Part shown: positions 1 through 33,932 of the stretch, piece by piece
Layout: every line of letters starts with the position of its first letter
Numbering within the stretch: position 1 is the stretch's first letter
IMG/VR virus record: IMGVR_UViG_3300001533_001962
Span: 1 to 33,932 of that record
Length of the DNA: 33,932 nucleotides
Source of the DNA: a virus
Strand: one strand, 5' to 3'
Position numbers and translations under genes: made by a program
The notes under the pieces: model-generated
What the model saw: the letters and a program-made list of their open reading frames with translations, nothing else
Database searches by the model: none
Told to the model about the DNA's origin: nothing

Positions 1-9
1 TTAAATAAA

Positions 10-126
10 ATGAGTACAGGAAATTTTTTAAACAAGAACGCAAATAAGGTCTTTGCTTGCCTAATGGGTTATGAAAGTGAAGACGAAGATGGGAACCCAT
101 TTAACAGATATTCATATCGAAGATAA
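10..126 (+). pseudogene. Short ORF, possible N-terminal piece of the next gene
   Basis: A 38-residue ORF starts MSTGNFLNKNANKVFACLMG and stops at 124-126. It looks like a natural phage protein start and resembles, from memory, a family of small phage proteins that begin MSTxNFxxKNASK. It overlaps the next ORF in another frame. Removing one T from the TTT run at 100-102 would join it to that ORF as ...DGNPLTDIHIEDNKV. So 10-349 may be one gene with a +1 frame disruption. The family resemblance is recollection, not a search result. Confidence 0.4.
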
Positions 127-349
127 TAAAGTAAAAATAGGGTATCATTCTTTTACAAACCATGAGGATGCCTTACAGGAATATAAAGAATGGGAATCTG
201 TTGATGATGAAACTCTTATGGCAGGAGATTCTAAATTCCAAATTTGGGAATGTGTAATTCCAAAAGGTTCATATTATTATGAAGGAACTTTTGAAGACTA
301 CAAAAAATGTTATGCAAGTGATTCAATATTAATACAAAAGCGAATATGA
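71..349 (+). CDS. Hypothetical protein, possibly the C-terminal part of a frameshifted gene
   Basis: A 92-residue soluble protein rich in acidic and aromatic residues, with no domain I can name. Its last four bases overlap the next start (ATGA at 346-349), so it belongs to the small-gene operon that follows. The segment GSYYYEGTFEDY resembles the GYYEG...DY stretch of a small phage protein family whose N-terminus resembles the overlapping ORF at 10-126. The true N-terminus may therefore lie at 10, with a frame disruption near 100. Taken alone, ATG at 71 is the longest start in this frame. Confidence 0.6.
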   Translation: MKVKTKMGTHLTDIHIEDNKVKIGYHSFTNHEDALQEYKEWESVDDETLMAGDSKFQIWECVIPKGSYYYEGTFEDYKKCYASDSILIQKRI

Positions 350-618
350 ATATATTAAGTAATAAGTGTTATATCGTTCAAGGGAATTGGTATGCACCAA
401 GACGTAAATTAAAAGAATATCCAAGTGTTCTTTTAGTATATTACACGGACCAAACAAGTTCCGCTGGTGATTGGACAGGAACTTTCATACAGGAAATTAA
501 TGGTCGAAGGTATCGTATTCCATTTTGGCAGGAAAATAATTTTCCTAAGCCGGGATTCACCTTATATACAGGTGATTATGTAAGAGAAAGAGAAATTGAA
601 AAATTTGAAGTGTTATGA
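346..618 (+). CDS. Hypothetical protein, 90 aa
   Basis: Unrecognised. The protein is rich in Tyr, Trp and Gly (for example DWTGTFIQEINGRRYRIPFW), which suggests a small beta-rich fold. It starts inside the stop of the preceding gene and its own stop overlaps the start of the next (615-618), so the three are translationally coupled. No signal peptide or membrane segment is visible. No function is proposed. Confidence 0.7.
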   Translation: MNILSNKCYIVQGNWYAPRRKLKEYPSVLLVYYTDQTSSAGDWTGTFIQEINGRRYRIPFWQENNFPKPGFTLYTGDYVREREIEKFEVL

Positions 619-848
619 AAAGTTTCCATTCTATAATTATAATCGCTTATATCATGGGTGTAGCTATAATATTAGCTATTGGAATACAAAACAATCACAC
701 AAAAGAAATGGAATATATGGAAGAAAGGTTTAATAAACTTGATTCCATTATGATTCACCGTTCCCAATTAGATTCCCTGTATTGGAATCACTTGGAAGAA
801 TGTGCTTTCGAGTTAAAGGATGATTTAATTTATAGTCAACATAACTAA
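615..848 (+). CDS. Small single-pass membrane protein
   Basis: 77 residues. Residues 5-23 (HSIIIIAYIMGVAIILAIG) form one strong hydrophobic segment, followed by a charged, probably helical tail. There is no lipobox and no clear signal peptidase site, so I read it as an N-terminally anchored protein. It overlaps the previous stop by four bases. Its role is unknown; a small accessory or superinfection-type protein is possible but only a guess. Confidence 0.65.
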   Translation: MKSFHSIIIIAYIMGVAIILAIGIQNNHTKEMEYMEERFNKLDSIMIHRSQLDSLYWNHLEECAFELKDDLIYSQHN

Positions 849-868
849 AAATAATAGCATGAACGCAA

Positions 869-2551
869 ATGTTGAAAGCTAAAAAGAGGGGTAAGAAGCT
901 GATATTGAAGTTTCCTACTAATAAAGGTATGCTGCGAATATTCAAAAACATTGAAGGATTCCAGTATAATATCTTTACAGAAACGGTAAAAATTCCATAT
1001 GACATTCAAAATGTGCAAATGTTAAAAAGTATGGGATTTACTTTAAGTAAGGAACTTGAACAGCAATACTATAAGGACTATGACCAACGAAATCCGATAA
1101 GCAGTATTCATGGAATTACTGAATTAGGATTGAAATTACTACCATTTCAAATGGAAGGTGTCAACTTTCTTGAAAAGAATAATGGTAATGCCTTAATAGC
1201 GGATGAAATGGGTTTGGGTAAGACTATTCAAACTCTGGCATGGCTGAAAGAACGAAAAGATATTCGGCCTGTATTAATAATTTGTCCAAGTTCCGTTAAA
1301 ATAAACTGGAAGCGTGAAATTAATAAATGGATACCTGATGCAAGTGTAACCATACTATCCGGTTTGACACCTTATTCTTTTCATAATACTGATTTTGTAA
1401 TAATAAATTACAGGTTGGTAAATGAGTGGTTTTATCCTTTGCTTGAAACACGTTTTAAGCAAATAATATTGGATGAGGCACACTACATTAAAAGTAGTAA
1501 GGCAAAACGCACAAAAACAATCAAAAGGCTTTCAAAAGCCACAGAAAGGATGATTTGCCTAACAGGTACACCAATAGAAAACAGACCCATAGACATTTAC
1601 AATATTGTAACTGTAATTGAACCCTTATTATTCCCAAATTATCAGTCTTTTTCGTTACGTTATTGTGATGCTAAAAAGACAAGGTTTGGCTGGGACCGGA
1701 CCGGTGCAAGTAATATAAAAGAACTACATGCAATTCTTACAAGAACAGTAATGATTCGGCGTAAGAAAAAAGACGTATTAAAAGAATTGCCACCAAAACA
1801 ATCAGAAAGAATAATACTTGAAATAAGCAACCGTGAACTTTACACTAAAGCTGAAAGAAGTTTAATAGAATACCTTGACCAAAAATTTAGTGATACAGAA
1901 AAGGATATTGAAGAAAAATTAAAAGCCGAAGGAATTGAAGGTGTTAAAGTCAGCATGGAAGAAATAAAGACCCAAAAAATAAGAAGTGCTATGCGTGCGC
2001 CAACTCTGGTTAAGCTGGGTGCATTACGTCAACTTGCAGCAAAAGGAAAGTTAAAACAAACTATTGATTGGATTCAGGACTTTCTTGATGAAAGTGATGA
2101 AAAACTTGTTGTGTTTGCTGAACATACTGCAATAATAGAGAAAGTAACCGAACATTTTAAAGATGTTGCTGTAAGAGTTGACGGTAAAGTAACCGGTAAT
2201 AGAAGACAACAGGCAATAGACCAATTTAAAGATAATCCTAAAATACGATTATTTGTAGGGAATATAAAAGCTGCTGGGGTAGGAATATCATTAACAGCTG
2301 CTTCAAATATAATTGTACTTGAATATGATTGGAACCCCGGACCACTTGCACAAGCTATTGACAGGGTACATAGAATAACTCAAACAAAACAAGTTACAGT
2401 CTGGTATTTAATAGCAGAAAACACTATTGAAGAAAAAATACTTGACTTAGTGTTGCATAAACAAAGAACAACAGATAAAATATTGGATGGTAGGGTAAGC
2501 AATGAAACAAGTATATTGACAGAAATAATTAAAAGTTATAGGAGGAAATAG
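869..2551 (+). CDS. SNF2-family DNA helicase/translocase
   Basis: 560-residue superfamily 2 ATPase of the SNF2 type, which moves on double-stranded DNA without classical unwinding. Visible motifs in order: Walker A DEMGLGKT at residues 112-119, motif II DEAH at 202-205, motif III LTGTPIENRP, and C-terminal motifs SLTAASNIIVLEYDWNP and QAIDRVHRITQTKQVTVW. About 90 residues precede motif I; their layout recalls the HARP-like part of SMARCAL1-type annealing helicases, which is inference. Phages use such enzymes in recombination and fork restart, and this window also carries RecA, RuvC and Rad50/Mre11 genes. The start follows the previous stop by 20 nt; an upstream ATG at 860 in another frame ends after seven codons. 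Confidence 0.93.
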   Translation: MLKAKKRGKKLILKFPTNKGMLRIFKNIEGFQYNIFTETVKIPYDIQNVQMLKSMGFTLSKELEQQYYKDYDQRNPISSIHGITELGLKLLPFQMEGVNFLEKNNGNALIADEMGLGKTIQTLAWLKERKDIRPVLIICPSSVKINWKREINKWIPDASVTILSGLTPYSFHNTDFVIINYRLVNEWFYPLLETRFKQIILDEAHYIKSSKAKRTKTIKRLSKATERMICLTGTPIENRPIDIYNIVTVIEPLLFPNYQSFSLRYCDAKKTRFGWDRTGASNIKELHAILTRTVMIRRKKKDVLKELPPKQSERIILEISNRELYTKAERSLIEYLDQKFSDTEKDIEEKLKAEGIEGVKVSMEEIKTQKIRSAMRAPTLVKLGALRQLAAKGKLKQTIDWIQDFLDESDEKLVVFAEHTAIIEKVTEHFKDVAVRVDGKVTGNRRQQAIDQFKDNPKIRLFVGNIKAAGVGISLTAASNIIVLEYDWNPGPLAQAIDRVHRITQTKQVTVWYLIAENTIEEKILDLVLHKQRTTDKILDGRVSNETSILTEIIKSYRRK

Positions 2552-2553
2552 CT

Positions 2554-2796
2554 ATGAGAACAGATGAAGAAATATTAAAGACTTTTGATGAAAATTACCC
2601 TGAGTTCAAATGGTTTATTAAAAAATACTTTGGACAAAATGGGTGTGAAATAATAGAAAAAGTTAGGAAGGAAAACAGAGCAAGGGACTTACTCTATTAC
2701 CTTAACAAAGTATGGTTTTCATTGCCTGATGAATTATTCAATATAATCAGTAACCCAAAAGGTTATAGAGAACTATTACAAGTACTAGAAGAATAG
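2554..2796 (+). CDS. Hypothetical protein, 80 aa
   Basis: Unrecognised small acidic protein with predicted helices (DEEILKTFDENYPEF, CEIIEKVRKENRARDLLYYL). It is one of the few + strand genes here with a full Shine-Dalgarno core, AGGAGG about 9 nt before ATG 2554, placed inside the end of the helicase gene. That suggests strong or independent translation. The gene lies between the helicase and a winged-helix-like gene. Confidence 0.7.
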   Translation: MRTDEEILKTFDENYPEFKWFIKKYFGQNGCEIIEKVRKENRARDLLYYLNKVWFSLPDELFNIISNPKGYRELLQVLEE

Positions 2797-2807
2797 GGGG
2801 TGGAATT

Positions 2808-3098
2808 ATGAAAAGAGAATTAGAGTACAAACCTCAAAAAAGAGGGTTTCCATACAAAATATTGAAAAATTTGTATGAGAATGGTGAATCAGCTGAATGG
2901 CTGCTACGTGAAGAAATTGGTATTGATGATTGGTATGCTTCAAAAGGTATGATTTATATGGACCGAGCAGAAGCATCATTCTACAATATAATTAGAGACT
3001 TACTAAAAAGAGAATTAATAGTAATTACAGATGAAGGTTATGAATTAACTAAATCTGGTAAAGAATTAGGTGATATATTATTCAAAAACAAAAAATAA
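2808..3098 (+). CDS. Possible winged-helix small protein
   Basis: 96 residues. The C-terminal half, AEASFYNIIRDLLKRELIVITDEGYELTKSGKELGDIL, has the helix, beta-hairpin and TxxGxEL look of a winged-helix domain, so DNA binding is possible. The N-terminal half (ILKNLYENGESAEWLLREEIGID) fits the first helices of such a fold. A purine-rich GGGGGTGG sits just before ATG 2808. The stop is directly followed by the primase ATG, so the two are probably coupled. The fold call is by eye only. Confidence 0.65.
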   Translation: MKRELEYKPQKRGFPYKILKNLYENGESAEWLLREEIGIDDWYASKGMIYMDRAEASFYNIIRDLLKRELIVITDEGYELTKSGKELGDILFKNKK

Positions 3099-4004
3099 AT
3101 GGATATAATAAGATTGTATAACGATTTCAGTATAGAAATTGCACCAGAAAGTCATAAACATTCAAGACCAGGATGGGTTAATACAGAATGTCCATATCCA
3201 AATTGTAGGGGAAATCCCGGCTTTCATTTAGGTTGGAATGAACAGGAAGAATATTTCTTTTGCTGGCGTTGCGGTTGGCATCCACCAGCCAAAACAATTT
3301 CATTATTACTAAATGTTTCTGAATCCAATGCAATGGATTTAATGAAACAATATGGTGTTAATAGAACGTTTGTAAAAGCCAAACAGAAGGATAAAAAAGA
3401 GTTCAAACCCCCCAGCTTAATGGAGGATTTAACAACTGCTCATAGGAATTACCTAAATAGAAGGCATTTTGACAGCCATAAACTTGAAAAGTTGTATAAT
3501 ATAAAAGGAACCGGTCCGGTTAGCCTGTTAGATAAAATAAATTACAGGCACAGGATTATAATACCTTATTACTGGAATGGTCAAATAGTTTCATTTGACA
3601 GCCGGGATATTACAGGGAGAGCAAATAATAAGTACATGGCCTGTCCGGAGGACAGAGAAATAATACCAAGAAAATCAATAATATATGGGTTGCAGGAATA
3701 TTGGGAAGACGTTGGTATTTGTGTTGAAGGTCCTACTGATGTATGGCGTCTTGGAAAACATGCGTTTGCAGTAAGTGGTATTCAATACACTTATGCTCAA
3801 GTGAAATTAATTTCACAAATATTTAAACGTGTGTGGGTTGTATTTGACCCTGAACCACAGGCACAAAGACAGGCAAATAAATTGGTAGCAGAACTTAGGT
3901 TTCGGGGTGTGGAAGCAAATAATATTATTCTTGATGCTGGAAAAGACCCAGGAAGCCTTACACAAAAAGAAGCAGATAATTTAGTTAGTAAACTTTTAAA
4001 TTAA
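3099..4004 (+). CDS. DNA primase, CHC2 zinc finger plus TOPRIM
   Basis: 301 residues, shorter than cellular DnaG because no helicase-interaction domain is visible. The zinc-binding head is C31-x4-C36 ... C55-x2-C58 (ECPYPNCRG, FFCWRCGW), which recognises template DNA in this family. The TOPRIM domain carries the catalytic glutamate E210 in GICVEGPTDVWR and an acidic pair D250-P-E252 in VVFDPEPQ, where DxD is usual. It would make RNA primers for lagging-strand synthesis with the DnaB-like helicase encoded at 7123-8661. The ATG immediately follows the previous stop. Confidence 0.9.
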   Translation: MDIIRLYNDFSIEIAPESHKHSRPGWVNTECPYPNCRGNPGFHLGWNEQEEYFFCWRCGWHPPAKTISLLLNVSESNAMDLMKQYGVNRTFVKAKQKDKKEFKPPSLMEDLTTAHRNYLNRRHFDSHKLEKLYNIKGTGPVSLLDKINYRHRIIIPYYWNGQIVSFDSRDITGRANNKYMACPEDREIIPRKSIIYGLQEYWEDVGICVEGPTDVWRLGKHAFAVSGIQYTYAQVKLISQIFKRVWVVFDPEPQAQRQANKLVAELRFRGVEANNIILDAGKDPGSLTQKEADNLVSKLLN

Positions 4005-4011
4005 AAAGATT

Positions 4012-4250
4012 ATGAAAAAAGACAACATTGTATTATCAAAAGAATTAGACGCTTTTTTACAAAAAAAGGCGTAAAAAGTGAATTTATTAATAATGTAATA
4101 AATCACGGTGGGTTCAATTTAACAGACAATGTGGTATTTCTTAGAAATATGGCCGAAGGATTTAGCTGGTCAAAATCACCAGAAGGTCCCGCATTTTGGG
4201 CTGTTTTACACAATCAATTTTATAACACTATGGGATATAAAATATGGTAA
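4012..4250 (+). pseudogene. Frameshifted paralogue of the gene at 4708-4935
   Basis: Frame one encodes MKKDNIVLSKELDAFLQKKA then stops at 4074. Frame -1 continues as GVKSEFINNVINHGG ... GFSWSKSPEGPAFWAVLHNQF and stops at 4250. The joined product (about 79 aa) aligns from end to end with the 75-aa protein at 4708-4935: VILSKELEKFL, RFIKNVEKN, AFIWMLTPEGHLFW. The break lies exactly in A-AAA-AAG (4062-4068), a classic -1 slippery heptamer, with the zero-frame stop four bases later. It can be a programmed frameshift, a lost A in the run, or decay. The last seven bases overlap the next start. Confidence 0.7.
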
Positions 4251-4711
4251 GTAAAATTCATTCAACCGAAGAAAAGGAAATAGACCTAAACAGAAAATAT
4301 TACAAGTCTGGACACCCTAATGGTAAACCACACGGTTTATGGTATGATATTAATGGTGAATGGAAACATTGGTGTGAAGATGAAGAATTTGAAGGTATTT
4401 ATAAAAATAATTTTGAATTAGAAATTGATACAACTCAAATTCTAATAATAGAAAATTATTCAGAATTGTTAAGTTTTCACAACAAATATTCTGTTCCGGG
4501 TAAACATTCATATGGTATATTTACTGCAAGGTATAATTCAATAGATTGGCAAGCAGTAAGAAGTAGATATAAAGGTATTGAAATAAGAAATTTTAATAGA
4601 ATAAAATATACTGAAAGTAATGGAGATTACCCTATGTGGTTCTATGGTTGGGACGTTAGTAGTGGTTGTATCTGGGATTTAAGTTGTATAACAAAAGTAA
4701 AAAAATTATGA
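4244..4711 (+). CDS. Hypothetical protein, 155 aa
   Basis: Unrecognised protein rich in Trp, Tyr and Gly. The segment YYKSGHPNGKPHGLWYDINGEW looks like one or two MORN-like strand pairs (xG.xxG.W), and the C-terminus (FYGWDVSSGCIWDLSCI) is aromatic. It sits between two paralogous small genes, overlapping the upstream one by seven bases and the downstream one by four (ATG 4708, stop 4709-4711). That arrangement suggests a local duplication unit. No catalytic motif is seen. Confidence 0.7.
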   Translation: MVSKIHSTEEKEIDLNRKYYKSGHPNGKPHGLWYDINGEWKHWCEDEEFEGIYKNNFELEIDTTQILIIENYSELLSFHNKYSVPGKHSYGIFTARYNSIDWQAVRSRYKGIEIRNFNRIKYTESNGDYPMWFYGWDVSSGCIWDLSCITKVKKL

Positions 4712-4935
4712 AAGTTATTTTGAGTAAAGAATTAGAAAAATTTCTAAAAGACAACAGTCTTTATGAAAGGTTTATTAAAAATGTAGAAAAAAATTCTTTT
4801 AAATCAAGGGATTACTACATTGAACTTAACAGTATTCATAAAGCCTTTATATGGATGCTAACACCAGAAGGTCATTTATTCTGGAGTGCGTTTAATAGTA
4901 TATTTGAACAATTAAAAAAAGAAAAAGAATCATGA
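4708..4935 (+). CDS. Small protein with LSKELxxFL / TPEGxxFW motifs
   Basis: 75 residues, MKVILSKELEKFLKDNS to the end. I chose ATG 4708 because it overlaps the previous stop in the usual ATGA style and because homology with the gene at 4012 begins here; a longer in-frame start at 4666 adds residues with no counterpart. The motifs VILSKELxxFL and SPEG/TPEGxxFW are shared with that paralogue. Function unknown. The stop overlaps the next ATG (4932). Confidence 0.75.
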   Translation: MKVILSKELEKFLKDNSLYERFIKNVEKNSFKSRDYYIELNSIHKAFIWMLTPEGHLFWSAFNSIFEQLKKEKES

Positions 4936-5309
4936 AAGATTTTGTAAGTATTGAAATGAAAGTTTGCCCGATATGTGGAGTAAAACATGACGTGGGTGTA
5001 ATGTTGGACAAGAGATTGAAAAAGAGTATGGAAAGAGAAACAGTTACAGGTTATGAATTTTGTAATGACTGTAAAGAAAAAATTGATGCTGGTTACATAG
5101 CATTAATAGCAATTGACCCTAATAAATCTAATACAGAGGGGGAAACAGTAAAATTTATAGGAGCATATCGGACAGGACAGATAGCATTTGTCAAAAAGAG
5201 AGTCATAAACCAGATGTTTACAATATCTAATAAGCAAATGAAGGATGGTTTTATTTTTGTGGAGCAAGATATAATCACACAACTTGAAAACCTCACAAAA
5301 AATAATTAA
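4932..5309 (+). CDS. Small zinc-ribbon-like protein
   Basis: 125 residues with two CxxC pairs, C12-P-I-C15 and C44-N-D-C47, the spacing of a zinc ribbon. The rest is a soluble mixed domain without known motifs. It is the last gene before the 273-nt structured gap at 5310-5582, so it ends the first + strand operon. Nucleic acid binding or protein binding by the ribbon is likely in general, but no specific job can be assigned. Confidence 0.75.
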   Translation: MKDFVSIEMKVCPICGVKHDVGVMLDKRLKKSMERETVTGYEFCNDCKEKIDAGYIALIAIDPNKSNTEGETVKFIGAYRTGQIAFVKKRVINQMFTISNKQMKDGFIFVEQDIITQLENLTKNN

Positions 5310-5339
5310 TAAATTATTTGAAAAAACTTATCACAAAAA

Positions 5340-5383
5340 CAAATAAAACTAATTAATTTATATAAATTAATTAGTTTTATTTG
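5340..5383. repeat. 44-nt perfect palindrome
   Basis: Bases 5340-5383 equal their own reverse complement over all 44 positions, with no loop (centre at 5361/5362). The composition is almost all A/T. The first mismatch on each side is 5339/5384. It begins 30 nt after the end of the zinc-ribbon gene and its right edge supplies the TTTG of a promoter. It could act as a bidirectional terminator, a cruciform or operator, or part of a replication control region. Confidence 0.9.
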
Positions 5384-5411
5384 CAAATATTAATTATTTA
5401 TTTTAAATTTG
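5380..5411 (+). promoter_or_regulatory. Bacteroidota-type promoter for the replication-start operon
   Basis: TTTG at 5380-5383, a 20-nt spacer, then TAAATTTG at 5404-5411. This matches the Bacteroidota -33/-7 consensus (TTTG, about 19-20 nt, TAnnTTTG). Transcription would start near 5418 and leave a leader of about 165 nt that contains two hairpins before the ATG at 5583. The -33 element lies within the palindrome, so a protein bound to the palindrome would compete with the polymerase. Confidence 0.65.
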
Positions 5412-5443
5412 CTGGTTAAGTTGTTTTATTTAACATAGAATCT

Positions 5444-5473
5444 ATTCATTTTTATGTGCTGATGAAAATGAAT
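5444..5473 (+). repeat. Leader hairpin, 12-bp arms
   Basis: Arms 5444-5455 (ATTCATTTTTAT) and 5462-5473 (ATGAAAATGAAT) pair at 11 of 12 positions around the loop GTGCTG. It lies in the leader between the predicted promoter and the replisome organiser gene. Its role is unknown; it could affect RNA stability or translation, or belong to the control region. Confidence 0.55.
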
Positions 5474-5507
5474 CCTATTCGTTTCGATTGTTTAAGTTTG
5501 ACATAGC

Positions 5508-5560
5508 AAAGTAAAGAGAGGAGTAGAGGCAGCACACTCGAAACTCTTTTTACTTTTTTT
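5508..5560 (+). terminator. Terminator-like hairpin before the replisome organiser gene
   Basis: Left arm 5508-5518 (AAAGTAAAGAG) pairs with 5544-5548 (CTCTT) plus 5551-5556 (TACTTT), with a two-base TT bulge, and is followed by a run of T to 5560. This has the shape of an intrinsic terminator or attenuator. It would lie in the leader of the gene at 5583 and could limit read-through. The loop is long (25 nt), so confidence is moderate. Confidence 0.4.
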
Positions 5561-5582
5561 ATCTGTATTAATTCAAAAAAAT

Positions 5583-6443
5583 ATGTACGGTGATATTAGA
5601 ACTCAGATAATTTCCACCTTATCCAAAGATTCCTTTTGGATGATAAACAAAAAATTAACATTGATACTTGGGATTGAAACAGCTTTACTCACAAGTGAGC
5701 TGATTTCAAAAGATTTTTATTATTCCGAAAAAAATGAGGAATATAATGGTTGGTTTTATCATACCAATAAAAGAATCGAAGAAAATACAACTCTCACAAG
5801 ACACAAACAAGAACGCTGTATTAGTATCTTAAAAGATTTCAAATTAATTTCAACCAAACGAAAAGGCAACCCTGCGAAGCGATTTTTTAAAATTCACTAT
5901 AATAATTATGAAACCCTACTAAGAACAGGTGTTCCCCAGATAGTAAAAAAACGGCAACAAGAGTGTAAAGAATTTACAGACAAGAGTGTAAAGAATTTAC
6001 ACTCTCATATTATTATAAATAATAATATAAATAATAACAAAGGTAATAATAACATAGTGGCACAAAAAATTGTGCCACGAAAAAATGACAAGAATAAATG
6101 TTATTTACCATTAGCTAAAAATTTGGGTGAAATAATAACTACCAAAAAGAATATTAAAATTAATAGCCAAAAATTGAACAGTTGGGTGAATTCTATTCGA
6201 TTGCTGGTTGAAACCGATGGTGTTCAATTAAGGCGTGTAAAAAAAGCATTACGTTGGTACAGGTTCCATTCCGAAGATGAATATGTACCTGTTATTGAAA
6301 GTGGTAAAACTCTACGTGAAAAGTTTATTAGGCTTGAAAATGCTATTGAGCGTAGTAAAAATATAATAACTACCAAAAATGTTAATAAAACAGGGTTCGT
6401 AGGTAAAAACAAACTGAACTATAAAAAACCAGAAGTTAAATGA
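5583..6443 (+). CDS. Replisome organiser / replication initiator, winged-helix and DnaD-like
   Basis: 286 residues. The N-terminal 1-115 region (NGWFYHTNKRIEENTTLTRHKQERCISILKDFKLISTKRKG) is a winged-helix domain of the kind found in phage replisome organisers. Residues 125-165 are a low-complexity Asn/Ile/Lys linker. The C-terminal part (LNSWVNSIRLLV, VKKALRWYRFHSED, GKTLREKFIRLENAIE) has the W...LR.KF..L pattern of DnaD-like or helicase-loader-binding domains. It would bind the origin and recruit the loader encoded next (ATGA overlap at 6440). The linker DNA holds iteron-like repeats, an arrangement like lambda O. The start is the first ATG after the leader. Confidence 0.8.
   Translation: MYGDIRTQIISTLSKDSFWMINKKLTLILGIETALLTSELISKDFYYSEKNEEYNGWFYHTNKRIEENTTLTRHKQERCISILKDFKLISTKRKGNPAKRFFKIHYNNYETLLRTGVPQIVKKRQQECKEFTDKSVKNLHSHIIINNNINNNKGNNNIVAQKIVPRKNDKNKCYLPLAKNLGEIITTKKNIKINSQKLNSWVNSIRLLVETDGVQLRRVKKALRWYRFHSEDEYVPVIESGKTLREKFIRLENAIERSKNIITTKNVNKTGFVGKNKLNYKKPEVK
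5957..6078. other. Candidate replication origin inside the initiator gene
   Basis: Two 22-bp identical direct repeats at 5957-5978 and 5980-6001 have a 23-bp period, about two helical turns. Each contains the dyad TGTAAA-GAA-TTTACA. In the second copy the dyad extends to GAGTGTAAA/TTTACACTC (5984-6004). They are followed by an almost pure A/T tract (6005-6056) and a 9-bp hairpin GTGGCACAA-AAAA-TTGTGCCAC (6057-6078). Iterons beside an AT-rich unwinding tract in the linker of an initiator gene is the lambda-type origin plan. The elements are seen; origin function is inferred. Confidence 0.6.
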
Positions 6444-6988
6444 GAACAGTAGAAAGATGGGACAAAAAAATTAAACCAAACATAATTAAAGAAGTATTTA
6501 CCCCAAGAATTGCACATGATTTAGAAACCCTTAATATTGGTGAATATGATGGTGATGTTGTAAACACTTTTATATTTGGTGAAGTTGAAACCGGAAAAAC
6601 AATAATGGCCGCCCAAATGATGTTAAAGTTTAAAAAAGATGACTACGTAAACAATACAGGAAAAGTTGCAGTATTTGAAAACTTTTCTGAATTACTCGTT
6701 CAAATACGTTCAGCTTATAATAGTCATGTTGTTACTGAGGATACTGTCTTAGCAAGATATATGTTTTGTGATTTGTTGGTGCTTGACGACTTTTTTAGCA
6801 TACGTCCTACCGACTGGGTTTTAGAAATTGTTTACAGATTAATAAACTACCGATATGAAAATTTAAAAACCACGATAATAACAAGTAATAATAGTTTGGA
6901 AGAGATTGAGGAAAAAATAGGGGACCAGAGAATAACCTCAAGAATAAATAGAATGTGTAATTTGGTTAAAAAGGTAAAAACATTTTAG
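6440..6988 (+). CDS. DnaC-like AAA+ helicase loader
   Basis: 182 residues, a compact AAA+ ATPase. Walker A is G47-EVET-GKT54 (GxxxxGKT, with acidic residues where DnaC has small ones), Walker B is LLVLDDFF ending near residue 119, and TTIITSNNS is a sensor-1-like strand. The arginine-containing end QRITSRINRMC fits the DnaC/IstB group. It would load the DnaB-like ring helicase (7123-8661) at DNA bound by the upstream organiser. The gene overlaps the organiser by four bases. Confidence 0.88.
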   Translation: MRTVERWDKKIKPNIIKEVFTPRIAHDLETLNIGEYDGDVVNTFIFGEVETGKTIMAAQMMLKFKKDDYVNNTGKVAVFENFSELLVQIRSAYNSHVVTEDTVLARYMFCDLLVLDDFFSIRPTDWVLEIVYRLINYRYENLKTTIITSNNSLEEIEEKIGDQRITSRINRMCNLVKKVKTF

Positions 6989-7122
6989 CTAAATTACTTT
7001 TTTTGGCCTTGTTTCTTTTTGTTTTAGCCATTTAAACCAAAAAAACAGGCAACCGTACCAAAATAATATAAAAGTGGCTTAAAAACGTTTGAAATGCAAA
7101 TTCAATTTATAGGTAACAAAAT

Positions 7123-8661
7123 ATGATTGAGCGTAAAATTGTAATAGGATTAATTACAAGTACAGAATACCTTAAAAGGATTCAAAGTAGCTTTCAATTT
7201 GATTATATTGAAAGCCCTACTGCTAAGATGATTGCAAGATGGTGTTGGGAGTATTTTAATAAATATAAGAAAGCTCCCATGCGAAATATTGAAAATATTT
7301 ACATTAAGAAAATCAGGCAGGGGACTATTAATAAAGATTTGGCAGAAGAAATTGAGAGTGAAATTTTACCCAGACTGAGTAATGAGTATGAAAAGGATGA
7401 GCAGGATATAAAAACTCTTATTGATGATACTAATGAATATTTTGTTGAAAGACAAATTACATTACATTTAGAAGATTTAAGAGTCTCATTAGATAAGAAA
7501 AGAATAGAAGAAGCAGAAAAGCAAGTTAATGATTTTAAAATTGTAAAACAATATGAAGATGATTCGTTAGACCTGAGCGACCCTAAGACTTTAGATAAAA
7601 TTGATATTGCATTTAAAGAAAAAGGGGAATGTTTAATTTATTTTCCAGGACCTTTGGGTGATTTTATGAATGATGAATTGGTACGTGGTGCTTTTGTCAG
7701 TTTTATGGGACCGGAAAAACGTGGTAAAACATATTGGTTAATGGAACTTATGATGCGTGGATACAGGCAGGGCAGAAAAGTTGCATTTTTTGAGGCTGGG
7801 GATATGACTGAAAGTTCATTATTAGTAAGAGGGTGTAGTTACCTTGCAAAGAAACCAACAAAAGAAAAATATTGTGGAAAAATACTTTTACCTGTACAGG
7901 ATTGTTTAAGAAATCAATGTGATATCTGTAATAAACGTATTAGGGAATGTAACTTTGGTGTATTTTCTGATAATGAAACTAAGATACGTGAAACCATAAC
8001 TAAGGATATGATAATTGATGCAATGGATGATTATCCTGATTATAAACCATGTTGGAATTGTTTGGAATGGCAGAAAAAACATATTGGTTCAGTATGGTTT
8101 AAAGAAATTGAAGTAAAAGAAGTGCTTACAGTAGGAGAAGCTAAGAAATTAATAAAGAAACATTTTATTGACAAGAAAAGGAAAATAAAAATAAGTACTC
8201 ACATAAATGGAACTTTAACTGTTGGTAAAATAAGAGAAATATTGGATAAATGGGAACGTGAAGAAGATTTTGTACCTGATATAATACTAATTGATTATGC
8301 TGATATATTAGAACCTGAAATCAAGGGGGACACAAGACAACAAGAAAACCATAAATGGAAACGATTACGTGCGCTTTCACAAGAAACGAACGCATTAGTA
8401 ATAGCACCAACACAAACGGACAGTAAAAGTTATAGTAAGGATTTAATTGACATGGAGAATTTTAGTGAAGATAAAAGAAAGTTTGGTCATGTTACTGCAA
8501 TGTATGGTATGAATCAAGATGTTAAGGGTCGGGAAAAACAATTAGGTGTAATGCGATATAATAGGATTGTTCTGCGTGAGAGTGATTTTCATTACACACA
8601 ACAAGTTTATGTATTGCAAAAACCGGAAATAGGTAGGCCATTTTTAGGAAGTTTCTATTAA
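7123..8661 (+). CDS. DnaB-like replicative helicase with a Cys-rich insertion
   Basis: 512 residues, RecA-fold ring helicase. Residues 1-150 form a helical N-terminal region. Walker A is GPEKRGKT at 196-203, followed by the H1a-like GRKVAFFEAGDMTESSL. Walker B is DIILIDYADILEPE near 389, then VIAPTQTDSKSY, typical of DnaB motif 3. Between about 250 and 315 there is an insertion with eight cysteines (CGK..DC..QCDIC..REC, then CWNC) that looks like one or two zinc-binding modules and is absent from ordinary DnaB. The 134-nt gap upstream shows no promoter I can call. ATG 7123 is the first in frame. Confidence 0.85.
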   Translation: MIERKIVIGLITSTEYLKRIQSSFQFDYIESPTAKMIARWCWEYFNKYKKAPMRNIENIYIKKIRQGTINKDLAEEIESEILPRLSNEYEKDEQDIKTLIDDTNEYFVERQITLHLEDLRVSLDKKRIEEAEKQVNDFKIVKQYEDDSLDLSDPKTLDKIDIAFKEKGECLIYFPGPLGDFMNDELVRGAFVSFMGPEKRGKTYWLMELMMRGYRQGRKVAFFEAGDMTESSLLVRGCSYLAKKPTKEKYCGKILLPVQDCLRNQCDICNKRIRECNFGVFSDNETKIRETITKDMIIDAMDDYPDYKPCWNCLEWQKKHIGSVWFKEIEVKEVLTVGEAKKLIKKHFIDKKRKIKISTHINGTLTVGKIREILDKWEREEDFVPDIILIDYADILEPEIKGDTRQQENHKWKRLRALSQETNALVIAPTQTDSKSYSKDLIDMENFSEDKRKFGHVTAMYGMNQDVKGREKQLGVMRYNRIVLRESDFHYTQQVYVLQKPEIGRPFLGSFY

Positions 8662-8672
8662 TTTAAAAGATT

Positions 8673-8873
8673 ATGATAGTATTTTTTAACAGTATCATGG
8701 GCTTCATGTCTTGGGTTATGTTGATAACCCAAACAAATAGCATGTTTTGTCCTTATTCTGTTTCTGAGGTCCGTGATGCTGTGCCAACTCTCAGATTTTT
8801 GAGTTACTTAGAATATGATATATTTAGTAATGCACCCCGCAACAGGGCGGAGATTCTTAGATGTAACAAATAA
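8673..8873 (+). CDS. Doubtful small ORF, 66 aa
   Basis: This ORF fills the gap between the helicase and the next membrane protein, starting 11 nt after the helicase stop. The protein has a hydrophobic N-terminal half with several Met residues and then a Pro/Arg-containing tail; no family is recognised. Base composition is less AT-rich than the neighbours, and the DNA holds a perfect 9-bp hairpin (8711-8732). The region could be non-coding. Kept because of its operon-like spacing. Confidence 0.35.
   Translation: MIVFFNSIMGFMSWVMLITQTNSMFCPYSVSEVRDAVPTLRFLSYLEYDIFSNAPRNRAEILRCNK
8711..8732 (+). repeat. Perfect 9-bp hairpin
   Basis: TTGGGTTAT (8711-8719) and ATAACCCAA (8724-8732) pair fully around a GTTG loop. 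There is no T run after it, so it is not a normal terminator. It lies in the doubtful ORF at 8673-8873 and may mark a structured RNA or a protein-binding site. Confidence 0.6.
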
Positions 8874-8874
8874 A

Positions 8875-9084
8875 ATGATAATAATTAAAATGGTAGTCTT
8901 AATAATAATAGGAATAATTGCTTACTTTGTAATAGGTAGAATTGTTGCAGAGAAAAAATGGGAGTGGGATGGGTATGACATATACGGATATGACCAAAAT
9001 GTAGTCTTAGTTACAATATTTTGGCTGATGTATTTAATGTGGAAAGGTATAGAATTATTAGCCTCAATCTTTGTAGATATTTAA
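8875..9084 (+). CDS. Small membrane protein, two segments
   Basis: 69 residues starting MIIIKMVVLIIIGIIAYFVI. There are two hydrophobic segments, about 4-21 and 45-66 (VVLVTIFWLMYLMWKGIELLASIFV), separated by a charged, Trp/Tyr-rich stretch. ATG 8875 lies just after the preceding stop and fits better than an in-frame start at 8815, which would add a non-hydrophobic leader overlapping the previous ORF. Function unknown. Confidence 0.65.
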   Translation: MIIIKMVVLIIIGIIAYFVIGRIVAEKKWEWDGYDIYGYDQNVVLVTIFWLMYLMWKGIELLASIFVDI

Positions 9085-9089
9085 TAATT

Positions 9090-9281
9090 ATGAAAAGCAA
9101 ATTAAGTCCACCCTTAACATGGGACCAGTTAGCAAATGAACATGATGCTGTGTTTGGAGGCAGACCAGCAAGAACTTTACCAATGGACAGAGTATTTGAA
9201 AAGGTTAGTAAGTTGGAAGGGTTTAAAGTGAATAAAAAGGAAGGAACAATACATAAAATAATTAAAAAAGCTAAAAAATGA
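9090..9281 (+). CDS. Hypothetical protein, 63 aa
   Basis: A small basic protein, MKSKLSPPLTWDQLANEHDAVFGGRPARTLPMDRVFEKV..., with an amphipathic start and a Lys-rich end. ATG 9090 is chosen because it follows the previous stop by five bases; an in-frame start at 9021 would lie deep within the upstream gene. The stop overlaps the next ATG (9278). No domain is recognised. Confidence 0.65.
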   Translation: MKSKLSPPLTWDQLANEHDAVFGGRPARTLPMDRVFEKVSKLEGFKVNKKEGTIHKIIKKAKK

Positions 9282-9466
9282 AATGTGTAGATTATTATCA
9301 CAGTAATTATGAATGTGAAAAAAGACAACTATGTTATGCCGGATGTTTCTGGTTTAATGGAGAACAATGTATTCGCCAGCTACTAACCGAAGAAGATGTT
9401 GAAGAAGTACTAAGAAATAAGTTTGAAAAAGAAAAGGATAATAGACCTGTTACACCAATTGAATAG
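9278..9466 (+). CDS. Small cysteine-rich protein
   Basis: 62 residues with Cys at 3, 13, 19, 23 and 31 in the first half, then an acidic helical tail (TEEDVEEVLRNKFEKEKD). The Cys spacing may bind a metal, but it matches no motif I can name. It overlaps the previous gene by four bases and is the last gene before the promoter at 9503-9533. Confidence 0.65.
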   Translation: MKCVDYYHSNYECEKRQLCYAGCFWFNGEQCIRQLLTEEDVEEVLRNKFEKEKDNRPVTPIE

Positions 9467-9476
9467 GCAATTTAAT

Positions 9477-9533
9477 ATTTTATAAAAAAATTTGTTAAAA
9501 AATTTGTTTTTTAATTTTTTTATATTAATATTG
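9477..9533 (+). promoter_or_regulatory. Promoter of the acidic protein and clamp operon
   Basis: TTTG at 9503-9506, a 19-nt spacer and TAATATTG at 9526-9533, a near match to the Bacteroidota -33/-7 form. An A-rich upstream block at 9477-9493 (ATTTTATAAAAAAATTT) is shared with the promoter at 16193-16251, as are the bases next to the -33 box. A transcript would start near 9540, about 40 nt before ATG 9583. The shared upstream block may act like an UP element. Confidence 0.6.
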
Positions 9534-9582
9534 CAAAGTAATAAAGTTTTTTAATTTTTTTAATCATTAAAGTTTCAAAATT

Positions 9583-10221
9583 ATGGCAAAAATTAAGTTG
9601 ACAAAACAACAATTGTTGGATGCGTACAAAGAGCTTGATGAAGTTCTTGAAGGAATTAACCCACCTGTTGAGTGGACTAATCAAAAGCAATTTGAAAAAG
9701 AATTATTCGGTGTAATTGATGAACTTGTAACCGAAGAAGATGAGTTTAGCAAAAAAACTCAATCTGTAATTGATGCTCTTGTTGAAAAATATGGAGCTGA
9801 AACCGAAGAAGAAGAGGAATATGAGGAGGAGGAAGAAGAAGAGGAAGAGGAAGAACCTGCTCCTAAGAAAAAACCTACTTCTAAAAAACGTAAGGTTAAA
9901 AAAGAACCTGAACCAGAGGAAGAGGAAGAAGAGGAAGAAGAGGAAGAAGAAGAACCTGCTCCTAAGAAAAAACCTGTTCCGAAGAAAAAAGCAAGTACCG
10001 CCGGGAAAAAAGAAAAAGTGAAAAAAGAAAAAGCTGAATCTATTAGAAGGATTAAAGCTGCTGCTATTGCATTGAAAGAACATAAACCAAAAACATTTGA
10101 TGAATGGGTTAAATTAACAAATGAAACCTATGGCTCACCAAATGACAAACAAACAGCCAAAATGCTTGGATATACTATGGATGTTCTTGAAGTGTTTGGA
10201 ATTGATTTCCCGGGAGAGTGA
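9583..10221 (+). CDS. Acidic protein with poly-Glu and Lys-rich repeats
   Basis: 212 residues. Residues 1-73 form a helical domain. Residues about 74-150 alternate long Glu runs with PAPKKKP / KKRKVKKEPEPE blocks, and the end (FDEWVKLTNETYGSPNDKQTAKML) is a small folded domain. The Glu/Lys tract has the charge pattern of histone-chaperone-like or ssDNA-mimicking tails. Its DNA shares a 23-base identity (9808-9830) with the acidic tail of the SSB gene (19679-19701). It has its own promoter and a terminator directly after it, so it is probably highly expressed. Function unknown. Confidence 0.8.
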   Translation: MAKIKLTKQQLLDAYKELDEVLEGINPPVEWTNQKQFEKELFGVIDELVTEEDEFSKKTQSVIDALVEKYGAETEEEEEYEEEEEEEEEEEPAPKKKPTSKKRKVKKEPEPEEEEEEEEEEEEEPAPKKKPVPKKKASTAGKKEKVKKEKAESIRRIKAAAIALKEHKPKTFDEWVKLTNETYGSPNDKQTAKMLGYTMDVLEVFGIDFPGE

Positions 10222-10230
10222 TTTAAAATT

Positions 10231-10269
10231 GGGGTTATAATTTATTTTATAACCCCTCAAATTTTTATT
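10231..10269 (+). terminator. Intrinsic terminator after the acidic protein gene
   Basis: Perfect 10-bp stem GGGGTTATAA (10231-10240) / TTATAACCCC (10247-10256), loop TTTATT, followed by TCAAATTTTTAT. The next gene starts at 10272 with no visible promoter in between, so the clamp operon probably depends on partial read-through. This gives high expression of the acidic protein relative to the downstream genes. Confidence 0.7.
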
Positions 10270-10271
10270 AT

Positions 10272-11264
10272 ATGAATAAAAGTTCATTATTAAAAGCATT
10301 AGAAGTAGTAAAACCAGGACTTTCAAATAAAGATACTGTTGAACAAACAGATACATTTGGATTTAAAAATGGTAGAGTTACTACTTATAATGATGAAATA
10401 AGTATAAGTCATCCAGTCGATATTGATGTTGAAGGTTGTATTAAGGCAGAAGAATTATATGCTTTTCTAAAGAAAGTTAAAGGTGATGAAATTGAAATTT
10501 CTTTAGAGAATAATGAAATTCAATTTAAAGCTGGGAGAGCTAAAGCTGGATTGACATTAAATTCAAAAGTTTCACAACCATTAGGTGAAATTGATGCACC
10601 AAAAAAATGGATGCCACTACCAGAAAACTTCAGTTTGGCTATAAAAATGGCTGCTGAGGTAGTTAAAAAGGATATAACTCAACCAATATTGAATTGTGTC
10701 CATTTGAAAAGTAATTACGTTGAAAGTACTGATAATTATAGAATTTATAGGTACAAATTTGATAATTTTAATATTGGCCATTCAATGTTACTTCCTGCAA
10801 AATCAGCAAAGGAATTAATTAAAATAAATCCAACAGAAATAAGTGTTGGAGATGAATGGATTATATTAAGAAACAAAGAAAATACTGAATTTGCATGTCG
10901 TACCAAATATGGTGAATTTCCGAATGTTATTAAATTTTTGAAAGTCAAAGGTGAAAAAATAACATTCCCTAAAAGTGTATTGGAAATTGTAGATAGGGCA
11001 GAAGTGTTTGCTAAAAGAGATGATATTTTTGATGAAGAAATTACTGTTGAAGTAAAGAATGAAAAAATACATTTCAGTAGCAGTTCTGATACAGGTTGGT
11101 TTAAAGAATATGCTAAAGTAAAATGTGAACACAATTTTAAATTTAGCATGACCCCAATTTTGTTTAAAGATATTTTAAATGAAACAAGAACAAGTATCTT
11201 TAATGGTAAAACACTTAAATTTTCAGGGAATAACTGGGAATATTTAGCACTTTTAAAAGAATAG
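10272..11264 (+). CDS. DNA polymerase sliding clamp, beta type
   Basis: 330 residues, close to the length of bacterial DnaN (about 370). Features match beta clamps: the YVESTDNYRIYRYKF segment corresponds to the ATDGHRLA motif, LLPAKSAKELIKI follows as in DnaN domain II, and FACRTKYGEFPN corresponds to the RLIDGxFPxY motif. The clamp would encircle DNA and tether the family A polymerase encoded at 14294-15679, loaded by the DnaX-like ATPase at 16651-17562. It lies just after the terminator at 10231. Confidence 0.8.
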   Translation: MNKSSLLKALEVVKPGLSNKDTVEQTDTFGFKNGRVTTYNDEISISHPVDIDVEGCIKAEELYAFLKKVKGDEIEISLENNEIQFKAGRAKAGLTLNSKVSQPLGEIDAPKKWMPLPENFSLAIKMAAEVVKKDITQPILNCVHLKSNYVESTDNYRIYRYKFDNFNIGHSMLLPAKSAKELIKINPTEISVGDEWIILRNKENTEFACRTKYGEFPNVIKFLKVKGEKITFPKSVLEIVDRAEVFAKRDDIFDEEITVEVKNEKIHFSSSSDTGWFKEYAKVKCEHNFKFSMTPILFKDILNETRTSIFNGKTLKFSGNNWEYLALLKE

Positions 11265-11266
11265 AG

Positions 11267-11596
11267 ATGAGTGAAACAAAAGAGAGAACAAGGGGTAAAA
11301 AGAAAAAATTAAATAAAAGATTACTCCCGGGAGATTTTACTAAATATATAAAGTATGATTCCTTAGATGAAACAGAAAAAGACGTAGTAAAACCAAAAGG
11401 TTTTTTTAATATCCCAACGGATATGAAAGGAGTACAAATACCAGATAGAGATTTCTTGGTTTTTTACTTTGATGACCATAAGGGTTATAAAGAAGTTTTG
11501 GAATACTTTGAAATAGAGAAAAACAAATCTTTAAGTCATCCAAAACTTGATTCTGAAAAATTAATTAAATTAGTCAAAAAAATGAAAAAATTATGA
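11267..11596 (+). CDS. Hypothetical protein, 109 aa
   Basis: Basic N-terminus (KERTRGKKKKLNKRLL), then a mixed domain with the Phe/Asp-rich segment RDFLVFYFDDHKGY and a Lys-rich end. No family is recognised. The gene lies two bases after the clamp gene and overlaps the radical SAM gene by four bases, so it is cotranscribed with replication genes. DNA binding is possible from charge only. Confidence 0.7.
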   Translation: MSETKERTRGKKKKLNKRLLPGDFTKYIKYDSLDETEKDVVKPKGFFNIPTDMKGVQIPDRDFLVFYFDDHKGYKEVLEYFEIEKNKSLSHPKLDSEKLIKLVKKMKKL

Positions 11597-13068
11597 TAGA
11601 CCCTATTTGTAAAGCCTGTGGAATATGTGAAAGGCAAGGTTTAAAACCAGGAACTCTATGTGCTGGTCTTGCTAAGGAAATGCGAATAAAATATGAGTAC
11701 CCAAAAGAATTCCCAAAAACGTATAATGGGTTAAGGTTCACAGCAGATGCTATGGATTGTTCATTACCAATAGCAATAGATAGTCATAGTGGATGTGCTT
11801 TTAACTGTTTATATTGCTTTAGCAATAACCTACAAAGAGCACCAGACAGGAATCAAGCCACATTACAACGCATCATAAAGGAAGGTAGTTTTTACAGCGA
11901 ATGGAATATACACAAATTAGAAAGATTTTTAGCAAGAGATGCTAATGATAAACTAAGCCGTTCAATGTACAAAGTTCTTGATGCTGGAGTACCTGTACAA
12001 TTAGGTGCGCTTGGGGACCCATTTGATGATTTAGAGCTTCAAAGTGGATGGGCTAAAAAAGCAATTCCACTATTCATAAAATATAAAGTACCTGTAAGAA
12101 TTGGAACTAAAGGTGGAGCTGTTTTGAACAGACCTGAATATTTAAAACTATTTGAAAAGAATCCTGACCAATTTTGGTTTGCATTTTCAATAATATCAAA
12201 TAGTGATACATTAATAAAGCAAGTTGACATAAATGCTCCAACAACTACTGAAAGATTACAAGCTATGAAGTCGTTGACTGATATTGGGTGTAATGCAAGT
12301 ATAAGGATGCGTCCATTCCTTCCTGGAATTACTGATGCTTATCCTGGAGAACCGGAAGCTTGGAAAAAATTAATATATCGAGCAAAAGAATCTGGAGCAA
12401 GAGCAATGAGTTTTGAATATATATTTTTACAATCAGTTTTGACACCAAGACAAAAAGAAATGTATAGACTCATGTTTAAAGCTATGAGAAATCCTAAATT
12501 TGGAGAAGAATGGAATACTACATCTAAACAATCTGAAACTTGTAGAAGGTCAACTCGTGATATGAAGTACGAAATGACTAAAAAAGTTAAAGATTACGTT
12601 CATGAATTAGACATGACATTTGGTATAAGCGACCCACATTTTAAAGAATGGAATGATACCGGTAGCTGTTGTGGTTTACCTGATTCCGGTCATGAATGGT
12701 TTAGCAAATGGAGTAGGCGACAAATGACGGAAGTAATAGTACAAGCAAGGAAAGCATTTGAAAAAGGGGAAGAAAGGTTATTCAGTTATAATGATTGGCG
12801 TCCAGAATGGGCTCATGAAACATCAATGAACGCTATGGTAAGTGCTGGTAATTGGCATAGTCATAGGCTCAAAATTAATAAAACATTTGGTGACCACATG
12901 AGAGAAAAGTGGAATAATCCAAAACATCCAAGAGGTCCATACCAATATTTTTCATCTTCATTATTTCCAGTAGGAATAGATAAAAATACAGGTGATTTAG
13001 TTTATAAATACAGAGATTGGCACAAAGGGGATACTACTAATAATATAATAGAAGAAAACAGTGATTGA
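11593..13068 (+). CDS. Radical SAM protein, spore photoproduct lyase-like (SplB/COG1533 group)
   Basis: 491 residues. The [4Fe-4S]-SAM motif is C68-AFN-C72-LY-C75, preceded by SHSG as in SplB-like enzymes. QLGALGDPFDDLE and VRIGTKGG follow as TIM-barrel strands. An extra Cys cluster at the N-terminus (C6, C9, C12, C23) and a GSCCGLP motif after the barrel may hold a second cluster or supply a hydrogen donor. Spore photoproduct lyases repair UV-damaged thymine dimers by radical chemistry. The neighbours are clamp, UDG and polymerase, so repair or modification of phage DNA is the likely role; the substrate is unknown. The next gene's GTG lies inside its 3' end. Confidence 0.85.
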   Translation: MIDPICKACGICERQGLKPGTLCAGLAKEMRIKYEYPKEFPKTYNGLRFTADAMDCSLPIAIDSHSGCAFNCLYCFSNNLQRAPDRNQATLQRIIKEGSFYSEWNIHKLERFLARDANDKLSRSMYKVLDAGVPVQLGALGDPFDDLELQSGWAKKAIPLFIKYKVPVRIGTKGGAVLNRPEYLKLFEKNPDQFWFAFSIISNSDTLIKQVDINAPTTTERLQAMKSLTDIGCNASIRMRPFLPGITDAYPGEPEAWKKLIYRAKESGARAMSFEYIFLQSVLTPRQKEMYRLMFKAMRNPKFGEEWNTTSKQSETCRRSTRDMKYEMTKKVKDYVHELDMTFGISDPHFKEWNDTGSCCGLPDSGHEWFSKWSRRQMTEVIVQARKAFEKGEERLFSYNDWRPEWAHETSMNAMVSAGNWHSHRLKINKTFGDHMREKWNNPKHPRGPYQYFSSSLFPVGIDKNTGDLVYKYRDWHKGDTTNNIIEENSD

Positions 13069-14290
13069 AGGATTTTTTAATGTCAATGAGTTAAAATCAA
13101 AATACAGACCTGACGGTAAAAATTATACTTGTCAATCTTGTGGTTTGATAGGTAGGGTGCTTTCCCCAAAAATGGGACCTCACGGTGATTTTAAAATGGG
13201 AATTTTAAATATTGGTGAGGCTCCTGGAGAAGTGGAAGACAGGCGTGGTATGCAATGGCAGGGGAAAACAGGTCGATACTTAAAGGAAACATATAGGGAA
13301 TTAGGTATTGACCTGTTTGAAGACTGCTTGAATATTAATGCTGTTAATTGTAGGCCAACAAGTAAAACAGGCAACAGACCACCTACAAATTATGAAATTG
13401 ATTGTTGTCGTAAAAGTGTTATTCAATTAATTGAAAAATATAAACCAAAAGTTGTAGTTCTTTTTGGGGGTGCTGCTTTATATTCTATAATTGGACACCG
13501 TTGGAAAAAGAAACTTGATGGAATTAACAAGTGGCGTGGATTTACTATACCAGACCAAGATTTTAAAACATGGATTTGTCCTGTATTTCACCCAAGTTAT
13601 GTTTTACGTAATGATACAAATAGTGCTGTTGAAACCATATGGAAACAGGATTTACAAAGAGCTATTAGTATGGTTGATGTAGAATTACCTAAATATATAG
13701 AACCAAAAATACATTATATTGAAGATTTATCGGTATTAAAAACTATACACCCACCACAAAGGATTTCTTTTGACTATGAAACAACAGGGTTAAAACCACA
13801 TGGAAAAGGTCATAGAATAATTTGTGCATCAGTAGCAATAAGTGAAAATGAAGGGTACTCTTTTATGATGCCAAAAAAGAAAAGTGAACGAAAGCCATTT
13901 ATAGATTTATTACTTAATGAAGGTATCTATAAAATAGCACACAATATGAAATTTGAAGAAAGTTGGAGCCTTGTACGTTTAGGTACACGTGTAAAAGGCT
14001 GGGAATGGGATAGTATGGTTGCGGCACATTTATTGGATAACCGTACAGGTATTACAAGTCTTAAATTTCAAGTGTTTGTTAATTTTGGAATACCAGACTA
14101 TGATAGTGAAGTTAGCAAATATTTAATGGCAAAAGACCCAAAGAATGGAAACTCTATGAATACAATTAAAGATTTAATAAGCACTAAATCCGGTGAAAGG
14201 AAACTATTAAAATACTGTGGTTTAGATAGTATTTATGAATACCGGTTGGCTGAAAAACAACAATGTACAGAATGTTTTTTACCTTTTTAA
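13061..14290 (+). CDS. Uracil-DNA glycosylase (family 4-like) fused to a 3'-5' exonuclease
   Basis: 409 residues with a GTG start at 13061; no ATG in frame precedes the conserved part, and the GTG overlaps the previous stop. Residues 20-210 are UDG-like: Fe-S cysteines C24, C27, C97 and C115/116, motif GEAPGEVED (52-60), NCRPTSKTGNRPP, and HPS near the end. Residues 230-405 are a PolA-type proofreading domain: D238/E240 in SFDYETTG, AHNMKFEE, WDSMVAAHLLD, GLDSIYEY (DEDD-Y). The polymerase domain is the next gene, three bases on. SPO1-type phage polymerases carry UDG, exo and pol in one chain; here the chain is split. Confidence 0.88.
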   Translation: MIEGFFNVNELKSKYRPDGKNYTCQSCGLIGRVLSPKMGPHGDFKMGILNIGEAPGEVEDRRGMQWQGKTGRYLKETYRELGIDLFEDCLNINAVNCRPTSKTGNRPPTNYEIDCCRKSVIQLIEKYKPKVVVLFGGAALYSIIGHRWKKKLDGINKWRGFTIPDQDFKTWICPVFHPSYVLRNDTNSAVETIWKQDLQRAISMVDVELPKYIEPKIHYIEDLSVLKTIHPPQRISFDYETTGLKPHGKGHRIICASVAISENEGYSFMMPKKKSERKPFIDLLLNEGIYKIAHNMKFEESWSLVRLGTRVKGWEWDSMVAAHLLDNRTGITSLKFQVFVNFGIPDYDSEVSKYLMAKDPKNGNSMNTIKDLISTKSGERKLLKYCGLDSIYEYRLAEKQQCTECFLPF

Positions 14291-14293
14291 ATT

Positions 14294-15679
14294 ATGAATA
14301 AAGATACAAGAGAAGCATATAAATTATTTCATGATGGTACTATTGCTTTATCATACGCTGAACAACATGGTTTGCGTGTAGATACAGAATACATACGTAA
14401 ACAAAACGGAGAAATTTCGGGCAAGATAAAACAACTGGAAAATGAATTTAAAGCAACCAAATTTTTTAAAGATTGGGAAAGTTCTACAAAAAAGGCTATA
14501 AATATTTATAGTGGAGCTCAATTAGGTACATTCTTATATAGGGTTAAGAAAATTGAACCTGTTAAAACAACTGCAAAAGGTACAGCTTCAACAGATGAAG
14601 AAGCATTAAACCAATTAAATATACCAGAGTTACAAATTTTATTGAGAATAAAAAAATTAAAAGCTATTCGTGATACTTTTTTAGCTTCAATATATCGTGA
14701 ACAAGTTGATGGACATTTAAGGCCGTTTTTTAATTTGCATTTGGTAAGGACTTACAGAAGTAGTTCTGATAAACCTAACTTTCAAAACGTTCCTAAGCGA
14801 GATAAAGAATCAATGCAAATAGTAAGAAAATCACTTTACCCACGGAAAGGACACCAACTGTTAGAGCTTGATTATAAACAGCTTGAGGTAAGAATTGCAG
14901 CTTGTTATAATGAAGATGAAAAATTAATGTATGATATTGAACATGGTGATATGCACGGAGATATGGCAAAAGAATTATTTGTAATTAACAATTTTGATGG
15001 TAATGAGCCAACACATTCTGTATTACGTGCCGCCGCAAAGAATGGATTTGTATTCCCACAATTTTATGGTGATTACTACAAAAACTGTTCTGAATATTTA
15101 ATTGGAACTTGGTGCAAATTGAGTACTAAAACCAAATGGAAAAAGGGGGAAGGTATTGAATTTGAAAATGGTAATATTTCAGACCATTTAATTGAACAAG
15201 GGTTTAGACGCATGAATGATTTTACTGAACACGTAAGAAATATAGAAGCTGACTTTTGGGGTAAACGTTACCGAAAATATGACAGATGGAAACAACAATG
15301 GTGGCGGCAATATTTGAAAGACGGTTTTTTTGAAAGTAAAACAGGGTTTACCTTCAAAGGTGTTTACACCTTTAATGATGTTACTAATTATCCAATACAA
15401 GGTTCGGCTTTTCATGTGCTTTTGTGGAGTTTAATTGAAGGTATTACGGCTCAAAGAAGGGGTGGGTGGCGTTCAAGAATATTAGGGCAAATACATGATG
15501 CTATTGTAATTGATGTTTATCCACCAGAATTAGACAAGGTTATACATATTATGAAATGTATTATGGAAAATGATGTACGACAACATTGGCCGTGGATTAT
15601 TACACCATTAGTAATAGATGCTGAATTGTGTCCGGTTGATGGAAGCTGGGCTGAAAAGGAAAAATATAAAATTGATTAG
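14294..15679 (+). CDS. DNA polymerase, family A, polymerase domain
   Basis: 461 residues, with no exonuclease domain of its own. Motif A is LDYKQLEVR with catalytic D193; motif B is R245-AAA-K249 ... QFYGD; motif C is QIHDAIVID with H401-D402, where many family A enzymes have HDE. Motif B is longer than the usual RxxxKxxxFGxxYG by about one residue, and a GFVFPQFYGDYY form of this kind occurs, as I recall, in some phage polymerases. It should work with the UDG/exonuclease protein encoded just upstream as a two-subunit replicase. ATG 14294 follows the upstream stop after three bases. Confidence 0.9.
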   Translation: MNKDTREAYKLFHDGTIALSYAEQHGLRVDTEYIRKQNGEISGKIKQLENEFKATKFFKDWESSTKKAINIYSGAQLGTFLYRVKKIEPVKTTAKGTASTDEEALNQLNIPELQILLRIKKLKAIRDTFLASIYREQVDGHLRPFFNLHLVRTYRSSSDKPNFQNVPKRDKESMQIVRKSLYPRKGHQLLELDYKQLEVRIAACYNEDEKLMYDIEHGDMHGDMAKELFVINNFDGNEPTHSVLRAAAKNGFVFPQFYGDYYKNCSEYLIGTWCKLSTKTKWKKGEGIEFENGNISDHLIEQGFRRMNDFTEHVRNIEADFWGKRYRKYDRWKQQWWRQYLKDGFFESKTGFTFKGVYTFNDVTNYPIQGSAFHVLLWSLIEGITAQRRGGWRSRILGQIHDAIVIDVYPPELDKVIHIMKCIMENDVRQHWPWIITPLVIDAELCPVDGSWAEKEKYKID

Positions 15680-15681
15680 TT

Positions 15682-15981
15682 ATGAAAATAGGATATGTAG
15701 GTTTTGAAAGAGATTTTAAAAGATTAAAGTGGGACAATCCAGAACAAAAATTTGTTTTAATTACAAGTGGTAGTGATATAGTGGGTCAAAATTTTGACTG
15801 TGTTATAAGGGGATATGATTGGGAACACATACTTGATGATATTGGATTTATTGACAGAGTTGGACTTGAAGTATATCTTGTAGATAACAGACTAAAAGAA
15901 ATGAAAAAAGCATATAAACATCCTTTTAAATATTGGTTATATAAGATTTTTAATATTAATTTATTTTATGATGGTAAGTAA
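15682..15981 (+). CDS. Hypothetical protein, 99 aa
   Basis: Unrecognised. The first 60 residues alternate strand- and helix-like segments (KFVLITSGSDIVG, FDCVIRGYDW) as in a small Rossmann-like fold, and the end is basic and aromatic (YKHPFKYWLYKIFNINLFY). It begins two bases after the polymerase stop and overlaps the next gene by 14 bases. Confidence 0.65.
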   Translation: MKIGYVGFERDFKRLKWDNPEQKFVLITSGSDIVGQNFDCVIRGYDWEHILDDIGFIDRVGLEVYLVDNRLKEMKKAYKHPFKYWLYKIFNINLFYDGK

Positions 15982-16192
15982 TGAATTAAAGGAATTAAAA
16001 AGTGTTTTAAGGACACGAAAAAAGTATGTTAATGAACATTATGTTGGGCGGGATAAAGAAATTGCACTATTTGAAGTTGATGTTTTGTTCAAAATTGTAA
16101 ACAAGGCATTTGATACAGAAGATTATAAGGAAAGTATAAGTGATTGTAACACAACGGTTAAGAAAAGAATAAGAGGAACAAAAAATAAATAA
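15968..16192 (+). CDS. Hypothetical helical protein, 74 aa
   Basis: A charged, helical protein (NELKELKSVLRTRKKYVNEHYVGRDKEIALFEVDVLFKIV). Two adjacent ATG codons, 15968 and 15971, can start it; both overlap the end of the previous gene. It closes the polymerase operon, followed by the promoter at 16193-16251. No function is assigned. Confidence 0.6.
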   Translation: MMVSNELKELKSVLRTRKKYVNEHYVGRDKEIALFEVDVLFKIVNKAFDTEDYKESISDCNTTVKKRIRGTKNK

Positions 16193-16251
16193 ATTTTATA
16201 AAAAAATTAATTAAAAATATTTGTTTTTGTTATTTATTTTTTGTAATATTG
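16193..16251 (+). promoter_or_regulatory. Promoter of the clamp loader operon
   Basis: TTTG at 16220-16223, a 20-nt spacer and TAATATTG at 16244-16251. The -7 box is identical to that at 9526-9533, and the A-rich block at 16193-16208 (ATTTTATAAAAAAATT) is nearly identical to that at 9477. Transcription would start near 16258, about 28 nt before ATG 16286. The pair suggests coordinated control of the two operons. Confidence 0.6.
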
Positions 16252-16285
16252 TACAGCATTTTGTTAAATTAAAAATTTTTATGTT

Positions 16286-16582
16286 ATGAAAGAAAAAAGC
16301 AAGGAAGAAGAAGAAGTTACTATATCCCTCACAAAAAAAGAAGCGTTTAAAATCATAAGAGATGATTTTTTAACTGAGTTAAAGGGAAACACAACTGCAA
16401 AAAATTTACCCACGTTATTCTCTATTGAAGAAAAAACTGACAAAGAACACATGCATTTTATAAAAGATGTAATAATGAGTACACAAAATTACAGGGAAGG
16501 TCTTATACAGCTTTTAGAAAAGTCTGAATCTATTAATCAGTTTGTATATTATTTGGTTTTGTTAGTTCGTACAGCTGAATAA
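16286..16582 (+). CDS. Hypothetical protein, 98 aa
   Basis: First gene after the promoter at 16220-16251. It begins with a short acidic and basic stretch (KEKSKEEEEVTISLTKKEAF) and continues as a helical domain. No family is recognised. About 70 nt separate it from the clamp loader gene, without a hairpin or promoter that I can see. Confidence 0.7.
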   Translation: MKEKSKEEEEVTISLTKKEAFKIIRDDFLTELKGNTTAKNLPTLFSIEEKTDKEHMHFIKDVIMSTQNYREGLIQLLEKSESINQFVYYLVLLVRTAE

Positions 16583-16650
16583 ATAAACACACAATCACCA
16601 GATGAGTTATTGACAAAAATAGGATTAAAAAGAAAAAGAGGTTGATTTTT

Positions 16651-17562
16651 ATGAGTTTACATTTGAAACACAGACCAAAAGAATTTAAAGAGGTTATTGG
16701 GAACCCTAACTTAGTAGCTTCTTTGCAGGGAATGTTGGAAGACAGGGGGAGTTTTCCTCATTCTCTGCTTTTTCATGGACCTATGGGTTGTGGTAAAACA
16801 ACTTTAGCAAGAATAGTAGCTAAGGAACTTAATTGTGGTGAAAGGGATTTAAAAGAGATTGATTCAGCACAATTTCGTGGTATTGATACTGCTCGGGAAT
16901 TACGTAACAGTTGTCAATATAAACCAATAGAGGGTGAATCCAGAGTTTACATAATTGATGAGTGCCATAAAATGACTAATGACGCTCAAAATGCTATGTT
17001 AAAAGTATTGGAAGATACACCGAAACATGCGTATTTTATATTGTGTACAACGGAACCACAAAAATTAATAGGTACTGTAAGAAACCGTTGTAGTGAATTT
17101 CAGGTGAGTACATTATCTGACAAGGAAATGTTACGGTTAATAAAAAGGGTATCTCACAAGGAAGGGGAAAAGTTAGAAGAAGAGGTTATTAAACAAGTTA
17201 TTGAAGATGCGTTAGGGATACCAAGAACAGCTTTACAAATATTAAAGCAAGTATTTAGTGTAACTGATGAGAAAAGGCTTGAAATGGCACGAAAAGCGGC
17301 AGAGGAGCAAAGTGAGGTTATCCAACTATGCCGAGCATTAATAAAAAATAGGGGTTGGCGTGAAATTAGCAAAACGTTACAGGGTTTACGCAATCAGGAC
17401 CCCGAAAATGTAAGAAGGGCTGTTTTGGGATATATGACTAATACTATTTTAAAAACGGATAACACTAATGCACACTTAGTAATGGAAGAATTTATTGAAC
17501 CATTTTATAATTCTGGATTCCCAGGTCTTGTTTTTGCGTGCTATTGTGTTACTAATTCATAA
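16651..17562 (+). CDS. Clamp loader ATPase, DnaX/RFC-like
   Basis: 303 residues, AAA+ clamp loader. MSLHLKHRPKEFKEVIGN is the typical RPxxFxxVxGQ start; Walker A is GPMGCGKTT (43-51); Walker B is YIIDECHKM; sensor 1 is ILCTTEP; and VRNRC is the SRC arginine-finger motif. The four-Cys zinc module of cellular DnaX is absent. It would open and load the beta clamp from 10272-11264. No delta or delta-prime gene is seen, so it may act as a homo-oligomer or borrow host subunits. I chose ATG 16651, with AGAGG upstream, over a TTG at 16642. Confidence 0.9.
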   Translation: MSLHLKHRPKEFKEVIGNPNLVASLQGMLEDRGSFPHSLLFHGPMGCGKTTLARIVAKELNCGERDLKEIDSAQFRGIDTARELRNSCQYKPIEGESRVYIIDECHKMTNDAQNAMLKVLEDTPKHAYFILCTTEPQKLIGTVRNRCSEFQVSTLSDKEMLRLIKRVSHKEGEKLEEEVIKQVIEDALGIPRTALQILKQVFSVTDEKRLEMARKAAEEQSEVIQLCRALIKNRGWREISKTLQGLRNQDPENVRRAVLGYMTNTILKTDNTNAHLVMEEFIEPFYNSGFPGLVFACYCVTNS

Positions 17563-17567
17563 GTAAA

Positions 17568-17846
17568 ATGAAAAAGGAAGAAAATTTTAGATACGGATTA
17601 TTTTATGATTTGGGAGATAAGAGTTATACTTTTATTCATATACTTTTATTAAAATATAGTACACACACAAGTAAGATAGTAGAAAACATGATAATCAATC
17701 GTAAGGGTATGACAGAAGAAGAAGTTAATGAAACAATGACTGCTCATCTGGCTAATATGCTTAACAGGTATGATTTGAATGATGCTATGTTGGATAAATT
17801 TAATAAAAACAAAACTGAGGATGGAACAAAAGGAAGTTCTAAATAA
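17568..17846 (+). CDS. Hypothetical protein, 92 aa
   Basis: Unrecognised helical protein (KIVENMIINRKGMTEEEVNETM...ANMLNRYDLNDAML). It starts three bases after the clamp loader stop and overlaps the next gene by 26 bases. Position and coupling suggest a replication accessory protein, but no motif supports a particular role. Confidence 0.65.
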   Translation: MKKEENFRYGLFYDLGDKSYTFIHILLLKYSTHTSKIVENMIINRKGMTEEEVNETMTAHLANMLNRYDLNDAMLDKFNKNKTEDGTKGSSK

Positions 17847-18066
17847 TAAACAAACTACATGGGTTACTGTAAAAAGAACTATTAATTTTGGTAACTATGA
17901 AAATAAGGTTATTGAAGCTGGTTACAGTAAAACTATTAATGAAGATGATGAACCAATAGAATTAATTACAGAAATGGAGCTTAACCTATCTGATTTTGTT
18001 GATGGTAGAGTAAGAGAAATTAAAAGAAAAAGAGCAAAGAGACGTAGAAAAATTTTAAATGAATAA
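17821..18066 (+). CDS. Hypothetical basic protein, 81 aa
   Basis: MEQKEVLNNKQTTWVTVKRT... with a beta-rich middle and a very basic end (REIKRKRAKRRRKIL). ATG 17821 is preferred to 17779 because it shortens the overlap with the previous gene to 26 bases and starts where the composition becomes protein-like. A basic tail fits nucleic acid binding, but this is inference. Confidence 0.6.
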   Translation: MEQKEVLNNKQTTWVTVKRTINFGNYENKVIEAGYSKTINEDDEPIELITEMELNLSDFVDGRVREIKRKRAKRRRKILNE

Positions 18067-18069
18067 AAT

Positions 18070-18330
18070 ATGAAAAAAGCTGTGCTTGTAAAAGAATTAA
18101 GTAATTGGAATAGTTCTGCAAAACTATTTAAACTTAGTGAACCTTTAGATGGCAATACATTCGTTATTGTTAGTGCTTTAAGTGGATTTGAAAATAATGA
18201 AACAATAATTTTTGGAGCTAATGAAAAAGGTGTTGCCAATTTTATAGAGTTAACAGGTAGTTTATATAATGTGTGTGACCATAAATTAGCTTTAGAAAAA
18301 GCTGGTTATGAAATTGTAGATAAATTATGA
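18070..18330 (+). CDS. Small conserved-looking phage protein, 86 aa
   Basis: The pattern FVIVSALSGFENNETIIFGANEKGVANFIELTGSL...DHKLALEKAGYEI resembles a small phage protein that I remember as common but uncharacterised (strands, then ETxIFxAxxxGxxxxxxELxGS, then AL..AGY). It overlaps the following gene by four bases. No enzymatic motif is visible. Confidence 0.7.
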   Translation: MKKAVLVKELSNWNSSAKLFKLSEPLDGNTFVIVSALSGFENNETIIFGANEKGVANFIELTGSLYNVCDHKLALEKAGYEIVDKL

Positions 18331-18836
18331 ATTATCAAAGAGACATGCGTATAGATGATACTGCTCTTGATGTTGAGTGGTTGGACCAAGCTGAACTTGC
18401 TTTAAAGTATGGTCGGCATTGGAGTAATTGTTATGATGAACTTAAACGTGCAGAAGAAAAGGTCAAATATGTCCGGTCTAAATTAATATTAGAAATTAAT
18501 AAAAACCCTGACAAATATTTGGGTGAAGGTATTAAACCAACTGACCCTAAAGTTGAAGCAGCGTACCGTACAAATGATGAATTTCTTGAAGCAAAAGAAG
18601 AATGGTTGGTTGCACTTAAAAAAGCCAATGATGCTGAAATTGCTAAAAATGAAATAGCATTTACACGAAAATCAGCTTTAGAGAATATGGTTATTTTGAA
18701 TGGTCAGAATTATTTTGCTGGACCAAAAGTACCAAGAGATTTAGCAAAAGTAAGAATTGATTTTGAAAAACAACGTGAGAAATCACGTACAGAGTTAAAT
18801 AAAAAAGTTAGAATTAGAAAATCTAAAGTTAATTAG
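18327..18836 (+). CDS. Coiled-coil protein, possible recombination mediator
   Basis: 169 residues, mostly helical with charged repeats (YDELKRAEEKVKYVRSKLILEI, EFLEAKEEWLVALKKANDAEIAKNEIAFTRKSALENM) and a basic end. Size, helicity and position directly before an SSB gene and near RecA recall UvsY-type mediators, which help RecA/UvsX displace SSB. I cannot confirm homology from the sequence alone. It starts inside the previous stop (ATGA). Confidence 0.7.
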   Translation: MNYQRDMRIDDTALDVEWLDQAELALKYGRHWSNCYDELKRAEEKVKYVRSKLILEINKNPDKYLGEGIKPTDPKVEAAYRTNDEFLEAKEEWLVALKKANDAEIAKNEIAFTRKSALENMVILNGQNYFAGPKVPRDLAKVRIDFEKQREKSRTELNKKVRIRKSKVN

Positions 18837-18838
18837 TC

Positions 18839-19893
<1,055 letters not shown>

Positions 19894-19894
<1 letters not shown>

Positions 19895-20277
19895 TGACAA
19901 TACTGAAAAAAAGTAGTGGGAGAGAACAGAAAAACAGGAGTAATACTTGCTTCATAGGAATTTATATTCCTAAAGAGCAAGCAAGTATTATTACCTTGTA
20001 TTCACTTGCAAAAGGCTTGACAAAATCATCTATTGTGAAAGATTTAATAGTTGAATTTACAAGTAAGTTAATGCAAGAATATGGAGAAGATGAACTGATA
20101 CAAAAAGTAGGTGAAAGGGCTTATGAAGCATGGTGTGACCCACAGAAAAAAATAAAGAATTTCCACACCTTTGTTAGTCAGCTCAAAACTGAAATGCACT
20201 ACCAAAAAGGTATTGATGAAGAAACTATTCACAAAATAATAACAGTATTGCACAATGAAAAGAACACGAAATCGTAA
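19894..20277 (+). CDS. Possible ribbon-helix-helix DNA-binding protein
   Basis: 127 residues. CFIGIYIPKEQASIITLYSLAKGLTKSSIVKDLIVEF reads as a beta strand followed by two helices, with the TKSSIVKDL turn typical of CopG/Arc-like proteins. The C-terminal half is helical and basic. Such proteins often control their own operon. It starts on the last base of the SSB stop and overlaps recA by 23 bases. The fold call is by eye. Confidence 0.65.
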
Positions 20278-21313
20278 TACCAATTTGGATAAACAAATTG
20301 AAGAACATATAAGAACACCACAAAAAAAGAAAAAGTATGAAGGTAACTTTAAAAATGTTATTTCAACAGGTTCTACCTTACTTGATTTAGCAATTAGTGG
20401 TGGTCGTGTTCGTGGTGGTGGTTTACCGAGTGGTATTTTAGTAGAAGCGTTTGGACCGAGTAGTAGTGGGAAAACTGTTTTGTTATGTGAAATAGCAGGG
20501 GCAGTCCAAAGAAAAGGTGGAAAAGTAATGTTCCATGACCCAGAAGCAAGGCTTGATAAGCAATTTGCGAGAATGTTTGATTTGAAAACTGACGCCGAAA
20601 ACATGGTGTATGGTACGCCGGATAAAGTACCAGAAGTATTCCAGTCTGTACGTGATTGGGAAGTAGATGAAAAATTAGTCAATGGTGCTTTTGCAGATTC
20701 ATTGGCTGCGTTGAGTACAGAATTGGAAATGGAGAAAGATGAAGGGGATAAAATGGGTATGCGTAGAGCTAAGGAATTCAGTGAAGAACTTAGGAGAACT
20801 TGTCGCATAATCAAAAAGAAAAATATCCTTATGGTAGCATCTAATCAGGTACGTGAGGACCAGGATGCTGCTAAATTCAGCAGAACCAAATACAAAAGTT
20901 CCGGCGGTTATGCCATTGGTTTTTACAGTAGTCTTAGATTGCGGTTTTCTTCCCCAACAAAGATTTATAAAGAATCTAAGTTTCGGGGTAAAAAAATAAA
21001 AGCTGCAACAGGCATAGAAACAACCATTGAAGTTTTTAAATCATCAATCTGGAAACCTTATAGGACTGCCCCTATAATTATAGATTTTTCATATGGTATT
21101 GATGATATTCAATCCAATTTAAAATTTATAAAAGATTATTCTTCTGAAAATGTATATACGCTTGGGGACAGAAAGTTAGGTGCTACAAAAGAAAAAGCAA
21201 TTAAAGTAATTGAAGAAGAAAACCTTGAGGCAGAATTACGTGAGGAAGTAATTGACCTTTGGGAAGAAATTGAAAAGAAATTTGAAGTTAATCGCAAAAA
21301 GAAAGAGAGATGA
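20255..21313 (+). CDS. RecA/UvsX-like recombinase
   Basis: 352 residues, the usual length of RecA. STGSTLLDLAI and GLPSGILVEAFGPSSSGKT place Walker A at 67-74; GKVMFHDPEARLD contains the acidic strand; NGAFADSLAAL corresponds to Walker B; and ILMVASNQVRED is the RecA-type sensor (NQ) followed by a loop-2-like SSGGYAIGFYSSLRLRF. It would form filaments on ssDNA and drive strand exchange, acting with the SSB encoded upstream and the RuvC-like resolvase downstream. The 23-base overlap with the upstream gene implies coupling. The - strand ORF opposite is a shadow. Confidence 0.92.
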   Translation: MKRTRNRNTNLDKQIEEHIRTPQKKKKYEGNFKNVISTGSTLLDLAISGGRVRGGGLPSGILVEAFGPSSSGKTVLLCEIAGAVQRKGGKVMFHDPEARLDKQFARMFDLKTDAENMVYGTPDKVPEVFQSVRDWEVDEKLVNGAFADSLAALSTELEMEKDEGDKMGMRRAKEFSEELRRTCRIIKKKNILMVASNQVREDQDAAKFSRTKYKSSGGYAIGFYSSLRLRFSSPTKIYKESKFRGKKIKAATGIETTIEVFKSSIWKPYRTAPIIIDFSYGIDDIQSNLKFIKDYSSENVYTLGDRKLGATKEKAIKVIEEENLEAELREEVIDLWEEIEKKFEVNRKKKER

Positions 21314-21519
21314 AAATTGATATTGAAAAGGTAACTAAAGTAAAACCATTTGAACCTTTTATTGTAAAATTAACATTTGAAACAAAAGAAGATGTTTATA
21401 ATTTTATAGAAGAATGTGAGGATGAAATGCCTGATATGGATGAATATTTGGCAAAACTTCTTCGTGTTATTTGTGATGAAATGAGAAAACAAGATTTCAA
21501 ATGCACGGTATCTGGTTAA
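21310..21519 (+). CDS. Hypothetical protein, 69 aa
   Basis: Small acidic protein (FIVKLTFETKEDVYNFIEECEDEMPDMDEYLAKLL). One strand then helices; no known domain. It overlaps the recA stop by four bases and the next gene by 19 bases. No function is proposed. Confidence 0.65.
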   Translation: MKIDIEKVTKVKPFEPFIVKLTFETKEDVYNFIEECEDEMPDMDEYLAKLLRVICDEMRKQDFKCTVSG

Positions 21520-21716
21520 ATGGAAAAGCAGCCACAAAGGTAAATGCAAAAAGACTTTTGTGGGGAAGCTCTGATAGAGCTCAACTTTATAGTATTGACG
21601 GTGATGAACGTTGGATTTCAAAAAGGTTTAGTGCTTTTACACAAACAAGTCCAGACGGACAAGGTGAATTAATAATTGAGGATTGGTTATATAAAAAATT
21701 ATTTCAAAATGAATAG
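21501..21716 (+). CDS. Hypothetical protein, 71 aa
   Basis: The pattern RAQLYSIDGDERWISKRFSAF...GELIIEDWLYKKL resembles a small phage protein type in which a charged strand pair ends in WxPKSQ-like and I..WLAKK-like motifs. That is recollection of a pattern and gives no function. It overlaps the previous gene by 19 bases and the next start (21709) by eight. Confidence 0.65.
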   Translation: MHGIWLNGKAATKVNAKRLLWGSSDRAQLYSIDGDERWISKRFSAFTQTSPDGQGELIIEDWLYKKLFQNE

Positions 21717-22401
21717 AGAAGAATTGTTTGCAGTAATAGTACCAGAAGAAACAGATTCGTATTCCCCTGTTTCCCATGAAAGTATTATTACAAATGTAGA
21801 TAAAGAATTAAAAAGGAAGGGAATTGTAATAACAAGTGAAACTTACAACGTTGGTAGGTTTGGTGAACAATTAATTGGAAATATGAATATCCAATATAAA
21901 GAACATACTGATTTGGGTATGCGTTTAGCTTTTCGTAACAGCTATGATAAATCAATGTCAGTAGCTTTTGTAGCTGGCACCCATGTATGGATTTGTGGTA
22001 ATGGAATGATTGGTGGAGAAATTCAATTTTTAAGAAGGCACACCGGTAATGTAGTTCATGAACTACGTGAAAAAATTGCTTTAACAGCTGAACAACTTGA
22101 AGAACATTTCCACAAAATGTTACGCCATTCAAAACGTATGCAAGAAATACAAATGAGCAAACGTATTATTTCAGAACTTTCTGGTAGGTTATTCATTGAG
22201 CATGAATTAATTACTGCAACACAATTAGGGGTTATCAAACGTGAAATAATTGCACCAACGTTTGATGAATTTAAAGATGAAAATCTTTGGAGCTTTTATA
22301 ATTATGTAACGTATTCGTTAAAAACAGCACACCCAACGAAATTTATTGAACAGCACAAAGATTTTCATGAATTTGTTGAGCAAGAATTTAACTTAATATA
22401 A
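21709..22401 (+). CDS. DUF932-like phage/plasmid protein
   Basis: 230 residues starting MNREELFAVIVPEETDSYSPVSHESII. The central part, ITSETYNVGRFGEQLIGNMNIQYKEHTDLGMRLAFRNSYDKSMSVAFVAGTHVWICGNGMI, matches my memory of the DUF932/TIGR03299 group, with the conserved FRNSYDKS and VxICxNG. The function of the group is unknown; genes of this kind occur on phages and plasmids, often near recombination genes as here. ATG 21709 is chosen over 21676, which would sit in the previous gene. Confidence 0.78.
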   Translation: MNREELFAVIVPEETDSYSPVSHESIITNVDKELKRKGIVITSETYNVGRFGEQLIGNMNIQYKEHTDLGMRLAFRNSYDKSMSVAFVAGTHVWICGNGMIGGEIQFLRRHTGNVVHELREKIALTAEQLEEHFHKMLRHSKRMQEIQMSKRIISELSGRLFIEHELITATQLGVIKREIIAPTFDEFKDENLWSFYNYVTYSLKTAHPTKFIEQHKDFHEFVEQEFNLI

Positions 22402-22619
22402 TGGATATGAATTATTATGATAGTGAAGTTACAACATTGAATAATGGTGTTGTTGAAATTAATTTTAAGAACGCATCTGACATTTGCCATACAATTCAAG
22501 AGGTTAAGTATGTTTGGACAAATGGAAAAACAGGATTATTTTCTTTGGAACTTATTGATGGTGAAATAAGAATATATCCTTATGATAATATTAAATACAT
22601 AAGGATTTATGAAGCATAA
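22401..22619 (+). CDS. Hypothetical protein, 72 aa
   Basis: Small beta-rich protein (GVVEINFKNASDICHTIQEVKYVWTNGKTGLFSLELIDGEIRIYPYDNIKYI), Tyr/Ile-rich, with no recognised domain. The ATG shares its A with the last base of the previous stop. It is followed by the RuvC-like gene. Confidence 0.65.
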   Translation: MDMNYYDSEVTTLNNGVVEINFKNASDICHTIQEVKYVWTNGKTGLFSLELIDGEIRIYPYDNIKYIRIYEA

Positions 22620-22623
22620 TAAA

Positions 22624-23190
22624 ATGAAAAGAGAAAGAGGAACAATAACAAACGAAAAAGAATCTTTTCATGTAATGGCTCTTGACCCTTCATTGACAGC
22701 TTGGGGTTGGGTTATTATGGATGGTGAAGATAACAGGGTTTTAAAAACCGGTTGTATTAAAACAGAACCATTGTATAAGAAATTACGCACAAGAGTTGGA
22801 GATGACCGGTGTCGTAGAATTAATGAATTAAATCAACAGTTAATTTTTTTAATAAAAGGTTGGAATGTTAGATATATAGTTAGTGAACAACCACATGGCA
22901 GTCAATCAGCTGTTTCCGCTATTATGGTGGGTATTACTTTAGGCATGGGTCAAACTTTGTCAGATGCACTTAATATTGGTATTGAATGGTATAGTGAAGG
23001 TGATGCTAAAAAGGCGTTGTCTAATAAAAAGAAACTATCAAAACAACAAACTATTGAGGAAATTAAAAAACTGTACCAAGTTCCGTGGACTGGGGTAAAA
23101 TATAAAGATGAAGCTGTGGCTGATGCTATTGCTGTTTATAATGTAGCAAGACAACAATCTTCAATACTGAAATTTTATAATACAATGTAA
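22624..23190 (+). CDS. RuvC-like Holliday junction resolvase
   Basis: 188 residues from ATG 22624; an ATG at 22609 would overlap the previous gene and add only MKHNK. The RNase H-fold acidic residues are D21 in MALDPSLTAWGW, E88 in YIVSEQPHG, and D162/E163/D167 in KYKDEAVADAIAVY, the RuvC layout. It should cut four-way junctions made by RecA or by replication, dividing DNA concatemers before packaging. It lies downstream of recA in the same run of genes. Confidence 0.87.
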   Translation: MKRERGTITNEKESFHVMALDPSLTAWGWVIMDGEDNRVLKTGCIKTEPLYKKLRTRVGDDRCRRINELNQQLIFLIKGWNVRYIVSEQPHGSQSAVSAIMVGITLGMGQTLSDALNIGIEWYSEGDAKKALSNKKKLSKQQTIEEIKKLYQVPWTGVKYKDEAVADAIAVYNVARQQSSILKFYNTM

Positions 23191-23195
23191 TTATT

Positions 23196-23492
23196 ATGGA
23201 TATTTTTGGTAGTCATAAAGACAGAATAAGGTTTGGTGATATGATGTGTAGGTGTACAATTGAATTACCACCACTAAATATTTCAGAAATGTCAAGTGGT
23301 TTAAAAGACCCATTTATAGAACAACTTATTAAAAACAAAGAAAAAATGAGAACAGATATTGAATTACTAAACATGTTGAAGGATGAGTACTTGAGTATTC
23401 CCCTGAGTCATGGTTTGTGCCATGCGAAAAATAATTTAAAAATGAGGCCGGTTGACCCAATATCTTATGAAGATACAAAAGATATTGGGTGA
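23196..23492 (+). CDS. Hypothetical protein, 98 aa
   Basis: Unrecognised. The middle is helical (KDPFIEQLIKNKEKMRTDIELLNMLKDEYL), with a C-terminal HGLCHAKNNL stretch. Its final codons form the left arm, loop and right arm of a perfect 12-bp hairpin (23455-23490), and its stop is the last stem base plus two. The next gene starts within that hairpin. Confidence 0.65.
   Translation: MDIFGSHKDRIRFGDMMCRCTIELPPLNISEMSSGLKDPFIEQLIKNKEKMRTDIELLNMLKDEYLSIPLSHGLCHAKNNLKMRPVDPISYEDTKDIG
23455..23490 (+). promoter_or_regulatory. 12-bp hairpin at a gene junction, start codon in the loop
   Basis: ACCCAATATCTT (23455-23466) and AAGATATTGGGT (23479-23490) pair perfectly around a 12-nt loop that begins with ATG 23467, an in-frame start of the next gene. 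The upstream stop TGA begins at the last stem base (23490). There is no T run, so I read it as a translation-coupling or RNA-processing element, not a terminator. Confidence 0.6.
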
Positions 23493-24075
23493 GCTAATTG
23501 AAATGATGAGGCCTGAGGGTGAAAAAAGATTTGGTGGGTATTTTTGGAATCCTGACGATAGAAGTTCCAGAGAAAGAGCCATAGATATGTTAATAGATAA
23601 ATTAACATCACCAAAAGCAGGGTATTACAAAATTCTCAAGGATATAAAGTTTCCTGGATTTGAATACCTTTCACGGGAGGGGGCATATTGTTATATGAAT
23701 GGTAAGGCTATAAGAGACCAATTAGGAGTTAATCCTGATGATTATCCTGAATGGTTTAAGCCAACAGTAAAGGTAAAGGATTATAAATATTACTTTGATA
23801 AGGCAAAAGAAAAATATGGATTCAAAAATTTGTCTGAGCAATTGACAATAATCATTGTGTTAAATGAAATTGCAGAGGATATTAATAAAAAATACAAGTA
23901 TAATCCTAATAATAGGTATAGGATTAAGGTGAATAAAGAAACAATGCTTGTGTATAAGGCTCCGCATGGTAGTTATGCTTATGCTGTTGGTGCTGTTGAA
24001 TTTAATACGGATGAGGCAGCACAAGAAGCGATTGATATAATTGGTGTAAAAAGAATACTTGACGCATTTTGTTAA
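23467..24075 (+). CDS. Hypothetical protein, about 202 aa
   Basis: The start is uncertain: TTG 23452, ATG 23467 (chosen; in the hairpin loop, giving MKIQKILGELIEMM) or ATG 23503. The protein has helical parts and an aromatic stretch (GYYKILKDIKFPGFEYLSREGAYCYMNGKAIRDQLGV), then NRYRIKVNKETMLVYKAPHGSYAYAVGAVEF. No known catalytic motif is found. It follows the RuvC-like gene and one unknown gene and may be part of the same operon. Confidence 0.65.
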   Translation: MKIQKILGELIEMMRPEGEKRFGGYFWNPDDRSSRERAIDMLIDKLTSPKAGYYKILKDIKFPGFEYLSREGAYCYMNGKAIRDQLGVNPDDYPEWFKPTVKVKDYKYYFDKAKEKYGFKNLSEQLTIIIVLNEIAEDINKKYKYNPNNRYRIKVNKETMLVYKAPHGSYAYAVGAVEFNTDEAAQEAIDIIGVKRILDAFC

Positions 24076-24076
24076 A

Positions 24077-24298
24077 ATGGATGGAAATTATATTACAGAA
24101 CACCTTAAAAAGCTATGTGAATTTTGGTACTTTGGGACACCATTTGCCAAAGCGAGTAAAGATGGAATGAAATATGTTTTTGGAACAAAAGATGAAAATG
24201 GTAAGATAAAATATAAAAATTCCATCACAAAAGCCGTAGCAATTTATTTATGTATCAATAAATTACCGAACAATGGAAAGGGTAAGGGGAGTAAATAG
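24077..24298 (+). CDS. Hypothetical protein, 73 aa
   Basis: MDGNYITEHLKKLCEFWYFGTPFAKASKDGMKYVFGTKDENGK..., soluble and aromatic. ATG 24077 lies one base after the previous stop; a start at 24059 would overlap it. The end overlaps the following gene by 26 bases. No family is recognised. Confidence 0.65.
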   Translation: MDGNYITEHLKKLCEFWYFGTPFAKASKDGMKYVFGTKDENGKIKYKNSITKAVAIYLCINKLPNNGKGKGSK

Positions 24299-24536
24299 AA
24301 AAAGAGGAACAAAAAGGAAAAGGGGAGTAAAATCCAAAGCAAAACCTGTTAACAGAAGAACAGGATATTATTGGGTCCAACTTACTAATGGTCAAAATAA
24401 AAGGTGGAGAATAATGCGGTGGATTGAATCATTGCAACATTGGGACACTTTTTCTACAATACTTGAAAAAGGTAGGCGTGATACAATAATACAAGTTGAT
24501 GAAAATAGAATATTAAGAAATAAGGGTGAGCAATAG
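24273..24536 (+). CDS. Basic hypothetical protein, 87 aa
   Basis: The first 35 residues are very basic with a repeated pattern (VNRKRGTKRKRGVKSKAKPVNRRTG), then a Trp-rich mixed domain (YYWVQLTNGQNKRWRIMRWIESLQHWDTF). It probably binds nucleic acid. The ATG is preferred because the body continues well past the previous stop. Its last codons form the left arm of the inverted repeat at 24522-24606. Confidence 0.6.
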   Translation: MERVRGVNRKRGTKRKRGVKSKAKPVNRRTGYYWVQLTNGQNKRWRIMRWIESLQHWDTFSTILEKGRRDTIIQVDENRILRNKGEQ

Positions 24537-24606
24537 AGTAGAAAACAAAACGTTCTTTTTCTTTCGTGTAGTTTGTAAATCAAATAGTTTTCAAAGGCTC
24601 ACCCTT
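24522..24606 (+). repeat. Nested inverted repeat at a gene junction
   Basis: Outer arms AAGGGTGAGC (24522-24531) and GCTCACCCTT (24597-24606) pair perfectly. Inner arms GAAAAC (24541-24546) and GTTTTC (24587-24592) pair inside them. The 85-nt element covers most of the 99-nt gap before the gene at 24636. There is no T run after it, so a structured leader RNA or regulatory site is more likely than a terminator. Confidence 0.6.
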
Positions 24607-24635
24607 TAATAAGTTAACGTAAAAATTAAATTAAA

Positions 24636-24869
24636 ATGGCAGAAAGAAGTTATGTAAATGAAACTAAAAAAGAGAAAGGGGTAGCATCTACCCTAAAAGT
24701 ACCTAAGCAATTCAGAAGAATTGAACGAGCCAGAAAGAATTCAATAGCACCTAAAGATAATCAGGGTAGGAGCTTATCTAGATATTATTATGAACACAAA
24801 AAGAAAGTAAAAAGGAATAGAGCAAAAAATAAAGTAGCACGTAAACAAAGAAAAATAAACAGAAAATGA
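24636..24869 (+). CDS. Small, very basic protein
   Basis: 77 residues, about a third Lys/Arg, with no hydrophobic core apparent (RRIERARKNSIAPK, YYEHKKKVKRNRAKNKVARKQRKINRK). Likely binds nucleic acid in an extended form. It follows the structured element at 24522-24606, so its translation may be controlled by that element. It overlaps the next ATG by four bases. Confidence 0.65.
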   Translation: MAERSYVNETKKEKGVASTLKVPKQFRRIERARKNSIAPKDNQGRSLSRYYYEHKKKVKRNRAKNKVARKQRKINRK

Positions 24870-25078
24870 AAAAAAGATTTGGTATTTATGTCATCAACGA
24901 AAAAGAATCGGGATTTACGTTGGAGCAAATGGGTATTGAAGATGAAAAAAATATTGCCGAAAAAAGGGCAAAAGGGATTTCAAAAAATTTAGTTACAAAT
25001 GAGTGTGTAACCGTATTACCAATATTTTTTAGAGTAACCGTATTACCAATATTTTTTAGAGATGAAGATTACGATTAA
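24866..25078 (+). CDS. Hypothetical protein with a 9-residue tandem duplication
   Basis: 70 residues. Near the C-terminus VTVLPIFFR is present twice in a row, encoded by a perfect 27-bp tandem repeat (25007-25060). The rest (FGIYVINEKESGFTLEQMGIEDEKN) has no known domain. An in-frame duplication without any base difference implies a recent event. It overlaps the next gene by 17 bases. Confidence 0.65.
   Translation: MKKRFGIYVINEKESGFTLEQMGIEDEKNIAEKRAKGISKNLVTNECVTVLPIFFRVTVLPIFFRDEDYD
25007..25060 (+). repeat. Perfect 27-bp tandem repeat, two copies
   Basis: Copies 25007-25033 and 25034-25060 are identical and in frame in the gene at 24866-25078, duplicating nine codons. Slippage or unequal recombination is the simplest origin; an assembly artefact is also possible. 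Confidence 0.9.
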
Positions 25079-25241
25079 TAAAGAAACAGTTGAAAGTGAT
25101 ACTGTTATAATAACTTTAAATGATAAAAAGTTTTATCTTAGAAGTGAAGATAATAAACTATATATTATGAAAGTTGGTAAATCATTAAAATCAGGGATTA
25201 CAATTAAACCTGTTTCTGGTAATTTAATTTTAATATCATGA
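25062..25241 (+). CDS. Small beta-rich protein, 59 aa
   Basis: ATG 25062 opens MKITINKETVESDTVIITLNDKKFYLRSEDNKLYIMKVGKSL... and ends at TGA 25239-25241. The alternating hydrophobic pattern suggests a small beta domain. It overlaps the previous gene by 17 bases and the Rad50-like gene by four (ATGA), which is the usual junction here and supports it as real. Function unknown. Confidence 0.6.
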   Translation: MKITINKETVESDTVIITLNDKKFYLRSEDNKLYIMKVGKSLKSGITIKPVSGNLILIS

Positions 25242-26284
25242 TAAAATCAGTATATATACAAAACTTTCAGAGTCATAAAAGAACTAAGTTACAATTTGAC
25301 AAGGGTGTTAATGTGATTATTGGTTCAAGTGATGGCGGGAAATCCGCTATTATAAGAGCTATTAATTGGGTTATTACAAACAGGCCGTCGGGAGATTCTA
25401 TTCGTACCAACGGTTGTAAGAAAGATACCATTGTTAAGATTGAAACTATGGAAGGTGATTTGATAGTAAGGCAAAAGGGGAAAGTTAATTTGTACAAATT
25501 AAATGATACTGTATTTAATGCTTTTGGTACAGATGTTCCAGAAGAAATAAAAAAGGCTCTCAATATTAGTACAGTAAATTTGAAGAAACAAATTGATGCT
25601 CCCTACTTACTATCAAATTCTTCTGGTGAGGTTGCTTCTCACTTTAACAAAATTGCTCGGTTAGATGTTATTGACAAAAGTTTACAGAATGTAAATGCGT
25701 GGGAAAGAGAAACCAAAAGTGAAATAAAAAACATTGAGAAATCAATAAGTGAAAAAGATGAGAGGTTAGCCAATATGAAAGACCTTGATAAAGTTGAGGT
25801 TAAAGTTGAGGCTTTAGAAAGTATAGAAAAACACATTTCTGTATTAGGAAAGAGTATTAAAAAACTTAGGGACACAATAACTGAAATTGAACGCATAAAT
25901 GTTGAAGTTGACCAAATATCTAAAATACTTGAAATTGAACCACTTGCAAATAATTTGTTAACATTATTTAAAAAGCAAAAAACTTTAGATTCTGATATTA
26001 CTAACTTAACAAATTTAGTGAACAAAATTAATCGAATCAAAAGTAAAATTAAAGCTAAAAAGCTAAAAATTAAATTAACCCCAAAAATAGATACGGTATT
26101 ACAAATAATAGCAAATGAAAGGTTAATTTCAGCCGATTACACGGCTTTAAATACTTTGGTTTATAAATTACACACAAATAACAAAAATTTGCTTAAAACG
26201 GCCAAAAATATGCAAAGGTTAACAAAGTTGTTCAAAAAAGAAATGGGTGAAGTTTGCATTTTGTGTGGTAGTAAATTAAAATAA
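25238..26284 (+). CDS. Rad50/SbcC-like ATPase, N-terminal half
   Basis: 348 residues. IQNFQSHKRTKLQFDKGVNVIIGSSDGGKSAIIRAINWV is a typical SMC/Rad50 start with Walker A at 29-36. After an ATPase lobe to about 150, a long coiled coil follows to about 330, and the protein ends in a zinc hook, C340-I-L-C343. There is no returning coiled coil, signature motif or Walker B. These are found in the protein encoded at 29016-29639, so the two may form one ATPase in trans. The Mre11-like nuclease lies between them. Confidence 0.85.
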   Translation: MIKSVYIQNFQSHKRTKLQFDKGVNVIIGSSDGGKSAIIRAINWVITNRPSGDSIRTNGCKKDTIVKIETMEGDLIVRQKGKVNLYKLNDTVFNAFGTDVPEEIKKALNISTVNLKKQIDAPYLLSNSSGEVASHFNKIARLDVIDKSLQNVNAWERETKSEIKNIEKSISEKDERLANMKDLDKVEVKVEALESIEKHISVLGKSIKKLRDTITEIERINVEVDQISKILEIEPLANNLLTLFKKQKTLDSDITNLTNLVNKINRIKSKIKAKKLKIKLTPKIDTVLQIIANERLISADYTALNTLVYKLHTNNKNLLKTAKNMQRLTKLFKKEMGEVCILCGSKLK

Positions 26285-26286
26285 AA

Positions 26287-26490
26287 ATGAGTATGTTAAA
26301 TTTTGAATTTCAATTTGGCCAGATAGTATATTTAAAAAGTGATACTGACCAATTAGAAAGGATTGTTACAGAATATTGGGTTAGACCCGGAAGTATTCAA
26401 TACTTCCTTATGTCAGATTCCTGGGGAAGTTGGCATTACGGTTTTGAGATTAGTAAAACCAAAGATATATTAAAGACTACAAATAATTAA
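26287..26490 (+). CDS. Small phage protein, 67 aa
   Basis: FQFGQIVYLKSDTDQLERIVTEYWVRPGSIQYFLM...WHYGFEIS matches a pattern of small uncharacterised proteins that I recall from Bacteroidota phages (GxxVYLKxDxEQxxRxV, then RPGxxxYxL). It probably forms a small beta barrel. It starts two bases after the Rad50-like stop. Function unknown. Confidence 0.7.
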   Translation: MSMLNFEFQFGQIVYLKSDTDQLERIVTEYWVRPGSIQYFLMSDSWGSWHYGFEISKTKDILKTTNN

Positions 26491-26501
26491 AATTAATTAC
26501 T

Positions 26502-26828
26502 ATGGGTATAGATGTTAATACATTCAAAGATTTAATGAATACTGAATATGATGACAAATTGACAGTAAAAGAATTGGCATGTGTCTTATATGAAGGCACA
26601 CCACATTTAAGGAACCTTGCAGAAAAATTAGCAAAACAACATGGAAAAGCTGGTGCATTATCTTTCTTTGGTATGATGGGTGATGATGTTCAAAACTTTT
26701 GGATGCACATTGCTCAACAAATTATTGACCATTCAAAAGAATGGCTACCTAATAATGGGAGTGTATGTGTATTAAGTAGAAAGGAAACTAAAAGATTAAA
26801 AAGATTAAAAAGGCATCCTGAATTATAA
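26502..26828 (+). CDS. Hypothetical protein, 108 aa
   Basis: Helical protein (TVKELACVLYEGTPHLRNLAEKLAKQHGKAGALSFFGMMGDDVQNFWMHIAQQIIDH) with a basic C-terminus containing the small repeat KRLKRLKR. No family is recognised. It lies in the Rad50/Mre11 gene run. Confidence 0.65.
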   Translation: MGIDVNTFKDLMNTEYDDKLTVKELACVLYEGTPHLRNLAEKLAKQHGKAGALSFFGMMGDDVQNFWMHIAQQIIDHSKEWLPNNGSVCVLSRKETKRLKRLKRHPEL

Positions 26829-26843
26829 GTAAAGGTAAAAGAT

Positions 26844-27020
26844 ATGACACAAAAAATTAGAAAAACCAGAGGATTTGTATCAGATAGTATTTATTCAATA
26901 TCAGTAATGATAACTAACTTCGTAGAAGATGAAAATATATGTATCGTAGATGTAAAGATTTTTGAGGCTTCAAGAGGTAATGGTGAAGTAAAAGCATTAT
27001 TAATTTATGAAGAACAATGA
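26844..27020 (+). CDS. Small protein, 58 aa
   Basis: ATG 26844 opens MTQKIRKTRGFVSDSIYSISVMITNFVEDENICIVDVKIFEASRG... and ends at TGA 27018-27020, overlapping the nuclease gene ATG at 27017. The strand-rich sequence and the tight junction support a real gene. Without it there would be a 188-nt gap in a region where genes otherwise abut. Function unknown. Confidence 0.6.
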   Translation: MTQKIRKTRGFVSDSIYSISVMITNFVEDENICIVDVKIFEASRGNGEVKALLIYEEQ

Positions 27021-28027
27021 AAAGAAGAAGAATAAAAGCAATTTCAAGTAGGTTACATGAAGCAGATGAAGCTGGAATAACAGAAACAAAAGGTAAACAC
27101 TTAGATTATATAACAATAGATAATCAACCAGATGCAATTCTTACAAGTGATTGGCATTTAAGAGAAACTATTCCTATATGTAGAACTGATGACTTTTGGA
27201 AAACACAATGGGAAAAAGTAGATTTTGTTGCTACATTACAACAAAAGTATGATTGCCCTGTATTACATGCCGGTGATTTGTTTCACCATTGGAAACCGAG
27301 CCCTTATTTAATTAGTACGGCAATAGAACATTTGCCATATAAATTTATGACGGTTTATGGTCAACATGATTTACCACAACACAATTTTACCTTAAAAGAA
27401 AAAAGTGGAATATATGTTTTGGAAAAAGCAGGTAAATTGAAAGTATTACGTAAAGCAAGCTGGGGACAAATACCAGACAAATGTTCTATTGCATTTGAAT
27501 TAGGAGAAAGAAAAAAAGGTGAAAAACTTTGGGTTAGTGAAAATAATAAGAAAATTTTAGTCTGGCATAAATATAATTACATAGGTAAAAGTCCATGGCC
27601 TAACTGTAAAGAACCAACAGGTAATTCACTTATTAATGAATATAAACAATTTGATTTAATACTTACAGGGGATAACCATGTTCCTTTTACTATTAAAAAA
27701 GGGAAAAGATTATTGGTCAATCCAGGAAGTTTAATGCGACAGGATGCGGACCAAATTGATTTTAAACCAAGAGTTTATCTATGGTTTGCTGAAACAAATG
27801 AAGTTACAAAGGTTTATATACCAATTAAGGAAGAAGCAGTAACAAGGGAACATATTGAAAGGGAAAAAGAAAAGGAAAATAGAATAGCATCATTCATAAA
27901 AAAATTAGATGGTGATTGGGAAGCAGAACTTAGTTTTGAAGAAAACTTAAAAAGGTTCATACAATCTAATAGAATAAGAAAAGATGTAATTGAAATAATA
28001 TATAAAGCAATTGAAAATTATGATTAA
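27017..28027 (+). CDS. SbcD/Mre11-like nuclease
   Basis: 336 residues, calcineurin-type metallophosphoesterase. Metal-binding motifs in order: LTSDWHL (DxH) near 45, LHAGDLFHHW near 86, VYGQHD near 114 (GNHD in most), LVWHKY, and LTGDNHVPF (GxH). VNPGSLMRQ follows as in SbcD. It would process DNA ends together with the Rad50-like halves encoded on either side. The start overlaps the preceding small gene by four bases. Confidence 0.88.
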   Translation: MKRRRIKAISSRLHEADEAGITETKGKHLDYITIDNQPDAILTSDWHLRETIPICRTDDFWKTQWEKVDFVATLQQKYDCPVLHAGDLFHHWKPSPYLISTAIEHLPYKFMTVYGQHDLPQHNFTLKEKSGIYVLEKAGKLKVLRKASWGQIPDKCSIAFELGERKKGEKLWVSENNKKILVWHKYNYIGKSPWPNCKEPTGNSLINEYKQFDLILTGDNHVPFTIKKGKRLLVNPGSLMRQDADQIDFKPRVYLWFAETNEVTKVYIPIKEEAVTREHIEREKEKENRIASFIKKLDGDWEAELSFEENLKRFIQSNRIRKDVIEIIYKAIENYD

Positions 28028-28271
28028 AGTAAAAGTTCCATTTAGATGTCCAGTATGTTCAGGCAAATGTGTTATGCCACGTACTTTTTATGAGCAAAGT
28101 TTGGGTGATCAATATATTCACCCAAAAGTTTTAGATACCAAATGTAGAACCTGTAAAGGTAAAGGTGTGATTTTCTGTAAAATGTCCGTACAGGATAATG
28201 TTAATATCGACGAAGAATTTGTTAATAACTTTGTTAATAAGTATGAAAATATTTGTGATGGATTAAGTTAA
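28020..28271 (+). CDS. DnaJ-type zinc-ribbon protein
   Basis: 83 residues with C10-PV-C13-SGKC and C42-RT-C45-KGKG, the CxxCxGxG repeats of DnaJ-like zinc domains, without a J domain. These small ribbons bind partners or nucleic acid. ATG 28020 is preferred to 28011 since it gives the shorter overlap (eight bases) with the nuclease gene. Confidence 0.7.
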   Translation: MIKVKVPFRCPVCSGKCVMPRTFYEQSLGDQYIHPKVLDTKCRTCKGKGVIFCKMSVQDNVNIDEEFVNNFVNKYENICDGLS

Positions 28272-28281
28272 ATTATTAAAA

Positions 28282-28473
28282 ATGAACACAATAAAAGAAT
28301 TAAGAGCAGATGTAGGAAGTTTTAACAAATGTTTAAAACCTGTCTTACATAGAATGAGTGCAATTGAATTATTGCGAAATTGTCATCCTTTACATAGGGG
28401 AGTACATGCCAAAAAACTTTATTTAGAAAAAGTAATTACAAAAGACCAAGCACTTGAATTTGTAAGGATATGA
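28282..28473 (+). CDS. Hypothetical protein, 63 aa
   Basis: MNTIKELRADVGSFNKCLKPVLHRMSAIELLRNCHPLHRGVHAKKLYLEKVITKDQALEFVRI: helical, basic, with His and Cys residues but no metal motif I can name. The stop overlaps the next ATG at 28470. No function is assigned. Confidence 0.6.
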   Translation: MNTIKELRADVGSFNKCLKPVLHRMSAIELLRNCHPLHRGVHAKKLYLEKVITKDQALEFVRI

Positions 28474-28721
28474 AAATGAATGAACAAGATTTGTTAGATT
28501 TAAAACAGGAAGTTGAAGAAGCAAAAAATGAAGTTGCTGAACTGAGGGGTCAACATAAAAGTTTGACTGAACAACTAAAATCCACATGGGATTGTGAAAC
28601 AATAGAAGAAGCGGAAGAAAAAATTAATGACTTACAGGAAAAGCTGGAAGAAATTAAAAATCAAAAAGAAAAACTGATAAATGAAATTGAAGGAGCAATT
28701 GAAGAACTCAAAAGGAAATAA
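28470..28721 (+). CDS. Coiled-coil protein, 83 aa
   Basis: Nearly all heptad-like helix (QDLLDLKQEVEEAKNEVAELRGQHKSLTEQL ... EAEEKINDLQEKLEEIKNQKEKLINEI). It lies between the Mre11-like gene and the C-terminal Rad50-like half. It may be a detached coiled-coil segment of the same machine, or a separate structural protein. It overlaps the next ORF by 41 bases. Confidence 0.6.
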   Translation: MKMNEQDLLDLKQEVEEAKNEVAELRGQHKSLTEQLKSTWDCETIEEAEEKINDLQEKLEEIKNQKEKLINEIEGAIEELKRK

Positions 28722-29019
28722 TATTGAAGCTGTACTGTTGGAAACTGTACAAGATACAGGTGAATTTAGTATAGTTGAAGAATTTGGTAAAGTAGAACTT
28801 AAAAGACCAAACGGTAAAGAACAAACACTACGATTTAAACCAAATGAAACGCAGGGTACTATAATTGTCATTGCTGTGGGATATATAAAAAAAGGTACAG
28901 AAAAATTAATTACATATTCTCTATTGGAACCATACTGGACCATAGTAATAAACCATATTCCTGTTGTTCATATAACTAATGAAGTAGTTGAACAAGTATA
29001 TAAATTAAGTACTAAATGA
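28681..29019 (+). CDS. Hypothetical protein, 112 aa
   Basis: Mostly beta after residue 15 (EAVLLETVQDTGEFSIVEEFGKVELKRPNGKEQTLRFKP, TIIVIAVGYIKKG). No known domain. ATG 28681 overlaps the coiled-coil gene by 41 bases; no later ATG is available in frame, so a non-ATG start near 28723 is possible. The stop overlaps the next ATG at 29016. Confidence 0.6.
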   Translation: MKLKEQLKNSKGNNIEAVLLETVQDTGEFSIVEEFGKVELKRPNGKEQTLRFKPNETQGTIIVIAVGYIKKGTEKLITYSLLEPYWTIVINHIPVVHITNEVVEQVYKLSTK

Positions 29020-29639
29020 AATACAATGATTTGCGTACAGAATTAGAACAGCTTAAAGGTGTGAAATATCATATTGAGCAGGAAAAGATTCAATTAGTTG
29101 AAAAGTTGAGAAGTAAAAACAAACGTATTAAGCATTTAGAAAAAGCAAGGGAAATAATACGTAAAGTAAGTTTAAAAACTCAACAGCAACTTTCATTTCA
29201 TATAAGTGATATTACAAGTTTAGCTATGAATACAGTATTTGATAATCCATACAAATTAGCTGTTAACTTTGTAGAAAGGCGTAATAAAACTGAATGTGAT
29301 TTATTATTTGAACGTAATGAATCACAAATTAATCCAATAGATAGTTCTGGGCTTGGAGCAGTAGATGTTGCAGCATTTTCTTTAAGAATAGCTTCGTTAA
29401 CAATGCAAAATCCAAAGTTACGTTCTGTTTTAATACAAGATGAACCATTTAAACATTTAAAAGGCATAACTGAAAATATTAAAGTTATTGAAATGGTAAA
29501 ACAAATTTCGAAACGTTTGGGAATACAAATAATAATGGTGCATGATGAACGTGTACCATTAGAAGAAATTGAACGTGGTGCTGATAAAATATTTAAAGTT
29601 GATTTAATAAAAGAAATAAGTAGAATAACAGAATCATGA
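29016..29639 (+). CDS. Rad50/SbcC-like ATPase, C-terminal half
   Basis: 207 residues. The first 60 are coiled coil (LRTELEQLKGVKYHIEQEKIQLVEKL). Then come SSGLGAVDVAAFSLRIASL in the place of the ABC signature (near 110), SVLIQDEPFKHL as Walker B and D-loop (near 141), and IQIIMVHDER as the switch strand. It has no Walker A. This is the part missing from the gene at 25238-26284. Both ends overlap neighbours by four bases. Confidence 0.8.
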   Translation: MKYNDLRTELEQLKGVKYHIEQEKIQLVEKLRSKNKRIKHLEKAREIIRKVSLKTQQQLSFHISDITSLAMNTVFDNPYKLAVNFVERRNKTECDLLFERNESQINPIDSSGLGAVDVAAFSLRIASLTMQNPKLRSVLIQDEPFKHLKGITENIKVIEMVKQISKRLGIQIIMVHDERVPLEEIERGADKIFKVDLIKEISRITES

Positions 29640-29899
29640 TTTGGGTTGATAAATTTTGGGCTGCTACGCACGTAATTACGGATGGACTTGAACTTGGAAA
29701 AGAGAAGTACACGTATGAAACACACATGCAACGTATTCGTGATAGGGTAGAAGAAATTCAAACCACTTACGAAAATGTAAAAAAGGCATTTATTGACCTT
29801 GATTTATTAATGGAAAAAATGAACAGGTTATTAAATGAAATTGAAAAAGAGGGATTAGAAGTTGAGATTGTTACAAAAAAACAAAATGATTCAGATTAG
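29636..29899 (+). CDS. Hypothetical helical protein, 87 aa
   Basis: Helical and charged (MQRIRDRVEEIQTTYENVKKAFIDLDLLMEKMNRLLNEIEKEG), likely a short coiled coil. It starts in the stop of the Rad50-like C-half and overlaps the next gene by 14 bases. No known family. Confidence 0.65.
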   Translation: MIWVDKFWAATHVITDGLELGKEKYTYETHMQRIRDRVEEIQTTYENVKKAFIDLDLLMEKMNRLLNEIEKEGLEVEIVTKKQNDSD

Positions 29900-30161
29900 T
29901 GATGGCATAAAAGATAAAAAGTTTGAAGAATTACTCGAATGGTATAGTTTGCCAACTGTACCTGAAAACTTAACAGTAGGTCAGGTTTTAGAAATGTATG
30001 AAACCTATTGTAAACGTTTATATGGACCAAGTAAGGAAGAACTACTACAAAGAGTATTACATTTGCTTACAGATAATCACAAGCCCTATGAAGGGGTGAG
30101 GCAATTAACAGAAAGAATAAATATTGTAAAAGAGATAAGACAAGTATTAAACAAAAATTAA
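29886..30161 (+). CDS. Hypothetical protein, 91 aa
   Basis: MIQISDGIKDKKFEELLEWYSLPTVPENLTVGQVLEMYETYCKRLYGPSKEELLQRVLHLL..., helical. ATG 29886 is chosen over 29862 because it shortens the overlap with the previous gene. No recognised motif. Confidence 0.65.
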   Translation: MIQISDGIKDKKFEELLEWYSLPTVPENLTVGQVLEMYETYCKRLYGPSKEELLQRVLHLLTDNHKPYEGVRQLTERINIVKEIRQVLNKN

Positions 30162-30174
30162 AAATTATGTAATT

Positions 30175-30594
30175 ATGAAAAGATTAATGTTGGTATTATT
30201 CTGTTTGGTTGTATTCATGTTTGCTGTTACAGCACAAGAAGAACAACTTTTTAGTGAACTAAATGCTTTATATTTGGAAGAGTGTAATCAACCAAAGTTG
30301 GCTGTATTTGACAATTATGGTTATATTGTAACAGTTTTTGAAATGGTAGATAGTTCAAAAGTAGTTTTGTACACGGATACTTTATGGATGAAATATACGT
30401 GCCCTGAATATTCAGATGGTGTATTAATTTATCCAGAAGAATATTCACAAGAAATGGTTTTGAATAATTTAACTGCTAATTCAGTGAATCTAAAGTTAAT
30501 AAATAATAATGCTATTGAAATCAATACCATTAAAGAAACTGTAACTTGTTCAGTTAAAAAAGAAAAACCAACACTTGAAGGGTTTGTAAGCTGA
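30175..30594 (+). CDS. Exported protein with signal peptide
   Basis: 139 residues. MKRLMLVLFCLVVFMFAVTA-QEE has a basic start, a hydrophobic core and an AxA-like signal peptidase I site near residue 20; no lipobox is seen. The mature part is beta-rich (LAVFDNYGYIVTVFEMVDSSKVVLYTDTLWMKY) with three Cys. It should reach the periplasm. Superinfection exclusion or envelope change are possible roles, not shown by the sequence. Confidence 0.75.
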   Translation: MKRLMLVLFCLVVFMFAVTAQEEQLFSELNALYLEECNQPKLAVFDNYGYIVTVFEMVDSSKVVLYTDTLWMKYTCPEYSDGVLIYPEEYSQEMVLNNLTANSVNLKLINNNAIEINTIKETVTCSVKKEKPTLEGFVS

Positions 30595-30621
30595 GCAATA
30601 AAAAATGGATATTTTTAATTA

Positions 30622-31020
30622 ATGAATAGAAAGGAAGAAATAGAACACCAAAGGAAAACAGTAAATAAGATAGCAACACAATTACAAAAAGAACTATCTT
30701 TACCTATAAGCATATTGAATAATGTTAAAAAATTTATTCAATATGCTTATTCCATTGGTTACTATACCGGTCTTAGAAGTAATAATAATAAATACAGGGT
30801 AATTATTGGATATAATTATTCACATGATGTAGTTGGATATTATGATTCAATAGAAGAAGCATCTAAAGAAACAGGAGTACGTCCAGAAATAATTGAGAAT
30901 AATTTAAAGGGGTTCACTTCAAAAGCAAGCACATATAATTTAAAAACACATAGAATGTATAGTTTTCAATTTAGGTATGGGTTTTTGCTGGACGAAAAAA
31001 AGTCCGGGGAAAGCAAATAA
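30622..31020 (+). CDS. NUMOD1-like DNA-binding protein
   Basis: 132 residues. YDSIEEASKETGVRPEIIENNLKGFTSKAS matches the NUMOD1 helix-turn-helix plan (YxSIxEAAxxTGxxxxxIxxxLKG) seen in homing endonucleases, but no HNH or GIY-YIG nuclease part is present. The gene contains a perfect 17-bp inverted repeat (30706-30750), and its stop lies in the loop of the terminator of the opposing genes. Confidence 0.65.
   Translation: MNRKEEIEHQRKTVNKIATQLQKELSLPISILNNVKKFIQYAYSIGYYTGLRSNNNKYRVIIGYNYSHDVVGYYDSIEEASKETGVRPEIIENNLKGFTSKASTYNLKTHRMYSFQFRYGFLLDEKKSGESK
30706..30750 (+). repeat. Perfect 17-bp inverted repeat inside a gene
   Basis: Arms 30706-30722 (ATAAGCATATTGAATAA) and 30734-30750 pair at all 17 positions around an 11-nt loop. 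It is inside the NUMOD1-like gene. Such a stem in coding RNA is unusual and could slow ribosomes, be an RNA-processing site, or be a protein-binding operator. Confidence 0.85.
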
Positions 31021-31033
31021 AAAACCCCGGACT
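31000..31033 (-). terminator. Strong terminator of the - strand lysis operon
   Basis: AAGTCCGGGG (31000-31009) and CCCCGGACTT (31024-31033) form a 10-bp GC-rich stem. Read on the - strand it is followed by a T run (complement of the A run at 30994-31001), the form of a rho-independent terminator. In the + direction no T run follows. The loop holds the stop codon of the converging + strand gene. Confidence 0.85.
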
Positions 31034-31061
31034 TGAAAGACAAAACAAACGCAGGACAGCT

Positions 31062-31463
31062 CTACTTTTTACTTTTCTTTTTGAAAGCATCATACAACAA
31101 AACGCCAGCCATACGGAATGTTTCAAGAAAAATAGACACTTCAACATCATCATCAATTAAAGGTAAATCTATTTTTTCGTTAGCCACTTTAGCAGCAAAA
31201 GCCATTACTTCATCAACTTCTTCTTGAGTAACAACTTTGTCTTCTAAAGCCCTTGTAACCATAGTAATTAATTTTTCACAATACGTTTGCCACGGCTCAG
31301 GGATACGGTCCCCCACCTTATTATCCAATCCATCAAGGAGGTTTGGAACAACAAGATTTACCAATGGTTTTACTATTGCTGGCACGGGTATTTCCTTCGA
31401 TGCCACTTTCCATAAGATTTTTACCTCTTCTTTAGTAAACAATCCTTCTTTTTTACCTAACAT
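31062..31463 (-). CDS. Hypothetical protein, 133 aa, in the lysis cassette
   Basis: MLGKKEGLFTKEEVKILWKVASKEIPVPAIVKPLVNLVVPNLLDGLDNKVG..., mostly helical with a hydrophobic middle and a basic end (YDAFKKKSKK). There is a clear AAGGAG Shine-Dalgarno about 8 nt before the ATG, unlike most + strand genes. Last gene before the terminator. Possibly membrane-associated, no assigned role. Confidence 0.7.
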   Translation of the reverse strand: MLGKKEGLFTKEEVKILWKVASKEIPVPAIVKPLVNLVVPNLLDGLDNKVGDRIPEPWQTYCEKLITMVTRALEDKVVTQEEVDEVMAFAAKVANEKIDLPLIDDDVEVSIFLETFRMAGVLLYDAFKKKSKK

Positions 31464-31465
31464 AA

Positions 31466-31768
31466 TTATTCTCCTTCCTTTTTTTGATTAAAAATATCAG
31501 TAAACCATTTAACAATAGCATCTTTATTCTTTTTACTAAAAATATTTGTTAGCCATTGTATAATTTCATCTTTGTTTCTCCAAACCCAATCAGCACCACC
31601 TGTAAGTATAATTAAATCAATAGAATACTTAACAACTTCTTCACTTGATTCATTTAAAGCATTTGGGAATATAGATTTGAATAATTGAAAAACCAAGTAA
31701 AGAATAGCACCAGATTTAGTTTTATATCCAGCGGTTTTATCCCATGCTTCTTTTACTTTATTACTCAT
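31466..31768 (-). CDS. Small membrane-associated protein, holin-like
   Basis: 100 residues. WDKTAGYKTKSGAILYLVFQLFKSIF and VVKYSIDLIILTGGADWVW are two moderately hydrophobic segments, followed by an amphipathic, Lys-rich end. The GYKTKSGAI start resembles small proteins next to phage lysis genes. It may be a second holin, antiholin or lysis accessory; that is inferred from position. It overlaps the amidase gene by eight bases. Confidence 0.65.
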   Translation of the reverse strand: MSNKVKEAWDKTAGYKTKSGAILYLVFQLFKSIFPNALNESSEEVVKYSIDLIILTGGADWVWRNKDEIIQWLTNIFSKKNKDAIVKWFTDIFNQKKEGE

Positions 31769-32183
31769 CTTTGTCTTCTTTTATTAGTTCATGAACATCA
31801 AAACAAGGGCAATCTTTATTAGCATAATCACGATGACCAGATACCTTTTTAATATCTGGAAAGAACTCTTTAAGAAAATAAATTGTTTGTTTTAATTCCT
31901 TAAACTGTTTTGTTGTAAAATTGTTATCAGGCTTATTATCATAACTCATTCCACCTATCATACATATACCTATTGTGTTACGATTATGTCCTTTACAATG
32001 AGCTCCAATTCTTTCTATTCGCCTACCTCTTTCATAACTACCATCTCTACGAATAATAAAATGATAGCCAATGTCAGCAAATCCTTTTTCATTAACGTGA
32101 ATGTTACGAATCCAATCAGCACCAACATCCATATTTGGCTTGGTGTAACTGCAATGTACTATAATTTCATTTATTGTTCTCAT
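31761..32183 (-). CDS. N-acetylmuramoyl-L-alanine amidase (endolysin)
   Basis: 140 residues, amidase_2/T7-lysozyme type. Zinc ligands H10 (IIVHCSYT), H117 (SGHRDY) and C125, and catalytic-type Y40 (GYHFII) and K123 (NKDCP) are all in the expected order and spacing. It cuts the amide bond between muramic acid and the peptide stem. There is no signal peptide, so release depends on the holin encoded just upstream. Start supported by AGGAG before the ATG. Confidence 0.92.
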   Translation of the reverse strand: MRTINEIIVHCSYTKPNMDVGADWIRNIHVNEKGFADIGYHFIIRRDGSYERGRRIERIGAHCKGHNRNTIGICMIGGMSYDNKPDNNFTTKQFKELKQTIYFLKEFFPDIKKVSGHRDYANKDCPCFDVHELIKEDKDE

Positions 32184-32186
32184 TTT

Positions 32187-32612
32187 TTAATCTCCTTTCT
32201 TTGAAGAACCATTCCTGAATTTTTTAAGGTAACTCGACAAAAAATCGGTTCCTGTTATTATTGAAATATTCAAGTACGTACTTGATAATTCCTGAAAACC
32301 TATAATAGCAGCTAAACCTTTCGTAAAGTAGTGAGAATTAATTCCAATTATATACGTTTCATAAATAAACGTTGCAATCAATACTATCATATAAAGTATT
32401 ATTTTTGCATAAAGTTTACTAAAAACCTTCCATTTGAATTGTCTCAATGAACATGCTTTCCATACACCAGTAATTTGGTCTATGGTTATTAGAACTAATA
32501 CAGATAGCAATATTGTATTCACTTCTTCAAAAATTAAATAAATAAATACAAACCCTTTTGTAACATTTTCAATAATGTTATTACACTTTTCATATATTAC
32601 CCTTATTAACAT
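32187..32612 (-). CDS. Holin, phage_holin_4 type
   Basis: 141 residues with about three hydrophobic segments (FVFIYLIFEEVNTILLSVLVLITIDQITGVWKA, IILYMIVLIATFIYETYIIG, GLAAIIGFQELSSTYLNIS). The DQITGVWKACSLRQFKWKVFSKL stretch is the conserved D-xx-TG-xxKA signature of this holin group, and the end is charged. It makes the membrane holes that release the amidase encoded four bases downstream. The ATG overlaps the end of the glycosyltransferase-like frame. Confidence 0.87.
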   Translation of the reverse strand: MLIRVIYEKCNNIIENVTKGFVFIYLIFEEVNTILLSVLVLITIDQITGVWKACSLRQFKWKVFSKLYAKIILYMIVLIATFIYETYIIGINSHYFTKGLAAIIGFQELSSTYLNISIITGTDFLSSYLKKFRNGSSKKGD

Positions 32613-33035
32613 TTTTTTAAAGTATTAATTAACTTATGAATTATATCCCTCATTTTCTTTATTTTTCTTACATTTAATATTTCAAAATCAAAAATGAATT
32701 CACCATTGTCAAATTGAACAAACCCTGTTTTTTCATCCTGAAAGGCTTCACCAACCTTTTCCAAACAGTCAGGTGTTAGTATATCGTCGTGGTCAGCTTC
32801 AACAATAGCATCGCCTGTTGTTGAAGCTGCACGCCTCTTTTTTAAGTGCCCCTACCTTTGTAGTATTCGTTTTCGATTTGTGAATTTTCACACGTGTATC
32901 TTTCGATGTGTATTTTGCACCATTATTGAGCAAAATTATCCACTCCCAATCCTGAAAGGTGTTTGCCTTAATTGATTCTTCCAACTCTTCCAGGTATCTT
33001 GTGTTGTGTGTAGGTGTAATAATACTTAGTTTCAT
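32606..33035 (-). pseudogene. Frameshifted, truncated family 2 glycosyltransferase
   Basis: Frame one (33035-32799) encodes MKLSIITPTHNTRYLEELEESIKANTFQDWEWIILLNNGA...NTTKVGALKK and then stops. A second frame continues RRAASTTGDAIVEADHDDILTPDCLEKVGEAF and ends at 32606. Joined, this is a GT-A fold start with the DHDD metal-binding region, typical of GT2 enzymes. One surplus base in the run of six T at 32838-32843 (A on the coding strand) explains the shift. Even joined it has only about 142 aa, about half a usual GT2, so it is probably a remnant. Confidence 0.75.
32794..32829 (-). repeat. 10-bp inverted repeat beside the glycosyltransferase frameshift
   Basis: CAGCTTCAAC (32794-32803) and GTTGAAGCTG (32820-32829) pair fully around a 16-nt loop. 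In the - strand transcript this hairpin follows the A run of the frameshift by eight bases. It could be chance, or a site that favours slippage. Confidence 0.6.
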
Positions 33036-33047
33036 AATTATAATTTT

Positions 33048-33932
33048 TTACGGATTAATTTTTAAATAAATTCTCGGATTTAATGGATCGGACGCACTAA
33101 CGTTGTTTTCTAAAACAAATGTATATATCATTTCAGATGTAGTATAACTATCGGCATAAGCATTGTATGGATTTAATGTGTATTGAGTAGTATAAGAATA
33201 ATAAGCCATCCATGGATTTTCATCGATTCTTATTGTTCCCTGTGCAAAATCACCATTTCCTGCAACAACCCCAAGTCCCGTTTGTCCCGGTGTAAACGAT
33301 TCTTCAAAAACATTAAATCCTAATATAATATTGGCAATATCTTGATCACAATACCTGGTCTCATATCCTGAATTTATAGTGCCCGACGGAAGTATTGTAG
33401 GTGTAGATAATGTGAAAAAATCAAGATATTGATTTATGCCCCATTTTGTAAACAATATCAGGGTATATCCATCTTCTGTAAAATCCATTCCGTCGAAAAA
33501 GTAAGGATAGAGGCCATCATTATAAGGAATAAGGTCGGTTTCATAATAGGAATCTGCACTTGTAACATTCCAGTTTGTAGCCAATGTCCATGTTCTTATT
33601 TTTCCAAAATGATTTTTAGAAGGTAAATGTATATCTTCCAGAAGCATAAACCTGTCTCCTGATTTTGAAAAACGTAAAGACTTAAAAGTAAGAAAACTAG
33701 TAGAGGCTCCTATATTCCTTTCTCCCACATAAACCGCTGTACTTGCATCATATCCATCTATACTGAATTGGACCAATTGATAGATATAGGTTGAGTATCT
33801 TACCTGAAGAAGTACATACAAATTACCTCCACCTTCTGGTACACAAATCAACAATCCTACTGCTCTGTATCCATCGTAATCATCAAAAGGCAGCGTATAT
33901 GAACCTGTTTGCGGATTGCCTTGCGGTCCATA
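33048..33932 (-). CDS. Tail-fibre or receptor-binding-like protein, 5' end outside the window
   Basis: The frame is open from the window edge (33932) to the stop at 33048, about 294 residues; the first in-frame start codon seen (TTG 33854) is unlikely to be the true start because coding-like sequence continues upstream (YGPQGNPQTGSYTLPFDDYDGY). The protein is beta-rich, with repeats of the form LRFSKSGDRFMLLEDIH and MDFTEDGYTLILFTK that look like beta-propeller blades. Base composition is less AT-rich than the replication genes. A structural surface protein of the virion is likely; receptor binding is inference. Confidence 0.6.
   Translation of the reverse strand, partial: YGPQGNPQTGSYTLPFDDYDGYRAVGLLICVPEGGGNLYVLLQVRYSTYIYQLVQFSIDGYDASTAVYVGERNIGASTSFLTFKSLRFSKSGDRFMLLEDIHLPSKNHFGKIRTWTLATNWNVTSADSYYETDLIPYNDGLYPYFFDGMDFTEDGYTLILFTKWGINQYLDFFTLSTPTILPSGTINSGYETRYCDQDIANIILGFNVFEESFTPGQTGLGVVAGNGDFAQGTIRIDENPWMAYYSYTTQYTLNPYNAYADSYTTSEMIYTFVLENNVSASDPLNPRIYLKINP

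Follow-up and report, generated by a model that had tools for sequence, protein, structure and literature searches.

The window, by which we mean the whole virus contig of 33,932 nucleotides that was analysed (IMG/VR record IMGVR_UViG_3300001533_001962), carries a replication block in which a primase gene is located upstream of a putative initiator gene, genes for a loader and a helicase follow, and a beta clamp gene is found downstream. The phage encodes its own DnaB-like helicase, primase, clamp and polymerase. The initiator matched the profiles phrog_9773 (E 3.3e-13), whose name 'replication initiation O-like' is a PHROG family label only, and phrog_2514 ('DnaD-like', 4e-11). Its nearest annotated counterparts were ORF35 of Lactobacillus phage LL-Ku and gp22 of Flavobacterium phage Fpv5, with 35–41% identity in the N-terminal domain. 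An initial annotation, made from the DNA alone, had read the gene order as initiator-like, DnaC-like and DnaB-like, and the Pfam and PHROG profile matches supported this. Two further observations were made among the replication genes. A radical SAM protein (PF04055) resembling in sequence the spore photoproduct lyase type is encoded at 11593–13068, and a family A DNA polymerase is apparently split at 13061–15679, with UDG and 3'-5' exonuclease domains in one ORF and the polymerase domain in the next.

Table 1. Features of the replication block and of the candidate origin, in coordinates of the window.
Feature	Position	Strand	Description
DnaG-like primase	3099..4004	+	phrog_47 1.3e-34; same block conserved in relatives
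Initiator (replisome organiser) gene, 286 aa	5583..6443	+	phrog_9773, phrog_2514, AF2 domains
Winged-helix domain, residues 23-115	5649..5927	+	pLDDT about 95 (AlphaFold)
Iteron 1	5957..5978	+	22 bp, ACAAGAGTGTAAAGAATTTACA, dyad TGTAAA-GAA-TTTACA
Disordered linker, residues 126-162	5958..6068	+	pLDDT below 50 (AlphaFold)
Iteron 2	5980..6001	+	identical to iteron 1
Extended dyad around iteron 2	5983..6005	.	10+3+10, AGAGTGTAAA-GAA-TTTACACTCT
Pure A/T tract, proposed unwinding element	6007..6037	.	31-bp A/T run; weakest duplex by nearest-neighbour energy
Palindrome/hairpin	6057..6078	.	GTGGCACAA-AAAA-TTGTGCCAC, 9-bp arms, 5 G-C pairs, 3' of tract
Helical C-terminal domain, residues 167-258	6081..6356	+	AlphaFold; C-terminal type A in mosaic set
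DnaC/IstB-like AAA+ helicase loader	6440..6988	+	PF01695 1.4e-8; phrog_50 1.5e-34
DnaB-like replicative helicase	7123..8661	+	phrog_19 2.7e-28; PF03796 3e-5

An AlphaFold (AF2) model of the initiator, run together with 22 relatives, predicted two folded domains joined by a disordered linker. This agreed with the earlier proposal that the repeats lie in a linker between a winged-helix and a C-terminal domain: the origin-like DNA (codons 125–165) coincides with the predicted linker, and because the segment encodes only this linker the coding cost of an embedded origin is low. The best structural matches in the PDB included the plasmid Rep N-terminal domains 5kbj, 4pql and 4pt7 (Z 9–10). The RepA-type winged helix was ranked first by Foldseek (E 0.013), with a VIA Z of 10.0 over 103 residues; other winged helices scored nearly as high, thus the Rep fold matches support the class of the domain and not descent. 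The RepA_N Pfam domain (PF06970) gave no match in the initiator at E up to 1.

Inside the initiator gene two identical 22-bp copies of ACAAGAGTGTAAAGAATTTACA were found with a period of 23 bp, each containing the dyad TGTAAA-GAA-TTTACA, which confirmed the coordinates and sequence first reported for them. The longer dyad at iteron 2 extends beyond that first description. The iterons occupy nt 374–419 of the gene, approx. 370 bp inside and far from the gene's promoter, and no third copy was detected in the whole record at up to 4 mismatches. The pair scored 39.3, whereas 500 synonymous-codon shuffles of the initiator gene, which kept protein and codon usage, averaged 17.8 and never exceeded 26.3. 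The copies are translated in two frames, as QECKEFTD and KSVKNLHS. Since a period of 23 bp is not divisible by 3 and the copies stand in different frames, repetition in the protein cannot explain them, and we concluded that the constraint on the iterons acts on the DNA. Among the short-range direct repeats of the record only one scored higher than this pair. This rival, a tandem repeat at 25007–25061, was rejected, being a plain in-frame duplication without a dyad; it is an exact 27-bp tandem duplication in the final part of a small ORF, encoding VTVLPIFFR twice.

The 17-mer GTGTAAAGAATTTACAC occurred at chance-level frequency in 84,980 genomes and its matches were not in initiator genes, so that this motif does not represent a common mobile or host element. 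As a separate observation, the dyad AGAGTGTAAAGAATTTACACTTTATTTTT was seen again at 1091–1115 of L002, another phage, and at about 7859–7883 of L089, a Bacteroidia MAG. At both places it is near genes and followed by T-rich sequence, where it is probably a terminator or an operator.

The iterons are adjoined by an A/T tract that is pure over 31 bp, A/T-rich to about 6055 and weak as a duplex to about 6057. By nearest-neighbour energy no 30-bp stretch of the record is weaker than 6007–6037 and no 50-bp stretch weaker than 6007–6057, and at the 80-bp scale the site is the sixth weakest. This weakness was equalled in 157 of 1000 synonymous shuffles; it is due for the most part to the amino acid composition, and codon choice adds nothing. 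The tract and the 9-bp GC-containing hairpin that follows it at 6057–6078 were found as initially annotated. Elsewhere in the record, the longest pure A/T run (43 bp) lies between genes at 16180–16222, and a perfect 44-bp palindrome with 22-bp arms and no spacer is located at 5340–5383, intergenic before the initiator gene and among the weakest duplexes.

A direct search of IMG/VR with the initiator or loader protein found no relative. Relatives were therefore gathered by helicase searches, giving 87 loci of which 71 distinct ones were kept, with helicases 40–58% identical. Most of these contained the block primase, initiator, loader and helicase. Persistence of the repeats in relatives had been set beforehand as a check, and the repeats did persist: the best repeat exceeded z 4 (its excess over the synonymous-shuffle mean in sd) in 24/63 genes at the initiator position, compared with 13/354 other genes (Fisher 2e-13). 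By the repeat score roughly one in two initiator genes of the relatives was without a strong repeat. Among the 23 HMM-recognised initiators with z>2.5, the repeat midpoint was found at nt 360–575 of the gene in 22; in 17, the 40-bp stretch with the weakest duplex in the gene lay between 2 nt upstream and 75 nt downstream of the 3' end of the repeats. The best repeat was direct and not inverted in 22/23 relatives with z>2.5. The repeat sequences themselves were unrelated among phages, as shown by GAGAGGGCAAGACCTCTC (L048), AAGGACTTGTCCTT (L032), TCGTCGGAAAACACGACGA (L037), AGTTCCGTGAAAATCACGGAACT (L009) and CCACATGTGG (L005). What persists among the relatives is thus the layout and not the repeat sequence. 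The repeat script found no comparable iterons in the linkers of the LL-Ku and Fpv5 initiators. Five relatives from the cluster of the window (L032, L037, L060, L061 and L073) hold 15-bp in-frame repeats, ATATAAGGATAnnAA, in the A/T-rich part 3' of their iterons, which differ; they could serve as single-strand or loading signals, or simply reflect repetition of a YKDN peptide. In L004 two ORFs with GIY-YIG-like starts (2000–2887 and 4397–5290) flank the helicase gene and, judged from these starts, could possibly encode homing endonucleases.

When the initiators were clustered by their N-terminal halves and the repeat period was measured per cluster, the period was mostly 23–25 bp in the cluster of the window and 15/16 bp or multiples in another; a third cluster had the common repeat AAATGCTTTAAGTnCTAATA. 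Each cluster spans more than one C-terminal type. Period class against cluster gave a 2x2 table of 14:1 vs 3:12 (p 1e-4), from automatic calls at a score of at least 20 and with clusters and periods defined after looking at the data. The period therefore goes with the kind of N-terminal DNA-binding domain, irrespective of the C-terminal type, as would be the case if the repeats were recognised by the N-terminal domain. Unlike the 23-bp class, the 15-bp class repeats in frame, so that repetition at the protein level is possible there and ruled out in the 23-bp class. The repeat AAATGCTTTAAGTnCTAATA is shared by the initiators of L004, L021, L029, L038, L018 and L003, which have one N-terminal type and two C-terminal types, and this suggests that a DNA-binding domain is transferred along with its origin.

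A palindrome with arms of at least 8 was found 20–150 nt past the repeats in 8/52 initiators and in 16/750 control windows (p 6e-5), a post hoc count in a window likewise defined after looking at the data, and one that concerns a minority of the relatives. Counterparts to the palindrome at 6057–6078 were present in lambda O and in 7 relatives. A broader picture, which we hold tentatively and at slightly less than even odds, is that domains are swapped at the initiator linker in a large group of uncultured phages that carry the primase - initiator - DnaC - DnaB block. N-terminal DNA-binding domains of several unrelated kinds, each with its own iteron type and period (23–25, 15–16 or 24–27 bp), would stand beside different C-terminal domains, and the order of iterons, A/T tract and palindrome would have arisen or been kept repeatedly without detectable lambda ancestry. 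If this is true, the palindrome would be a real third element of the origin.

The initial annotation had also likened the segment to the lambda origin. As a control lambda O was passed through the same scripts, which found its annotated iterons, with a spacing of 20, then 24 and 23, and a 28-bp palindrome, GTCAGAGAATTC-TGGC-GAATCCTCTGAC, with 11-of-12-bp arms right after the A/T tract. The likeness held for the layout: in lambda as here, iterons with internal dyads lie 20–24 bp apart in the middle of the initiator gene (nt 348–433 of O, here 374–419), followed directly 3' by an A/T tract and then a palindrome (PMC7466680, PMC5043065), and a helicase-loading gene is found directly downstream of the initiator. 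No sign of descent from lambda was seen: the comparison of the initiator with a single O sequence gave an hhalign probability of only 0.8%, so that homology was not detected, and the downstream gene is not a lambda P-type loader but an IstB/DnaC-like AAA+ protein. Lambda further differs in having four iterons of 18–19 bp, compared with two here, and this phage differs in encoding its own replication enzymes. According to the part of PMC7466680 that cites Dodson 1986, two iterons and the A/T tract form the minimal unwinding unit of the lambda origin, thus two copies would in principle be enough.

Two other systems were compared. In SPP1, oriL lies in gene 38 (of the gp38/gp39/gp40 set), with direct repeats and an A/T unwinding element inside the initiator gene (PMC6316719). 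As in our phage, loader and DnaB-type helicase genes follow the initiator, a likeness drawn from the published description and not from sequence (PMC6316719). SPP1 has a second origin, oriR, whereas no second SPP1-like origin was seen in this record, which is without iteron copies elsewhere. In plasmid pSK41 the N-terminal winged helix of Rep binds Rep boxes located centrally in its own gene, and the ori-encoded central domain acts as a linker (PMC5703833); the iterons of RepA_N plasmids are semi-palindromic (PMC7145576). The pSK41 Rep (RepA_N) is the best solved fold match of our initiator model (4pql/4pt7/5kbj) and has its origin inside rep. It differs in belonging to a plasmid, in having four Rep boxes and in a C-terminal domain that binds host DnaG, whereas this phage has its own loader and helicase. 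Three traits of this class of embedded iteron origins were found here: tandem dyad repeats in the initiator gene, an unstable A/T-rich element adjoining them and, in the AlphaFold model, an N-terminal DNA-binding domain, an origin-encoded linker and a C-terminal domain. By this comparison the candidate origin would work like lambda ori, SPP1 oriL and the pSK41 ori, being lambda-like in plan but not demonstrably lambdoid by descent.

We propose that 5957–6078 is the candidate replication origin of the phage, located inside its own initiator gene and bound by its own initiator, and we give this reading a probability of about 0.88. Initiator binding, melting, helicase loading and origin firing would proceed by a mechanism taken from lambda (PMC5043065, PMC7466680). 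The N-terminal winged-helix domain, probably as a dimer, would bind the dyad of each 23-bp-spaced iteron, and the bound initiator would wrap or bend the DNA. The strain would then melt the adjoining A/T tract at 6007–6057, the weakest duplex of the genome, on supercoiled DNA as in lambda. Subsequently, the C-terminal domain and the DnaC-like loader would put the DnaB-like helicase on the exposed strand, after which the primase and polymerase of the phage would act. For the 3' hairpin we can only guess at a role, such as holding on to the opened strand or delimiting the bubble. Against the origin reading stand the presence of only two iterons, the many relatives whose initiator gene is without a strong repeat, the largely amino acid-determined weakness of the tract, the restriction of the palindrome to a minority of relatives, the post hoc definition of clusters, periods and palindrome windows, and the absence of a GC-skew switch. 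A skew change had been named as a check by the initial annotation and none was seen at 5957–6078; skew in this record follows gene direction and is uninformative for locating an origin.

The initiator could also bind the repeats as an autoregulatory, copy-control or incompatibility site, with the strands opened at another place such as 5310–5582, an A/T-rich intergenic region. That region contains the perfect 22+22 bp palindrome, and its segment 5350–5400 ranks second among the weakest 50-bp stretches of the record. However, iterons are absent from it, and the weakest duplex adjoins the iterons in this phage as well as in 17/23 relatives. The position deep in the gene, far from the promoter, and the examples of lambda, SPP1 oriL and pSK41 also argue against this arrangement, which we consider improbable.

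Even less probable is a function of the dyads at the RNA level, where they would form hairpins within the operon that serve as attenuator or terminator or affect mRNA stability. The RNA of 5950–6090 does fold strongly (z -7.8), 5983–6005 and the reverse strand of 6057–6078 score terminator-like, and the one exact match in IMG/VR to a 19-bp half of the dyad lies between genes of an unrelated phage, before a T-rich run. But an attenuator needs no two exact tandem copies, many relatives are without a hairpin, the best repeats in relatives with z>2.5 are nearly always direct, and the period follows the DNA-binding domain of the protein. The least probable explanation, to which we give hardly any weight, is that a linker free of constraint acquired the tandem duplication by chance or neutrally and owes its A/T richness to Asn, Lys and Ile codons. 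Disordered linkers tolerate duplications and the weakness of the tract is set largely by amino acid content, yet numerous diverged relatives have repeats at this position of the gene, with a preferred period, in unrelated sequences and far more often than other genes. The dyad within each copy and the exact identity despite different reading frames also speak against chance.

The candidate at 5957–6078 gives a phage that is known from sequence alone an origin that is precisely placed and can be tested. As embedded iteron origins are already known as a class from lambda, SPP1 oriL and pSK41, the interest lies in the generality of the layout in uncultured phages, where a simple rule, repeats and the weakest duplex in the initiator linker, predicts origins in many of them. 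If the pairing of domain and repeat holds, it would offer many natural initiator–iteron pairs for studying DNA recognition and the exchange of origins between phages.
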